Of a DNA stretch of 54,292 nt, positions 1-54,292 are shown one piece after another. The stretch lies in IMG/VR virus record IMGVR_UViG_3300025547_000008, positions 1 to 54,292 of that record. One strand, written 5' to 3'. Origin of the DNA: a virus. Numbering within the stretch: the stretch's first letter is position 1; each line of letters begins with the position of its first letter. The notes under the pieces were generated by a model that was not told where the DNA came from, did no database searches, and saw only the letters and a program-made list of their open reading frames with translations. The position numbers and the translations under genes were made by a program.

Positions 1-141
1 CCTGTGTTTCCACCAACTCCACCTGTGTTTCCACCAACTCCACCTGTGTTTCCACCAACTCCACCTGTGTTTCCACCAACTCCACCTGTGTTTCCACCAA
101 CTCCACCTGTGTTTCCACCAACTCCACCTGTGTTTCCACCA
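1..141. repeat. 21-bp tandem repeat inside PKD-domain gene
   Basis: Six identical 21-bp units (1-126) are followed by a seventh that diverges after 15 bp. The array continues off the left edge, so the full copy number is unknown. In the minus-strand reading frame each unit encodes GGVGGNT. The units are identical at the DNA level, which points to recent expansion by slippage or recombination. Confidence 0.95.
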
Positions 142-368
142 GATGCAACTACTATTGGAACCGATTTAATATCACTTCCATTATCATTACTTACAGCTAA
201 TGAAACAGAATATACTCCACCGTTTATAAAAGTATGAGTAGGATTTTTATCCGTGGATGAATTACCATCTCCAAAATCCCAAAAATATGTTAACCCATCA
301 CCGATGGAAGTATCATTAAAATTTATTGTTAACGGTGCTGTTCCCTGTTGTATTGACTGTACTGACAT
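1..368 (-). CDS. PKD-domain protein with Gly-rich heptad repeats, partial
   Basis: The ATG at 368 follows a good ribosome site (AGAGGAG) and the frame stays open to the window edge, so the C-terminus is missing. Residues 8-75 read as a PKD (Ig-like beta-sandwich) domain: the signature WDFGDGN is at 30-36, followed by PTHTF (43-47) and GVYSVSLAV (51-59). From residue 77 the protein becomes a low-complexity chain of a 7-residue unit, GGNTGGV, encoded by a 21-bp tandem repeat. It is the last visible gene of the virion operon, directly downstream of a family of small virion paralogs. PKD domains in phages usually sit in virion decoration or fibre proteins that bind surfaces; that role is inferred here. 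The Gly-rich stalk could be a flexible or collagen-like linker to a distal domain outside the window. Confidence 0.8.
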   Translation of the reverse strand, partial: MSVQSIQQGTAPLTINFNDTSIGDGLTYFWDFGDGNSSTDKNPTHTFINGGVYSVSLAVSNDNGSDIKSVPIVVASGGNTGGVGGNTGGVGGNTGGVGGNTGGVGGNTGGVGGNTGGVGGNT

Positions 369-384
369 TTTTATTCTCCTCTGG

Positions 385-921
385 TTAAAATCCTATTGAC
401 CAAGTAAATCCTGAAATAGGTGGTAAATTTATATCACTTCCATCCGAATTTACTGACCAACTAAAATCTGATGTTGGTGCGTTCCAAGGAACGTACATTT
501 CAAATAAGTTATCATGTTCTAAGAAAAACTCATATACTTCTGTATCATCATAATTATCCGTTGTCGGTAAAATATCTATTATATCACCGACTCCAGTTAA
601 TTCTATTTGGTCTTGTAAATTTGACAATGTTGGTCCATATCCAGTAGGTGGTGGATCTACTATAAACGAATTCATAATTTCTTTTTGATTTATAAATGAT
701 TCTACCATGGGCATATTATCTATTATTCTTCCCTTTAAATTTGAAGATTGAGTTTCATCCCATAATCCATAATCTATTTCATCATCTCCTAATGCAAATT
801 TAGTAATGATATATGATAAATCTACTTCCCCATCACCAGAAATACAATCGGCCAAAACTTCTCTTCCACGTTTTGTAAAATTTGCAGTTACTGTTAGAGA
901 TGTTTTATCTAAATATCCCAC
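385..921 (-). CDS. Virion paralog with KFALGDDEIDY N-terminal domain (178 aa)
   Basis: Unnamed family. It shares the N-terminal domain of the three genes upstream: a start like MGYLDKTSLTVTANFTKRGR, then KFALGDDEIDYGLWD at residues 41-55. Its C-terminal half differs from the paralogs (acidic, many Asp/Pro/Trp, ending SGFTWSIGF). The location between the giant tail protein and the PKD protein, within one minus-strand operon, suggests a virion or tail-tip component. The repeated N-terminal domain probably attaches each paralog to the same partner and the variable C-termini are displayed; this is inference. No enzymatic motif is seen. Confidence 0.85.
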   Translation of the reverse strand: MGYLDKTSLTVTANFTKRGREVLADCISGDGEVDLSYIITKFALGDDEIDYGLWDETQSSNLKGRIIDNMPMVESFINQKEIMNSFIVDPPPTGYGPTLSNLQDQIELTGVGDIIDILPTTDNYDDTEVYEFFLEHDNLFEMYVPWNAPTSDFSWSVNSDGSDINLPPISGFTWSIGF

Positions 922-930
922 TATTATTTC

Positions 931-1185
931 CTATATTATATTGAATGAAAAATTTGCAGTTGGTAATTGTGGAGTATATTCTTCTGCTGGTGGAGTAAAA
1001 TATACTCCACCACCAGGTTTAACCATTACATCTAATGTCCGAGTTGCTCCAGTATTCATTCCTGTTACTTTTAGTGTTGTAAACTTTGTAGTTGAAATTT
1101 CCTTTCCTTTTAATCTAACTCCACTACTAAACAAAGTTTTTTCTTTTCCAATACCATCTTTACCAACTTGTTTTGCACTTAACAT
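931..1185 (-). CDS. C-terminal-type domain of the virion paralog family, stand-alone (84 aa)
   Basis: The start overlaps the upstream stop as TAATG at 1183-1187, so translation is coupled. The segment TTLKVTGMNTGATRTLDVMV aligns by eye with the C-termini of the 231- and 270-residue paralogs (TSIIITGQMSGAIYVLPIEV and TSIVITGESSGAVIEFDVTV). It therefore looks like the C-terminal domain of the family expressed on its own, with the matching N-terminal domain in the next gene upstream. It lacks the KFALGDDEIDY segment. The tail is Pro/Gly-rich (GGGVYFTPPAEEYTP). Probable virion protein. Confidence 0.75.
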   Translation of the reverse strand: MLSAKQVGKDGIGKEKTLFSSGVRLKGKEISTTKFTTLKVTGMNTGATRTLDVMVKPGGGVYFTPPAEEYTPQLPTANFSFNII

Positions 1186-1487
1186 TATTTATTACTCTCT
1201 TCAATTCTATTTTTAAAAATAAAAGAATTCATAATTTCAGTATTTGTAATTATAGGTTCGAATACTGGTTGATTGTCTATTACTTGACCATATGGTTTTA
1301 CAAAATTAGAACCACTTGGGGTAACATCCCATAAACCATAATCCACTTCATCATCACCTAATGCAAATTTAGTAATAATGTGTTCTCTATTTTGATTTTC
1401 ACCAAAAACAGCAGACCGTAGATAATCAATTCCACGTTTAGTCAATACTGCATCTAAAACTAAAGTTGTTTTATTTATAAATCCCAT
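1185..1487 (-). CDS. N-terminal-type domain of the virion paralog family, stand-alone (100 aa)
   Basis: It begins MGFINKTTLVLDAVLTKRGI and carries KFALGDDEVDYGLWD, the hallmark of the neighbouring paralogs, but stops shortly after the conserved segment IMNSFIFKN. The C-terminal beta-rich domain seen in the 231- and 270-residue relatives is absent here and appears as the separate downstream gene (931-1185). The start is 1 nt inside the upstream stop region (1487), again a coupled junction. The pair may be a split version of one ancestral gene. Function unknown; virion role inferred from context. Confidence 0.8.
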   Translation of the reverse strand: MGFINKTTLVLDAVLTKRGIDYLRSAVFGENQNREHIITKFALGDDEVDYGLWDVTPSGSNFVKPYGQVIDNQPVFEPIITNTEIMNSFIFKNRIEESNK

Positions 1488-2182
1488 TATACACCACCTG
1501 AAGTATTATCCACATATTTTACTTCTATTGGAAGAACATAAATTGCCCCTGACATTTGTCCTGTTATAATTATTGAAGTTTCTCTATTAGATGTAAGCAT
1601 TTGAGATTTTATTGTTGATACTCTTGAAACTACCTTTTTACTCAATCTACCACTTTCTTCATTATAAACCGCTCCAATATCATAATTTACATTTTCACCT
1701 TGTCCTGTTCCAATATCAATTACATTTTTATTCAATACTAAAAAACTATATTTTTCATTGGAAAATGCTCCATCTGCTCCTACCGTACTTGGATTTAAAA
1801 CGTGGTCACTCATTGACCATTTCGGAATTGTATTTCCATTATATTCTGTATTTAATGCATTCACACCTGTTAAACCAGTTGGAGGAGTTATGTTACTAAT
1901 ATATGGTAAAGCTGTTGTTCCTATTGGAAGTGTAATTAACTTATATTTCATTACCACTTCTGGATCAACAACTGGTTCTATCATTGGAGTACTTTCCAAT
2001 ACCGCACCGTAATAATCTGTCCCCCTTGGGTGTGCTGTATCCCATAATGTATAATCTATTTCATCGTCTGCTAATGCAAACTTTGATATATTAAACTTAC
2101 CATCACTTTTTGATAGATATTCTCTACCTTTTTTAGTTAATACCGCATTTAGTATGTACGAAGTATTATTTATAAATCCCAT
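1487..2182 (-). CDS. Virion paralog with KFALADDEIDY N-terminal domain (231 aa)
   Basis: Full-length two-domain family member. The N-terminal domain contains MGFINNTSYILNAVLTKKGR and KFALADDEIDYTLWDTAHPR; a middle region is rich in Asn/Thr/Gly; the C-terminal beta-type domain carries ETSIIITGQMSGAIYVLPIE. It is 40% to 50% similar by eye to the 270-residue gene upstream over both ends. No catalytic residues are recognised. It lies in the late virion operon downstream of the giant tail protein and is probably a minor virion protein. The family name is not known to me. Confidence 0.85.
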   Translation of the reverse strand: MGFINNTSYILNAVLTKKGREYLSKSDGKFNISKFALADDEIDYTLWDTAHPRGTDYYGAVLESTPMIEPVVDPEVVMKYKLITLPIGTTALPYISNITPPTGLTGVNALNTEYNGNTIPKWSMSDHVLNPSTVGADGAFSNEKYSFLVLNKNVIDIGTGQGENVNYDIGAVYNEESGRLSKKVVSRVSTIKSQMLTSNRETSIIITGQMSGAIYVLPIEVKYVDNTSGGV

Positions 2183-2205
2183 TTATTTTCCTTCGTGTTA
2201 TTATT

Positions 2206-3018
2206 TTATGATTTACGAACAGTAACATCAAACTCTATTACTGCCCCAGAACTTTCACCTGTAATTACTATTGAAGTTTTAGTTTGTTGTGAAATTCGTT
2301 TTGGATAAATCATTATTGGTGCTGCCAACCCTGATTTTCTCAAATTACCACCACTACCTATTACTGTTCCAGAAATAGTTTGAGATATATGCTGAACATT
2401 ATTCACAAATGGTAGCCACAATGAATCTAATGATGTATTATTTGATTTTTCAACCATAACACCTTCTTTCACAGTTTGATAATCTGGAGCTAATAAAGCA
2501 ATAGATGAGTCTAACAAAGTAATAGTATAACTTTCTCCTGAATACAAGTTTTGATCGACAGCGCCATAGTTAGAATTATCTTTATGTTGAATTGATATTG
2601 CAACTCCTGGAGCACCAAATTTTTCTAATGTCGGTTCACCAACAACAAGCGCCCTATTGAAATCATTTTCTGTTGTCTCCCAAACTAATGCACTATTTGT
2701 TCCAGATAATTGAGTGCTTGTGTTATTGGTTTCAACCAACTTTGCCATCGCCCGAGTACCATCGGATCTTGATACCAGTTTATATTTCATAATTTCAGAT
2801 GGATCGTTAAATGGTTCTAGTGCTGGTAGATTTTCTATTACAGCTCCGTAATAATCCGTTCCCCTTGTATGTGTTGTATCCCATAGATCATAATCTATTT
2901 CATCATCTCCCAATGCAAATTTACTGACTGTAAAATTTCCACCAGTTGACAAAAGTTCTCTACCCTTTTTTGTCAAAATAGCGTCTAATGTTCGTGTTGT
3001 ATTATTTAGATATCCCAT
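2206..3018 (-). CDS. Virion paralog with KFALGDDEIDY N-terminal domain (270 aa)
   Basis: First and longest member of the tandem paralog family. It starts MGYLNNTTRTLDAILTKKGR after an AGGAGAAAAG ribosome site. KFALGDDEIDYDLWDTTHTR follows near residues 34-53. The C-terminal domain carries KTSIVITGESSGAVIEFDVT. It sits behind a 100-bp gap that contains a TATATTTAT promoter motif (3090-3098), so the small-paralog cluster may have its own late promoter as well as read-through from the tail operon. Unknown function; virion structural role inferred. Confidence 0.85.
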   Translation of the reverse strand: MGYLNNTTRTLDAILTKKGRELLSTGGNFTVSKFALGDDEIDYDLWDTTHTRGTDYYGAVIENLPALEPFNDPSEIMKYKLVSRSDGTRAMAKLVETNNTSTQLSGTNSALVWETTENDFNRALVVGEPTLEKFGAPGVAISIQHKDNSNYGAVDQNLYSGESYTITLLDSSIALLAPDYQTVKEGVMVEKSNNTSLDSLWLPFVNNVQHISQTISGTVIGSGGNLRKSGLAAPIMIYPKRISQQTKTSIVITGESSGAVIEFDVTVRKS

Positions 3019-3089
3019 TTTTCTTTTCTCCTGTGTAAAATAATTTGGATTTTTTTATAAGATGTAATAAAACTTGTTATTCTTCACTT

Positions 3090-3098
3090 ATAAATATA
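3090..3098 (-). promoter_or_regulatory. TATATTTAT promoter motif, candidate late promoter
   Basis: The minus strand reads TATATTTATAAG in the gap between the 2255-residue gene and the paralog cluster, 72 nt upstream of the 3018 start. It is one of the intergenic copies of the same 9-mer found upstream of genes throughout the window. Confidence 0.4.
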
Positions 3099-3121
3099 AT
3101 TTTTTTTAGTTTTCATCATTT

Positions 3122-6100
3122 TTATTTAACGTTAAGTGGGGTAGATGGTGAGTCTGTTGTTACAAGTTTTGTTGGACTTGTTATTGTTATTTCTACTGCC
3201 GCTGATTTATCTTCATATCTACTTCCATTATCTGAAACTGTTGTATCGTTAGTTTGAACACACCCAAGATAAAATAGTCTATCAGTACCCAAGGATTCAT
3301 CCCACTTATTATCTAAATCAGATAATACAAAACTTGATGAATATGGATTATGTAATGATGCACTTAATGAAGATGAATAATGATACTCAACTTCAGAATT
3401 AAAATATGATGTAACATTCGTTTCAATTCTTGGCATAACTACTTCTTCAAAAATTGATTTTTGACTTCCTAATTGGATTGTGGCATTATAATAATCACTT
3501 CCGTACCATCCACTTTCATCTCTATCCCCTATTCCATATAAAGCTGGCATTTCTAATATATCCTTTCCTACATATGACCCTGTTCCTGATGCTACTTCTG
3601 AAAAAGTATGACTTGGTGCGTTATATGATACAAGGTCTGCAGAAAACACTACACTTGAACCGGTTTCTTGTGTTTTATAATTTAATTTAAATGGATCATA
3701 TAAATTTACATTTGAAGTAAAATCTTCATGTATAGCGGATGCTGAAATATAAGAACCCGTTTCATTTGTATGAAAATTAACATTAAATGGATTTGAATAA
3801 TTCATGTTTGTTTCTAATGGAACATATTCTGATGACGCTGAAATATATGACCCCGTTTTATTTGTTTTTGAGGATACTTTGAATGGATTACTATAATTTA
3901 TATTTGCATCATAATTAGGATACTCCGAGCTCTCTGAAATATATGCCATGGTGTCAATAAATGTTGTGTGGTGTGCTGTCTCAAGTATTGGTTTCTTACC
4001 AATAATTATTTTATCCCTTTCCAATACAGTTGGTTCTATCATAATTCCAACATTTGCATTTGCTCTTGCTGGAATTAAACTTTTTACTTGTTTATATAAT
4101 GAACTATCATAATATTTTAATAATCTTAAATAATCCCAGAAGTTATTTGGTCCACTATATTTCTGCCAATATAAATTTCGTGCCTCCACAAGTCCGGTAT
4201 ATTGTTCTTTGTACTGGTCACGTGGATCTCCAATATATTGGTCGAAATCAAGGTCTGGCATTGATAATATAATATCTTCATCAATTGGAGCAGATGGTGA
4301 AAAGTATATTCCAAGTTTGTTAGAATCAATTGGAGCATTGTCATAAGCCGGTGTTGTAATACTTTCACCGAATTTTAATATTGGGTTTCCTATCTTATCA
4401 TTTCTAACATCATCTTCTATTCTAATTTTTGTAGATGATCTACGAGATGGACCAAGATTTGGAACTTTCATTTTAGTTTCATCAACTACTGATGAGAAGT
4501 GATCTTTAAGTCCACTTGTAAAATTATATGGAACTGCAGATGAAGTGAATGATTGGTCTGCACTTGCATCTTGAAACCATTGATTTACTCCAACACTCAA
4601 ATCTTTGTCATCATCGAATGAATAACGTGTGACTAAATCTGTATAAGATGCGGATGGGTGGTTTCCATCAAATGATATTGGAGCTGTCACATGATTATCA
4701 AATGACGATTCTAATAGTGGTGTAGTCCAATTTCTATATTCCATCATAGAACCACTAAATGATTCACCGAAATCAACACTTTCTGGACCACCTATTGTAA
4801 TTGTATTTCCACCTCCATTATATGAAGTATTATATGATTGTGAAACAGCTCCTAATGAACCACTTACTGTCATTTCACTTGTGGATTCTAAATATATTTT
4901 ACTTCTACCTACATCGTATTTTTTAGTGTATAATGTATAAACTACATCCTGACTTGTATCATCATCACTTAAATGAGTTCCAGATGCAGAAGTTCTGGTT
5001 AACATTACCGAATAAAACTCTCCATCATATACTGGTAGTGCTGATGATGTTATTTCATTGTACCCTCTACTGCCACTTAATTTAAAATTAACATATCCAT
5101 ATTGATCTGATGAGCCATTGTCTTTAAGTCCAATAGACCAATCTGTTCCTCGTCTAACTAATACTTGATTAGAACCCGTTACAGCTTTAAATCTAAATTC
5201 TATTGTGTCTGGTCGTCTACTTGTTGCTCCATCTCCTTGTGTAACTGCTTGCCAAGTATCATTTTGAACATAAGTGTTATTTGTTGCTCCGAAGAAATTT
5301 AATGCTTTTGTAAATTTTCTTGTTAAAAACGATTCTGCAGATTGTCCTGGTAGTTTTGGTCCACCATATTCCACAACACGTAAAATAGAAGATGGAATAC
5401 CATAACAACTTATCAGACCATTAATTGCTCTGGAGGTCCCTTTTGTTTTTAGGAAATATGGCATATTGTTTATTATACGACTCCATATTTCTCTGGATAT
5501 ATCTCTATCTGATGTTCCGCTAAATTGCCATGGAGTTTCTGAACCAGTTTGCTCCATTCCCAAAATGTATCGTGGTATGGAAACTAAATCTTTTCCATCA
5601 TAAACTTCCCAACCAAGTGATTGTGCAACAGGTTTTAATAAATCTCTTGCTAAACCACTATCTACACCATCTCGTCTATCATGAACATCGGTCATTGACT
5701 TTACGAATGCCCAAATGTCATCAAAATAATGACCAATCATATCTATAAAGTTTAAGAATAAGTCATTTTCAGAATCATCTTGGACAAATGTTGGAAGATT
5801 AACTCTTAATCTATTCATATTTTGTTTATCATATACAGATGATGAAATTATTTGATTATTATACCAATCAACAGCTACAGATTGTGTAACTCTGTAATTT
5901 ATATACGGGTCGGAATAAGTCCCAGTTCCAGATAGTTTCGGCCATGCATTGTCGTGTTGTATTCCAATGGAACTACTTGAATAAGATGAACTTTTGTTAT
6001 ACATATAGTTTTCAAATTTATCAAACGTATTTATAGTTTCACGACGCTTTCTTTCCCACCATGCAATTTGAGTTGTAGAACCACTAATCGGAGATAATCC

Positions 6101-9100
6101 TGGATTATATGATGATGACCCTGAAAGTGGGAGATAACCAGTTCCACTTAATGTTCCAGAAAGAGACGCACTTCTATCTGAATACATTTCGATTAAATCT
6201 AATTTATATTTAAAATTCCGGACTCGTTTTTCTGCTGAACCAAAATGTATGAAATTATCGAATAAAAAATGATCAATATTGATATCTATACTTAAACTTC
6301 CACTCAAAAGTTCATTTTCTAAACTTTCTTTTATAGAAGAATCTGTTGTTGTTAATGAATCATATCCTTTATATTCTGTTTTTCCTGTTCCAATGGGACT
6401 ATTAACATTTCCAGGTTCTGGTGTACGAAGAACTATATCACTTATTTCTTCTTCAATAAAAGGAATGAGAGTACAAGTTTCTTCAATAGGTGGTATCATT
6501 TCCTTTACCACACTACAAAAATCTTGATCTTTTATGTCACCCTGTAACGGTTCATATAATTTATATACAGCTGAGTGTGGATATTCTGGATATGTAATCG
6601 TATCCAATTTAAAATTAGTTATCAAACTAAAATTATTAGGGCCAAATTTTATAAGTTTACTTAAATCTTCTTCGGTATCCCTTGGACTATTTATAAACCA
6701 CTTTTCAAACCCATTTGAATTTTCATCATTTATAGATTGCATATCATATAATGAATACGAATCAAAATCATGACCAGCTTCATTTCCAAGTTCTTCATAT
6801 GAATTTAATAACGTAATAGTATTTCCACTTATTCCAGCAATATCACCCCGTAGTGTTCCAAAGGTAGGTTCTACTGAATAAAGTGATGATGTATAATCTA
6901 CACTAAATTCTGTAAATTCATTCCAAGGACGAATGTTTGTAGAATTATCAAAAACTGAACCATTGGGTGCTAAATTCTCATAAGTATCTTTTAAAATAAT
7001 AGTATTTTTATCTATTATGGTTTCAATTTCTGCAACCAAGTCCTCCGTAACAGGAATTTTATCAATAGTGGTTGATATTACAGTTCTTTGTATTTGTACA
7101 TTTTCTACCCAAAGTATTCCTTCTGGACCATAGTGACCATATACATATAAAGATGTTGGTTTCGTTAAATCCCAATCTTCTTCTACTTCTGCCGTATAAC
7201 TTACCTGTTCCCATTCATCAGTATTGGAAACTGGAATATACCTTTGAAATTCTCGTTGCCATGCGTGATGACTACCTTCCTCTAAAGTTGATGGATGATT
7301 TCCAATATTAGATCCCCAATATTGACCAACTTCACTTTTTCTATGATGTAACAATCCAACCATTGCACCTTTTTTAATGGTATCGGATTTTTGCCACCAG
7401 GTTATTGTAATGTTATCACCAACACTAATTCCTTGTGATGCCATTTCATATGGCAATGTTTGGGCTATACCCAACCATCTATGTGCAAGACCCATTGGTT
7501 GACTTTCAACTGTATTAAGTCCCGTTTTAAATGGACCATCATAACTTGTATGATTTGGAGCATCAAATTGAGAATTTTTATCGATGAATTTCATTACAGT
7601 ATCACCATATTGTCCTTCACCTTGTACCCATTTAGCGTGATATCCTAACCAACCACTGTGCCATCTTGATCTACTATTTTGTATATCAACACTCCCACCC
7701 CAATCGAACCAATTAAATCCATATGACCAATTTTCAACCTGTACTGCATCTTTATGTAATGCGGGATCCCAAGCTTTCCAAATTTCATCTGTTATGTTGA
7801 ATGTGGGTGTCCACTCCCAAACTAAATTATTTTTTCTATTTCCATTATTCCAAATCCATTCACATTCTTCCAATTCTGGGTCATTATTACTCCCCCAAGT
7901 ACCACTGCTATTTGCGAGTCCGAGTGACTTCCACCCAGGTAAATTAGAAGTAGAACCATCAGCTTCAATAATTTTCCACACTCCAGGTGAAGTGGTAGAT
8001 AAATTAGATTCAGATTCTGTATCTATTACATAATCACCGTCAACATCACCAGTTTTATATTCCGTTCCCTTATATGTTATTTTTGCTAAAAATGCTGCAG
8101 CACCGGAAATATTTTTTGTAACCAATCTGAGCTTATCTGACAGTGAAAAATCTGCTGTGCTGAAATCCTTACTTTGTCTCCAGTTATTATGTGATCCCAA
8201 TTGACTTTCATTGCCGTTTGAATCTACTTTATAAAGTATAAATTCATGGTCCGCTTGTATCCACACTTTTATTGTAGAATTCCCTATATCTGGAAAATCA
8301 CCGTGGTATTTAGATTTTCTAAATTCTCCTTCATAATTAGTTATTTGAGTGGCATTAGAATTTTTTATTGAAATGTCATCCACAACTTTGATTTCAGTGA
8401 CTTCGCTAAAATTTTCATCTACTACGAAAGCATCCTTAATGATAATTTTACCACTTCCTCTACTACCACCCTCTCCCATAAGGGATATAAATCCAGCATC
8501 TTCATTCGATATTTCTGCATATAACTTATTATCATCTATAAAAGAAATTGTACCAGTTGTTTGGCTATCCATTTCTTCTTGTCTTGAACTGACCATATAT
8601 GGACTTGGAGTTCCAGAAACACTTCCTGGTTCAACTTGAACATTTGTAATATACCTAATTCCTGTTTCTGTTACAGTGGTTTTTCCTAAAAGCCATTTTA
8701 TAGTACCATCGGAATTTTCTGGAATAGTTATAGTTTTATATTCACGCTTCCATTCATTTCCACTTATAATTTTAGTTTCAAATGTTCCACCTGCATTTTC
8801 AATTGAAGAGATATTAACCTCGGAGTCTCCCTTATTGATTTTTCCAGAAAATAATTCTCTGTTGGATGTCCAATCATCACTCCAATACACCCAACAACTC
8901 AATATATAAGTTTCATTTGATATTCCCTTTACAATAACTTCATACTTGTTATCAGATCCATTAGATGTTGTTTTTAATGTCCATGCACTATTACCTGGAT
9001 TAGAAAATTTTTCTATCGTGTGATTATTTGATATTAACGATTTTTCAGTAATATCATTTCCATCAAAAAAGTTCCCATTGGAAACTAAATTTTCAGATAT

Positions 9101-9889
9101 AGGTAATGTTTCATTTTCTATTACAGGAGTATATTTTGATATTACTTCGGCACTCTCGTCCTTGTCTATAACAAATGCATTTCTAATTTTAAGAGTTCCA
9201 CCTACCATGGAATTATTTAATTGAATATCACCTGGACTATGTAAAGTTACAACTTTTCCAGTATCGTCAAATGTTAAATATGAAGTACCATTTACGATTG
9301 AATACGCTAAACAAGTATAACATATTAACCTAAATTGTTCGTGAAAATCTGGATCATTTATTCCAGGATTTGGTCGTAATCTAATTTCTGTTCTTGAAGG
9401 TGATATTTCTTGTAACCAAAATTTATCTTCTTGTATGAGAAGTTCTATAAAATTATTATTTTCATCTTTTAATGGTTCTTCTACAGTTCCAGCATATATT
9501 TTACCATTTGTATCTACCCAATGTGGGTCATCTGACTGATAAATACTTCTATCATTTTTATAAACCAAAATAAACTTATCACTGCCACCAAGTTCTCGTA
9601 AAAAATTATAAACTATTTTATAAGTTCCCCTTTCATATCCAAGACTTCTAACATGAGAACCAACATCCAACTTTGGTGGAAGCGGATGTGGAAGTTTTCC
9701 TGATGCTATATAATTGTCTGATGTATCATATAAATGAAATTCTATAACATCAGTTGGTGATTCACCAAATGGTATAGGTTCGTCTCCAACATCTAATCCA
9801 GAAATACTTATCAAAGGAAGATTTTCAGAATTTAATCTTGATAATTTTCCAGTTACATTATCTAATGTTAATTGTTTTTTTCTTGGCAT
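3122..9889 (-). CDS. Giant tail-associated protein with gpI-like and LamG-like domains (2255 aa)
   Basis: The largest gene of the window. The domains seen, in approximate residue order, are as follows. Residues 1-170 are an N-terminal beta-rich region. Residues 265-420 are a carbohydrate-binding-module-like segment (SNGNFF ... NVQVEPG). Residues 820-940 are a second module of the same style (ITWWQKSD ... LWVENVQIQRT). Residues 1400-1500 resemble the phage P2 gpI/tail-tip fold: a helical run, then NNMPYFLKTKGTSRAINGLI and a Gly/Ile motif. Residues 1550-1750 are a concanavalin/LamG-like jelly roll. Residues about 1980-2095 hold three repeats of the form TGSYISASSEY...NYSNPF. It precedes the small paralogs and follows the gp6-like baseplate gene, so it probably links baseplate and fibres and may bind glycans. 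The domain calls are by eye. Confidence 0.85.
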   Translation of the reverse strand: MPRKKQLTLDNVTGKLSRLNSENLPLISISGLDVGDEPIPFGESPTDVIEFHLYDTSDNYIASGKLPHPLPPKLDVGSHVRSLGYERGTYKIVYNFLRELGGSDKFILVYKNDRSIYQSDDPHWVDTNGKIYAGTVEEPLKDENNNFIELLIQEDKFWLQEISPSRTEIRLRPNPGINDPDFHEQFRLICYTCLAYSIVNGTSYLTFDDTGKVVTLHSPGDIQLNNSMVGGTLKIRNAFVIDKDESAEVISKYTPVIENETLPISENLVSNGNFFDGNDITEKSLISNNHTIEKFSNPGNSAWTLKTTSNGSDNKYEVIVKGISNETYILSCWVYWSDDWTSNRELFSGKINKGDSEVNISSIENAGGTFETKIISGNEWKREYKTITIPENSDGTIKWLLGKTTVTETGIRYITNVQVEPGSVSGTPSPYMVSSRQEEMDSQTTGTISFIDDNKLYAEISNEDAGFISLMGEGGSRGSGKIIIKDAFVVDENFSEVTEIKVVDDISIKNSNATQITNYEGEFRKSKYHGDFPDIGNSTIKVWIQADHEFILYKVDSNGNESQLGSHNNWRQSKDFSTADFSLSDKLRLVTKNISGAAAFLAKITYKGTEYKTGDVDGDYVIDTESESNLSTTSPGVWKIIEADGSTSNLPGWKSLGLANSSGTWGSNNDPELEECEWIWNNGNRKNNLVWEWTPTFNITDEIWKAWDPALHKDAVQVENWSYGFNWFDWGGSVDIQNSRSRWHSGWLGYHAKWVQGEGQYGDTVMKFIDKNSQFDAPNHTSYDGPFKTGLNTVESQPMGLAHRWLGIAQTLPYEMASQGISVGDNITITWWQKSDTIKKGAMVGLLHHRKSEVGQYWGSNIGNHPSTLEEGSHHAWQREFQRYIPVSNTDEWEQVSYTAEVEEDWDLTKPTSLYVYGHYGPEGILWVENVQIQRTVISTTIDKIPVTEDLVAEIETIIDKNTIILKDTYENLAPNGSVFDNSTNIRPWNEFTEFSVDYTSSLYSVEPTFGTLRGDIAGISGNTITLLNSYEELGNEAGHDFDSYSLYDMQSINDENSNGFEKWFINSPRDTEEDLSKLIKFGPNNFSLITNFKLDTITYPEYPHSAVYKLYEPLQGDIKDQDFCSVVKEMIPPIEETCTLIPFIEEEISDIVLRTPEPGNVNSPIGTGKTEYKGYDSLTTTDSSIKESLENELLSGSLSIDINIDHFLFDNFIHFGSAEKRVRNFKYKLDLIEMYSDRSASLSGTLSGTGYLPLSGSSSYNPGLSPISGSTTQIAWWERKRRETINTFDKFENYMYNKSSSYSSSSIGIQHDNAWPKLSGTGTYSDPYINYRVTQSVAVDWYNNQIISSSVYDKQNMNRLRVNLPTFVQDDSENDLFLNFIDMIGHYFDDIWAFVKSMTDVHDRRDGVDSGLARDLLKPVAQSLGWEVYDGKDLVSIPRYILGMEQTGSETPWQFSGTSDRDISREIWSRIINNMPYFLKTKGTSRAINGLISCYGIPSSILRVVEYGGPKLPGQSAESFLTRKFTKALNFFGATNNTYVQNDTWQAVTQGDGATSRRPDTIEFRFKAVTGSNQVLVRRGTDWSIGLKDNGSSDQYGYVNFKLSGSRGYNEITSSALPVYDGEFYSVMLTRTSASGTHLSDDDTSQDVVYTLYTKKYDVGRSKIYLESTSEMTVSGSLGAVSQSYNTSYNGGGNTITIGGPESVDFGESFSGSMMEYRNWTTPLLESSFDNHVTAPISFDGNHPSASYTDLVTRYSFDDDKDLSVGVNQWFQDASADQSFTSSAVPYNFTSGLKDHFSSVVDETKMKVPNLGPSRRSSTKIRIEDDVRNDKIGNPILKFGESITTPAYDNAPIDSNKLGIYFSPSAPIDEDIILSMPDLDFDQYIGDPRDQYKEQYTGLVEARNLYWQKYSGPNNFWDYLRLLKYYDSSLYKQVKSLIPARANANVGIMIEPTVLERDKIIIGKKPILETAHHTTFIDTMAYISESSEYPNYDANINYSNPFKVSSKTNKTGSYISASSEYVPLETNMNYSNPFNVNFHTNETGSYISASAIHEDFTSNVNLYDPFKLNYKTQETGSSVVFSADLVSYNAPSHTFSEVASGTGSYVGKDILEMPALYGIGDRDESGWYGSDYYNATIQLGSQKSIFEEVVMPRIETNVTSYFNSEVEYHYSSSLSASLHNPYSSSFVLSDLDNKWDESLGTDRLFYLGCVQTNDTTVSDNGSRYEDKSAAVEITITSPTKLVTTDSPSTPLNVK

Positions 9890-10191
9890 TATAGTTCCGT
9901 AAATTCTCTGTCTATTATTTTATTTAAATCTTCATTTTCATCATAATCAAAATAACCATGAGACCAAGTAATCTTATTATTTTCTGGATGACCTGATCCA
10001 TCGGTTCCCTGTCCTGGGGTTATCTTTTCAAATAAAATTATATTTCCTGATGTTGAATCTCTTAAAATTCCATCTGTTAGATTTCCGGTGGTGGTTCTCT
10101 TTTGAATAACTTCTATATATTTTGCTTCATCGCGTCTTGTAATTTCTTGATAGAAATCATTAACCTTTAATTCTTCTTTGTTATATGGCAT
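9889..10191 (-). CDS. Small virion-operon protein (100 aa), unknown
   Basis: The start at 10191 (MPYNKEELKV) is preferred over an upstream in-frame ATG at 10263 because it has a GGAAAG ribosome site and avoids a 71-nt overlap with the preceding gene. The protein is polar, ends in an acidic stretch (DYDENEDLNK) and has a Gly-rich middle. Its stop overlaps the start of the giant tail protein, so the two are translationally coupled. No family is recognised; a baseplate or tail-fibre adaptor role is possible from context only. Confidence 0.75.
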   Translation of the reverse strand: MPYNKEELKVNDFYQEITRRDEAKYIEVIQKRTTTGNLTDGILRDSTSGNIILFEKITPGQGTDGSGHPENNKITWSHGYFDYDENEDLNKIIDREFTEL

Positions 10192-10192
10192 T

Positions 10193-11311
10193 TTATCTTT
10201 CCACTTTGAAACTGTTCTTTTCGTCAAAATATTGAACAGTTTCATCGGCAGTACCACTACCACTTACTATTTTATAATTTATTCTGTAAAATCGTTCTGA
10301 TTGTAATCCGTTCATCCAGAAGTTAAAATAGTTTCCGGTTGAATCACAACTAACTACTGAACCACTGCCAAACGGAACAATAACATCATCTGTATAAGCA
10401 TCTTTTATTTGATAATATGTACTGCCACTTGGAAGAGTTTTTACCGTATTATATCCGGTAGTATATTGAGTTGATGAATATGACCGTTCTGGAAACATTT
10501 CCCTACCAACAACTCTAAATTTTACTTTTGAATTTTCTTTATACTTTTCTCTAAACCCTCTCATATAAATTTGCACATCTTCTAAATTAGCTGATGATAA
10601 TGCTGTTAATGAACCAGTTACCCATTTTGAATCATCCCAAACTACTTCTAATTTTGGGGGATAAATTGTGTGAGTTTCCCTTGAGAAAAAACTGAAATTT
10701 CCATATCGTGTAGTATTTCCTTCTTCAACATCAGAATCAATATTTCCAATGCTACCACTTCTTTTTACCATAAATCCCTCGTTTGAAACTGTACTGTGTA
10801 ACCATTTCCACATAATATCAGTTACATCCATTCTTACATCTGCTGGTTCATTTGTAAAAGATTGTGATGCTTCGTATCCACTTCCACTATACCACGTTCC
10901 ACCAGATCCAGAAACAGTATTCCATTGGGTTCTTGTTATCCCATTATCTTTCCATTTCCAACCTGCTCCATCTTCTACGATTGGAGAAAGATTATATCTT
11001 CCAGATCCATTCTCCCATGATTGACTTACTGGATATGAGTATAAAGTTTGATCTACATTCAATGCAGATGAATTTGCATCAAATAAATTTAAATAAAATT
11101 TTGTGCTTGAACCGGAAGTTATTAAACCAGATGATACTGATTGAGAAATATAAGTTAAATCAAATTTAACGAGTGCTCTTGAAACATATATTTGAGTTCC
11201 GGCTACATTCATATCTTTTCTTATTTCTAAAATTTCATCCAACCCTGTATTCATGCTATGACTTTGTTCGTAAAGTGTTGTGTCCTTTTCACTAAATTCA
11301 AAATAATGCAT
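10193..11311 (-). CDS. DNRLRE-like virion protein (372 aa)
   Basis: The first 230 residues match the general pattern of DNRLRE domains: a strand with RALVKFDLTYI, a predicted beta-strand YLNLFDA, the tryptophan segment SQSWENGSGRY, DVTDIMWKWL, a Gly-Phe strand (NEGFMVKRSG), then an aromatic segment and PPKLEVVW. The remaining 140 residues are beta-rich, with many Ser/Gly/Thr. DNRLRE-type beta-sandwiches occur in surface and adhesion proteins. Between a gp6-like wedge gene and the giant tail protein, a role as a tail or fibre structural protein is likely. The start ATG at 11311 overlaps the upstream stop. Confidence 0.75.
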   Translation of the reverse strand: MHYFEFSEKDTTLYEQSHSMNTGLDEILEIRKDMNVAGTQIYVSRALVKFDLTYISQSVSSGLITSGSSTKFYLNLFDANSSALNVDQTLYSYPVSQSWENGSGRYNLSPIVEDGAGWKWKDNGITRTQWNTVSGSGGTWYSGSGYEASQSFTNEPADVRMDVTDIMWKWLHSTVSNEGFMVKRSGSIGNIDSDVEEGNTTRYGNFSFFSRETHTIYPPKLEVVWDDSKWVTGSLTALSSANLEDVQIYMRGFREKYKENSKVKFRVVGREMFPERSYSSTQYTTGYNTVKTLPSGSTYYQIKDAYTDDVIVPFGSGSVVSCDSTGNYFNFWMNGLQSERFYRINYKIVSGSGTADETVQYFDEKNSFKVER

Positions 11312-13239
11312 TATATATCTCCCAATACTCTTCCCCTAATATCTGTATCTGGGAATTTAATTTCAAAAATTGCTGGATCAACCGATGGGTAAACTGTCCC
11401 ATTAAATGTCGCACTTTGAATATCATAAATATTATCTGAATATCCAGAAGATGTTCCCCATTTGTTTTCTACTATAACCAACTCATCTCTATTTTCAAGA
11501 GGTTTAACTATTGTAGCTACACCATCAACTTTTAATAACTCTGAAGCTATTCCTGATAGAATAATTGGTTGATTTATTTGCCACCTATCTATATTAAAAT
11601 ATGTTTTTAGTGAATCTACACACTTCAACAATACTTCATTTTTATTAAATCCTTTTTTTGTATAAATTGCAAATTGCAATCCTATATTTATTACCCAAGC
11701 ATCTTTTAATTGAACTGCATCTGTCATCATTCTATATTGACTTAAATAAATTTTTACATTTTCTTTTACTGCAGTATTTAGTCCGACTAATTTTTTACTT
11801 TGATTATATCCCAACATATACATATTTAATGCTAATGGGTTTGGTTGAAATGTTGTATCTGACTCATTTTGACCTGTTGCAGAAACTTGTTCATCTTGGA
11901 TCATATAAACTTTAGATATATTGCCATATTTTGATGGTAATGAATATACACGAGTTATATAATCATCCTTGGTTACTGCACGACCTTGAGCTTGAAAATA
12001 TGCAAGTGCATTAGTTCGTACATTTTCTATTGTTTCACCACTACTACCACCTGTTGCTGGGTTTGGGTTAGTAACTGCTATAGAATTTTGAGTACTTGTT
12101 TTTAAACTCGCATCTAATGTTAAAGAATTATCAAACTCTGAACTTATCAATGAAATGTTATTTATTCCGTTTGATGCGACATTATCACTAATACCACCAC
12201 CGTAACTATATTTTATTGTTAATGTAGTATTTGTTGGAACTTGACCATACGTATCTGTATTTAAAAAGTTTGCTGGATCAAATGAAGTATCAAGAAAACT
12301 TGGAGTTCCTGGTAGACTAGACCCAACGTTATTTGGGTTTGGTATTATTTCTTCATCTGCTCCAGAAGCTACTCCTGAGCCGAACCTTAATTCGGTTTTT
12401 TCGTCTGTTCTAATGTAAGTTTTAAATCTCTTTGAAGTTTTTACAAGTTTCAATAAAAATGGTGCAAAATTTCTACCATTCACTAAATCTGGTGAATTCT
12501 TTGAAGTGTTTTCAAAGTCTGCATATACAGTATCTTGTGCTAAAAATGGGACTTCATACCATTTGTTTCCATCACTATCCGTTACTGAAATTATTTCTAA
12601 AATTGGAGTGTTTTGTAAAACTACTCTTTTATATTTTTCAGCAGAACCAAATGTAATATATTCAGTAGAAACCGTTCCACTTACAGCCTTTGCTGATTTT
12701 TTAAGTAACCACTTTGTAATGTTACCACTATCATCCACTTCAAATATGTCTTCTTGTCGTGGACTCATTGAACTTGAATTTCTAAAAATTACATCATCCA
12801 CACTTCTAAATACCGTGCCATTTGTTGAAGTTGCTTGTAATCCGTTGGATACATTAAGACAATAATCTTCATTTGGTTGCCGTTTTCCATCTACTACATT
12901 ATTTGGATCTGATGGAACGGTTTGGAACACGTCAAGTGTTACCGAAGATGGAGATGATAATTTGGGCTTATATCCATATCCTTGAACTATTTCATAAATT
13001 GTTTTCTTTTCTTCTGCAAATGATAATAAACTTTCTTTAAATTGTTCATCAATATAATATGATAAAACGTCTCCAACATATGATGCCATTTCTATAAACA
13101 TCATCCCAGGGTCTGCTTCATTAAAATCATTATATGTGTTTGGGAAATAGGTCTGTGCATATTCCATTAACCCATTCCTGAAACTACTAAAATCTTTATT
13201 TAAATATTTTACATCTCTGCTAAGTCCATGTTTAGCCAT
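11311..13239 (-). CDS. Baseplate wedge protein, T4 gp6-like (baseplate J family)
   Basis: At 642 residues it is close to T4 gp6 (660). The N-terminus is typical of the marine T4-like gp6 group: LNKDFSSFRNGLMEYAQTYF, then FNEADPGMMFIEMASYVGDV and LSYYIDEQFKESLL. A baseplate-J core follows in the second half: NALAYFQAQGRAVTKDDYIT and the C-terminal RWQINQPIILSGIASELLKV. gp6 proteins form the inner iris of the baseplate and change conformation on sheath contraction. It is directly downstream of the gp25-like gene, the conserved 25-6 order of T4-like baseplates. Confidence 0.92.
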   Translation of the reverse strand: MAKHGLSRDVKYLNKDFSSFRNGLMEYAQTYFPNTYNDFNEADPGMMFIEMASYVGDVLSYYIDEQFKESLLSFAEEKKTIYEIVQGYGYKPKLSSPSSVTLDVFQTVPSDPNNVVDGKRQPNEDYCLNVSNGLQATSTNGTVFRSVDDVIFRNSSSMSPRQEDIFEVDDSGNITKWLLKKSAKAVSGTVSTEYITFGSAEKYKRVVLQNTPILEIISVTDSDGNKWYEVPFLAQDTVYADFENTSKNSPDLVNGRNFAPFLLKLVKTSKRFKTYIRTDEKTELRFGSGVASGADEEIIPNPNNVGSSLPGTPSFLDTSFDPANFLNTDTYGQVPTNTTLTIKYSYGGGISDNVASNGINNISLISSEFDNSLTLDASLKTSTQNSIAVTNPNPATGGSSGETIENVRTNALAYFQAQGRAVTKDDYITRVYSLPSKYGNISKVYMIQDEQVSATGQNESDTTFQPNPLALNMYMLGYNQSKKLVGLNTAVKENVKIYLSQYRMMTDAVQLKDAWVINIGLQFAIYTKKGFNKNEVLLKCVDSLKTYFNIDRWQINQPIILSGIASELLKVDGVATIVKPLENRDELVIVENKWGTSSGYSDNIYDIQSATFNGTVYPSVDPAIFEIKFPDTDIRGRVLGDI

Positions 13240-13259
13240 TTAATTTCTCCATTGTATTG

Positions 13260-13694
13260 TCACTGTGCTAATTCACTATATGATTCAAATTGCTCAAAAC
13301 TTATAGACACTTGTGCAGACATTCCAGGTTCGAATGATAATCCAAAGTCTATTGATATATTTACTGTATTTCTTCCGTAATCTGGAAGTTCCACTTTAAG
13401 TTTTTTAATATTTACATATGGAAGCCATTGTTCCATAGATTCTCTAATTGCCTCCTCTAATTTATCATTTAAATTCTCATCCATTGGTTCAAAAATAACT
13501 TCATTTAATCTTGAACCAAATTCTGGTTGACCCACCCTTTCACCCTTCATAGTTTTCAATAAATTTACTATATTGTGTTTTGCCTGTTCAAGAGTTGTAT
13601 TTGTTTGAGTAAAATGACCAGTGTTGGAATATCCCATTGGTAAACTCAGACCAATGGATACATCTGGATTTAAATCTTTTTCTCTTGCTCCCAT
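13260..13694 (-). CDS. Baseplate wedge protein, T4 gp25-like
   Basis: The length (144 aa) and motifs fit the GPW/gp25 family: GHFTQTNTTLEQAKHNIVNL, then LKTMKGERVGQPEFGSRLNE (the family's GER..dp.fG hallmark), FEPMDENLNDKLEEAIRESM and the C-terminal beta segment. gp25 joins gp6 and gp53 in the wedge and starts sheath polymerisation. It lies immediately upstream of the gp6-like gene. The start ATG follows a weak AGGAGA site. Confidence 0.93.
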   Translation of the reverse strand: MGAREKDLNPDVSIGLSLPMGYSNTGHFTQTNTTLEQAKHNIVNLLKTMKGERVGQPEFGSRLNEVIFEPMDENLNDKLEEAIRESMEQWLPYVNIKKLKVELPDYGRNTVNISIDFGLSFEPGMSAQVSISFEQFESYSELAQ

Positions 13695-13704
13695 GTATAG
13701 TCTC

Positions 13705-14298
13705 CTACCTATTTATTGTTTCTTGACCAACTATTAACCCATCTTTTACTATAATTCTTTTTCTAATATATGATACAGTTCCATTTTCATTTTCAATAGT
13801 ATCAGTTACTATAAAATCTTCTGTTAATCCGATATCACCATCCTTTGATTTATAGCCACCAGTCCGTATCTTTCCATCAAATTTAATTTCTTTACGATTA
13901 AAAGTAATATTTAAACTATCAAAAATATTTCTAAATATTATTAACTGTTTTGCTGCATCAATATTTGATTTAGCTACTGTTCTAAATCTTTTTAGTAATC
14001 TTGATAATTTAGTTTTCTTAGTTTTAGGATTAGTTTGTACCCGTCTAATATTTAACTGTCCTTTTGGTGTTAAATATAAACTACCAGGTAACCTATTTTC
14101 TAAATAAGACTTATTATCAAGTTTATCTATCTCATCTTCACCAGTTAAATAGGAATGTATAGCATCAGCTTCTTCAGCTGCCAATTTAGCATTTTCTTTT
14201 CGTATTCTACGTTTAGTTTCAGTATCTTGATCCTTATAAATTCTATCATTTTTTATTTTTTCAAGTTTGTACTTTAAAAACTGTTTATCTAATGCCAT
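13705..14298 (-). CDS. Basic virion-operon protein (197 aa), unknown
   Basis: Lysine/arginine-rich N-terminal half with predicted helix (RRIRKENAKLAAEEADAIHS) and the segment KTKKTKLSRLLKRFRTVAKS. The C-terminal half is beta-rich (NGTVSYIRKRIIVKDGLIVG). No family is recognised. The position directly upstream of the gp25-like wedge gene in the baseplate operon suggests a baseplate or tail-assembly component. Co-transcribed with its neighbours with an 11-nt gap. Confidence 0.75.
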   Translation of the reverse strand: MALDKQFLKYKLEKIKNDRIYKDQDTETKRRIRKENAKLAAEEADAIHSYLTGEDEIDKLDNKSYLENRLPGSLYLTPKGQLNIRRVQTNPKTKKTKLSRLLKRFRTVAKSNIDAAKQLIIFRNIFDSLNITFNRKEIKFDGKIRTGGYKSKDGDIGLTEDFIVTDTIENENGTVSYIRKRIIVKDGLIVGQETINR

Positions 14299-14309
14299 TA
14301 TTTATCTCA

Positions 14310-14828
14310 TTATGGGCGGAAATGTTTTCCACCTTTTTTCTCGTCTATTGCCTTCATTACCTTTGAATAATCTCTTGTCAGTGCGTTTTGTACATGATCT
14401 GGAACACTTTCAACATTTACACCAGCTTTTTTTATCGATTCTACTGCTGCAATATCTCGTTTTTGCTGTTTGTCACCTTCAGTATTCATTCCGTAAGAAC
14501 CTGCTAATAAATCATTCATTTTATTTGTGTCGTAAGTTCCACCACCCATTGTTGGATAGTCATTAGTACCACCACCTTGAATTCCACCGACCGTTTCATT
14601 TAAAATATTATTGAGAACTTCATTTTCTGTATAATTGATTGTCTCGTGTTTCTTGGCCTTATATTGTTTTTTACTTGGCAAATTCAAGTGGTTCTCTGTT
14701 AAGGGCTTTGAAACTAATTCGGTAAGTGAAGATGATCTATCTTCCTTAATAAATATCTCGTTTACCTGTTTTTTCACTTCTTTACGGACTACAAGTTCAA
14801 TTATTTTTATTAACTCTTGTTTTTTCAT
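14310..14828 (-). CDS. Virion-operon protein with amphipathic N-terminal helix (172 aa), unknown
   Basis: The N-terminus (MKKQELIKIIELVVRKEVKK) is a charged amphipathic helix of the same style as the N-termini of two accessory proteins at 31.5-32.4 kb (MKITKTQLREMIREEI). The centre is a Gly-rich loop with GGIQGGGTNDYPTMGGGTYD. The C-terminus is charged (MKAIDEKKGGKHFRP). A similar N-terminal helix recurs in marine phage proteins, but its role is not known to me. Probably an assembly or internal virion protein by context. Confidence 0.7.
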   Translation of the reverse strand: MKKQELIKIIELVVRKEVKKQVNEIFIKEDRSSSLTELVSKPLTENHLNLPSKKQYKAKKHETINYTENEVLNNILNETVGGIQGGGTNDYPTMGGGTYDTNKMNDLLAGSYGMNTEGDKQQKRDIAAVESIKKAGVNVESVPDHVQNALTRDYSKVMKAIDEKKGGKHFRP

Positions 14829-14845
14829 TTTGTTATCTCCTATTA

Positions 14846-16096
14846 TTAAAACCCATCTAAATATTGTTTTAATTCGTCACTAGAAAAACATCTATCCAAT
14901 TCTTCTATTTGTTTTGCCAATTCTTCTGATAAGGCTGAAGTATCTGTTTCGTCAAAGTCCGTATCAGCATCTAATTCTTTCCAAGTTCCACCATTATCTT
15001 CACATTCTTTTTTCGTTGAGTGTTTTGTTATGGTACAGAAACCAGCAGATTCATCATCACCCATAGTTGGTGTTTCTTCTGTTATCTTCTTATACATATC
15101 TTGTAGGTCTTGAATATCCTTTGGATCTATCCACGTTCCACCAGCCGCTTCACAATCTTCTTTTGTCATTTCCCCAGCAACTTGTCCAGCACATTGTGCT
15201 AAAATTGACATTAATTGTGCTTGTAATACTGGGAGTATAGTACTAAATCTACCAATGGTCTGTAGTAACATACTAACTACCATATCCACTAATCCCATAA
15301 TATTTAATACTTCCATTAATTTTTCTACTATTGGAACAATAAATGGTGGTGTCCATTTTAAAATTTTTCTAACTATTTTTATGACCTTTTGAATAATCTT
15401 TATTACTTGAATTATTTGCTTTAGTACTGGCATCAATTCCATTATTGCCGCCATAACTTCCAATAATTTTTTTATAGTTGCCTTTACTGGTGGAGTACAA
15501 ACATCTTCTGGATTTATTGTTGCCCTAGCCATTATTTTATCTACTTCTGCATTTAACTTACCTAATGCTTGATTGAGTTTACCCATCATCTCTTGTATCT
15601 TTGCAGTAAATCCTGACAACATCCAAGCTTCTAAATCTGGAATTTCTAAATTGGACATTTTAAGTAACCATTCATTTTCATCTTCTGTTGGAACATTTAC
15701 ATTTCCTGACCCCACACAAAATCCTTTTAATGCACCATCATCGGGTTCTTCTCCACGTGTTTGTGGTGGTCCTTCTACGGCTGTTGATTCTTTTTGTGTT
15801 TTATATGGTGCACATTTTACCACACCGTCTTCAAGAACACATCCAACATGAAGTGAAGTTCCGACTGGTACATCTTCACCTTCATCATATTTCAATAAAT
15901 CATTACCGGTATCAGGCCATATAACTACTGCACCATCATCTCCAGCAACTCCATCAACTTCTACAAACTGATATGGCCAATATTCCTTTCCATTAAAAAT
16001 ACCACTTCCTTCAATTAATTCACATCCAGGTATTATAGGTTCTCCAGGACCGATTTCCACTCGCTGTCCGGCTATTGATTTACATCGTTTTGGCAC
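14846..16096 (-). CDS. Virion-operon protein with duplicated CxxxGGTW motif (416 aa), unknown
   Basis: Residues 1-140 are polar and Cys/Pro-rich. Residues about 150-310 are strongly helical and hydrophobic (repeated KIIQKVIKIVRKIL-type runs), suggesting a membrane-interacting or coiled tape-like core. The last 100 residues contain two copies of a short Cys/Trp motif: EDCEAAGGTWIDP and KECEDNGGTWKEL. Its start overlaps the stop of the gp5-like gene. It may be part of the baseplate hub or tail tip. No known family is assigned, and the hydrophobic centre could also be a holin-like or pore-forming region. Confidence 0.75.
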   Translation of the reverse strand: MPKRCKSIAGQRVEIGPGEPIIPGCELIEGSGIFNGKEYWPYQFVEVDGVAGDDGAVVIWPDTGNDLLKYDEGEDVPVGTSLHVGCVLEDGVVKCAPYKTQKESTAVEGPPQTRGEEPDDGALKGFCVGSGNVNVPTEDENEWLLKMSNLEIPDLEAWMLSGFTAKIQEMMGKLNQALGKLNAEVDKIMARATINPEDVCTPPVKATIKKLLEVMAAIMELMPVLKQIIQVIKIIQKVIKIVRKILKWTPPFIVPIVEKLMEVLNIMGLVDMVVSMLLQTIGRFSTILPVLQAQLMSILAQCAGQVAGEMTKEDCEAAGGTWIDPKDIQDLQDMYKKITEETPTMGDDESAGFCTITKHSTKKECEDNGGTWKELDADTDFDETDTSALSEELAKQIEELDRCFSSDELKQYLDGF

Positions 16097-17319
16097 TATT
16101 GTGGTCCCCTTATATGTCCAACTTGAACAGTTTTACTTTTTGGTTCATCCATTCTGGTTTTTAATTCGTTTAAAGATGCTACTAATCCCATAGCGGACGG
16201 TAAAATATCTGATATTGGGACTACAAAATCTACAACCGATCCCTTTGCGCCCTTTATACCATTAGCAAAATCTATTAAATATGTAATTAATTTTTCAAAT
16301 AATTCCATAGTTAAATCTCCACCGAGTGCTGGTTGATTTGCGTAATAATCTCCTAATTTTACTTTCCCTGTTGGTGGAACAACAACACCTATTTCTTTAT
16401 TCGCAGAAATGCCGACTGTACTATTAGATGAAAATACAATACCCGATTTATCAGATTTCGCATTAAAAACTAACCTGTCAGAATTTATAACTATCTGTTT
16501 TCCACCATCATTTTTTTTTGCTTCATGAGAGTATATAGATACAAATTTTGAATTCATGGTAGAAAAATTTAAATTCACTTTCTGATTAGTGGTCATCCAT
16601 ATAGAACTACCATCTAAATTTATATTTTCTCTGACTGGTTTATTATTTTCTGTAGAAACTTCACCTTGTCCCGCCCGTATAATAACATTTGGTGAATGTG
16701 GTTCTCCTGTGTCTGGAACTAAATCACCATCAGCATCTATTAACTCTTTTACATTACTTCCAAATTTAATAGATTGTCCAAATCTACCATTAAATATAAT
16801 ATCACCTTCTTCTGCCTTAACCTGTCTTATATCAGAATTTCCTATTAATGGTAAATTATCCTTATACGTCTCTCCTGTAAACATATCATATACTTTACTT
16901 AACCCAGGAAACGAATTTAAATTGATTGAATTGTGCATATTCAACTTTTGAGTATAATATAAATCTCCAAAATATTTTGCAACTATTACATATTCACCTG
17001 GATGTGGATATTCTTTTATATTACTATCAAGTGGTGCAATTATAACAACATCTTCTTTACCAGAATTACTAACAGACATTCTCGCTTTAATCCATCCATA
17101 CTTAGACCAATCTACCATTGGTTCACCGTTTCTTGATTGATTAATAATAGCTCCACTATTCATTAAATCTTCTTCGTCTAAAAAAACTTCTAAAACTTCT
17201 GCTGGCTCTAACTCATAAAATTCAGGAGAATCTTTTACATATCTTTGAATATCTCTAACGGTTGCTGGACCATCAGGTAACACTATATGTTCATCGTCTC
17301 TATTAATTTTATATGCCAC
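16096..17319 (-). CDS. gp5-like baseplate hub / tail spike protein (407 aa)
   Basis: Residues about 70-130 look like an OB-fold (KARMSVSNSGKEDVVIIAPL ... PGEYVIVAKYFGDLYYTQKL). Residues 165-185 carry DIIFNGRFGQSIKFGS, a sequence style I associate with gp5/VgrG-like spike proteins of marine T4-like phages. A beta-rich stretch of repeated short strands follows (IIRAG, IWMTT, KVNLNF, VSIYS, IVINSDRLVFNA), consistent with a needle. No lysozyme domain is seen, unlike T4 gp5. Expected to cap the tail tube and pierce the outer membrane. The stop and start overlap both neighbours. Confidence 0.75.
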   Translation of the reverse strand: MAYKINRDDEHIVLPDGPATVRDIQRYVKDSPEFYELEPAEVLEVFLDEEDLMNSGAIINQSRNGEPMVDWSKYGWIKARMSVSNSGKEDVVIIAPLDSNIKEYPHPGEYVIVAKYFGDLYYTQKLNMHNSINLNSFPGLSKVYDMFTGETYKDNLPLIGNSDIRQVKAEEGDIIFNGRFGQSIKFGSNVKELIDADGDLVPDTGEPHSPNVIIRAGQGEVSTENNKPVRENINLDGSSIWMTTNQKVNLNFSTMNSKFVSIYSHEAKKNDGGKQIVINSDRLVFNAKSDKSGIVFSSNSTVGISANKEIGVVVPPTGKVKLGDYYANQPALGGDLTMELFEKLITYLIDFANGIKGAKGSVVDFVVPISDILPSAMGLVASLNELKTRMDEPKSKTVQVGHIRGPQ

Positions 17320-17714
17320 TAATTTTCCTTGATTTTTTGAATATCATCTGTTATCGTATCTGATTTTTTTTGAATATCTACAACTACATCATCTATACTT
17401 TTCAACAACTGTTCCTTTTCTCTATCAGATAAACCAAATTCTGATTCTGAACTACTACCCTTTTGCTCTGCGGCAATTAATCGTTGAACTACTGTTGCAA
17501 GTTTTATAAGTTGTTCATCATTTTTTACATTGATTTCCAAATACTCTTTTATCATTGGAACGATTTGTATTGCCATATCACCATCTTTGATGAATCCCGC
17601 AAGTTCTTTTACCAATAATTCGAGTTGCGTTTTATTGTGTTTAGAATTATCATAAATGTCCTTGAATAATGATGATAGTGATTTACCATCAAATAATTCG
17701 TAATCTTGACTCAT
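17319..17714 (-). CDS. First gene of virion operon, conserved small protein (131 aa)
   Basis: Helical, charged protein: DGKSLSSLFKDIYDNSKHNK at the start, VPMIKEYLEINVKNDEQLIK in the middle, a Ser-rich linker (GSSSESEF) and a C-terminal helix. It resembles a small conserved gene found beside gp5-like genes of marine T4-like phages, but I cannot assign a function. It is the promoter-proximal gene of the long leftward late operon, 50 nt downstream of a TATATTTAT motif, facing the lone rightward gene. Confidence 0.8.
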   Translation of the reverse strand: MSQDYELFDGKSLSSLFKDIYDNSKHNKTQLELLVKELAGFIKDGDMAIQIVPMIKEYLEINVKNDEQLIKLATVVQRLIAAEQKGSSSESEFGLSDREKEQLLKSIDDVVVDIQKKSDTITDDIQKIKEN

Positions 17715-17763
17715 ATTTTATTTTTCCCATATTGTGATTAAAAATAGATATTATAACTCATAT

Positions 17764-17772
17764 ATAAATATA
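17764..17772 (-). promoter_or_regulatory. TATATTTAT promoter motif driving the virion operon
   Basis: The minus strand reads TATATTTATATATG, 50 nt upstream of the 17714 start. It is the only candidate promoter before a leftward run of about 17 kb of virion genes. A divergent plus-strand copy lies 65 bp away (17837-17845). Confidence 0.5.
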
Positions 17773-17836
17773 AAATAACCTAAAAATTGATTGTTCTCTA
17801 CTCTATATATATCAAAATAAGAAATAATGTATATAT

Positions 17837-17845
17837 TATATTTAT
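17837..17845 (+). promoter_or_regulatory. TATATTTAT promoter motif for the plus-strand gene
   Basis: The plus strand reads TATATTTATTTATG, 89 nt upstream of the ATG at 17934. This copy lies on the plus strand in front of the only plus-strand gene, which supports the 9-mer being directional. Confidence 0.5.
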
Positions 17846-17848
17846 TTA

Positions 17849-17868
17849 TGTCGGAAAAGATACCGACA
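17849..17868 (+). other. 5' UTR hairpin of the plus-strand gene
   Basis: TGTCGG and CCGACA form a 6-bp stem around an 8-nt A-rich loop, 4 nt after the TATATTTAT motif. It would sit at or near the 5' end of the transcript and could stabilise the mRNA; that role is inferred. Confidence 0.5.
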
Positions 17869-17933
17869 ACAAAAAGTGGAAGTTAAGAATCCCTTTTTTG
17901 TTAATTGATAAGAATAATAAACGGGAGAAAACA

Positions 17934-18155
17934 ATGAAGGAAGTCATATCATTGGTCAAAGAGTGGATAGACGATACCGTCCATCTACTAACCTCTTTTG
18001 TAGCAATCGGAGCCGTTGGTGAAGTATTGTTTGGAACAGGTATTTTTGGCTTAAATGTAATAGGTAACCTGACAGCAATCATAAATAAATTTGGTGAATC
18101 CGGATTCGCCGGGTTAGTCGCTTTATTGGTGCTTGTAGGTCTATTTCGTAAATAG
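17934..18155 (+). CDS. Small two-TM membrane protein, only plus-strand gene (73 aa)
   Basis: The start at 17934 (MKEVISLVKEW) follows an ACGGGAGAAAAC ribosome site; the longer frame from 17787 has an unlikely N-terminus. Residues 16-40 (HLLTSFVAIGAVGEVLFGTG) and 52-70 (ESGFAGLVALLVLVGLF) are hydrophobic segments joined by a short polar loop, ending in Arg-Lys. It has its own upstream motif, 5' hairpin and strong terminator, an isolated single-gene unit between the virion operon and the sigma-factor operon. Size and topology allow a holin or a membrane-remodelling role, but no family is recognised. High expression is suggested by the tidy transcription unit. Confidence 0.85.
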   Translation: MKEVISLVKEWIDDTVHLLTSFVAIGAVGEVLFGTGIFGLNVIGNLTAIINKFGESGFAGLVALLVLVGLFRK

Positions 18156-18170
18156 CTATTATCGGATAAT

Positions 18171-18198
18171 AAAAAAGGGGTCGAAAGACCCCTTTTTT
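18171..18198. terminator. Strong bidirectional intrinsic terminator
   Basis: A-run, GGGGTC, GAAA tetraloop, GACCCC, T-run: a perfect 12-bp stem counting the A/T flanks. It lies between convergent genes (17934 rightward and 18228 leftward) and has a T-run on both strands, so it can stop transcription in both directions. Confidence 0.95.
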
Positions 18199-18227
18199 TT
18201 GCGTTATATGTTAGTTATATTTTAGTT

Positions 18228-18989
18228 TTATTCTAAAAATGACCCAGTATTTGTTGTATCTATTTGACCAAAAGTCTGAAATTCTTCCATGAGGTGCGTA
18301 TTGAATTTTTTCATTATATTCACTATTCGTGTAATGTGTTGAGTTTTAGATCCGGTCATTTCTCTTACGAGTAGATAGAGTGCTTTCTTATTAAAATTCT
18401 CTATATTTTCTCTGCGACGAAAAATTTCCAATACAGAATCTGCTACGAGAATATCTTTTTGGCGTTTGAAAATATTAGTAAGATTGTTTTCCCAATACAC
18501 TAACATTTCTTCTACATATTCTTTATTAAAATCATTTATTTTTATCATTTGATTTTTATTTTTAATATTATCACCATAATCAATTACTTCCAGTTTGCTA
18601 TGAATTTTGTAATTCTTATAATTTTTATTATTATGAAGAATAAGATAGTTTTTAGCTACAATACTAAAATATGAAAATGCCTTTCCTTTACCCTCTTTAA
18701 ACTTATGTATATTCATAACTAAAAATGATACCACTTCATGTTTTACTTGATCCGATGGGACATCAAAATAATAAAACTTAAATGTGTGAATTATATTTTC
18801 TGCTAATTTATCAAATGGATATGCTATATGTTCACGGTATATCTTATTTTTTAATATAGCATCATCTGTTTTGTTATATTTAATAATATTTAATTCAGTA
18901 TTCTCATTGAAGTAATAATGTTTTGGTTGTTTCTTTTTTGGTTGCGTGGTTGGGTTACTCACTCTCGGCTTCTCCTGTGGTGAATGCAT
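18228..18989 (-). CDS. gp55-like late-transcription sigma factor (253 aa)
   Basis: The central region matches the T4 gp55 sigma family: a helix ending VKHEVVSFLVMNIHKFKEGK, followed by GKAFSYFSIVAKNYLILHNN, which parallels the gp55 FDP.....PFAYFT..I.NAFL segment (sigma region 2). The N-terminus is a basic linker (QPKKKQPKHY). Such factors replace host sigma and direct RNA polymerase to late promoters together with the clamp. A GTG at 18962 with an AGGAG site is an alternative start and would shorten the protein by nine residues. It overlaps the upstream small TM gene, so the two are coupled. Confidence 0.85.
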   Translation of the reverse strand: MHSPQEKPRVSNPTTQPKKKQPKHYYFNENTELNIIKYNKTDDAILKNKIYREHIAYPFDKLAENIIHTFKFYYFDVPSDQVKHEVVSFLVMNIHKFKEGKGKAFSYFSIVAKNYLILHNNKNYKNYKIHSKLEVIDYGDNIKNKNQMIKINDFNKEYVEEMLVYWENNLTNIFKRQKDILVADSVLEIFRRRENIENFNKKALYLLVREMTGSKTQHITRIVNIMKKFNTHLMEEFQTFGQIDTTNTGSFLE

Positions 18990-19215
18990 TAAGGTCTGTT
19001 ATTATATCTTTTATTCCATCGAATATTGAACCGATTTCATCGTCAGATTCAAAATGACCAGTGGAATCAATTTGTTTTAATTCTAAATATATGGTGTCTA
19101 CTCGGATGGTAAAATTTTCTATCCAGGTTTCAAGTATTTCAGATTTTTTTGTTAAATTCCAAATTACATATCCCTCTACGAAAACTAATAATCCAAGTAT
19201 TATTTCTATAATCAT
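18955..19215 (-). CDS. Single-TM protein with acidic tail (86 aa), unknown
   Basis: Residues 2-20 are a hydrophobic N-terminal anchor (IIEIILGLLVFVEGYVIWNL). A helical stretch and an acidic C-terminus follow (FESDDEIGSIFDGIKDIITD). It lies between the HD hydrolase and the gp55-like sigma with overlaps on both sides. In T4 the gp55 partner gp33 is also small and acidic, but no sequence similarity to gp33 is visible here, and the TM segment argues against it. Function unknown. Confidence 0.75.
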   Translation of the reverse strand: MIIEIILGLLVFVEGYVIWNLTKKSEILETWIENFTIRVDTIYLELKQIDSTGHFESDDEIGSIFDGIKDIITDLNAFTTGEAESE

Positions 19216-20000
19216 GTTTTGTCTCCAAATAATTCGTCGAATAGATCGTTATGTTTATTTTCCATAACTGGATCTTCGTGTTTTTGTTTTCCAACTGTAA
19301 TATTTTTAATATTTTCTATCTTACTTTCCATCTCTTCTTTTTCATCTTTATCTCCACGTTTCCATTCATCATATTCTACCGTTGTTGCCATGTGGTCTGC
19401 CCAATGGATAATATATGGTAAGTGGTTTTTAAGAGAACGACTTGCATCAAATACTTTCATATAGTATGTGTTGGCTTCATCATATAACCCATCTGCAAGT
19501 TTAATTGCAAGAGTTTCATTCAAACTAACTTTCACTCCAAAATGTTGTAAGAGAAAAAGTGCTCTATCTGGTACTCTCATATTTGGTATATCTGTATTAT
19601 GTGTATAGACTTCACCAAGAGTTTTACGCCTCCAATCATTATCTTGTGGAACATAATACTCATCATTTAAATCACCAACTTTACCTAAGTCGTGGTGTAA
19701 GGCAGAAAAGACAAGTTCTTCGTCTGTCCAATTCTTATGTCCACCTGCGGCTTCATAAGTATCTGACATCTTTAATGCTGTATCTACAACATGAAGAACG
19801 TGTTCTACATAACCACCTACATGACAATAATGATATTCTTCTTTACCAGATGCTGGTGCTACTACCATTCTATCTTCAAGGTCATGGTACATTTTTAGAA
19901 GTTTTTCACGGCGTTCGCTTCCATCTTCAAATGTATCCTTTATAACCTGTATTAATTTATCCCAATTTTCCTGTAATTGGGCCTCACTTAATTGTTTCAT
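19212..20000 (-). CDS. HD-domain phosphohydrolase (262 aa)
   Basis: HD superfamily signature: His60, His67 and His70 in CHVGGYVEHVLHV, the HHDLGKV motif with His103-Asp104, and a late Asp in HWADHMATT near residue 200. The Lys after the HD dyad is typical. These are metal-dependent phosphohydrolases acting on nucleotides or phosphoesters; the substrate cannot be read here. The C-terminus ends DLFDELFGDKT, an acidic-hydrophobic tail. The start at 20000 has an AAAGAGG site. The gene overlaps the next one (ATGA-type junction at 19212-19215) in the same operon as the sigma factor. Confidence 0.85.
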   Translation of the reverse strand: MKQLSEAQLQENWDKLIQVIKDTFEDGSERREKLLKMYHDLEDRMVVAPASGKEEYHYCHVGGYVEHVLHVVDTALKMSDTYEAAGGHKNWTDEELVFSALHHDLGKVGDLNDEYYVPQDNDWRRKTLGEVYTHNTDIPNMRVPDRALFLLQHFGVKVSLNETLAIKLADGLYDEANTYYMKVFDASRSLKNHLPYIIHWADHMATTVEYDEWKRGDKDEKEEMESKIENIKNITVGKQKHEDPVMENKHNDLFDELFGDKT

Positions 20001-20011
20001 TTATAACCTCT

Positions 20012-20206
20012 TTATAATTTTTTCAATTTTCCTTTTTTAACTGTTACTCTATGTTCGTAAGAACCTTCCGTCTGAACTACAGTGTAGTCATCTCCATCAA
20101 TACTTTCTATTTGATAGGCTGGTTCGTTTTTATATTCTCCGGCCCTAAAACCAACTATTAACACATGAACCCAATCCCCAATTTTTAATTTAGTATCTTT
20201 AGACAT
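20012..20206 (-). CDS. Small beta-rich protein (64 aa), unknown
   Basis: Starts after AAAGGAGAATAA. The sequence KIGDWVHVLIVGFRAGEYKN followed by short strands and a basic tail (VKKGKLKKL) suggests a small SH3/KOW-like barrel, a fold that often binds nucleic acid or ribosomes. No specific family is recognised. Coupled in an operon with the 3D-domain gene upstream and the HD gene downstream. Confidence 0.75.
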   Translation of the reverse strand: MSKDTKLKIGDWVHVLIVGFRAGEYKNEPAYQIESIDGDDYTVVQTEGSYEHRVTVKKGKLKKL

Positions 20207-20216
20207 TTATTCTCCT

Positions 20217-20744
20217 TTATTTATTACTCACTAATTGTATATTATCAGTCCAATTCATTTTGTAAAGTTGAACATTTTTATATTTATATGGTTTAACGTG
20301 TGTTGATTCTAAAATATCAACTATATTAACCCATTTAGGATTCATAGTATCCCTAACATTATACACTCCATCTTTATCCTTTGTTCCCTTAATTAGAATG
20401 AAATCTCCATAGTCAAATGGACCACCCCATCGTTTTAATAAATTACGAGAAAGAGCTACAAACTTATATTCACTTGCTTTACTTATTTTGAATTTTGTTC
20501 CATCGGCTGTAATATTTGGACTTGAATCAGTTTGATATCGAGTTGGCTGATACATTGTTACATCAACCTCTACTCCATATTTATAAAATTCCTTTAATTC
20601 ATCTTGTAACTTAAAATTCATTTCTAATACTTTATCTACTTCATCAGAATAAAATTGTTTGTTTGATTGTAAAGCATTAATAGAAATGAATCCATTAACT
20701 AATACCACCAATATAACAAATGCTGTTGCAGTTGTTCTGTTCAT
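20217..20744 (-). CDS. Membrane-anchored 3D-domain protein (175 aa)
   Basis: The start at 20744 (MNRTTATAF) is chosen for its ATTAGGAGTATTT site; the longer frame from 20801 lies on the promoter. Residues 5-24 are a signal anchor. A 3D (three-Asp) domain in residues 55-160 reads VDVTMYQPTRYQTDSSPN, ITADGTKF, GPFDYGDFILIKG, VRDTMNPKW and VNIVDILES. 3D domains occur in MltA/RlpA-type cell-wall proteins that cleave or bind peptidoglycan. It may help lysis or entry. It is expressed from a sigma70-type promoter at 20773-20801. Confidence 0.75.
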   Translation of the reverse strand: MNRTTATAFVILVVLVNGFISINALQSNKQFYSDEVDKVLEMNFKLQDELKEFYKYGVEVDVTMYQPTRYQTDSSPNITADGTKFKISKASEYKFVALSRNLLKRWGGPFDYGDFILIKGTKDKDGVYNVRDTMNPKWVNIVDILESTHVKPYKYKNVQLYKMNWTDNIQLVSNK

Positions 20745-20772
20745 ATTAAATACTCCTAATTTATTACCCTTG

Positions 20773-20801
20773 ATCTTACGGCATTTTTCGGTGAAAGTCA
20801 A
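20773..20801 (-). promoter_or_regulatory. sigma70-type promoter (TTGACT, 17 bp, TAAGAT)
   Basis: Minus strand -35 at 20796-20801 and -10 at 20773-20778, spacing exactly 17 bp, about 29 nt upstream of the 3D-domain start. One of seven promoters of this form in the window. Confidence 0.75.
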
Positions 20802-20804
20802 GCT

Positions 20805-22301
20805 TTATTTTTTATGAAAAATGAATATAGGTTCATATTTTCGGTAACTACCATCTACCTTTACACAATTTTTAACATTCTCCGGATTTAATCCAGTCAT
20901 TGTTGTCATTAACATTTTCAACTTACCCTTATATTCACCACCTAATGATTCTATAATAAATATACTATCTTCTTCTAATGGATGAAATTTATCTGCTCCG
21001 ATTTTGATTGAAGCTATATTCCAGAGTAAATAACGATTTGGTTTAAGATATTCAAATGCAGTTGTTAAAGTTGGTTTCAGGAAGTTATTTCTCCAATCTT
21101 CGTAAGCTGGGTAAGCCTTGAATGATTGCTCACTATCATCACTATACTGCTCACGGTCAAAGTATGGTGGGCTTGTGAAAACTAAATCAAGTGTTCCCTT
21201 ATACGTCTGAAAGTCTGGATTGTTCCCAATTAATTCTGAGCCGTCTTGGAAAACGTGATACGTGTTTTTGTGCTCTTCCCAAAATGAATTCGTTTCCAAT
21301 ACTTCACTATTAAAGAAATCTGCTACATATTCATATCTTGTTTTACCTAATTCGTCTATGTAATTATCCGTATTAGGGTCTGTGCCAATATAATGAATTC
21401 GCTTGAGTGATGACATAGCTCCGAGAATACGACCACCCCAACCTGCGGATGGGTCATACACATTGAGCACGTCTTGTGATATATGTTCTGTATATTTCTC
21501 ATATAAGTATCTTGCTGTTAATGGTGGGAAGTTTACGGCTGGTTGTCCAAGTCCTAATCTAAATGCTTGAATGCCGGCTGGGAATATCTTTTGTCCTAAA
21601 TTAAATACTCTAATAAAATATGTGAATTTCTCATCAGTTAATGTATCTAATGATTTTAAATTTGTAATATGAGATTCATCTATTAAATCTACATCAAATA
21701 ACCCTCTAATTTCATCTGAACTTAAAACTAAATGAGTTGGATTTTTTTCTTTTGATTGTCGAACTATGAAAAAGTTTTTTGATTGATTTTTTTGTATCCA
21801 TTCTATTCCACTACCATTACTTTCAACACACCTTGACCAAGAATACATACTATCTCGTTTAAATGTTCTTCGTATTATTTTATGAAAACTATCTCTGTAA
21901 TCAATTGTAAAATAATCGTAAATGGAAGTTGCGTTCTTTTTAGTTCCAATTTTGGTTTTCAACATGGTAGGAAAGAATTGATTTACACCACTTCCAAATT
22001 TATTGTAATTTTGTATTACGTCAAATTTGCCAGTATCTTCATCTTTGGTTAGAAATTGTTTTTTACCCTGATGTAGTGGGTAATCTCTCAATTTACGAAA
22101 GTTCTTTTTTATTTTATCAGTATTTTGGCCAATAGTTGGAGGCACACCCATAGTGTCCCATTCGTATATTACGAACTCTCGTAATTCATCTATCCATTGT
22201 GTAGTTTGTGTATCGTCTTTCCATAATAGTTCTTCAAAAGTTATATTAACTTCTGATTCTAATAGACGACTTCTTTCGTAGTAGTATTTTTTCATAACCA
22301 T
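20805..22301 (-). CDS. Phage DNA methyltransferase, TSPPY type (498 aa)
   Basis: SAM-binding motif DPSAGWGGRILGAM lies near residues 278-292. The catalytic motif DLVFTSPPYFDREQYSD lies near 370-386, and a Trp/Asn-rich motif LLWNIASIKI follows. TSPPY is common in N4-cytosine and some N6-adenine methyltransferases. The N-terminal 250 residues are an accessory or recognition region. The start is taken at 22301 (MVMKKYYYERS); the next Met at 22295 is equally possible. The longer frame from 22367 would lie inside the tmRNA and is rejected. No partner restriction enzyme is adjacent, so it probably protects phage DNA. Confidence 0.85.
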   Translation of the reverse strand: MVMKKYYYERSRLLESEVNITFEELLWKDDTQTTQWIDELREFVIYEWDTMGVPPTIGQNTDKIKKNFRKLRDYPLHQGKKQFLTKDEDTGKFDVIQNYNKFGSGVNQFFPTMLKTKIGTKKNATSIYDYFTIDYRDSFHKIIRRTFKRDSMYSWSRCVESNGSGIEWIQKNQSKNFFIVRQSKEKNPTHLVLSSDEIRGLFDVDLIDESHITNLKSLDTLTDEKFTYFIRVFNLGQKIFPAGIQAFRLGLGQPAVNFPPLTARYLYEKYTEHISQDVLNVYDPSAGWGGRILGAMSSLKRIHYIGTDPNTDNYIDELGKTRYEYVADFFNSEVLETNSFWEEHKNTYHVFQDGSELIGNNPDFQTYKGTLDLVFTSPPYFDREQYSDDSEQSFKAYPAYEDWRNNFLKPTLTTAFEYLKPNRYLLWNIASIKIGADKFHPLEEDSIFIIESLGGEYKGKLKMLMTTMTGLNPENVKNCVKVDGSYRKYEPIFIFHKK

Positions 22302-22310
22302 TTTTTGTAG

Positions 22311-22739
22311 TGGAGCCGGGCGGAATCGAACCGCCGTGTTCTCTGTTTTCTTCGTAAAGTCATTCACAACTTAGTTAATTTCTATTAGTAGCAATTAACA
22401 AACAACTATGTGGATTTCTTTTGCACAGAACATATCCAGTAACTGACATTTTATTTTTATTCTCTAAATATAAAAAGAGAGTGTGTTTAACTTCTTTTAT
22501 ACTCGGGTGTTAAACAACCCAAGAACTCATGCCGCTAAAGCGTAAGTTGATTGGTAATCTGAAGTAGGTTCAACATAATTGTCAAATCCCATTTCTGAAT
22601 TAGCTAAATGCCAATCCACTACCAAACCGTCTAGTGAATTATCACCATTTGAGTTTGTGAGTCTGTTGTAACAAGTCGTACTCAAACTTGTGTTGCACTC
22701 TATCGTCAAATAACATGAATCGAAACCAATTTCGGCCCC
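22311..22739 (-). ncRNA. ssrA: Transfer-messenger RNA (tmRNA)
   Basis: Both ends fit tmRNA. The 5' end GGGGCCG pairs with the 3' CGGCTCC in 7 bp including the G3-U pair that marks alanine identity. The 3' half has a T-arm GGCGG-TTCGATT-CCGCC and discriminator A. The next bases are CTA, not CCA, so CCA would be added afterwards. An internal reading frame ends YALAA-stop (stop near 22527), the canonical proteolysis-tag end. The region TTTGAGT...ACTCAAA around nt 55-92 can form the pseudoknot upstream of the resume codon. With resumption at GGT near nt 94, the tag would be about 39 residues. tmRNA with SmpB rescues stalled ribosomes and tags products for ClpXP-type proteases. Length is 429 nt. 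Confidence 0.92.
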
Positions 22740-22745
22740 ATGTGT

Positions 22746-22904
22746 TTACCATAAATTATCTTCATCTAAATCTTCATCGTTTCTATAAGCATCTAGTGGA
22801 TCATCCAATTCATATAATAAATCTTCTATTAACTCCATAATAAGTTTCCAATCCTTGTCTTCTACAGCCTTTCGTAATAATAAAATTATCTTATCTATAT
22901 TCAT
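22746..22904 (-). CDS. Small acidic helical protein upstream of tmRNA (52 aa)
   Basis: Begins MNIDKIILLLRKAVEDKDWK after a clear AGGAG site (6-nt spacing). A helical first half is followed by an acidic second half (DDPLDAYRNDEDLDEDNLW). It lies 7 bp upstream of the mature tmRNA 5' end, so the tmRNA probably comes from a shared transcript that is processed. It is preceded by a TATATTTAT-like motif at 22924. No family is recognised. Confidence 0.7.
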   Translation of the reverse strand: MNIDKIILLLRKAVEDKDWKLIMELIEDLLYELDDPLDAYRNDEDLDEDNLW

Positions 22905-22923
22905 AAGTATCTCCTGATTTGAG

Positions 22924-22932
22924 ATAAATATG
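22924..22932 (-). promoter_or_regulatory. CATATTTAT motif (one mismatch to TATATTTAT)
   Basis: Minus strand CATATTTATCTC, 20 nt upstream of the 22904 start. Expected to drive the small gene and the tmRNA if the motif is a promoter. Confidence 0.4.
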
Positions 22933-22954
22933 GTTTTTTTATTTTTCTTGTTTT

Positions 22955-24163
22955 TTAATTCATTAAATGTGGTTTAGCTTCTATAATACCAGCATTTGTT
23001 ACTTCTACAAATTCACATTTAGTTTGAAATTCTTCTATATTAGATGCACCTACATATGACATAGACGATCTTAATCCATCAGAAATATCATTTAATATAC
23101 GTTTTGTTTTACCCTTGTATTCAACACGAAACGAATAACCTTCTACATTCTTGCTTTCATTTCTTTTTAATTTGTTTTCAAGGGAGGCTGAACCGGAGTA
23201 TTTTTTATATAATCTTTCGTTTGGCCAGAGACCGTCTTTGTGAATTTCTCCAGGAGTTTCTTTTGTACCTGAGAGCAACGATCCCAGCATAACACTGTCA
23301 GCCCCAATGCCAATAGATTTACAGATATCAGCAATGTACCCAATCCCACCATCAGTAATAACGGGAACGTTATAAGTATCAGCAATGATGCAACAATCTT
23401 GAATGGAAGTGATATTAGGAACACCAACCCCGGTTTGTATGCGGGTAGAACACACTGAACCTCCTCCGATTCCCACTCGCAATCCATCAACTCCCCACTC
23501 ACATAAGTCCTTTGCCGCGGTTCCGGTTGCAATCGAACCTCCGATGATTTCAACATCTCCTCTAAGTCCATTTTTTAACTCCCTAATTGTATCTTTTACT
23601 AATTTATGATGTCCGTGTGCTACATCTATAAGTAGTACATTACATCCGTTAGCTACTAATTCTTGTGCTCGTTCTAAGTAATCTCCGGTGACTCCTATGG
23701 CTGCACATAATGGTTTTCTTCTCCATCGTTTATTCATCGTTTCCATCTCATCTACAAATGACATATCTTCCTTTAAGTCATCCCAATCATCTTTATTCGG
23801 AGTGAGTTGACTGCTAAGTAAATTTCCGTTGAACTTACTATTCCACTTTTCCCACGTTTCTTCATATGAACTAAAATCTTTACCAATACCAAAAAACTTA
23901 TCCCATTCAGTGTGAAGTTCGTTCATCATACGAGCTTGTTCTTCAATAGTATTGAATCTATGTAGAACACCAACTCCACCCCAGTCCATCATTTCTAATG
24001 CCATTTCGTAACCAGTAACAGTATCCATTGGAGAAGAAACTACTGGAATAGTTATTTCAGTATTCTTTGTGAAACGAGTTGTTAAGTTTATATCACTTCT
24101 GGATAGTATTTCACTATATTTTGGAACTATGCCAATATCGTCGTATGTTAATGCCTTTTTCAT
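22955..24163 (-). CDS. IMP dehydrogenase / GMP reductase family enzyme (402 aa)
   Basis: (beta/alpha)8 purine enzyme. It starts LTYDDIGIVPKYSEI, then VVSSPMDTVTGYEMALEM, the NAD/IMP region LLIDVAHGHH, GGSIATGTAA, and the catalytic loop GGGSVCSTRIQTGVGVP with Cys238. The phosphate-site loop is DGGIGYIADICKSI, and the flap region ends with GYSFRVEYKG. A normal IMPDH has a CBS-pair insert after about residue 90; here it is replaced by a short linker of about 40 residues. The C-terminal GLRSSMSYVGA is close to GMP reductase. Either a CBS-less IMPDH or a GMP reductase; it would adjust guanine nucleotide pools for replication. Confidence 0.85.
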   Translation of the reverse strand: MKKALTYDDIGIVPKYSEILSRSDINLTTRFTKNTEITIPVVSSPMDTVTGYEMALEMMDWGGVGVLHRFNTIEEQARMMNELHTEWDKFFGIGKDFSSYEETWEKWNSKFNGNLLSSQLTPNKDDWDDLKEDMSFVDEMETMNKRWRRKPLCAAIGVTGDYLERAQELVANGCNVLLIDVAHGHHKLVKDTIRELKNGLRGDVEIIGGSIATGTAAKDLCEWGVDGLRVGIGGGSVCSTRIQTGVGVPNITSIQDCCIIADTYNVPVITDGGIGYIADICKSIGIGADSVMLGSLLSGTKETPGEIHKDGLWPNERLYKKYSGSASLENKLKRNESKNVEGYSFRVEYKGKTKRILNDISDGLRSSMSYVGASNIEEFQTKCEFVEVTNAGIIEAKPHLMN

Positions 24164-24369
24164 TTATTTTGTTTTCATTTTCATTTTCTTGTTTAAGAAT
24201 CCAGTTCTCCCAAATGGCCATTTTGAATTATCCAATTTCATTATTTCGACATCACCTTGAATTTCATGATTATAGCAACACGTTGGACATAATGGGTCAA
24301 TGGGTTTTCTTCTTGTAGTACTTCTTTTTGCAATCCACATGACTGGTAAATGTAATCATATATTGGCAT
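24164..24369 (-). pseudogene. FmdB-like zinc-ribbon gene with broken frame
   Basis: From the ATG at 24369 the frame reads MPIYDYIYQSCGLQKEVLQ, very close to the start of FmdB-type regulatory zinc ribbons (M-P-I-Y-x-Y-x-C-x-x-C-G), then runs 42 codons to a stop at 24241. The natural continuation, DPLCPTCCYNHEIQGDVEIM with the second CxxC pair, is in another frame from about 24310 to the stop at 24164. The first Cys of the first pair is Tyr. This looks like a one-base frameshift in a zinc-ribbon gene. Alternatively the second frame is a separate 58-codon gene starting at 24340. Not both can be intact as one protein. Confidence 0.5.
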
Positions 24370-24370
24370 T

Positions 24371-24625
24371 TTAATTAAACCGATTTATAAAACTTCTATT
24401 AAAGAAATAAAAACAAGTTGCAAAGAATACATCATCCACAGGAGTTGCTTCTGGCCAATTGAAATTCCATACTACTGTGAATACCAACCATGGACTAAAC
24501 AACATAGCGGCTTTTAAAATTCCACTCCATTGTCCTTTTCGTTCCGGTAGTAGATGTTCATTCTTTATACGTATGAACGGTGTTCCATCATCATACCTTT
24601 TTATCACTCTACCCCAGTCACCCAT
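24371..24625 (-). CDS. Small membrane-associated protein (84 aa), unknown
   Basis: Starts MGDWGRVIKRYDDGTPFIRI, then contains hydrophobic segments around 40-55 (MLFSPWLVFTVVWNF) and 63-75 (DDVFFATCFYFFNR). Its start overlaps the stop of the AAA+ gene upstream (24625), and it ends 1 nt before the broken zinc-ribbon start. Likely membrane-associated; function unknown. Confidence 0.75.
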   Translation of the reverse strand: MGDWGRVIKRYDDGTPFIRIKNEHLLPERKGQWSGILKAAMLFSPWLVFTVVWNFNWPEATPVDDVFFATCFYFFNRSFINRFN

Positions 24626-25623
24626 TATACAAACCCAGTACTTTTCTTCCCACGAAATTCTTTTTCGTAACTCTCAGAGTGCTCGTGTTTAGCTCGCATG
24701 AGATTAATCCGGTCAACTGTATCATCGCAGTCTAAATCGAAAACCTCAACTGCGATAATTAATTCTTTGAGATGTGCGAGTGTCCACCCATCAGTTTCTT
24801 TAGCCCAACCTTTAATTTGTGGTTTAGATAAATTTTTAGATTTCTCTGTTAGATAAAGTATTCTATCTTTCAGGGAAGGAACGCCCACATAAGAAACTCT
24901 ATCGAACCTTGATGGTCTGTTGATTATTCTATCAGGTAAATCTTCGGGGTAGTTCGTCGTAGCAATTACAATAGTATTTGAATGTTGAATCGAACCATCT
25001 AAGAATTCTAATACGGCCTGTTCTTCATGCCTATCTTTAATTAGCGAATCAATATCTTCCATTACGATAAGTACTTTCCTATCTGGTTCTATATTTTTAA
25101 ATGATCGGAGTGCACTCATTAAATTGTAATTAAATATAAATACTACATTTCCTTGTGATATAAAATCTTTGATGATAAAGGAAACAGTACAAGTCTTACC
25201 ACCACCTGGTGGGCCCCATAAAAGAAATCCACGTTTGTGTGGTTCTCCACGATCCAAATATCTATCCTTCATTGTCCAGAAAGTATCGAACTCATCTATA
25301 ACGGTATCTGCCATTGAATCTGGAAATCTAATCAATTCACTAATATCCAAACTTTCCTTACTGAAAAAATTTCCGAATTGGTCATCTTGTGCCTTGTATA
25401 AGCCAGGTGGTAAAATATCAATTGTTTTAGAAGATGGTCTAAAGTTAGAACCTTGTTCTATATTGTATTGACAGAAATATTGTTCTCTAGTTTTCCCCGA
25501 TATGTCATCAATTTCTTCGAATTCGCAACCATCCCACAAGTCTGGTGGTACATCTAGTTTAGGTATATTGGTTGTTCTCATAGATTCCAATACTTTTTCT
25601 AAACTTTTTTTTCTTTTTGCCAT
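24625..25623 (-). CDS. AAA+ ATPase (332 aa)
   Basis: Classic AAA+ module: Walker A GPPGGGKT at 137-144, Walker B VLIVMEDID at 184-192, sensor-1 IATTNYPE near 211, and Arg-finger-type NRPSRFDR at 225-232, then a C-terminal helical lid. The N-terminal 110 residues carry no known domain. The motif order is of the BCS1/FtsH/p97-type subgroup, so it would act as an oligomeric remodeller of proteins or nucleoprotein. In phages similar ATPases sit near replication or maturation genes. It is promoter-proximal in an operon with the TM protein, zinc ribbon and IMPDH gene. Confidence 0.85.
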   Translation of the reverse strand: MAKRKKSLEKVLESMRTTNIPKLDVPPDLWDGCEFEEIDDISGKTREQYFCQYNIEQGSNFRPSSKTIDILPPGLYKAQDDQFGNFFSKESLDISELIRFPDSMADTVIDEFDTFWTMKDRYLDRGEPHKRGFLLWGPPGGGKTCTVSFIIKDFISQGNVVFIFNYNLMSALRSFKNIEPDRKVLIVMEDIDSLIKDRHEEQAVLEFLDGSIQHSNTIVIATTNYPEDLPDRIINRPSRFDRVSYVGVPSLKDRILYLTEKSKNLSKPQIKGWAKETDGWTLAHLKELIIAVEVFDLDCDDTVDRINLMRAKHEHSESYEKEFRGKKSTGFV

Positions 25624-25660
25624 TTTTTACTTCCTTATTATTTTCAAATTAAATTCTTTA

Positions 25661-25669
25661 ATAAATATA
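25661..25669 (-). promoter_or_regulatory. TATATTTAT motif upstream of AAA+ operon
   Basis: Minus strand TATATTTATTAAAG, 38 nt upstream of the start at 25623. One of the intergenic 9-mer copies. Confidence 0.45.
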
Positions 25670-25727
25670 TCAATCCACACCGAAACACCAAGATAAATGT
25701 TGGTATTAAAAATTAATCAATTTACTT

Positions 25728-27017
25728 TTATACTTCCCGAATACCATCTTCAAATACATGCTTTACTGTTGGGAAACGTAGTGATATTTTCCCAGTTTTA
25801 TCAGTTGATTCTTCAAAATACTGCACAGTTATTTCCTTTCCGAGAATTAAATTATTATCATTATAATATCTATGTCGTTGGTCTAAACTAAATCCAGACC
25901 CAACAGATACTACTTCACCCTTATGCTCTATAATCACATTGGTTAATGTTTCTATCGTTTCTTCCAACCCAGTTTCTTTACTAATAATTCTGAACGGTCC
26001 TGTTTCTACTCGTATAACTTTGTATTCGGCATCAAACATCTTCTTTACTTTGAGTAAATTTCTTGTCCGTTTACCTTCATACTCATAATCACGACGAACC
26101 ATAATACCTTCCCAACCTTTATCATTCGCCATATCTAACAATTCAATAATTTCAGCTTCACCATTTTTAATGAGAGTCATTTCTAATCGCTCTATGTAAG
26201 TAGAAACACCTAAATCATTCCAGGGCATTCTTTCGGTCAATGTTACATCTGATTTTTTAGAATCAAATTCATCGAGTGTTAAGCAATCAAACACTATATA
26301 TTTTGGATTTTCGATTGTGTAATCTTTTTTTCTAATTTGACTTACTACCGCCGTAAAATCTTCGTTTCCGTTATCATCAACAATACACATTTCACCATCT
26401 AAAACAAAATTATTAAATCTCATATTTTCTAATGCTGTTTTGACTTTGGATAGTGTGTGGAATTCTTTTCCCTTTCGTGAATAAAAAGTTACCACCCCGT
26501 TTTCTTTACGTGTAATAACTCGCACACCATCTAACTTACGAGTCCAATACCAATCTTCTGTATCCCAATTTATTTTGTGAGCGTGGTCTTCGTATTTGTG
26601 AGCTAATGCTACATCAAATGTTGGAATCAAACCCGGAAATACTTTATTGATTACCTTGGCATCTGTCCGAGTTTTTAAATTCTTCTCCAATATATTATAA
26701 ATCAATTCTTTATATTCTGAATATGTTTTTATAAATCCATTTGTTACTGATATTGCTTTATGTCCAGTAATTTCTCTGTTAGATAACATATCCAATAATT
26801 CAAATAAATCCGTGATAGTGTTCTCAAATAAATGAGAATTCTTTTGTAAATTTTTAGGGGATACTCCAAACATTCTATATGGGTCATATGTATATAATAA
26901 CACATTTTTTAATGTGGGATATTTTGAGAGTATATCTATTTTATCATTTTTAGAATTTGTAGAATTTAACTCAATTGTCATATCCTTTAATTCACTTAGT
27001 ATATGTTCTGTATTCAT
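25728..27017 (-). CDS. ATP-dependent DNA ligase (429 aa)
   Basis: The nucleotidyltransferase motif I KLDGVR carries the adenylated Lys (167 if counted from 27035, 161 from this start). Later motifs are LDGEMCIVDD (III), a IVFDCL segment, WEGIMVRRD (IV) and LLKVKKM (V), followed by an OB-type C-terminus. The N-terminal 150 residues are helical, as in phage T4-type ligases. The start at 27017 (MNTEHIL) is chosen for its AAAAGAAGA site; an ATG at 27035 would overlap the upstream gene. Joins nicks during replication and recombination. Its promoter is shared with the 65-residue gene upstream. Confidence 0.9.
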   Translation of the reverse strand: MNTEHILSELKDMTIELNSTNSKNDKIDILSKYPTLKNVLLYTYDPYRMFGVSPKNLQKNSHLFENTITDLFELLDMLSNREITGHKAISVTNGFIKTYSEYKELIYNILEKNLKTRTDAKVINKVFPGLIPTFDVALAHKYEDHAHKINWDTEDWYWTRKLDGVRVITRKENGVVTFYSRKGKEFHTLSKVKTALENMRFNNFVLDGEMCIVDDNGNEDFTAVVSQIRKKDYTIENPKYIVFDCLTLDEFDSKKSDVTLTERMPWNDLGVSTYIERLEMTLIKNGEAEIIELLDMANDKGWEGIMVRRDYEYEGKRTRNLLKVKKMFDAEYKVIRVETGPFRIISKETGLEETIETLTNVIIEHKGEVVSVGSGFSLDQRHRYYNDNNLILGKEITVQYFEESTDKTGKISLRFPTVKHVFEDGIREV

Positions 27018-27027
27018 TTTTCTTCTT

Positions 27028-27225
27028 TTAAACATTCCACTCTAAATTTTCATCTATAATCACCGGTTGAGCGACAGGCGTCAAACAGTATATTTCTCCA
27101 CGTGCAGTCAACCACTCATTCAGTATAAATGCTCTTACTTCATCGCGATCAAGTGCTGTAATAAAATAAATACTTTCAGTATCCCCTCTATCTCGTCTAA
27201 ATTGTATGTAATATGAATAATACAT
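27028..27225 (-). CDS. Small protein upstream of ligase (65 aa), unknown
   Basis: Begins MYYSYYIQFRRDRGDTESIY, with predicted mixed alpha/beta content and the segment ALDRDEVRAFILNEWLTARG. It is the first gene after the sigma70-type promoter at 27255-27283, so it is an early gene. No family is recognised. Confidence 0.75.
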   Translation of the reverse strand: MYYSYYIQFRRDRGDTESIYFITALDRDEVRAFILNEWLTARGEIYCLTPVAQPVIIDENLEWNV

Positions 27226-27254
27226 TTGTTGTTTTTCCTTTTTTGTTACGACGT

Positions 27255-27283
27255 AATATACGACAAATATTTGGTAATGTCAA
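27255..27283 (-). promoter_or_regulatory. sigma70-type promoter (TTGACA, 17 bp, TATATT)
   Basis: Minus strand -35 at 27278-27283 and -10 at 27255-27260, exactly 17 bp apart. About 30 nt upstream of the small gene before the DNA ligase. Confidence 0.8.
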
Positions 27284-27291
27284 TTACTTTA

Positions 27292-27585
27292 TTAATCTTC
27301 TTTTAGAAACAACATAAATAACAAAACCATTTCACCCTCGGTGTGCCAAGTTTTATAATCTTCAGTAAGGTTGAAAATATTGACACCTGAAAAATCTTCA
27401 TTGGACATTAATACTGGGTCGTATGAATCACCAAACTCATATGTATAGTAATATGATGGTTCTACTTCCCCACTTTCTTCTGTAGATACATCTGTTCGAT
27501 CAAATCCATAATCTATAAATGTCCTTTCAGTTATTTTAGTTTCGTTCATAAACGGTACTAATTCTTCAATCGCTACTGTCTGCAT
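27292..27585 (-). CDS. Acidic protein (97 aa), unknown
   Basis: Acidic, with Tyr-rich centre (EVEPSYYYTYEFGDSYDP) and hydrophobic C-terminal helix (MVLLFMLFLKED). Overlaps the 3' end of the zinc-ribbon gene upstream by 20 nt. Its stop lies just before the sigma70 promoter of the next unit. No family is recognised. Confidence 0.7.
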   Translation of the reverse strand: MQTVAIEELVPFMNETKITERTFIDYGFDRTDVSTEESGEVEPSYYYTYEFGDSYDPVLMSNEDFSGVNIFNLTEDYKTWHTEGEMVLLFMLFLKED

Positions 27586-28009
27586 AATACTCCTTTAATA
27601 TTTCCTTCGCAGATTTGATTCCCAAGTCCATCTCACTTTGAGTATCTTGAATCCACTTGATTAATTCTAATATGTCTTGTTTATAAAACAATGGGTCACT
27701 GTGCTGAGATTCTTCGAGATACATAATTTTACCCTTGCCATCCGTTAAATCTATTCCTTCACAATCTATACGTTTGTAGAAAATTAACTCTTCTTCTAAT
27801 TTTTTAATTTGTCTTACGTGGGCTTCGTGTGATTCACCAAGTTCAGTGTAAGCATCAAGTCCTACTTTTGGTATTGTATCATCTGGTTCTGTGTAAGATA
27901 GACACGCACAGAATTTACAAAAGTAATCCCCCATGAAATCATGTGCACCTAATTTTCCACAGTTATCACATTTTGCATCTTTATCATACAACATTTCTCT
28001 ATTTTCCAT
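27566..28009 (-). CDS. Zinc-ribbon protein (147 aa), unknown
   Basis: The N-terminus has two Cys pairs, CDNCGKLG and CKFCAC, spaced about 14 residues apart, a zinc ribbon. The middle is acidic; the C-terminal half is helical. Such ribbons in phages often bind DNA or RNA polymerase. No further family is assigned. It overlaps the downstream 97-residue gene. Confidence 0.75.
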   Translation of the reverse strand: MENREMLYDKDAKCDNCGKLGAHDFMGDYFCKFCACLSYTEPDDTIPKVGLDAYTELGESHEAHVRQIKKLEEELIFYKRIDCEGIDLTDGKGKIMYLEESQHSDPLFYKQDILELIKWIQDTQSEMDLGIKSAKEILKEYYADSSD

Positions 28010-28032
28010 TTTGTTTCTCCTTTATTTCATCT

Positions 28033-28224
28033 CTAATAACCATCATAATCTCTCTCTTTTAATTCTGGAAACAACCTTGTTAATTTTGAATTGTCAGGAT
28101 ATTTTATTTTCATTTCCAATTGTTTAACATAAACGGATACATCATAAGGTACTTCGTACATCTCACGCTTTTCTGTTTTTTGATTATAGCAATTTATATA
28201 ATGTGTACCGTTACTTTTTTTCAT
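28033..28224 (-). CDS. Small protein (63 aa), unknown
   Basis: Mixed-charge protein with an aromatic core (EVPYDVSVYVKQLEMKIKYP) and C-terminus LKERDYDGY. Its start overlaps the upstream gene's stop region by 14 nt. No family is recognised. Confidence 0.65.
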   Translation of the reverse strand: MKKSNGTHYINCYNQKTEKREMYEVPYDVSVYVKQLEMKIKYPDNSKLTRLFPELKERDYDGY

Positions 28225-28522
28225 TTAAATACCACTCCGGCTGTTTACTACACCAAGAATAATTCAAAAGAAACATATCAACTGCTCTTTCACAATCAGC
28301 TTTTTTCATATAACTACTATCACATACTTCTCGTTGTGCTGGTTTTATTTTATGCAAGTAATTAACCATCCAATGTTTGAATTCTTTTTCTGTTTCTTCA
28401 GACCAAGTATGTTTAAAGAACCAATTATCTTCTTGCATATCAATATCATTATAATTTACTCCTGCAAATAAACACATTGTGTTTAAAATAATATTGAGAT
28501 GTGTACCATATTCTTTTTTCAT
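28211..28522 (-). CDS. Small helical protein (103 aa), unknown
   Basis: The start at 28522 is chosen because ATG overlaps the upstream stop as TAATG; the longer frame adds four residues. It is a helical protein with several Trp/Cys residues (FFKHTWSEETEKEFKHWMVN). The spacing of Cys residues in CDSSYMKKADCERAV might bind metal, but no known ribbon is evident. Function unknown. Confidence 0.7.
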   Translation of the reverse strand: MKKEYGTHLNIILNTMCLFAGVNYNDIDMQEDNWFFKHTWSEETEKEFKHWMVNYLHKIKPAQREVCDSSYMKKADCERAVDMFLLNYSWCSKQPEWYLNEKK

Positions 28523-28848
28523 TACAGCCCCCATACTCTATTTTTATCATAGATGAATTCAACTCCATCATAATCATATATATCCCAATCAACATCATCA
28601 GGTATTTCTAACACATCTAATGCTGAATAACGTCCGTTAGCATCTTCACCCAACTTTTCAACTACTTTTACTAAATTTTCATCATCACGGTTCAAATCCC
28701 ACACAAAAAATGTATACTTACCAACACCAAACTTATCATCTTTAGCGGTCAACTCTAATTCTATACCAGACAAATCAGCATATTTTTCAATAGCCAAATC
28801 CGACAATCCAAATCCACCAAAACATCTGTTTATTACTATTTTTTTCAT
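28522..28848 (-). CDS. Conserved-type phage protein (108 aa), unknown
   Basis: The start overlaps the 56-residue gene's stop as TAATG at 28846-28850. The sequence begins MKKIVINRCFGGFGLSDLAI and ends with a beta segment FIYDKNRVWGL. The opening Gly/Cys-rich segment resembles a small conserved phage protein family I have seen before but cannot name. No catalytic motif. Confidence 0.75.
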   Translation of the reverse strand: MKKIVINRCFGGFGLSDLAIEKYADLSGIELELTAKDDKFGVGKYTFFVWDLNRDDENLVKVVEKLGEDANGRYSALDVLEIPDDVDWDIYDYDGVEFIYDKNRVWGL

Positions 28849-29018
28849 TATATCAAACTCCTAATTAATGTGAATAATCCAACTAATCCAAGTCCAGAGA
28901 ATATACCAAAGTAAAATCCTTTACGTTGGAATGTTTCTGCTACTGCTATCAAATCCCACTGTGATACTGATACTTCTTTATCCATATCTTCTGTATTATT
29001 TATTTCCGGGAAATTCAT
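28848..29018 (-). CDS. Small single-TM protein (56 aa)
   Basis: Starts MNFPEINNTEDMDKE after the AGAGGTGG ribosome site. Residues 35-51 are hydrophobic (YFGIFSGLGLVGLFTLI). It overlaps both neighbours: its ATG lies inside the end of the gene ending at 29015, and its stop joins the next start as TAATG. Membrane protein of unknown function; too short for a routine gene call. Confidence 0.75.
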   Translation of the reverse strand: MNFPEINNTEDMDKEVSVSQWDLIAVAETFQRKGFYFGIFSGLGLVGLFTLIRSLI

Positions 29019-29377
29019 TTTACCACCTCTAATTTTGCTAATTCAGTTTTTCCAAATTGTGTAACGTGAGAACTAACCACGTGTTCGTTTCTATCGAAAT
29101 TCTCTAGCCATTGTTGATGACGCAACACTTGATGTAAATCATACGCTAATTCACTATCTTCAGTATGTCCAAACATTTGATTGTAATCATAATCAGAATC
29201 TAACGTTTTTAATAATTCACGTTGTTTATCATTTAACTTTTCTAATGATTTATCATCCCATGTAATATCATCCAATGCATATTTTAACTGACCAACTAAC
29301 TGTCTCATTAATGAGTGAGTTGCTCGATTTAAAATATCGAGTTGTTTTTCATTTATTGTTAATGTGTATTTTTTCAT
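29015..29377 (-). CDS. Helical protein (120 aa), unknown
   Basis: Alpha-helical, with heptad-like leucine spacing (QLDILNRATHSLMRQLVGQL), a YDYNQMFGHTEDSELAYDLH segment and a charged C-terminus. Its 3' end shares a few nucleotides with the next gene's start. It is the first gene downstream of the 29404-29432 promoter. No family is recognised. Confidence 0.75.
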   Translation of the reverse strand: MKKYTLTINEKQLDILNRATHSLMRQLVGQLKYALDDITWDDKSLEKLNDKQRELLKTLDSDYDYNQMFGHTEDSELAYDLHQVLRHQQWLENFDRNEHVVSSHVTQFGKTELAKLEVVK

Positions 29378-29403
29378 TTGTAGCCTTTATTTAGTCACCC
29401 TAT

Positions 29404-29432
29404 AATATACAACATATTTTTGTTAAAATCAA
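29404..29432 (-). promoter_or_regulatory. sigma70-type promoter (TTGATT, 17 bp, TATATT)
   Basis: Minus strand -35 at 29427-29432 and -10 at 29404-29409. It overlaps the last codons of the upstream gene and lies about 30 nt before the ATG at 29377. Confidence 0.7.
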
Positions 29433-29707
29433 GTAGTTTTTTTCATTTGTTTGTGAAATTTATTTAATTGTGCGGCTAATAATTTAGTTTGTTGCTTATT
29501 TAACAGAATACTATCTGCACTTAACTCACCGTGCCATAGTGCTCTCCAAATATAAGATACTCGTTGTCTCAAAGTTGAGCTTCCCCAATTACTATATCTC
29601 ATCATTGAGATTTCTATATCGTCAGTCCAATCTTTCCAAAGGGTTATTCTTATAGTTGAACAGCCACATTCACAATCAACATAGTATTTTTCTTTATCAT
29701 TTTTCAT
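29429..29707 (-). CDS. Small Cys-rich protein (92 aa), unknown
   Basis: N-terminal Cys cluster in VDCECGCSTIRITLWKDW suggests metal or zinc binding. The middle has aromatic-rich helices (WGSSTLRQRVSYIWRALWHG) and the C-terminus is basic. The start at 29707 is joined to the upstream small ORF by a TAATG overlap. No family is recognised. Confidence 0.75.
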   Translation of the reverse strand: MKNDKEKYYVDCECGCSTIRITLWKDWTDDIEISMMRYSNWGSSTLRQRVSYIWRALWHGELSADSILLNKQQTKLLAAQLNKFHKQMKKTT

Positions 29708-29841
29708 TAGTCCACCAACGTTTTTTTAATATTAACTTCTGAGCCCATTCGAATTACAATCTTCTTAAACCAGATAGAGTTCATAACTTTATCAAATTCA
29801 ACTTTTGGATTATATCTTTTGTTTGTTTTTTTATCTCTCAT
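29707..29841 (-). CDS. Small basic protein (44 aa), probable
   Basis: Frame MRDKKTNKRYNPKVEFDKVM to a stop at 29707 that overlaps the next ATG as TAATG. That coupled junction, typical of this operon, is the main support. The start has a weak AGGTG site at very short spacing, and the same frame stays open upstream without an ATG. A longer original gene that lost its start is an alternative. Confidence 0.45.
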   Translation of the reverse strand: MRDKKTNKRYNPKVEFDKVMNSIWFKKIVIRMGSEVNIKKTLVD

Positions 29842-29881
29842 AACACCTAAATCTACACATAATAAACGACAAAGTAAAGGA

Positions 29882-30139
29882 TTATTTTGAATATTTTTTC
29901 CAAAGTCTATTACATTCTATCATATCTCTTTCTCTAATTTGTGTAGTTGGATAACATCCAATCATAGACTTAACCCGAAGAATATCACTTCGTTCAACTA
30001 GTGTTTGAGACGAAGAAGTAGTGAATATAATTCTTCGTAATAACTTATCTAATTTCTCTGTTATAGTATTTTGTTTAAACATAGTATATACCCAATTATC
30101 ATTAAATGATGGAGTTGATAATATAATTACCTTACTCAT
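29882..30139 (-). CDS. Protein with CNRLWKKY tail (85 aa), unknown
   Basis: The start at 30139 (MSKVIILSTP) is chosen because the longer frame (30163) only copies the end of the gene before it. The C-terminus is RERDMIECNRLWKKYSK, a motif that recurs in the next gene upstream (30132-30560) and, more loosely, at 38777 and 42355. Helical middle. The motif could be a domain end rather than a chance match. Function unknown. Confidence 0.7.
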   Translation of the reverse strand: MSKVIILSTPSFNDNWVYTMFKQNTITEKLDKLLRRIIFTTSSSQTLVERSDILRVKSMIGCYPTTQIRERDMIECNRLWKKYSK

Positions 30140-30560
30140 CTTTGTATTTTTTCCATAATTCATTACACCGTAACATTTCAGAGCGACTTATCTCTCCATC
30201 ATTTATTAGTCTATTCATTATATTATAGATTTCAAGCGTATGGTCTTCACTCCAATATGCCGCTCCGCAATTAATGATAGCATTACTTAACTTTTTCAAT
30301 TTATTTTTTACTTTGTAGAAAAAACCTTTATGATTATCATCTTCATTCATGTTAAAATCTACAATTATTCGTGCGTATAATTCACTTGCACTTAATTTAG
30401 AAAGTTCATCGGCATTATAAATTTTATGTTTAATTCCTGGGATTTGTAAGTCTCCAAATACAGTATAGGAATCAGTGTTCGTATAATACTTAAACTTTTT
30501 AATTACACCTATACACTTTAGTAAATCTAATCCCTTATCTACGTGAGTGTATTTTGGCAT
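30132..30560 (-). CDS. Protein with CNELWKKY tail (142 aa), unknown
   Basis: The N-terminal half has mixed strands (KCIGVIKKFKYYTNTDSYTV) and the middle is helical and basic (KNKLKKLSNAIINCGAAYWS). The C-terminus is INDGEISRSEMLRCNELWKK, close to the tail of the next gene downstream and of the 42355 gene. Adjacent to the metallophosphoesterase with no gap. No family is recognised. Confidence 0.75.
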   Translation of the reverse strand: MPKYTHVDKGLDLLKCIGVIKKFKYYTNTDSYTVFGDLQIPGIKHKIYNADELSKLSASELYARIIVDFNMNEDDNHKGFFYKVKNKLKKLSNAIINCGAAYWSEDHTLEIYNIMNRLINDGEISRSEMLRCNELWKKYKDE

Positions 30561-31235
30561 CTATATCTCTATAATGGTTACTGGATTTGTTAGTTTATAT
30601 TGCTCGTTCATCACAGAAACGTTAAAACATTCAGTCACACTATCATCATTCCATTTGATTGTTTCTTTCATTCCACCCGAACCGTGGATATGGCCGAACA
30701 TTGCAACTTTAGGTTTAACTCGTTCTAAATAATTTTTAAAGTGAATACAACCTAATGGTCTTTCGTGTTTATATTCTGGTGTAACTGAATCTAAAACTTT
30801 ATATGGGGGGCCATGACAAACTACAACATCAGCTTCTGGTGCATTCTCCCAAAATATTTTTGATTGTCTTTCTGTAAGATTGAATGCCCAATTATTAAAT
30901 TCGGGTGTGAAGTTACTACCGAAGAATTTAAGTCCTTCTATCTCTACTACTGTATCGTGTATGTACATAGAATCACATTCATTATCTATGACTTCTGCGT
31001 TATACGGAAAATCTTCAATCCCTAAGGAGTGATTTCCAGCAATCCAAAGTTTATAGTCAAACTGTGTTTGGCCTTTCATCCAATATATGAAATCTTGAAG
31101 TTCAGTTGGTTTATCTGTGTATGTTGCATCACCTGCATGTACTAGCACCGAAGTAACATCATCTGAAATTTCAGGTACATCAAATGAATAATCACAATGA
31201 TTATCCGATACTGCTATTATTTGTATTTTCTTCAT
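30561..31235 (-). CDS. Calcineurin-like metallophosphoesterase (224 aa)
   Basis: All metallophosphoesterase motifs are present: SDNH (Asp11, His13), HAGDAT (Asp36), GNH (67-69), CHGPP (His141) and GHIHG (His182, His184). The overall length and the FGSNFTPEFNNWAFNL segment resemble the MPPED-like cyclic-nucleotide or phosphoester hydrolase subgroup. Substrate is unknown; it could remove phosphates from nucleotides or signalling molecules. It is the first gene after a sigma70-type promoter at 31244-31272, so an early gene. Confidence 0.9.
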   Translation of the reverse strand: MKKIQIIAVSDNHCDYSFDVPEISDDVTSVLVHAGDATYTDKPTELQDFIYWMKGQTQFDYKLWIAGNHSLGIEDFPYNAEVIDNECDSMYIHDTVVEIEGLKFFGSNFTPEFNNWAFNLTERQSKIFWENAPEADVVVCHGPPYKVLDSVTPEYKHERPLGCIHFKNYLERVKPKVAMFGHIHGSGGMKETIKWNDDSVTECFNVSVMNEQYKLTNPVTIIEI

Positions 31236-31243
31236 AACCTTTT

Positions 31244-31272
31244 AATATACGACTTTATTGTGTTAAAGTCAA
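31244..31272 (-). promoter_or_regulatory. sigma70-type promoter (TTGACT, 17 bp, TATATT)
   Basis: Minus strand -35 at 31267-31272 and -10 at 31244-31249, exact 17-bp spacing, immediately upstream of the metallophosphoesterase ATG. Confidence 0.85.
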
Positions 31273-31286
31273 GTCTTTTTAATGGA

Positions 31287-31295
31287 ATAAATATA
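31287..31295 (-). promoter_or_regulatory. TATATTTAT motif upstream of metallophosphoesterase
   Basis: Minus strand TATATTTATTCC, 15 bp upstream of the sigma70 -35 box. If functional, the gene has both an early and a second promoter. The rest of the gap to 31370 holds no gene that I can support. Confidence 0.35.
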
Positions 31296-31369
31296 CTCCA
31301 CGTGATAATATTATAGTTATTATCGCGCTTGTTTTAATCCTTTCATTATATTATCAAGTTCACTTCTTT

Positions 31370-31558
31370 CTATATATATAACTTTTCATTTCTTTTAAAA
31401 TTTCTTAAAAAGAATCCATCTTCACCTTTGATATACTGTTTTTCATCTGTGTCCGATACGCTATCTTCATCCGCTTCATTGAGTTCCTGCAGGATGTAGA
31501 TTATTATTCCTATTTGCCACACCAGTAGTGAGCAGAATAAAAATTCCTTAATTGCCAC
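31370..31558 (-). CDS. Small single-TM protein (62 aa)
   Basis: Residues 3-24 are hydrophobic (IKEFLFCSLLVWQIGIIIYI), followed by an acidic stretch (NEADEDSVSDTDE) and a basic end (NFKRNEKLYI). The start overlaps the 3' end of the 98-residue gene upstream. Membrane protein of unknown function. Confidence 0.7.
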   Translation of the reverse strand: MAIKEFLFCSLLVWQIGIIIYILQELNEADEDSVSDTDEKQYIKGEDGFFLRNFKRNEKLYI

Positions 31559-31844
31559 TCATATCCTTCTTGAGTCCCCCTAAATAATTTAATATTCTTG
31601 CTATTTTTCCACTCTCAACTCTATATGCAGTTTTATCAATTTGTTTTTTATCTTTCATCATTTCTACAGTTTTTGATTCTTTTTCCCAATGCTTGATGAG
31701 TTCATCAGTATTCATCTTAGAAAGTGCTTTAGCTTCATTTACAGATTCTTTAAATGATGTTTTAAATTCCTGACTCATGGACTTACTCTGTGCTTGGATT
31801 TCCTCTCTAATCATTTCTCTTAATTGTGTTTTAGTTATTTTCAT
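31548..31844 (-). CDS. Accessory protein with MKITKTQLREMIREEI N-terminus, copy 2 (98 aa)
   Basis: The first 16 residues and the 5' leader are identical to those of the next gene upstream (31974-32351) because they lie in a duplicated 121-bp block. After that the two proteins are unrelated: this one is helical and Lys/Ser/Met-rich (SMSQEFKTSFKESVNEAKAL). The start codon follows AGGATATAAATAAA. The shared N-terminal helix may be a targeting or interaction peptide. Function unknown. Confidence 0.8.
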   Translation of the reverse strand: MKITKTQLREMIREEIQAQSKSMSQEFKTSFKESVNEAKALSKMNTDELIKHWEKESKTVEMMKDKKQIDKTAYRVESGKIARILNYLGGLKKDMSGN

Positions 31845-31918
31845 TTTATTTATATCCTATAGTTATATGATTATAAATATACAAAACTTTTTTTTAATCC
31901 CATAAACTGAAAAAGTAT
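31798..31918. repeat. Direct repeat, copy 2 (121 bp)
   Basis: Nearly identical to 32305-32426, differing by one T in a T-run. It spans the first 16 codons of a gene, its leader with TATATTTAT motif, and a remnant of the last seven codons of an upstream gene (encoding YFFSLWD). Confidence 0.95.
31873..31881 (-). promoter_or_regulatory. TATATTTAT motif in duplicated leader
   Basis: Minus strand TATATTTATAATC, 29 nt upstream of the 31844 start. Copied with the repeat. Confidence 0.45.
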
Positions 31919-31973
31919 AAGCTTTATCATAATATTTCTCCTAATAATAAAAAGCTATGTTTAGTTTCAGTTC

Positions 31974-32351
31974 TTACAATATGTACGTACTTTTGACTTT
32001 ATAGTTAATTTTCTTTTTACCATCTTCATCTATATACTCTATGTCAAAATCAAAGCTAGGAACTGACCCAAAATAATAAAATCTCACATCTACAATTTTA
32101 CCCTTAGTAGCAGGAATTTTTTTCGTTTTCCCATGAGCAGTAACAACCTTATACCTATCATAGGTTACATTACTTCCTTTGAGTTTATTAATCGCAGACT
32201 TTATTAACTTATCCTCAGTAGTATCTCTAGCCTTTTCAGCACCATCTGCTATACCATTTCCAAGAGCATTAATTTGCTTTGAAGATACCGTGCCTTCATT
32301 CAATATTTCCTCTCTAATCATTTCTCTTAATTGTGTTTTAGTTATTTTCAT
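31974..32351 (-). CDS. Accessory protein with MKITKTQLREMIREEI N-terminus, copy 1 (125 aa)
   Basis: N-terminal 16 residues shared with the 98-residue gene at 31548; then a Gly/Ala-rich helix (NALGNGIADGAEKARDTTED) and a beta-rich C-terminal half (VDVRFYYFGSVPSFDFDIEY-like, KKINYKVKST). The C-terminal region may be a small beta-barrel. A 54-bp gap with an AGGAGAAA-like signal separates it from copy 2. Function unknown. Confidence 0.8.
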   Translation of the reverse strand: MKITKTQLREMIREEILNEGTVSSKQINALGNGIADGAEKARDTTEDKLIKSAINKLKGSNVTYDRYKVVTAHGKTKKIPATKGKIVDVRFYYFGSVPSFDFDIEYIDEDGKKKINYKVKSTYIL

Positions 32352-32426
32352 TTTATTTATATCCTATAGTTATATGATTATAAATATACAAAACTTTTTT
32401 TTTAATCCCATAAACTGAAAAAGTAT
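32305..32426. repeat. Direct repeat, copy 1 (122 bp)
   Basis: Partner of 31798-31918. Here it includes the genuine 3' end of the 191-residue gene (32402-32977), so this copy is the likely ancestral one and 31798-31918 the derived copy. Confidence 0.95.
32380..32388 (-). promoter_or_regulatory. TATATTTAT motif in duplicated leader
   Basis: Minus strand TATATTTATAATC, 29 nt upstream of the 32351 start. Confidence 0.45.
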
Positions 32427-32977
32427 TCTCCAATCAATTCAAAGGAACGTTTTACAGAACTATTCAATTTTTCATACTCACCGTCTTTTTTGTAATCGTA
32501 GTCAGCATCATGGATTAGTTTGGCACACTTGAGCCCGTAAATGATTTCCCCATACACATTCTGCATACGTTGTTCTGCTTTCTCACTCGCTTCATCTGTT
32601 GGATTTCCATCTTCATCAACTCCATCTTTTTCATCGTAGAAAGCCATTGAAACACCTACGTGGTCTTTTTTCAAGCTCTCAAACATTGGAATTAGAATTG
32701 TGACTAAATGGTAATCAATCCCCCAAGTATCCTGGTAAGAGTAGCCTTGTTTTGCTCGTTGGTAGTAATGCTTCAAAGCCCCTGGTCGAATTTTATCCCA
32801 CCAGTCGTTTAAAACTTTTTGGTGAAATGGAAAATAAATCCAGTCTTCCCATTTTGCTATAAACCAATTTCGTTGTGAGTCGCGATAATCCATCATTTCT
32901 CTTAAGTCTGTGAAACATACATCTCCACCATCAGTGGATATACATCCTTCGCAAGTTTCTTCATTGTGTTTTTTCAT
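32402..32977 (-). CDS. Conserved-type phage protein (191 aa), unknown
   Basis: Trp-rich helical protein: WFIAKWEDWIYFPFHQKVLN, WDKIRPGALKHYYQRAKQGY, then WGIDYHLVTILIPMFESLKK and an acidic loop. This pattern matches a widespread small phage protein family that I recognise but cannot name. N-terminal Cys residues (CEGCISTDGGDVC) may bind metal. Its last seven codons are copied at 31.9 kb. Confidence 0.8.
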   Translation of the reverse strand: MKKHNEETCEGCISTDGGDVCFTDLREMMDYRDSQRNWFIAKWEDWIYFPFHQKVLNDWWDKIRPGALKHYYQRAKQGYSYQDTWGIDYHLVTILIPMFESLKKDHVGVSMAFYDEKDGVDEDGNPTDEASEKAEQRMQNVYGEIIYGLKCAKLIHDADYDYKKDGEYEKLNSSVKRSFELIGEYFFSLWD

Positions 32978-33216
32978 TTTACCTCTTCCATTTTTATTGA
33001 TTTATTATTAACTTCTACATCGTAGTAAATAGTTTTCGGTTTTGGCTTATTCATATTGTTTACATCTAATCGTATTCTATTTCTAGCATGCGACGGATCT
33101 CCAGATGCATGTCCTTCTAATGATGTGTATAATCCATACCATCTTTTTTTATATGGTTCATGAACTGTAATTCCCAAATCATTTTTCCACGATTTTATTT
33201 TATATTTGTATTTCAT
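32974..33216 (-). CDS. Small basic protein (80 aa), unknown
   Basis: Basic, with YKYKIKSWKNDLGITVHEPY at the start and a beta-type C-terminus (TIYYDVEVNNKSIKMEEVK). The stop overlaps the next gene start by 4 nt. No family is recognised. Confidence 0.7.
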   Translation of the reverse strand: MKYKYKIKSWKNDLGITVHEPYKKRWYGLYTSLEGHASGDPSHARNRIRLDVNNMNKPKPKTIYYDVEVNNKSIKMEEVK

Positions 33217-33317
33217 TTGTTTCTAATATCCTCTAAAATTTCTATTATATTCTGTAGTCCTTCTTTTATCATGTTAAATAAAAATCCTACTACTACTAAT
33301 ATAGCAAGTTCTATCAT
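33213..33317 (-). CDS. Small single-TM peptide (34 aa)
   Basis: Reads MIELAILVVVGFLFNMIKEG, then a charged helix to the stop. It overlaps both neighbours with ATGA junctions (33314-33317 and 33213-33216), the operon's usual coupling. Ribosome site GGGGAT. Membrane peptide of unknown role. Confidence 0.65.
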   Translation of the reverse strand: MIELAILVVVGFLFNMIKEGLQNIIEILEDIRNK

Positions 33318-33760
33318 ATTAATCCCCGCCGTCTCATATCATCTTGAATCACATCGCAATACTCTTTACTCGTTTTGAGTGATGGAGCATCACCTGTTAG
33401 TTTTTCCATTTCACTACGATAATGTTTTATACCATCCAACTTTCTATCCTGTTTTATAAAATCTTCTATATCAAAATCTATAGTGAGTTTGTTGCTTGAC
33501 CCTGCACCATTCTTGATTTTGTTTCGTATTCTCCATATTTTATTTGCCGCTTTCATTGTTTCAGCTAACGTTTCCCGTTCTGTATCAGCATCTGGCATTT
33601 TTTTACCTGTATGAAAATCTCTTACTACATTCATCATAACACTTGCAGATATTAAATGGTCGTCAAATAATTCATTGTCAGTAACTTCATCTGATTCAGT
33701 TTCTTCTACTAATTCAATTAGCAACTGTAACTTATCTAAAGTTTTAGTGTATTTAGTCAT
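33314..33760 (-). CDS. Helical protein (148 aa), unknown
   Basis: Acidic, helical N-terminus (LIELVEETESDEVTDNELFD), then a mixed-charge centre and a C-terminus rich in Lys/Arg (IQDDMRRRGLI). The segment FDIEDFIKQDRKLDGIKHYR may be a helix-loop-helix. No family is recognised. In the early accessory operon. Confidence 0.7.
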   Translation of the reverse strand: MTKYTKTLDKLQLLIELVEETESDEVTDNELFDDHLISASVMMNVVRDFHTGKKMPDADTERETLAETMKAANKIWRIRNKIKNGAGSSNKLTIDFDIEDFIKQDRKLDGIKHYRSEMEKLTGDAPSLKTSKEYCDVIQDDMRRRGLI

Positions 33761-33766
33761 ATTGTG

Positions 33767-34051
33767 TTAGGCTACCACCATGGGGAATAAAGTTACTTCT
33801 TTGCCGTTAGCAAGTTTCTTTGTTATATCTTTATTTTCAAACCAATGCATTACTAAATCTTTTAAGAGTTCTAAGTCAATTACTTTTGTAGGTTGAACTA
33901 CAGTTGGTTCACTATTACCTATATCACAGTAAAGAAAATCTACAACATAGTATTCATCTGGACAATGTTTATTTAACTTATGTCGCATTTCTTTTATGCT
34001 ATCTGGAATTGATAGTTCCAATGGTTCTAATTCGGGGCTAATTACTTTCAT
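33767..34051 (-). CDS. Small protein (94 aa), unknown
   Basis: Starts MKVISPELEPLELSIPDSIK, within the last 14 nt of the gene upstream. It has a short hydrophobic core around 40-55 (YYVVDFLYCDIGNSEPTVVQ) and ends MVVA. Mixed alpha/beta. No family is recognised. Confidence 0.7.
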   Translation of the reverse strand: MKVISPELEPLELSIPDSIKEMRHKLNKHCPDEYYVVDFLYCDIGNSEPTVVQPTKVIDLELLKDLVMHWFENKDITKKLANGKEVTLFPMVVA

Positions 34052-34208
34052 CTATAATCACCGTATTTTCGCTAATATCAGTTTCAAATAGTATAGTATC
34101 ATCGGGAATATCATTTTGAATATGCATCCAAACTTCATTCCCATTAATTAATAGTGGAAATTCAGCTGAATATGTTTTTATAAATTTAATTAATTTGGCT
34201 TCAGACAT
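34038..34208 (-). CDS. Small protein (56 aa), possibly a frameshifted remnant
   Basis: MSEAKLIKFIKTYSAEFPLL through DDTILFETDISENTVIIDESN, overlapping the next gene by 14 nt. The same frame continues open upstream as SKFIPNGGYEDLS without a start. A good ribosome site and ATG (AGGATAAATAAAATG at 34267) begin only an 18-codon frame, MKNYNKLVNLF. The simplest reading is one gene from 34267 broken by an indel near 34240, leaving this internal start. Confidence 0.5.
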   Translation of the reverse strand: MSEAKLIKFIKTYSAEFPLLINGNEVWMHIQNDIPDDTILFETDISENTVIIDESN

Positions 34209-34283
34209 ACTTAAATCTTCATACCCACCATTGGGAATAAATTTACTAACTTATTATAATTTTTCATTTTATTTATCCTATAT

Positions 34284-34538
34284 TTATTCTGTATTATAGA
34301 TATGTCCAGAAAAGCGTTCATCTTTTTCTTGCGTTAAGTTTCTTAATGTGAATCCAGTATCATCAAATACGTCACCTAACATTTCTGTCTCGTCGAATTC
34401 GATAATGTCGCCAGGCAACCAATTTAACTTATCTGTAAGATCGTCTGGTAAAACTATGTATAGTTCACCGTCAGTATCTTTTTGTACTTTTGTGCTCCAT
34501 GTTGTTGATGGTTCACCTCGTTTTGGACTGTTATTCAT
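34284..34538 (-). CDS. AbrB-like (SpoVT/MazE-fold) DNA-binding protein (84 aa)
   Basis: The central segment GELYIVLPDDLTDKLNWLPG followed by DIIEFDE fits the AbrB/MazE swapped-hairpin fold: two strands around a short turn with a Gly-Asp. The same architecture is common in T4-like and marine phage small proteins. It likely binds DNA or acts as a transcription regulator; its partner or target is not visible. No toxin gene is adjacent, so an antitoxin role is unlikely. Confidence 0.65.
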   Translation of the reverse strand: MNNSPKRGEPSTTWSTKVQKDTDGELYIVLPDDLTDKLNWLPGDIIEFDETEMLGDVFDDTGFTLRNLTQEKDERFSGHIYNTE

Positions 34539-34717
34539 TTTGTAACTCCGTTTTGTTTATAAAAATCATCTAATTCATCTGCACCTAACATCTCAAATTC
34601 TATCACATCAAATGGGTGTCCCTCTAATGGTCTGTATAAGTGAGTTATTCCATCTTCATCCATCCCCAAGAATAACCAGCCTTGTCCATTCCACCATACA
34701 TAATCATTGTTTTTCAT
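34535..34717 (-). CDS. Small Trp-rich protein (60 aa), unknown
   Basis: MKNNDYVWWNGQGWLFLGMD opens the sequence; the rest is acidic with a hydrophobic core. The ATGA-type overlap with the downstream gene at 34535-34538 supports it. No family is recognised. Confidence 0.7.
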   Translation of the reverse strand: MKNNDYVWWNGQGWLFLGMDEDGITHLYRPLEGHPFDVIEFEMLGADELDDFYKQNGVTK

Positions 34718-34718
34718 T

Positions 34719-34976
34719 TTATTGATGCCATTGAACTGTAGCTTGGTTTAAATGTTTGCGCATTTGTTCTTCTACGATATCCCAATCAAAACTACGTCTC
34801 CATTTAGAAATATTAGTATGTTCGATATAATCTTTGATAACATCTCCCAATTTTGCACTATGTAATTTTAATTTCATTGTGCTCATTTTTGATTTTTCAT
34901 ACTGACTATACATTTCTACTGGGACATCGTCTATTTTGTCTGTGCCGTACTTTTCGGTTAATTGTTCGTATTTCAT
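34719..34976 (-). CDS. Helical basic/acidic protein (85 aa), unknown
   Basis: Starts MKYEQLTEKYGTDKIDDVPV, helical, with a WRRSFDWDIVEEQMRKHLNQ C-terminal segment. Nearly abuts both neighbours. The DIVEEQ helix may be a DNA- or protein-binding helix. No family is recognised. Confidence 0.7.
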   Translation of the reverse strand: MKYEQLTEKYGTDKIDDVPVEMYSQYEKSKMSTMKLKLHSAKLGDVIKDYIEHTNISKWRRSFDWDIVEEQMRKHLNQATVQWHQ

Positions 34977-34987
34977 TTTATTTCTCC

Positions 34988-35668
34988 TTAAAATAATCTT
35001 TCTTGTGTAGTATGTTTTTCGATTCTTTCTTCTGCAATGTTGAAATATGTTTCATCAATCTCAATACCTATAAAATCTCTATTAGTTTGTTTACAAGCAA
35101 CTCCTGTTGAACCTGAACCCATAAAAGGGTCTAAAATAATTTGTGTTTCATCTGTATTATTTTTTACAAATATTTCAAGCATATCCACATTTTTTTCAGT
35201 AGGGTGTAATAATTTACTACTTGAAATTTTAGGAAATTCCATAACATCGGACAATCTTTTTTCTCTAAACAAACTTCTTCCTTTATGTGCATAAATTATA
35301 AATTCGTGTTTCGGTGCGTATGATGCCTTTAAATCTCCAGAGCCATGATTATTTTTAACCCAGACAATAATATTTTTTATTTTGAAATATTTTTCAATAG
35401 ATTGTTTAAATTTATCAACATTATGCCAACTACAAAAAATATATAAAGATGAATTATTATTAAGAATTTTATCTGATTTTATTAAAAAATCTTCAAGCCA
35501 AATTAAATTTGAATCATTTTTTATTTTATCAAATTTTTCTTTCACAACTCTTCTATTACTTTGAAAAGACATTCCATAAGGTGGGTCTGTAATTATAGCA
35601 TCGACCTTAATCCCATCTTCAATCATTCTATCCATTGCTATTAAGCAATCTTCATTATAGAGTTTCGT
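34988..35668 (-). CDS. DNA methyltransferase with ACG at the expected start (226 aa)
   Basis: DPPYGMSFQSNRRVVK near the N-terminus (motif IV, DPPY) and LDPFMGSGSTGVACKQTNRD near the C-terminus (motif I, permuted order), with the end QERLF. This is a beta-class N6-adenine or N4-cytosine methyltransferase, 226 aa if translated from 35668. The paralog next door begins AAGGAGAAATAAAATGAAACTC; here the same position is ACG, with the ribosome site AAGGAGAAATAA intact. The next in-frame ATG is at 35635 and loses the first 11 residues (KLYNEDCLIA), which are conserved in the paralogs. ACG initiation, a weak internal start or an inactivating mutation are all possible. Confidence 0.8.
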   Translation of the reverse strand, partial: TKLYNEDCLIAMDRMIEDGIKVDAIITDPPYGMSFQSNRRVVKEKFDKIKNDSNLIWLEDFLIKSDKILNNNSSLYIFCSWHNVDKFKQSIEKYFKIKNIIVWVKNNHGSGDLKASYAPKHEFIIYAHKGRSLFREKRLSDVMEFPKISSSKLLHPTEKNVDMLEIFVKNNTDETQIILDPFMGSGSTGVACKQTNRDFIGIEIDETYFNIAEERIEKHTTQERLF

Positions 35669-35679
35669 TTTATTTCTCC

Positions 35680-36444
35680 TTAAAATAATCTTTGTTGTGT
35701 TTCTTTTATTCTTTTCTCTGCTATATCACAATACTCACTACTCATCTCACTACCTATCCAATTTCTATTATTTAAAATAGCCATCTTTGCTGTTGTTCCA
35801 CTTCCCATAAAAGGGTCGTAAACAATATCATTTTCATTACTCCAACTTATTATGTGGTCATTCGCTAATTGTTCTGGGAATTGAGCAACGTGATTAGCTG
35901 TATTATAACCGCCAGTGTTATACTTCCAAACATTACCTTTCTGTTTTTTATCTTTGGTTTTTAAAGATGTTTGTGTTTCTCTTAATCCTATACCAATTTC
36001 ATTAGTTTTCCTGCTTCTTTTTATTGTTTTGCCAGCGTGAATACAATCAATCATTAAAGGATTAAAAGACTTTGGTTTTTCTTTACTGAAAACGAACATA
36101 TATTCAAACTCTTGCTCATATCTTTTATGTGTTAGTGGTATAAAATTTGCTTTTTGGTAAATCATAGTGTCATTCAGCCTAAATCCACATTCTTTTAAAA
36201 ATAATGCTTGTTTAAAAGATGTTCCTGTCTCACTTCCTTTTATTGTTGCATCTCCAACAATCCAAACTACTACACCGCCTTCTTTAGTTACTCTATACAA
36301 TTCTTTAGCTATGCTTTCAAAATCAAAACTATAACCATTGTACGTCCTTAAATTGTCATAAGGTGGAGATGTTACTGTTAAGTCAATAAAGTTATCTTCC
36401 ATTCTTGCCATTGTATCAAGGCAGTCTTCATTATAGAGTTTCAT
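35680..36444 (-). CDS. DNA methyltransferase, TSPPY type (254 aa)
   Basis: MKLYNEDCLDTMARMEDNFI, then VTSPPYDNLRTYNGYSF (motif IV) and YDPFMGSGTTAKMAILNNRN (motif I) near the end: a permuted beta-class amino-methyltransferase. TSPPY suggests N4-cytosine methylation. It follows the AAGGAGAAATAA leader shared by the whole array and ends in QQRLF. It probably protects phage DNA against host restriction. One of four array copies. Confidence 0.88.
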   Translation of the reverse strand: MKLYNEDCLDTMARMEDNFIDLTVTSPPYDNLRTYNGYSFDFESIAKELYRVTKEGGVVVWIVGDATIKGSETGTSFKQALFLKECGFRLNDTMIYQKANFIPLTHKRYEQEFEYMFVFSKEKPKSFNPLMIDCIHAGKTIKRSRKTNEIGIGLRETQTSLKTKDKKQKGNVWKYNTGGYNTANHVAQFPEQLANDHIISWSNENDIVYDPFMGSGTTAKMAILNNRNWIGSEMSSEYCDIAEKRIKETQQRLF

Positions 36445-36455
36445 TTTATTTCTCC

Positions 36456-37409
36456 TTAAAATAATCTTTGTTGTGTAGTATGTTTTTCAATTCGCTTTTT
36501 AGCTATCTCAAAATAATCTTTGTCTATTTCAATCCCTATAAAGTCTCTATTCAAGTTTTTACAAGCTACTCCTGTTGTTCCACTTCCCATTGTTAAATCA
36601 ACTACTGAATCATTTTCATTGCTAAAAGTCTTCATCAAATCTTCAAGCAACAATACAGGCTTTTGCGTTGGATGGTAACCGTCATAATCCTTTTTGTATT
36701 TTAAAATATTTGATTTGTATTTTTTACCTTCCCATAGGTTAAAGGTGCTTGCGAACCTTTTAAAACAATTAAAATGTATTTCCTTTAACTCTTGGTATTC
36801 CCTATTAAAAAAACCAGTTACTTCTCTTAATTTTAAATAATGTTTTTCAGGTATCATTGATGGTTGCAATGAACTACACCAATGGTAAGCGGCTCCACCG
36901 TGTCCTTTTGTATTTAATCCACAAACACCACACATTTCATCAAGTGTTAGTTTTGCTTTTTTACGTTCTATATTTAAGTATTCTCTATAACTATCATCTT
37001 CACCATAAGTTCCGTGAGAGCCTTTGCTAAAAACTAAAACATCTTCATAATAATTTAAAGGTGCTTTTTTAGCTGTTAAAGCATTTGCAAAATGGTCTTT
37101 CTCCCATATCATACTATAATTAAATGGTAAGTTTGGCAGTGCTTTATTTATTAATTCATTTGTAAATGGTTGCTGTGCTGTTAATATCATTTTGCCGTTT
37201 TTTCTTAAAATACGATTTGCGATTTCCATTATTTTATTAATATCAATAACACTATCCCATTCAGTTTTCCCTTTCATTCCATGATTTATGCTTTCACTAT
37301 TTCCTAACCCTTTAACAGTTCCATAAGGTAAATCAGTCAATATTAAATCAACACTTCCATCTTTTATATGCTTGTGTTGTTCTAAACAGTCACCTTTATA
37401 GAGTTTCAT
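36456..37409 (-). CDS. DNA methyltransferase, DLPY type (317 aa)
   Basis: Motif IV is TDLPYGTVKGLGNSE, with Leu in place of Pro: a divergent DPPY form. Motif I is LTMGSGTTGVACKNLNRDFI near residue 280. It ends TTQQRLF. A longer central insert than in the TSPPY paralogs holds a Cys pair (CGVCGLNTKG) and is a probable recognition region. It is very similar at both ends to the 37532-38464 copy, so the two are a recent duplication with diverged centres (target recognition may differ). Confidence 0.88.
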   Translation of the reverse strand: MKLYKGDCLEQHKHIKDGSVDLILTDLPYGTVKGLGNSESINHGMKGKTEWDSVIDINKIMEIANRILRKNGKMILTAQQPFTNELINKALPNLPFNYSMIWEKDHFANALTAKKAPLNYYEDVLVFSKGSHGTYGEDDSYREYLNIERKKAKLTLDEMCGVCGLNTKGHGGAAYHWCSSLQPSMIPEKHYLKLREVTGFFNREYQELKEIHFNCFKRFASTFNLWEGKKYKSNILKYKKDYDGYHPTQKPVLLLEDLMKTFSNENDSVVDLTMGSGTTGVACKNLNRDFIGIEIDKDYFEIAKKRIEKHTTQQRLF

Positions 37410-37424
37410 TTTATTTCTCCTTTG

Positions 37425-37520
37425 TTAAATTGTTCCGTAAACAATACTAACAACAATTATTACCGTGATTGCTATTAATCCAAAAACAAATACTATATTA
37501 TCATCAAGTTCAATCTTCAT
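37425..37520 (-). CDS. Small single-TM peptide (31 aa)
   Basis: Starts MKIELDDNIVFVFGLIAITV and continues as a hydrophobic helix to the stop. The ATG is preceded by AAGGAAAAATAAA, and the gene sits between two methyltransferase copies. A palindrome ATTGTT...AACAAT lies at its 3' end. Membrane peptide of unknown role. Confidence 0.65.
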   Translation of the reverse strand: MKIELDDNIVFVFGLIAITVIIVVSIVYGTI

Positions 37521-37531
37521 TTTATTTTTCC

Positions 37532-38464
37532 TTAAAATAATCTTTCTTGTTTAGTATGTTTTTCAATTCTTTCTTCTGCAATTTTAAAATAGTTTTCATC
37601 TAATTCAATACCTATAAAATCACGATTTGTATTCATACAAGCAACTCCTGTACTTCCACTACCCATTGTTAAATCAACTACTAAATCGTTTTCATTACTA
37701 AATGTCTTAATCAAATCTTCAAGCAACAATACAGGCTTTTGCGTTGGATGGTAACCGTCATAATCCTTTTTGTATTTTAGTATATTGCTTTTGTATTTGT
37801 TGCCTTCCCATAAGTTAAATGTACTTGTATGTCTTTCATTTATCTTTTCAAGCTCACTGTAATTTAAAAATCCATCCATATTATTAATTCGGTATTCTGT
37901 AATTAAAGCTAAGTATGTTTCTTTTTTGCAAAGTTCAAATTGTGAGCTTTTTATTCTAAAAACGTGGTCAGCTCTTTGTCCTATTGCCTCAATTACATTT
38001 TTCTTTTTAAGTCCAATAAAAGAAAGCACGTTACCAAAATACGTTCTAAGTGGGTGCAAGTTTTCAACATCATACTTTTTGCTAAAAACTAAAACATCTT
38101 CAATATAACTTACAGGTGCTTTATTTGACACTAAACAATTTGCAAAGTGCATTTTATCCCAGTACATATTATAGCTATGAGGTAAGTTAGGAATAGCTTT
38201 TGATATTAATTCAGTTGTAAAAGGTTGGTTAGCTGTTAAAATCATCTTGCCATTTTTTCTTAATATCCTATTGGCTATCTGCATGACTTGATCGGTATCA
38301 ATAGTAATATCCCACTCAGAAACATTATATTTTTTTTCTTTTGCTACCCTGCTATTACCCAACCCTTTAACCGTTCCATAAGGCAAGTCCGTAAGCACCA
38401 AATCTACACTTCCATCTTTTATATGCTTGTGTTGTTCTAAACAGTCACCTTTATAGAGTTTCAT
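37532..38464 (-). CDS. DNA methyltransferase, DLPY type, second copy (310 aa)
   Basis: Same layout as the 36456 gene: MKLYKGDCLEQHKHIKDGSV, TDLPYGTVKGLGNSRV and LTMGSGSTGVACMNTNRDFI near the C-terminus, tail TKQERLF. The start at 38464 is chosen because the longer frame (38497) lacks the array leader and adds an unrelated 11-residue N-terminus. The central region differs (NVIEAIGQRADHVFRIKSS), so the recognition domain differs while the catalytic ends are nearly identical. Probably an orphan methyltransferase for protection. Confidence 0.88.
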   Translation of the reverse strand: MKLYKGDCLEQHKHIKDGSVDLVLTDLPYGTVKGLGNSRVAKEKKYNVSEWDITIDTDQVMQIANRILRKNGKMILTANQPFTTELISKAIPNLPHSYNMYWDKMHFANCLVSNKAPVSYIEDVLVFSKKYDVENLHPLRTYFGNVLSFIGLKKKNVIEAIGQRADHVFRIKSSQFELCKKETYLALITEYRINNMDGFLNYSELEKINERHTSTFNLWEGNKYKSNILKYKKDYDGYHPTQKPVLLLEDLIKTFSNENDLVVDLTMGSGSTGVACMNTNRDFIGIELDENYFKIAEERIEKHTKQERLF

Positions 38465-38465
38465 T

Positions 38466-38651
38466 TTATTTTTCCTTAAATGTTTTAAGTTTTCCATTTT
38501 GAGCTGAATACCATTTGTTCATATACCTAAATTCAAATCCTTTATCTCTCATACAAATAGCAATTTCTTCACCATGTTTAGTTTTTAAAACAACTCCGTT
38601 ATAAATCTCTTGCAGGATTATTGTGCCTTTTTTGTCTGTTGTTACTTTCAT
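38466..38651 (-). CDS. Small protein (61 aa), unknown
   Basis: The start at 38651 (MKVTTDKKGTI) is used because GGAGAAATAAAATGA fits the operon's leaders; the longer frame from 38690 is ignored. Contains YNGVVLKTKHGEEIAICMRD, beta-rich. Its start overlaps the upstream stop in an ATGA junction. No family is recognised. Confidence 0.65.
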   Translation of the reverse strand: MKVTTDKKGTIILQEIYNGVVLKTKHGEEIAICMRDKGFEFRYMNKWYSAQNGKLKTFKEK

Positions 38652-38776
38652 TTTATTTCTCCAAACTTTTCTTCTAACCACATTGTACATTCTGGACAGT
38701 AGTATGAATCGTGTTTTTCATTATACCACGACACTTTGTGCTCTTTACATAAATTTATATTGTGTTTATGTTTCAT
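38648..38776 (-). CDS. Small zinc-ribbon-like peptide (42 aa)
   Basis: NLCKEHKVSWYNEKHDSYYC then PECTMW: Cys10, His13, Cys27/Cys30 spaced like a short zinc knuckle. The ATGA overlap with the downstream start and a GAGG ribosome signal at 38785 support it. Probably a nucleic-acid-binding mini-protein; not otherwise recognised. Confidence 0.6.
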   Translation of the reverse strand: MKHKHNINLCKEHKVSWYNEKHDSYYCPECTMWLEEKFGEIK

Positions 38777-39301
38777 TTACATAAACCTCTGCTGTGTTTC
38801 TCTTTTTCTATTATACTCTTTATACATTCCATTACAATCTTCTAAGTTGTTTTTTGTTGGTGGACAATTACGAATTGAATCAGTATATTCTTGAGTTGTG
38901 TATTTTCTCGGGTATAATTGATGACGGATATGATGCCTCATATTATCCACGAACTCTTTTTGCCTATTCTTTCTCTCGGAATCTGTAACTGATGTTTCTT
39001 TGATTAGTTTCCATAACTTATTTAATTTTCTTCCTATTGGATGCCTCTCTAAATCTGGCATATCACCGTCCATTAGATAAATCAATTCATTCTTTACATC
39101 AAGCTTAGTTTCAAGACTTTCTAATTTACTTAGTTCTATTAAACCAGATCGTGTACGTCTATCGTTAGTTTTCTGTCGCGTCAGGCGAACCATATTTGTA
39201 TCATCAATATTAGTGTAGTGAGCATAGTTATCAAAAAAATTACTCTTTTCTAATTCTTCTAACGCGTCGTGGACAAATGGTTGCATATAAACATCACTCA
39301 T
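38777..39301 (-). CDS. Accessory protein (174 aa), unknown
   Basis: Helical and charged. The C-terminal part has NLEDCNGMYKEYNRKRETQQ, a loose version of the CNxLWKKY tail seen at 30 kb, and a final QQRFM that looks like the methyltransferase array's QQRLF tail. The middle carries many Arg/His (DNMRHHIRHQLYPRKYTTQE). Function unknown. Confidence 0.75.
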   Translation of the reverse strand: MSDVYMQPFVHDALEELEKSNFFDNYAHYTNIDDTNMVRLTRQKTNDRRTRSGLIELSKLESLETKLDVKNELIYLMDGDMPDLERHPIGRKLNKLWKLIKETSVTDSERKNRQKEFVDNMRHHIRHQLYPRKYTTQEYTDSIRNCPPTKNNLEDCNGMYKEYNRKRETQQRFM

Positions 39302-39716
39302 ATTTTTTACGATTTTCTATCCATTGTTCTAAATTCATAACCGGTTCGTCAGTATTCCATAAAGATTCTGATATCAATTCTTTTACTGGTCTATTTTCGT
39401 TACCAAATCTTGCGGACATTTCATCATTTACATATAATGTAGTATCTAAACATTCTGCAATTTCCTTTAGAGTATCACCATCAATAGTAATCGAAACGTC
39501 GCCATGCCACACTTTCCCATATTCTGGCATCACTACATTTGCATTAAACACAATTAAGTCTACTGGATGCTCTTGATGATAGTGTGATTTAGAACCTCCA
39601 ATCATTCGACCATAGAAGAAGTTATGTGCTTCAAATATCTTTTGAATATCTTGAATAGTTGTAGGTGGTTTCCAATCACTTGGATAAAGTCCTGGGTCTT
39701 TTTTGATGTTAGTCAT
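39294..39716 (-). CDS. Small protein (140 aa), unknown
   Basis: MTNIKKDPGLYPSDWKPPTT, a Gly/His-rich segment (MIGGSKSHYHQEHPVDLIVF), mixed alpha/beta, and a basic C-terminus with MNLEQWIENRKKYE. Its start overlaps the 3' end of the gene upstream. The His-rich part might bind metal. No family is recognised. Confidence 0.75.
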   Translation of the reverse strand: MTNIKKDPGLYPSDWKPPTTIQDIQKIFEAHNFFYGRMIGGSKSHYHQEHPVDLIVFNANVVMPEYGKVWHGDVSITIDGDTLKEIAECLDTTLYVNDEMSARFGNENRPVKELISESLWNTDEPVMNLEQWIENRKKYE

Positions 39717-39873
39717 TACTTAGCACGTCACTATCAGGAACATTAAAAGTAACAAAACGATTTGAAATTCCATCTTGTCTTGTCAGTGATACAGTATAAC
39801 TATTTTTTACTAATGCTATAATCAAAGCATCCATAGTACTTTCATCTACTATTTGTATATTAATTGTTTTCAT
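39709..39873 (-). CDS. Small protein (54 aa), unknown
   Basis: MKTINIQIVDESTMDALIIA opens a beta/alpha-type small domain; the rest is polar. The ribosome site GGGAG lies 6 nt upstream of the ATG. The stop lies within the first codons of the downstream gene. It was missed at a 60-codon cutoff. No family is recognised. Confidence 0.6.
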   Translation of the reverse strand: MKTINIQIVDESTMDALIIALVKNSYTVSLTRQDGISNRFVTFNVPDSDVLSND

Positions 39874-39894
39874 TTAAAACTCCCTTGTTGTATA

Positions 39895-40329
39895 TTAACT
39901 GTTTTCATTTAATACTTCCTTGACTTCCATGAAGAAATCATTGTCATCGTTTTTAACTAACCACACATTCTCAAATAAATAGAGATAGTCCCCCCATGAC
40001 TTATCAAAATAATCTAACATTGTTTCCAAGTTAGAAAATTCATTTATTTCTAAATCATCACCTCTGTCTCTATGATATGCCATTGTAACATCTTTCAATT
40101 CAATTTCATTTCCTCTTATTGGGAATGTTTTAAAATTATTTTGTGTTTCAATGTCGTCTCGTAAGTATGATAATGATCCGAGTTTAAGTAACTTATCTAC
40201 TTTATTTTCATCAGTAAAACTATCTACTAATGTTTGTCCAACCCCTTCTGGATACCCGTCGAAATGACAATATACTGCCTTGAATGTTTCGTCTGGTTGT
40301 TTCTTTGCTATATATGACCGAGTGCTCAT
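39895..40329 (-). CDS. Conserved phage protein, MSTRS...YCHFDGYPEGVG family (144 aa)
   Basis: The start MSTRSYIAKKQPDETFKAVY and the conserved YCHFDGYPEGVGQTLVDSF, followed by the long loop and MAYHRDRGDDLEINEFSNLE, match a family seen in phages and plasmids of many hosts whose function is not known to me. The position directly after a sigma70-type promoter at 40354-40382 makes it an early gene. Not an enzyme I can identify. Confidence 0.85.
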   Translation of the reverse strand: MSTRSYIAKKQPDETFKAVYCHFDGYPEGVGQTLVDSFTDENKVDKLLKLGSLSYLRDDIETQNNFKTFPIRGNEIELKDVTMAYHRDRGDDLEINEFSNLETMLDYFDKSWGDYLYLFENVWLVKNDDNDFFMEVKEVLNENS

Positions 40330-40353
40330 TTTTTATTCCTCATTTGTTGCCTT

Positions 40354-40382
40354 AATATACTACGAAAAATCGTAAAAGTCAA
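40354..40382 (-). promoter_or_regulatory. sigma70-type promoter (TTGACT, 17 bp, TATATT)
   Basis: Minus strand -35 at 40377-40382 and -10 at 40354-40359, exact 17-bp spacing, about 25 nt upstream of the 40329 start. Confidence 0.85.
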
Positions 40383-40395
40383 GCTTTATTTTTAA

Positions 40396-40656
40396 TTAAA
40401 TTCTATTGTGATTATTACAACATTCAACATCACAATAATTATATAGTTGTATTTTACTTTTACCCTTTAAGTCCGACCTATCTATTTTAATATCAGACTT
40501 TCTATATATTGGCATTTCTTCAAATGATCCAAGAGGTGGAACTACGTGGTATACTAATGGATTAGTTGCCATCTTTCCACAATTATGACATTTTCGTTTT
40601 ATTGGTGATTTTATTTTCTTCTTCAAGTGATTGGACCTCCAGTATAAATTTCCCAT
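40396..40656 (-). CDS. Zinc-finger-like protein (86 aa)
   Basis: CHNCGKMATN near residue 23 and NYCDVECCNNHNRI at the end give two Cys-rich ends consistent with a zinc-binding mini-domain. The N-terminus is basic (LKKKIKSPIKRKCHNC). It lies between the sigma70-type promoter and the homing-endonuclease-like gene. Possibly nucleic-acid-binding. Confidence 0.7.
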   Translation of the reverse strand: MGNLYWRSNHLKKKIKSPIKRKCHNCGKMATNPLVYHVVPPLGSFEEMPIYRKSDIKIDRSDLKGKSKIQLYNYCDVECCNNHNRI

Positions 40657-40686
40657 TTTCCACTATCTATAAGCGGTTTAGCTTTT

Positions 40687-41622
40687 TTAATATTTTTCAA
40701 ACGTCAAATCTCTTTCTCTAATTCTATAAAAATCACAATTTAATACTTCTTTTATTTCATTCATACGCTCAATATCTTTTTTCTTTAACTTGCCATTAAA
40801 ATAATGGTTATCTTCATCCCATTCTATCACTATATTATATATCGATTCATAATAATCCACAAAATATCCAGCTACCTTTTTCTCTCCGCCATTCATTGCA
40901 TGTTGTCCATTCCATCCATTATATTTATTTAACCAATCAAAGTACTCGCAAGCAACTTTATTAAAACCAATAATGCTTCCGGTTAATCCAATTCTTTCAA
41001 TAACAGCTTCTCGTTTATTTAACCTATTTAATTTACCTTCGTCAGTTTGATAAAATTTAAGTAATGATTTTCTTATTTTATCTTTAACATCTTTTCTACA
41101 AGATGGATTTTTATATCCTGCAAATCTTCCTTTATTGGCATTGCTAATTTTTTCACAGGTTTCTTCTGTTACTTCTCTATTAGAATTTCCATCAGCAGTT
41201 AATTGTGAATATTCACTACAAACAACCGGCGCGTTTGGAAATTTATTTTTATATTCTTGAAATGTTATATTGTGAGTATCTAAATGTCTAAAATGTATTT
41301 GTCTTAGTTTTTTCCCACATATTTGACATTTCATATAATCAATATTTTCAATACCTGATAGAAGTTTCCATTTTCTTTTGTCTAAATTTCTATTATCTAT
41401 ACCACGACACTTAATAGAACAATAATATTTATATCCAGTTCCTATATTTTTAAATTGAGTTTTATTACTACATTCGTCTCTACTACATAATATTTCATTA
41501 TCATTTTCTGCCATGAAATTTTGATAATAAGTCTCGTGAGATATATTAGGGTGATTTTTTGATAGATGTCGTGATAACCACATCATTGTTTTAAAACTTT
41601 TATTACAAATTTGACATTTCAT
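40687..41622 (-). CDS. Homing-endonuclease-like protein with zinc fingers (311 aa)
   Basis: The start at 41622 (MKCQICNKSFK) follows AAGGAGAAATAAA; the longer frame to 41751 runs through the structured RNA and is rejected. N-terminal fingers: CQICNKSFKTMMWLSRHLSK, then C-x3-C/C-x3-C pairs (LCSRDEC, YYCSIKC) and a second CQICGKKLR...HLDTH. The C-terminus is a Vsr/PD-(D/E)XK-type nuclease: VIEWDEDNHYFNGKLKKKDI and CDFYRIRERD. This matches mobile phage endonucleases that cut homologous DNA and spread by repair. It is a likely recent insertion next to peptide deformylase. Confidence 0.8.
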   Translation of the reverse strand: MKCQICNKSFKTMMWLSRHLSKNHPNISHETYYQNFMAENDNEILCSRDECSNKTQFKNIGTGYKYYCSIKCRGIDNRNLDKRKWKLLSGIENIDYMKCQICGKKLRQIHFRHLDTHNITFQEYKNKFPNAPVVCSEYSQLTADGNSNREVTEETCEKISNANKGRFAGYKNPSCRKDVKDKIRKSLLKFYQTDEGKLNRLNKREAVIERIGLTGSIIGFNKVACEYFDWLNKYNGWNGQHAMNGGEKKVAGYFVDYYESIYNIVIEWDEDNHYFNGKLKKKDIERMNEIKEVLNCDFYRIRERDLTFEKY

Positions 41623-41650
41623 TTTATTTCTCCTTAGTAGATTATTAATG

Positions 41651-41722
41651 TTATAGAACAAGTAATCCTTACTTACTAAGGTTTCGGGAAACGGTAGCAA
41701 CTCCGCTGTCCTTGTCCTATAA
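41651..41722 (-). ncRNA. Structured leader RNA upstream of endonuclease
   Basis: On the minus strand TTATAGGACAAG pairs with CTTGTTCTATAA in a 12-bp outer stem with one G-U. Inside are three small hairpins: CGG/CCG around an 8-nt loop, GTTT-CCCG-AAAC, and CCTTA-GTAAG-TAAGG. It is preceded by a GATATTTAT motif and followed by the endonuclease ribosome site. It has a cloverleaf-like outline but no tRNA features. It may be a regulatory RNA or an intron-like remnant of the mobile endonuclease. Confidence 0.5.
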
Positions 41723-41730
41723 TAAATATC
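41722..41730 (-). promoter_or_regulatory. GATATTTAT motif (one mismatch) upstream of structured RNA
   Basis: Minus strand GATATTTATTATAGG just before the outer stem of the structured RNA. One mismatch to the TATATTTAT consensus. Confidence 0.35.
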
Positions 41731-41732
41731 AT

Positions 41733-42371
41733 TTAATTTAAAATTGTCCATTTTTTGTCATTACCTAAATCATTCATAACCTTTTTATATTTTAAATTTT
41801 TAATTTCTCCTGTTATATTATTTTTTACTTTTACTTTATCATTTCTTTCGTACATTTTATCATTTTTAAACGGAACTATTTTTTTCTCATAATCAAATAT
41901 TGTTTTTCCGTTAAGATGTGAAATTTCATGTTGTACAGCGATTGCTTCAAGTAACCGTAAATCTTTATCATCTGCATTTTCTTTTTCCCAAATTCCTTTA
42001 CCACTGTTTGTTGAAACTCCACTAAAATACCAATTACTTTCTTCTTGTTCTGTATGTACTATAATATTCTTATATCGTTTGGTGTGTACACCTTTCTTTG
42101 GATATGAGAGACATCCCTCATAAAAATCTATTTCGTCCCATTTTTCAATTACTGTTGGGTTGATTAGTATAAGTGGTTCTCTAACATTTACTACTGCTAC
42201 TTGAGCGTCTATATTGCACTGTGGGGCTGCCAATCCGATTCCCGATTTATTTTTACTTAAAATCTGGAATAATTCTGTTGCTATTTTTAACCCATCTTCA
42301 ACTGAAACTTTTTTGAGTTTCTTATTTATAACCGGATTATGTTCTTTGTTGCAATTAATTATTTTTCGCAT
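41733..42371 (-). CDS. def: Peptide deformylase (212 aa)
   Basis: All three peptide deformylase motifs are present: GIGLAAPQ at 44-51, EGCLSYP at 85-91 (metal ligand Cys87) and HEISH at 148-152 (metal ligands His148 and His152, catalytic Glu149). It removes the N-formyl group from new proteins. The C-terminal 45 residues after NGKTIFDY are extra and basic (KNDKMYERNDKVKVKNNITG), longer than a minimal enzyme. Phage deformylases are known in marine viruses. It is adjacent to the mobile endonuclease and its structured leader. Confidence 0.92.
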   Translation of the reverse strand: MRKIINCNKEHNPVINKKLKKVSVEDGLKIATELFQILSKNKSGIGLAAPQCNIDAQVAVVNVREPLILINPTVIEKWDEIDFYEGCLSYPKKGVHTKRYKNIIVHTEQEESNWYFSGVSTNSGKGIWEKENADDKDLRLLEAIAVQHEISHLNGKTIFDYEKKIVPFKNDKMYERNDKVKVKNNITGEIKNLKYKKVMNDLGNDKKWTILN

Positions 42372-42624
42372 AAACCATCCTGTATACCTTATATAATCTG
42401 TTACAGTATTTAAAATCTAACTCACTTATATAACCGTCATCCATATAACCATATTCAAGTTTAGTAACATATTTAAAATCACTACTCCAATCTCTATCTG
42501 TACAATTCAATTCCTTACCTGGTGGTATTTTATACTCACCACCATTAACACGTTTTTTATTGTAGTCCGCCCATTGAATCATAGTTGACCGTAAATGTTT
42601 AAGTTTTTTTAATACAGTATTCAT
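42355..42624 (-). CDS. Protein with CNRLYKVY tail (89 aa), unknown
   Basis: The start at 42624 is taken because its ATGA overlap with the upstream stop matches other junctions; a GTG at 42630 is also possible. The C-terminus DGYISELDFKYCNRLYKVYR resembles the tails at 30 kb (DGEISRSEMLRCNELWKKYK). The N-terminal half is basic and helical. Function unknown. Confidence 0.7.
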   Translation of the reverse strand: MNTVLKKLKHLRSTMIQWADYNKKRVNGGEYKIPPGKELNCTDRDWSSDFKYVTKLEYGYMDDGYISELDFKYCNRLYKVYRMVYAKNN

Positions 42625-42902
42625 CCCCACGTTTTCTTATTATACAACACTACTTGATATTCCAACAGTCTCCCACATTCATCACAGAAAATTGGAGTGA
42701 TTGATTCAAAATTACTATATTGATTCAATACACGTTCACAATGATTTTCAACTTGTTCCCACTCTTCTGGTACGTTCTTATTTAGAGTGTGTTGTTCAAC
42801 ACTTTCATCACAACATTTAGTTCGAAATGCATATAGTTCCGCATCGGGATTCTCTTTGGACTTAAAATAATTTCTATCCATTATTGTAAGTTCGGACATC
42901 AT
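42621..42902 (-). CDS. Cys-rich protein (93 aa), unknown
   Basis: TKCCDESVEQHTLNKNVPEE, CERV and FCDECGRLLEYQVVLYNKKT give four to five Cys in two pairs plus a single His, a possible zinc-binding fold. The start ATG is followed immediately by another ATG, and the ATGATG overlaps the upstream stop. Not recognised. Confidence 0.7.
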   Translation of the reverse strand: MMSELTIMDRNYFKSKENPDAELYAFRTKCCDESVEQHTLNKNVPEEWEQVENHCERVLNQYSNFESITPIFCDECGRLLEYQVVLYNKKTWG

Positions 42903-43147
42903 TTGTCTAATGCCGTTGAATTACCATCTATCACCCAAACTCCACGGAGATATTCTTTAAGTAACCCACTTTCTGCATTACGACGTAAAACAAAATCTTC
43001 GTGGGTTTCGTTATCTAATCGCTTAGGACCTTTTAATCCTGCAGAGATTTGGTATCGTTCTTCCAGAAATACTTCCTGACTCATATACTTTTGACGTGGT
43101 GTTCCTTCTCCTGGTTTTGTTATTGGCTTCATTGGTTTTAATGTCAT
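42899..43147 (-). CDS. Small protein (82 aa), unknown
   Basis: MTLKPMKPITKPGEGTPRQK, then a helical region with RYQISAGLKGPKRLDNETHE and a C-terminal WVIDGNSTALDK. Tight overlaps on both sides with its neighbours. No family is recognised. Confidence 0.7.
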   Translation of the reverse strand: MTLKPMKPITKPGEGTPRQKYMSQEVFLEERYQISAGLKGPKRLDNETHEDFVLRRNAESGLLKEYLRGVWVIDGNSTALDK

Positions 43148-43287
43148 TTTATTTCTCCCATCTTTTTTCTGTAAAGTTCAGCGTCAGGATCATCTTTTGC
43201 CCAGAATTTAGTTCCATCCTTTAACTCATACTGTTTATAATTATGAGCTATATGAAACGGTGTATCTTTTTTCTTTTTTCTTGCCAT
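43144..43287 (-). CDS. Small basic protein (47 aa)
   Basis: MARKKKKDTPFHIAHNYKQY, then KDGTKFWAKDDPDAELYRKK. Basic N-terminus, TAATG overlap with the upstream stop at 43287 and ATGA overlap with the downstream start. Probably a nucleic-acid-binding mini-protein; not recognised. Confidence 0.65.
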   Translation of the reverse strand: MARKKKKDTPFHIAHNYKQYELKDGTKFWAKDDPDAELYRKKMGEIK

Positions 43288-43511
43288 TATTTTATTGCCT
43301 CTGTTAATTTAATACCTGCATTAAAACCCATATTATAAGCATTATCTATTTTAGATTCTATACCAGTATCTATTATATTCCACCATAACATTGCTGATAC
43401 TATCCACATCCACGTTGATATTTTTAATCCAAACATAGTACTGGACATCTGTTCATTCATCCACATTGTAACAGTATTAAATGGTTTTATAACCCAATTC
43501 ATTAATTCCAT
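43287..43511 (-). CDS. Small membrane protein (74 aa), unknown
   Basis: Two hydrophobic runs, FNTVTMWMNEQMSSTMFGLK (amphipathic) and ISTWMWIVSAMLWWNIIDTG (TM), then a Gly-rich helix (MGFNAGIKLTEAIK). Its start is 2 nt from the upstream stop. Possible small membrane protein; no family recognised. Confidence 0.7.
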   Translation of the reverse strand: MELMNWVIKPFNTVTMWMNEQMSSTMFGLKISTWMWIVSAMLWWNIIDTGIESKIDNAYNMGFNAGIKLTEAIK

Positions 43512-43513
43512 AT

Positions 43514-43948
43514 TTATTCTTCTCCGAGTTTGTGATTTAAAAAATCTTTTTGTTTTTTGATTGCTTTCTTTAACGCTACTTTCCGTTCCTTATCCATAGC
43601 AAGTAACATCTGTTGTTTAGTTCTACGTTTCGTTTTCTTCTTGGATGGTATAACTTTCGTAGGTTTTAATGTACCTTTGAGTTTAGGTTGTTCTTTACCC
43701 TTATGAAAAACATTACCATCCACATCAACAAATTCTGACATCCAATGCCATCCAACTGGACGACCGGTTGGACTATATGCTGATTTTGATTTTTCAACTG
43801 GGTAGTCTCGTGCCATAACCATATTAACACACATACTACACTTTACGGATACCGCTTCATCTCCTACACTTTTAACTTCACGTCCACATGAACATTCCAT
43901 ATAACGAATTCCATCTACTTCATATGAGTTACTTACTTTTTGTTTCAT
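43514..43948 (-). CDS. Zinc-ribbon protein with basic C-terminus (144 aa)
   Basis: Cys pairs CSCGREVKSVGDEAVSVKCS and SMCVN make a ribbon in the first 50 residues, then WHWMSEFVDVDG, and a highly basic C-terminus (PSKKKTKRRTKQQMLLAMDK). The ribbon plus basic tail suggests nucleic-acid or ribosome binding. No named family. Confidence 0.75.
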   Translation of the reverse strand: MKQKVSNSYEVDGIRYMECSCGREVKSVGDEAVSVKCSMCVNMVMARDYPVEKSKSAYSPTGRPVGWHWMSEFVDVDGNVFHKGKEQPKLKGTLKPTKVIPSKKKTKRRTKQQMLLAMDKERKVALKKAIKKQKDFLNHKLGEE

Positions 43949-43963
43949 TTTGTTTTCCTTTGT

Positions 43964-44299
43964 TTATGCGACACCAATGTCGCCTGTTTGTATTGCGTCA
44001 TTAATTTTTTCTTCTAATACATCATCTAGTATGTCATCAAATGTTTTACCACTATTCCAATTATGTTTACTATCCATAAATAATACTGGTTGTCCATGCT
44101 CTACTTTTAAATTTTCATATGTAGCGTCCTTATCAACTTCAATCAAATGTAAAATCATATGGTCATTCATATCTTGAAATAAATCCATCATTTCTACCAT
44201 TTCATCTTCTGTCTTACCGTGGTATATTGTTTTAATGTCATTTGAGTTTATGCCTATGTCATCATCCGACATTACAAGTAACCAACTTTTAGTATGCAT
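43964..44299 (-). CDS. Acidic protein (111 aa), unknown
   Basis: Acidic and Met-rich, for example MVEMMDLFQDMNDHMILHLI, with a Ser/Lys-rich centre and GQPVLFMDSKHNWNSGKTFD. It overlaps the 3' end of the gene upstream. No family is recognised. Confidence 0.7.
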   Translation of the reverse strand: MHTKSWLLVMSDDDIGINSNDIKTIYHGKTEDEMVEMMDLFQDMNDHMILHLIEVDKDATYENLKVEHGQPVLFMDSKHNWNSGKTFDDILDDVLEEKINDAIQTGDIGVA

Positions 44300-44621
44300 C
44301 TTCAGATCCTTTATATTCTATAAATGGGATATTATTATCAAATTTAACATTACCTTCAACATCAGTATCTTCAAATAAAACATTCATTCTATTTCCAATG
44401 GATTTTTTCAATCTTTCCGCTTTATCCATTAATTGCCAACGACTATATTTTTCTGACCAAACTGGAAAATTCTTTGGGACCGTTTTAATAGTAACAGATA
44501 TTGTATTTTTCCAATAAGTGTTGCTAGAAGTTATCGAAGCATTAAATCCCATTTTCTTTAACATCGGAATTAACTCTTTACGATATTTACCTGCTAATTT
44601 TTTTACTTCATTATATACCAT
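44289..44621 (-). CDS. Small protein (110 aa), unknown
   Basis: Helical basic N-terminus (KLAGKYRKELIPMLKKMGFN), a beta-rich middle (TYWKNTISVTIKTVPKNFPV) and a C-terminus with EDTDVEGNVKFDNNIPFIEY. It is the first gene after the sigma70-type promoter at 44649-44677. No family is recognised. Confidence 0.72.
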   Translation of the reverse strand: MVYNEVKKLAGKYRKELIPMLKKMGFNASITSSNTYWKNTISVTIKTVPKNFPVWSEKYSRWQLMDKAERLKKSIGNRMNVLFEDTDVEGNVKFDNNIPFIEYKGSEDAY

Positions 44622-44648
44622 ATGATTTTGTCCTTTTAGTTTCCTTTG

Positions 44649-44677
44649 ATCTTACAACAAAAAAATGAGAAAGTCAA
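44649..44677 (-). promoter_or_regulatory. sigma70-type promoter (TTGACT, 17 bp, TAAGAT)
   Basis: Minus strand -35 at 44672-44677 and -10 at 44649-44654, exact 17-bp spacing, about 28 nt upstream of the 44621 start. Confidence 0.8.
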
Positions 44678-44687
44678 GTGTTATTTT

Positions 44688-44924
44688 TTATAATTCTGGG
44701 TGTGATTTGTCAAACCAAAAATCTTCATCATTAACATATTCCATATCTATATAGTCCATAATTTCGCCAGCAAGATTTTCATTAAATTTCCAAAAATCAT
44801 CGCCAGACATTTCATTAATTTTTGTTATGTGAACTTCATCACTCGTTACATTCCACGATACATTATAATAAATATTAGTATCTTCATCAAAATACTCAAA
44901 CTCTTCATCAAAAAACCAAGTCAT
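44688..44924 (-). CDS. Strongly acidic small protein (78 aa)
   Basis: Rich in Asp/Glu and aromatic residues (FFDEEFEYFDEDTNIYYNVS; DYIDMEYVNDEDFWFDKSHP). Acidic phage proteins of this size often mimic DNA or inhibit host DNA-binding proteins, an untested inference here. It lies immediately after the 66-residue acidic gene in the same early operon. Confidence 0.72.
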   Translation of the reverse strand: MTWFFDEEFEYFDEDTNIYYNVSWNVTSDEVHITKINEMSGDDFWKFNENLAGEIMDYIDMEYVNDEDFWFDKSHPEL

Positions 44925-45125
44925 TTATCTATCTCCTAAATATTCTGGTTCTGATATCATATTTAATACTTCATCATCATAAAGTTCTATTCCAACATTT
45001 TCTTCATATGCTCTCATAGGCATTTCTTCATTATATTCCAATTCAATATCATATAACTCACCAACATCAGGACCGTCATATCTATCATCTATGAAATTTA
45101 ATTCTGTATCATTTGTCGAGTTCAT
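44925..45125 (-). CDS. Strongly acidic small protein (66 aa)
   Basis: The start at 45125 (MNSTNDTEL) is taken because GGAG lies 6 nt before it; the upstream ATG at 45137 overlaps that ribosome site. Acidic throughout (IDDRYDGPDVGELYDIELEY). A candidate DNA-mimic or inhibitor together with the neighbour. No family. It is transcribed from the sigma70-type promoter at 45152-45180. Confidence 0.72.
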   Translation of the reverse strand: MNSTNDTELNFIDDRYDGPDVGELYDIELEYNEEMPMRAYEENVGIELYDDEVLNMISEPEYLGDR

Positions 45126-45151
45126 TAGTTTCTCCATTTAATTTCTATTAG

Positions 45152-45180
45152 AATATACGGAAAAGATCAATACAAGTCAA
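45152..45180 (-). promoter_or_regulatory. sigma70-type promoter (TTGACT, 17 bp, TATATT)
   Basis: Minus strand -35 at 45175-45180 and -10 at 45152-45157, exact 17-bp spacing, upstream of the acidic-protein pair. Confidence 0.85.
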
Positions 45181-45193
45181 GTGTTATTTTTGT

Positions 45194-46135
45194 TTATTTA
45201 TTTTTATTTTCTACGACTGGATAGTGTATTCCACGATCTTGTGGGACTGTTGGAGTTTCCTTTATAACTTTTGTTTCTTCTATAACCTTATCTAACTTTT
45301 TTTCAGTAATATCCGGTTCTATTGTTTCTTTAACAAGTTTCTCAAATAATGGTTTATCTTCACCATATAGTTTCCACCACTTTTTTCGTTTCTTTGGTTC
45401 TGTATTTTCTGGTGGAGTGTGATGTTCTGCTCTATGAACCATTGCTATGTTATATGCAATAACTAATACGACAGCCATTGGGTCAAACACGAAAATGAGG
45501 ATGAATATAAAAAACTTAACTACTGTATCTATATCGGTTTTGAATGTTCTGGCAAGATAGATAGCTGGACCTACATCAACACCGGTTTCAATTAATACTG
45601 TTTTTAAATCTCCAATATCTTCTTTAATATCTAATATTTGTTCATTTAGGTTTAAAATTTTTGGGTTGTAATCTTCACGGAGTTTTCGTCTGGCTGTAAT
45701 ATAGTTGTCCGGTAATAATGCTACAGATTGTTCTAATTCACTTTTTAGATATACCTTATCTTCTTCTAACTGTTCTAATCTATCTTCTTTGTAAATCAGT
45801 TTTGTAGATTGTTTCTCAAACTCTACTGTGGCCCCTTGATAGGCATTGGATAAGAATCCGAATATACCTGCTGATGTAATTCCAACTAAAGTTATTGTTC
45901 CAACCAATAGATAAGTTTTCATAAACCCATTTATTTTAGTCCAATACCGATATAAGAATGATGCTGTTACTAACTTTGCAAACTCTAATGATCCTGCCAT
46001 TATCACTACTGCTAATGCTGCTCCGGCGAATAATTTTGATAATCCATATACTGAATAGAATGCCGCACTACCCGCTACGAGTAGTGCTGCTAATCCTACT
46101 AAATATGGAAATGTTTTACTATTTTGCGTCTCCAC
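45194..46135 (-). CDS. Membrane protein with TM segments and coiled coil (313 aa)
   Basis: Hydrophobic segments lie at residues 8-30 (FPYLVGLAALLVAGSAAFYS), 35-58 and 75-98 (GTITLVGITSAGIFGF); a long charged coiled coil follows (about 105-180), then another TM near residues 205-230 (VVKFFIFILIFVFDPMAVVL) and a basic cytoplasmic tail. This four-TM plus coiled-coil layout recurs in marine T4-like phages but its function is unknown to me. It probably acts at the host membrane (superinfection exclusion or lysis timing are options). It is followed by the 46157-46342 gene upstream in the same direction. Confidence 0.78.
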   Translation of the reverse strand: METQNSKTFPYLVGLAALLVAGSAAFYSVYGLSKLFAGAALAVVIMAGSLEFAKLVTASFLYRYWTKINGFMKTYLLVGTITLVGITSAGIFGFLSNAYQGATVEFEKQSTKLIYKEDRLEQLEEDKVYLKSELEQSVALLPDNYITARRKLREDYNPKILNLNEQILDIKEDIGDLKTVLIETGVDVGPAIYLARTFKTDIDTVVKFFIFILIFVFDPMAVVLVIAYNIAMVHRAEHHTPPENTEPKKRKKWWKLYGEDKPLFEKLVKETIEPDITEKKLDKVIEETKVIKETPTVPQDRGIHYPVVENKNK

Positions 46136-46156
46136 ATGATCTCTCCAATTACTTTG

Positions 46157-46342
46157 TTATTCATCTTCTAACTCGATGAGATTTAAAATAATAGATATTT
46201 TATCTTCCATTATTTCTAATCTACCAGCGAGTTCTTTTACTGGAATAACCTTTCCTTCGGCGTCGAATAAGTTTGACCTTAATCTCTCCATCGAAAGTTG
46301 TAACTGTTCAATATGTTCTAATATTCTATTTTTTCTTAACAT
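46157..46342 (-). CDS. Small coiled-coil protein (61 aa)
   Basis: MLRKNRILEHIEQLQLSMER, then a coiled coil and ELAGRLEIMEDKISIILNLI. It is 21 nt downstream of a TATATTTAT motif (46363-46371) and sits upstream of the membrane/coiled-coil gene, with which it may interact. No family is recognised. Confidence 0.7.
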   Translation of the reverse strand: MLRKNRILEHIEQLQLSMERLRSNLFDAEGKVIPVKELAGRLEIMEDKISIILNLIELEDE

Positions 46343-46362
46343 TTAATGTATCCTTAATAGTA

Positions 46363-46371
46363 ATAAATATA
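46363..46371 (-). promoter_or_regulatory. TATATTTAT motif upstream of membrane-protein operon
   Basis: Minus strand TATATTTATTAC, 21 nt upstream of the 46342 start. A clean single-motif promoter candidate. Confidence 0.5.
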
Positions 46372-46382
46372 ATATATATTAA

Positions 46383-46568
46383 CTATTGTTTAGATTCTTC
46401 TACTGATGCTTTTCTATATCCGGTAACTAATTTCTTCAATTCACCGAGAGCTTTTCGTGCTCTACCACCTGCTGCTTTGTTACCCTTTTCAGAATATATT
46501 TCATGGTTTTCTGAAAATTCAGTGTATAGTTTAGTAATCTGTTCGTTTAGTTCATTTAATTTACTCAT
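46383..46568 (-). CDS. Histone H1-like (Hc1-type) protein (61 aa)
   Basis: The segment GNKAAGGRARKALGELKKLV and its neighbourhood match the Hc1/histone H1-like family of Bacteroidota, which has a helical N-terminus (ELNEQITKLYTEFSENHEIY) and a GNKAAG-x-RARK-x-L-x-ELK core. These are small basic proteins that bind and compact DNA. In a phage it could package or cover viral DNA or repress host transcription; that is inference. It overlaps the J-domain gene's 3' end and is expressed from the 47394 motif. Confidence 0.78.
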   Translation of the reverse strand: MSKLNELNEQITKLYTEFSENHEIYSEKGNKAAGGRARKALGELKKLVTGYRKASVEESKQ

Positions 46569-47145
46569 CGTTTTTCTCCTCGTTAATGTTTAGTCCGAGA
46601 GATTTTAACATTCCCTCTTTCACTATTTCTTTATTTTCTTCTGGGGTATCTTTCCATTGCCAAGCGTAAGTTCCTTTGAGTTCATGTATCTTCTCTGTAA
46701 GTTTCTTTACACTTTCTTCTAAATACTTACTATCATCTTTTTTAATTTTAGAAATGTCAATTCCTAATTCCATTGCTATTTCCATCACTCTTGACCAATC
46801 TTTATTCTTTACTGATCCTAATGCTTCTTTGTATAAATCTACTAATTTATTATGCCTAACTTGAGAAATATTTTTGTTTTCAAGTTTATCAGGATGAGTT
46901 TTTTGAGCTATCTTTTTAAATACTATATTCACATCCTTTTCTGGAATATCATATTCAATAGGATCCGTAGCTACTCTTTTAGCATCTTTAGAAGTTTTTT
47001 TCTTTCTAAAATACTCACCAAATTCCTTTTCAAACTCAACTAAACTATCATTAAAAATAAATGTAGTTTCTTCAAGTTCAGTTTTTAAATATAGGATTTG
47101 ATGTTGTAACTTTTTTCTTTTTAATTCTAATAACTTATCATTCAC
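46561..47145 (-). CDS. J-domain (DnaJ-like) protein (194 aa)
   Basis: The centre carries FKKIAQKTHPDKLENKNISQ: the His-Pro-Asp tripeptide at 84-86 in a helix-loop-helix context, the J-domain signature. The rest is a helical N-terminus (KRKKLQHQILYLKTELEETT) and a C-terminal helical region. No Gly/Phe or zinc domain is present, so it is a J-domain-only protein that would recruit host DnaK to a specific partner. It lies between the 47145 gene and the histone-like gene, with overlaps at both ends. Confidence 0.78.
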   Translation of the reverse strand: MNDKLLELKRKKLQHQILYLKTELEETTFIFNDSLVEFEKEFGEYFRKKKTSKDAKRVATDPIEYDIPEKDVNIVFKKIAQKTHPDKLENKNISQVRHNKLVDLYKEALGSVKNKDWSRVMEIAMELGIDISKIKKDDSKYLEESVKKLTEKIHELKGTYAWQWKDTPEENKEIVKEGMLKSLGLNINEEKNDE

Positions 47146-47372
47146 TACGACTGTGGCATATTATATCTATTCAACCAAATGTATAAAGCTTCTTTTTCAT
47201 CTTTACTCAACAACTCAAATATTTCTGGTTGGACTGGGAGTTCTATTAAATCTATTCTATCTTCACCGTCACCATAAACTCTTTTACCATCACCTTCTCC
47301 TGGATCAATTCCAAGTTCTTTTAATCTACGTATTAAAATTTTAAAGTTGACCATTTCCTGTTTATTGGACAT
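47145..47372 (-). CDS. Small protein (75 aa), unknown
   Basis: MSNKQEMVNFKILIRRLKEL, then a Gly-Asp-rich loop (GEGDGKRVYGDGEDRIDLIE) and LSKDEKEALYIWLNRYNMPQ. The start is 22 nt downstream of a TATATTTAT motif and it is the first gene of the J-domain/histone operon. No family is recognised. Confidence 0.7.
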   Translation of the reverse strand: MSNKQEMVNFKILIRRLKELGIDPGEGDGKRVYGDGEDRIDLIELPVQPEIFELLSKDEKEALYIWLNRYNMPQS

Positions 47373-47393
47373 AATATACTTCTCCTGTTGGTA

Positions 47394-47402
47394 ATAAATA
47401 TA
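47394..47402 (-). promoter_or_regulatory. TATATTTAT motif upstream of J-domain/histone operon
   Basis: Minus strand TATATTTATTACC, 22 nt upstream of the 47372 start, directly before the AGGAG ribosome site region. Confidence 0.5.
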
Positions 47403-47410
47403 GATTTTAC

Positions 47411-47593
47411 CTAAATATCATCAAATTCTGCGTCTATTATAGTCATACAGAAATAGAACTTATTACCATTGCGAAGTACTGCGTCTGCACCGTATTTATC
47501 TTTCCAGTAATCTGTTCCCTTTTCATTTGTTTTATCTACATCCATTTTACCTAATACTTGATATAAAGTATCTTTTACATTTATTATATCCAT
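47411..47593 (-). CDS. Small protein (60 aa), unknown
   Basis: MDIINVKDTLYQVLGKMDVD, then DYWKDKYGADAVLRNGNKFY and FCMTIIDAEFDDI. Mixed alpha/beta. It lies between the GroEL gene and the 47394 motif with no overlap. No family is recognised. Confidence 0.65.
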   Translation of the reverse strand: MDIINVKDTLYQVLGKMDVDKTNEKGTDYWKDKYGADAVLRNGNKFYFCMTIIDAEFDDI

Positions 47594-47609
47594 TTATAAT
47601 ATCCATAAT

Positions 47610-47636
47610 AGTGGGACCACTTATTGTGATCCCACT
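47610..47636 (-). terminator. Hairpin downstream of groEL
   Basis: On the minus strand AGTGGGATCAC pairs with GTGGTCCCACT (11 bp, one G-U) around an AATAA loop. It lies 13 nt after the GroEL stop at 47649. The run of T after the stem is weak, so it may act as a 3' stabiliser or a partial terminator rather than a strong stop. Confidence 0.6.
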
Positions 47637-47648
47637 ACCAATGTGGAT

Positions 47649-49280
47649 TTACATCATGCCTGGCATTCCACCCATTCCGCCTGGTGGCATCATAGGTGAT
47701 GTGTCGTCACTTGGAATTTCCGTAATAACGGCCTCCGTTGTGAGTAACATACCAGCGATTGAACTTGCGTTCTCTACTGCTACACGTGTAACCTTAGCTG
47801 GATCAATAATGCCAGCCTTGAACATATCTACATATTCTCCACTACGAGCATCAAACCCAGTTCCATTTTTACTATTAAGAACTTCACGTGCTACGACGGA
47901 AGATTCTTCACCAGCATTTTCACAGATTTGACGAAGTGGTGCTTGAAGTGCTTTTCTCATGATATTCACTCCAACCATTTGTTCATCATCTACTGATACA
48001 TCGTCAAGAGCTGAAATAGCACGAAGTAGAGTAACACCACCACCAGCGACGATACCTTCTTCAACTGCTGCTCGGGTTGCGTGTAACGCATCTTCCACAC
48101 GAGCTTTCTTCTCTTTCATTTCAACTTCAGTTGGTGCTCCAACATTTAGTACTGCAACTCCACCACTTAGTTTAGCAAGTCGCTCTTGTAACTTCTCAAT
48201 ATCATAATCGGAAGTGGATTTTTCAATCTGAACTTTGATTTCATTAATACGAGATTTAATTGTATCTACATCACCACTACCACCAACGACGGTTGTATTG
48301 TCTTTGTCGGATACAACACGTGAACAGGTTCCCATAAAATCAAGAGTTGTGTTCTCTAATTTATGACCAGCTTCTTCAGAAATTACGGTTGCTCCGGTGA
48401 GTGCCGCAATATCTTCTAACATTGATTTACGTCTGTCTCCAAATCCTGGTGCCTTCACTGCAAGAACTTTGAATGTTCCACGGAGTTTATTCACTACGAG
48501 TGCCGCGAGTGCTTCACCATCTACATCTTCAGCTACTATGACGATTGGTTTTCCTGTCTGAACTACTTTCTCCAAAATAGGTAGAACGTCTTTCACATTG
48601 GAAATCTTCTTGTCATGTAATAAGATATATGGATCTTCAAGAACTGCTTCCATATTATCAGAATCGGTTACGAAGTATGGTGAAAGATAACCACGATCAA
48701 ATTGCATTCCTTCTACGAAATCCAAATATGTTTCAGCTGTCTTACTTTCTTCTACAGTAATAACACCGTCTTTACCAACTTTTTCCATTGCCTCAGCAAT
48801 CTTTCCACCAATCTCACTATCATCATTTGCTGAGATTGTAGCTACTTGAGCAATTTGATTTGAATCTGGAAGGTCTTTAGCTGCGTTACGGATGGACTCT
48901 ACAACTTTACTTGATGCAAAATCAATCCCACGTTTAATGGACATTGGATTTGCACCCGCTGTAACATTCTTCACTCCTTCGTTTATGATGGCCTGTGCGA
49001 GAACCGTGGCGGTAGTTGTACCATCACCAGCTATATCAGATGTTCTTGACGCAACTTCTTTCAATAACTCTGCCCCTACACTTTCAAACTTATCTTCAAG
49101 TTCAATTTCCTTTGCTACTGTAACCCCATCTTTGGTTATGAGCGGAGAACCGAACTTCTTTTCAATAACTACATTCCTACCCTTTGGACCTAATGTAACC
49201 TTAACCGCGTTTGCAAGTTGGTCTACACCAGACATCAAAGCTGAGTGGGATTGAGCATTGTATTTTATTTCTTTAGCCAT
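47649..49280 (-). CDS. groEL: GroEL chaperonin (543 aa)
   Basis: Full-length canonical Gro[22 protein letters not shown], the ATP-binding [14 protein letters not shown] near 86-100, [11 protein letters not shown], an intact apical domain, the equatorial region and the C-terminal [10 protein letters not shown] tail. No essential residue appears lost. GroEL folds proteins in a 14-mer with GroES, which lies just upstream (groES-groEL order in transcription). Phage-encoded GroELs are known, but usually as single genes; here GroEL, GroES and Hsp20 are together. High similarity to cellular GroEL suggests acquisition from the host lineage. Confidence 0.98.
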
Positions 49281-49289
49281 TTCATTCTC

Positions 49290-49580
49290 CTATAACTTAG
49301 CCATTATGTCATTCTCACGAACAATTAATAAATCACTTCCATCAATATTGATTTCAGTTCCACTATATTTTCCATATAGGACTTCATCATTTACACTAAC
49401 GGATGGACTTACTAATGTTCCACTATCAGTTGTCCTGCCTGGACCAACTGCTACTACTTTACCGCGTTGCGGTTTTTCTTGTGCCGTATCGGGAAGAATA
49501 ATTCCACCGGTGGAAACTTCATCAGCTTCTGCGGCTTCTATAACTACTCTATCCGATAACGGATTGATACTATAACTCAT
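49290..49580 (-). CDS. groES: GroES co-chaperonin (96 aa)
   Basis: [20 protein letters not shown], then [29 protein letters not shown] and [14 protein letters not shown]: the canonical GroES beta-barrel, including the mobile-loop region GGIILPDTA that docks onto GroEL. The start follows CAGGAGAAAG. It lies 9 bp upstream of groEL, so both are co-transcribed. Confidence 0.98.
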
Positions 49581-49627
49581 TTTACTTTCTCCTGTATTTA
49601 TTAGTTATATTATTTTGATATAATAAA

Positions 49628-49688
49628 AGTGGGCTCGGTTGTTTTTAAGTTTGTTTATAATGGAAACTAAAAATTGGTTGAACCCACT
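49628..49688 (-). terminator. Hairpin downstream of hsp20
   Basis: On the minus strand AGTGGGTTC pairs with GAGCCCACT (9 bp, one G-U) around a long A/T-rich loop of about 40 nt, followed by TTTTATT. It lies between hsp20 and groES and may reduce read-through. Confidence 0.4.
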
Positions 49689-49716
49689 CTATTATATAAT
49701 AGTAATAATTTCTATT

Positions 49717-50190
49717 TTATGAAATTTTTACTATATTAACCATCGGAATTTCTGGTTCTATTTTGGGAAGTTCTATAGATAATATACCATCTTCAAATTT
49801 AGCTGATATATTTTCTCCATCAAGTAATTCACCTAATTCAAATGAACGTTTGAATGAAGATTGCTTCAACTCTCTACGAAGTACTTTAGCACCGTCAACG
49901 TCAAATGTATTATGTTTATTACCTGAAATAGTTAAGATACCATCTTCAACTTGAATGTTCAAATCCTTCTTACGAAGTCCTGGAATTTCTGCGATGATGC
50001 CAACTTTATCATCCCATTCATAAACATTTATTTTTGGATACGATGAACCTTTATACGGATTCACCCCAACCGTCTTTGCTATGTCTGGAAATTGTGTGTT
50101 TACCACTTGGTCAAATAATGCGTCAAATGGTGTTAAGAATGTATCTCTATCGAAAAAAGGGATACCTGTGTGAAGTGCAACTTTAGTCAT
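49717..50190 (-). CDS. Small heat-shock protein, Hsp20 family (157 aa)
   Basis: The start at 50190 (MTKVALHTG) follows CAGGAGAAATAA; a longer frame begins at 50220 without a ribosome site. Alpha-crystallin domain: INVYEWDDKVGIIAEIPGLR, LNIQVEDGILTISGNKHNTF, RRELKQSSFKRSFEL and the hallmark GILSIELPK, with a C-terminal MVNIVKIS tail of the I/V-x-I/V type. A holdase that keeps unfolded proteins soluble for GroEL. Hsp20 genes are frequent in marine T4-like phages. The 131-bp gap upstream has no gene and no clear motif-class promoter. Confidence 0.95.
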   Translation of the reverse strand: MTKVALHTGIPFFDRDTFLTPFDALFDQVVNTQFPDIAKTVGVNPYKGSSYPKINVYEWDDKVGIIAEIPGLRKKDLNIQVEDGILTISGNKHNTFDVDGAKVLRRELKQSSFKRSFELGELLDGENISAKFEDGILSIELPKIEPEIPMVNIVKIS

Positions 50191-50321
50191 GTTATTTCTC
50201 CTGTTAGTTACGTTAGTCAACTATGAACATCAATCTCTTTTGAGCCTTGACATTCGGTTATGTTATTGTCCTCTATTGAGCGACAAATTTTTATACTCAT
50301 CTATATATATCACGTAATTTT

Positions 50322-50828
50322 TCAAAACGTCTTTTTATTTTTAAAATCAAAAAATTCGCCGGACTTATTTTCAGCATAACTATTAGTTGGATGAGTGTCA
50401 TCAAATCTATAATGATATGTTAATGCATCTGCACACACTATATTCTTGTCTAATATATCTAATATTTCTTGTGTAGGATTTGGACCTGCCAATCTTTCTT
50501 TACATAACTGAACATTATCTTCCATCAGTTCTACACCATAGGTAGTGGATAATGCCTGTTCTAATGTACAATTACTTTGTTCCATCTTCCGTATAACCAC
50601 TTCTGAAAGAATTTGACCATCACCACAAGAATTATCCATATAAGTTTTAGTCCAATCATAAAACATATCAGGTGATTTTTTTTCTTCATCATCTAATATT
50701 TCTTGTACATATTTAGTTGATGTAAAAACTTCAGCTGTTGCTTTCTGTCTTTCCCTATCTCTATCTATACCACTCATATAATCAAAATTACGAGAATGAC
50801 TTATATAATCATTTAGTATCTTGTTCAT
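50322..50828 (-). CDS. Methyltransferase-fold protein without DPPY (168 aa)
   Basis: The start at 50828 (MNKILNDYI) follows AGGA and overlaps the end of the large helicase gene. The segment RQKATAEVFTSTKYVQEILD, YMDNSCGDGQILSEVVIRKM (motif I, CGDG), YGVELMEDNVQLCKERL (motif II) and NIVCADAL indicate a SAM-binding DNA methyltransferase fold like the small phage family, but no (D/N/S)PPY motif is found. Either catalytically silent or a DNA-recognition partner for the fusion protein. Confidence 0.75.
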   Translation of the reverse strand: MNKILNDYISHSRNFDYMSGIDRDRERQKATAEVFTSTKYVQEILDDEEKKSPDMFYDWTKTYMDNSCGDGQILSEVVIRKMEQSNCTLEQALSTTYGVELMEDNVQLCKERLAGPNPTQEILDILDKNIVCADALTYHYRFDDTHPTNSYAENKSGEFFDFKNKKTF

Positions 50829-53800
50829 ACCAATCCTGAATATATTCATTAACAAAATCTATTTCTTCTTGTGTAAATCCAAAATAATTAAATAACTTTT
50901 CATCATCCCACTCTTGTGTAAAATCAAGATAAGGTACTGCCCTTAACTCACCTCGATGTAAGTTTTGATTCAATTTAAGAGTAGAAACGGCGAATCTTGA
51001 AAACTTTGTAAGTAAGTAATCAAAACAATTAAGTGCTTCAATCTCAGAATCAAATGTAATTTCATTTGAAGTATTTTCAGTAGTTTTTTCTGTATATAAA
51101 AGTTCGTCAAAAGAATTTTCATATTTTTTAGAAATTATTGATTGAAATTTACCACTCGGTTTTCCATTTTTCGGAACACCAGTTGATATAGCGTTTACCT
51201 TGAGTAAATATTTTTTATATTTTTTTGTTTTCCTAAATAAATTTTCTTCTATAGAATTAGTATTTTGTTTATCAATTTTTTCTTTTATTGAATTTACTAA
51301 CAAATTACCATGTATAAAGATATCATCTAAATTAGTATATGTGATAGTTTTGTTTTGTTTTTTATAGTAGTTGTTAACAACTTTTATATTTTTGTTTTTT
51401 ACCTTTTTGATTCTCGTAAGACTAAGTGGGGCTTCTTGATTGATATCAAAAAGTTCATTTCCATTTAATAAGGTGAGAATAGCTTCCCAATCGGAAACAA
51501 TTTTTTTAATTGTTTTTGTACTTGGTTTTTCATTTACAATCTTCCTACTGAGAAAAGGGGTAGCTGGATGTAAACAAATTAAAGTACCACCAAAATTAAG
51601 TTCATGAAAACATTTAATAAATATTTCTATATGTTTAAAATATGGTGGGTTAATAATAATAAAATCTTTCTTGTTTGTAGAAGATTTAATAAATCCCATT
51701 GTATTATTAAGTTTTTCAAAAAAAGAGTTTTCATCTTCATAACTTAGTAATTCTATAATTTCTTCATTTGTAACACCTACTTTCCCAAAAATAATCATAG
51801 AGTATCTTTTCAGTAAATGGGCCATTGCAATAATCCCACTACCACTTTTAGCATGAGGAAAAACGAAATTTTTCTTATCCTTTAATTTAAGTTCCTTAAC
51901 CCAAGGTTCTAAACATCCTATCCAATTCTCTACTGAAAGTTGAGTATCATCACCACCATAGGTGAACCACTTATCAATTCCATTTTTTGTAGTTGAAATA
52001 AGAGTTTCTCTATCCATATCTAAATAGTTTCGAATCCCCTCGATTCTACTATTTTTTAGTTTACCATTAATCTTATCAGTTAAACCAAATTTTCTTATAG
52101 TTTCCACAAAAATTCTTGAAAGTCCTTCGTTTGGTAATTCTAACCCTACTGAGAACTCATCCTCACCTTGATACTTAAAAAGTTCATCTATATGTTTATC
52201 AACCTTCCCCTCAGATTTATAAACCGCCCATACAATATCAAGTTTACTCAAAGTTTGTTCGAATGATTTCTTGACCTGATCCCGTAAATCTAATATCTCA
52301 TTTTTAACTCTTTCTGTATTGTCTTTTTGGGATTTAGAATAATCGGTTTTTTGTCTACCAAGATTCCGTTTCCACAAATCTAATTTATATTTTTGTGCCT
52401 TATTATTAGATGACCATTTTTGTTTTATTGCCCATTCTATCCAAGTAGAATCTAACTCATCAACGCCAAAAGATTTATCTAAACAAGTACCAACAGTAAG
52501 TCCTCTCCTAATTGTATTTTTATTTACAATTTTATTAATCTTAGACTCTATTTCTTCAAGTTTTTTAGGTTCTGACCAAGTTCTTCTTTCATCAACATAC
52601 TTTGTAATATCAATAATTGAAAAGAAATATTTTAAAGCAGCTGTTTGGTCACCACCATTAATCTTAGCCATAGAATCAACAAACTCAGCTCCTACTTGAT
52701 AAATTCTATCCGGCTTATAATCCCACATAATAACTTTCTCAACTTTAGTTGTTTTACCAATATGATTATCTAAATCAATATCAAATCCAAAACCTCTACC
52801 GAATAGTTGGAAATAAATTTCATAAGTAGATTTAGAAGATAAGTTAATAATACTTTTCCAATGTCTTTCTGAAACTCCTTGAATCATACTACCAGCACTC
52901 AAAACAATTGTTCGTTTACCTTCCGATTCTGCCTTTAAGATAAGATTATTAACTTCGTCCTCATTCCAAGCATCTCTACCCGTTGAACCTGCTACAAGTA
53001 TAGGGACAATATTGTTAGAATATTTATGTTTTAGTATAAGTTCTTTAAATTTCCTACATGCAGCTACAGTATCTAAAAGTGCAATATGATGTTTTCTTTC
53101 CCTTGAAAATATGGGAGAAAATTTAGAATCAGGATTTAACATTTTTCCAACTAATTCTTCAAAATGAAATAGATTTGTCAATATACCATCATCAGTATTC
53201 TGTAAATTATGGAGATTAAAATCAGAACCATCTGAATTCGAAAGTTCAATTAATTTAACCTCAAGTTGTAAATCAATATTAAGATCCCCTAAAAGTTTTT
53301 CCTGAAATTCCTTGATTCCGTGGAAAAATGTATTTGACTCATCAAACTTATCTTGGTGATTTAAAACTATATTACAGGGAGTACCAGATGATAGCGTTAT
53401 TACACCATTACAAATAGACTCATAATATTTTTCCCACTGTGGAGTGAAGTAATTATGTGCCTCGTCCACAAATAATTCATCACACTTTATATCATATGAC
53501 TTTTTAAGTGCACTTAACTTTTCTTCAAAGTTAGGAAAATCTTTCTTTTCTGTCGAAGCCGTTATAAGTTGTGGTGAAAGAACCACAAGTGTATTTCTTA
53601 TTGGTGTCTTGTTAAAATCAAAATCTTTGTTGGATTTCAACTTCACAAAATCCATACAATCTTTATAAGAGTTTTTCCATTTATTTTTCCAACCATTAAA
53701 TACTTTAGTGTCATGACAAAACACAACATGGATACCTACTTTATTTTTTTTGACATATTCTCTTTTAATTTTTTCGAAGAAACACCAAGACTTTCCAAAC

Positions 53801-54292
53801 CTCGTTGTTGCAAATAAACCAAAATATTTAGTTTTGCTATTAATCATCTTTAATATAGCTTCTTCTGAATCTTTAGATGATGTATACGGAATAAGAAGTT
53901 CATCTTTATTTAACTCTATCATTACTTCTAACCTAATTTTATCAAGAGTAGTAAAAAATGTTTCTCTACCAGTACCATCTACTTTTGGTGGTATATTTGA
54001 AATTCTTTTATTTACTTTTTGTTCTACATCGTACGCGGTTCGTTCTTTATCAGTACCTAATCTTCTATCATCATCTGTAAATTTGTAAGCCCATAAAATT
54101 ACAAAAGGCTCATTTATTTTCCATTCACTTGTTATAGTTTCATCTGGTGTCTTATTATTGTTCTTAGAACCATATTGACCGAATTTTATCCACTCCAAAA
54201 TGGATGATAGAGTCAAACCTTTCTTAATCATATTATTATAAACTGTTTCAGTTACCCAAGCATATAATCCTTGGCCTTTTGACTTGAATATT
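50809..54292 (-). CDS. SF2 helicase-methyltransferase fusion, 5' end outside the window
   Basis: The frame is open to the window edge: a further 20 codons upstream of the ATG at 54231 are open. Using numbering from 54231: Walker A-like ATTRFGKSW at 141-149, DEAH at 256-259, SSGTP at 281-285, and a helicase-C region with GVSERHW and a YFQLFGRGFG motif VI near 460-500. A SAM-type motif KSGSGIIAM lies near residue 797, and IINPPYFKH (methyltransferase motif IV) near 857. The C-terminus is of the Eco57I/TRD type (VPYLDFTQEWDDEKLFNYFG). The layout matches single-polypeptide restriction-modification or modification-helicase enzymes (Type ISP-like); any nuclease would be N-terminal, beyond the window. 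Confidence 0.85.
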   Translation of the reverse strand, partial: IFKSKGQGLYAWVTETVYNNMIKKGLTLSSILEWIKFGQYGSKNNNKTPDETITSEWKINEPFVILWAYKFTDDDRRLGTDKERTAYDVEQKVNKRISNIPPKVDGTGRETFFTTLDKIRLEVMIELNKDELLIPYTSSKDSEEAILKMINSKTKYFGLFATTRFGKSWCFFEKIKREYVKKNKVGIHVVFCHDTKVFNGWKNKWKNSYKDCMDFVKLKSNKDFDFNKTPIRNTLVVLSPQLITASTEKKDFPNFEEKLSALKKSYDIKCDELFVDEAHNYFTPQWEKYYESICNGVITLSSGTPCNIVLNHQDKFDESNTFFHGIKEFQEKLLGDLNIDLQLEVKLIELSNSDGSDFNLHNLQNTDDGILTNLFHFEELVGKMLNPDSKFSPIFSRERKHHIALLDTVAACRKFKELILKHKYSNNIVPILVAGSTGRDAWNEDEVNNLILKAESEGKRTIVLSAGSMIQGVSERHWKSIINLSSKSTYEIYFQLFGRGFGFDIDLDNHIGKTTKVEKVIMWDYKPDRIYQVGAEFVDSMAKINGGDQTAALKYFFSIIDITKYVDERRTWSEPKKLEEIESKINKIVNKNTIRRGLTVGTCLDKSFGVDELDSTWIEWAIKQKWSSNNKAQKYKLDLWKRNLGRQKTDYSKSQKDNTERVKNEILDLRDQVKKSFEQTLSKLDIVWAVYKSEGKVDKHIDELFKYQGEDEFSVGLELPNEGLSRIFVETIRKFGLTDKINGKLKNSRIEGIRNYLDMDRETLISTTKNGIDKWFTYGGDDTQLSVENWIGCLEPWVKELKLKDKKNFVFPHAKSGSGIIAMAHLLKRYSMIIFGKVGVTNEEIIELLSYEDENSFFEKLNNTMGFIKSSTNKKDFIIINPPYFKHIEIFIKCFHELNFGGTLICLHPATPFLSRKIVNEKPSTKTIKKIVSDWEAILTLLNGNELFDINQEAPLSLTRIKKVKNKNIKVVNNYYKKQNKTITYTNLDDIFIHGNLLVNSIKEKIDKQNTNSIEENLFRKTKKYKKYLLKVNAISTGVPKNGKPSGKFQSIISKKYENSFDELLYTEKTTENTSNEITFDSEIEALNCFDYLLTKFSRFAVSTLKLNQNLHRGELRAVPYLDFTQEWDDEKLFNYFGFTQEEIDFVNEYIQDWYEQDTK

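Follow-up and report, generated by a model that had tools for sequence, protein, structure and literature searches.

We identified a genuine one-piece tmRNA gene in the window, which is the whole stretch of DNA analyzed here, a 54,292-base IMG/VR virus record. Its predicted tag is 39 residues long and therefore falls outside the range of 8–35 residues reported for tmRNA tags (PMC8012679), the same range that the preliminary description had given for most bacterial tags. Relatives with tags of this kind were recovered from many other environmental phage sequences, and their patterns of variation suggest that these phages probably encode a functional one-piece tmRNA that works with the host's SmpB and adds a phage-specific extended tag under protein-level selection. 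The coordinates of the features discussed below are collected in Table 1.

Table 1. Features of the tmRNA locus in the window (positions are those of the window)
Feature	Coordinates	Strand	Basis or remark
tmRNA (ssrA), one-piece	22308..22739	-	RF00023, 56 bits; tmRNAs of syntenic relatives 70–91 bits
Acceptor stem, 5' strand GGGGCCG	22733..22739	-	Compensatory pairs across relatives
Acceptor stem, 3' strand CGGCTCC	22312..22318	-	Pairs with the 5' strand
Discriminator A, then CTA	22311, then 22310–22308	-	3' of the acceptor stem
T arm GGCGG-TTCGATT-CCGCC	22319..22335	-	All 5 pairs with both-side changes among relatives
PK1 (ACAAGT/ACTTGT; TGAGT/ACTCA)	22658..22691	-	Pairing assigned by eye; ends 11 nt before the resume codon
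PK2 (CTTGGGT/ACCCGAG; GTTTAAC/GTTAAAC)	22485..22523	-	Close behind the stop codon; both stems covary
Tag frame GDNSLDGLVVDWHLANSEMGFDNYVEPTSDYQSTYALAA	22527..22646 (39 codons, 22646–22530; TGA, 22529–22527)	-	Family-wide coding selection
Resume codon GGT	22644..22646	-	Canonical place, just after PK1
Tag core GLVVDWHLA, codons 7–15	22602..22628	-	Conserved across the family
C-terminal element QSTYALAA (family QPTYAYA(A))	22530..22553	-	Last 8 codons constrained
Resume-codon hairpin GGTGA-TAAT-TCACT, five pairs	22633..22646	-	Fully paired in all 35 rows
Intra-tag hairpin, GATTGGC-ATTTA-GCTAATTC region	22597..22616	-	Window MFE
Long-range stem in the tag frame, ~22618–22628 with ~22551–22558	22551..22628	-	Window MFE, z -3.05
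DNA methyltransferase-like protein, 498 aa (downstream gene)	20805..22301	-	PHROG 498, E 1.5e-9; Pfam N6_N4_Mtase below cut-off
IMP dehydrogenase / GMP reductase family (upstream gene)	22955..24163	-	Pfam PF00478, E 1.2e-104

The 432-nt element matched the Rfam tmRNA model RF00023 across model positions 1–374 of 374 (E = 2.3e-19), and its score exceeds the cut-off of 47 bits. This agrees with the preliminary description, which had placed a tmRNA at 22311–22739. The two kinds of detection tools diverged, since ARAGORN reported no tmRNA in the window and the covariance model recovered it. The matching acceptor halves, the G3-U pair and the T arm that had been noticed are all present. Indeed, G3-U, which confers alanine acceptor identity, is invariant in 78/78 relatives, and the rest of the acceptor stem presents compensatory changes. 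The 3' end reads CTA after the discriminator and thus CCA is not encoded in the window tmRNA; it is encoded in just three of the 85 family tmRNAs. The internal frame of about 39 residues ending in YALAA was recovered as well, and its resume codon lies at RNA position 94, far from YALAA. Some 30 residues do separate the Bacteroidota-like start (GD or GE) from the conventional end, as had been proposed, and long tags are found family-wide. The extra length of the putative "inserted stretch" is real, although insertion is only one possible description of it, because these codons fold into an RNA domain that would be translated throughout. The C-terminal signal of a hydrophobic residue followed by Ala(-Ala) is present as YALAA in the window, with penultimate residues varying in the family. 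Since 8–35 residues is a reported range and not a defining rule, membership in RF00023 stands despite the length of the tag.

Related tmRNAs were collected in several ways. Homologues of the downstream methyltransferase-like gene led to several contigs with a tmRNA in the same place and a tag of the same kind, and a scan with the back-translated nine-residue core GLVxDWHLA yielded 63 stretches, of which those examined were tmRNAs. Because a scan keyed to the core preselects the core, a second scan was keyed to the PK2 stem alone, which lies outside the tag. This yielded 103 stretches, and a long tag was present in every one with a complete tag region. Both scans combined gave 86 distinct full-length phage tmRNAs, window included. 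One of them (L101) has lost its stop codon and was left out of the tag statistics, leaving 85 tags; in its tag region, from ~5230, TAA is replaced by CAA and the tag would reach 49 residues, which could be genuine or reflect a sequencing error. The 85 tags span 34–43 residues, 72 of them exceeding the reported maximum of 35, and share the form G[DE]xSLxGLxIDWHLA, a variable linker and QPTYAYA(A). The family is diverse, with 70 sequences left at <90% identity and a mean pairwise identity of 65%, and the order and strand of the neighboring genes are kept across relatives. Within the core, D and W are found in all 85 tags, H in 83, L in 81 and A in 82. The last residue is Ala in 84/85, but the C-termini are variable (YALAA, YASA, YANA, YAAA, HVYA, VYAS), which indicates that the strict LAA signal of ClpX is not kept.

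Searches elsewhere yielded little. Neither the tmRNA, at the DNA level, nor the tag had a match in the GenBank phage set, the tag had no credible match in the PDB, and searching for relatives via the upstream IMPDH gene returned identical contigs only. In bacterial genomes, seven of the eight hits to the tag motif fell in protein frames of no relation to it. Only L153 (NHIV01000037.1) was a genuine hit, on a 7.5-kb contig with phage-like genes binned with the MAG bacterium TMED198, which has a tmRNA of its own with the short tag ADYGYAAAA; the contig is probably a contaminant of this bin or a phage of TMED198.

The tag presents several signatures of a translated sequence. The spacing between the Trp codon and PK2 spans 81–108 nt, with length differences divisible by three in 72 of 74 cases, whereas the spacing from PK2 to the 3' end falls about equally into the three length classes (26/26/22). 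The pN/pS ratio is 0.42 in frame 0, 1.19 in frame +1 and 1.38 in frame +2, and these and the following ratios are descriptive because the sequence pairs are phylogenetically non-independent. By part, the ratio is 0.42 for the whole front module, 0.13 for the VIDWHLA core, 0.51 for the linker and 0.20 for the last eight codons (0.42, 0.13, 0.47 and 0.20, respectively, when restricted to RNAs carrying the PK2 pattern), and a ratio of the same type in the downstream non-coding RNA of the same molecules is 0.79–0.86. Outside the hairpin columns, diversity is 0.14 at codon position 1, 0.04 at position 2 and 0.31 at position 3. Insertions within codons 2–4 are 3 nt long, and the common variants of the unpaired hairpin loop AYYTR are synonymous for His-Leu. 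In 59 of the 85 sequences, a stop codon lies in frame within the stretch from the 5' end to the resume codon, which indicates that the frame begins near the resume codon and does not belong to a longer protein gene. Taken together, these results indicate that the tag is under protein-level selection.

The same codons are also structured as RNA. For a composite alignment, we cut 35 distinct rows at conserved anchors; it covers the acceptor, the resume-codon hairpin, PK2 and the T arm. In this alignment, 99.8% of the cells are paired and 13 of the 31 pairs have changed on both sides, and no shuffle or slide was comparable; the PK2 rows were picked by a pattern fixing much of the stem, so that invariant PK2 pairs carry little information, whereas those that vary could have been disrupted. 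The resume-codon hairpin presents a C-G to U-A double change in four sequences, including the window. The hairpin inside the tag presents U-A to C-G changes in three sequences (read by eye) and is lost in two. For the long-range stem, which joins codons 7–10 to codons near QPTYAYA, permuted partners were as good in 0/200 trials, and folding energy was below that of synonymous resampling in 35/35 sequences (mean z -2.9); this evidence is strong but not decisive, since kinship can lift sequences above permutations. The core codons GGG and TTG are nearly fixed beyond coding need, which fits the long-range stem, and the conservation of the core is partly RNA-structural. A structured resume codon was unexpected and counts against a functional tmRNA, as pairing around the resume codon has been put forward as the reason why an E. 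coli mutant is inactive (PMC2481249). The hairpin bears on how the ribosome finds its frame on tmRNA.

We propose the following scheme. The host would add CCA, and the host alanyl-tRNA synthetase would charge the tmRNA, which host SmpB would then deliver to ribosomes that have stalled on a truncated mRNA. After adding the charged alanine, the ribosome would switch to GGT at 22646, read through the folded coding domain and stop just before PK2, such that the predicted added peptide is A-GDNSLDGLVVDWHLA...YALAA. No SmpB was found in 50 family records, which are fragments, and a host partner would therefore be needed; the earlier suggestion that the phage brings its own means of ribosome rescue applies to the tmRNA but not to self-sufficiency. 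The further suggestion, that the phage may redirect or modify the tag, is an inference about the fate of tagged proteins. We tentatively consider that the tag may be a bipartite degron, although we regard this as somewhat less likely than otherwise. Here, the hydrophobic or aromatic-Ala(-Ala) end would be a protease signal, and an adaptor or unfoldase would dock at the GLxIDWHLA core, 20-odd residues upstream of the end, a role of the core suggested by its conservation. The scheme is modeled on the E. coli tag, separate parts of which are used by SspB and ClpX. The phage could thereby set the speed of removal of tagged proteins, or the protease involved. Because the tag codons form an RNA domain replacing helix 5, the long frame would serve RNA and peptide together. 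It is possible, if rather doubtful, that a phage lineage has remodeled its tmRNA into a dual-purpose element, in which a folded RNA domain at the resume codon is translated in full and also encodes a phage-specific recognition peptide that gives rescue products a fate (adaptor, protease or sink) unlike that conferred by the host tag.

Other explanations differ in where translation resumes and in what the additional codons are for. It is possible to place the resume codon 45–81 nt downstream, which would yield an ordinary tag of 11–24 residues (e.g., GDYQPTYAYAA) and leave the upstream module as untranslated RNA. In roughly half of the relatives, ARAGORN calls such truncated tags, reporting no tmRNA for many other loci, and its starts lie 45, 48, 60, 72, 75, 78 or 81 nt downstream of the canonical codon, with A at -4 in 29/29. 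In E. coli tmRNA, A86 at this position sets the frame (PMC2481249). The canonical codon (GGC in 70 of the 85 sequences, AGC in eight, GGT in four and GAC in three) likewise has A at -4, and T at -1, in 85/85; the -4 A therefore cannot separate the two sites and is probably part of ARAGORN's site choice. The canonical start is favored because it occupies a homologous position in all 85 sequences, at RNA position 90–96 from the 5' end, whereas the ARAGORN sites are non-homologous, and because the module upstream of those sites presents coding selection, with the codon periodicity, the low pN/pS of module and core and the 3-nt insertions reported above. For two Bacteroidota tmRNAs, ARAGORN's own calls place the resume codon at position 94, like the canonical site here. 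A downstream start is thus very improbable. The main rival holds instead that the extra codons serve the RNA: the folded domain replaces helix 5, the frame merely stays open, and only the C-terminal degron matters. The covarying resume-codon hairpin, the coevolving long-range stem with its low folding energies and the fixed GGG and TTG codons are all expected under this explanation. The core, however, combines a pN/pS of 0.13 with free third positions, and the loop variants are mostly synonymous, a pattern that RNA need alone does not predict. RNA folding is thus probably not the whole story, and we consider this explanation unlikely, though it carries more weight than any other alternative.

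The tag could also protect or divert rather than degrade, with fragments being spared from host ClpXP, clogging it, or being sent to a compartment chosen by the phage. The variability of the C-terminus would be compatible with this, as would the recurrence of lengthened tags in other phages (32 residues in L265 and 24 in L275, see below). Yet the nearly universal final Ala and the constrained last eight codons are what is expected of a C-terminal degron, the window tag ends in the canonical LAA, and a ClpP-like protein is encoded in two of 50 records; we regard protection or diversion as improbable. Finally, the low score of the window under the covariance model and the lost stop codon of L101 could point to a remnant, an assembly artefact or a host tmRNA that was captured and whose tag was disrupted. 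A further 85 distinct copies, which retain synteny, covary in their stems and show coding selection, refute this explanation for the family, and its likelihood is negligible. Our preferred reading thus remains a functional tmRNA with an extended, selected tag.

Gene matches elsewhere in the window include baseplate-wedge and tape-measure proteins, GroEL, DNA ligase, peptide deformylase and several DNA methyltransferases. Three adjacent N6/N4 DNA methyltransferase genes are found at 35680–38497, and the peptide deformylase (41733–42371) and a full GroEL gene (47649–49280) represent further functions in protein production and folding beside the tmRNA. Two contigs of >100 kb that also present a long-tag tmRNA (L297 and L298) encode ClpP-like proteases of 209 and 202 aa, too few among the 50 records to carry a model. 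AAA_2 hits in 13 of 29 records were considered as possible ClpX and dropped, the one examined being an AAA_5/MoxR-type ATPase. Among records with a capsid gene, the nearest cultured relatives by capsid are a Microcystis phage and Flavobacterium phages (49–51%). Based on these similarities, a Bacteroidota host is plausible; Flavobacterium phage immuto 3-5A presented no tmRNA match.

The finding that 72 of 85 phage tags exceed 35 residues, with a core under strong selection, suggests that the tag itself is evolving, beyond the release of ribosomes. A long conserved tag makes it testable why phages carry tmRNA. Because ARAGORN misses or truncates these tags, phage surveys based on this program undercount or misstate phage tags.

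Phage tmRNAs are known already, and what is new here is a folded, conserved tag of more than 35 residues. In two accounts, tmRNAs are described from mycobacteriophages, Bacillus phage G, the marine phage Melnitz and others (PMC4131195, PMC9004378), with 402 phages counted (PMC9004378). The family resembles these in presenting a complete ssrA gene in a phage genome and in the expected use of host SmpB (PMC4131195, PMC9004378). In contrast, the tmRNA of Melnitz is two-piece and alphaproteobacterial (PMC9004378), and no extended conserved tag is described in the available parts of these accounts (PMC4131195, PMC9004378) or, within the partial coverage of our literature search, elsewhere. Two matches in huge phages lack a tag region and apparently consist of the tRNA-like domain alone (L268, LR756508.1:414804-414915, 112 nt; L269, LR756511.1:2250-2386, 137 nt), which may be compared with mycobacteriophage DS6A (PMC4131195). 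An uncultured 484-kb phage with a capsid protein sharing 53% identity with that of the family (L265, LR756508.1:92434-92880) presents a 32-residue tag, ADYESAGFTAEDFAQMDGESLYHGSERKPAAV, when read from the canonical position, and ARAGORN calls GRRKPLSW; a scan for relatives of this tag gave one hit, an unrelated protein. On a 288-kb IMG/VR contig (L275), ARAGORN calls the 24-residue tag AEEKSSFTFADAMAFVGADLAVAA.

The tag of Mesoplasma florum is about 27 residues long. Like the family's tags, those of Mollicutes are longer and end in Tyr-Ala-aromatic-Ala (NYAFA there, TYAYA here), and the long tag of M. florum, read by Lon (PMC9382460), is a precedent for a tag addressed to another protease. The Mollicutes tags nevertheless remain shorter, differ in sequence and belong to cellular genomes, and no Lon gene was found in 29 family records. 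In the E. coli ssrA tag, the adaptor SspB binds upstream and ClpX recognizes the C-terminus (PMC9382460). The family would share this bipartite logic if its core is a docking site, although the E. coli tag has 11 residues in all and the DWHLA core lacks a recognized partner.

The closest comparison is with the one-piece tmRNAs of Bacteroidota. In the sampled chromosomes, tags read by pattern, a reading that failed in some genomes, have 8–9 residues (GEYNYALAA, GENNYALAA, GDYNYAMAA, ANDYSYAMAA). The preliminary description was thus correct that such tags are short, but a start with G-E/D holds only in part, as about a third begin with G and the others with A or D. Phage L007, a distant relative, also has a short tag (GEYQYMAAA); its neighboring genes are related at 40–50% and its methyltransferase at 73%. 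The family shares with the Bacteroidota type the G3-U pair, a PK1 followed by a resume codon with A at -4, a PK2, a G-D/E start and a hydrophobic-Ala-Ala end. It differs in having 34–43 codons instead of 8–9, a folded RNA domain within the frame, a hairpin on the resume codon and a stop codon directly before PK2.
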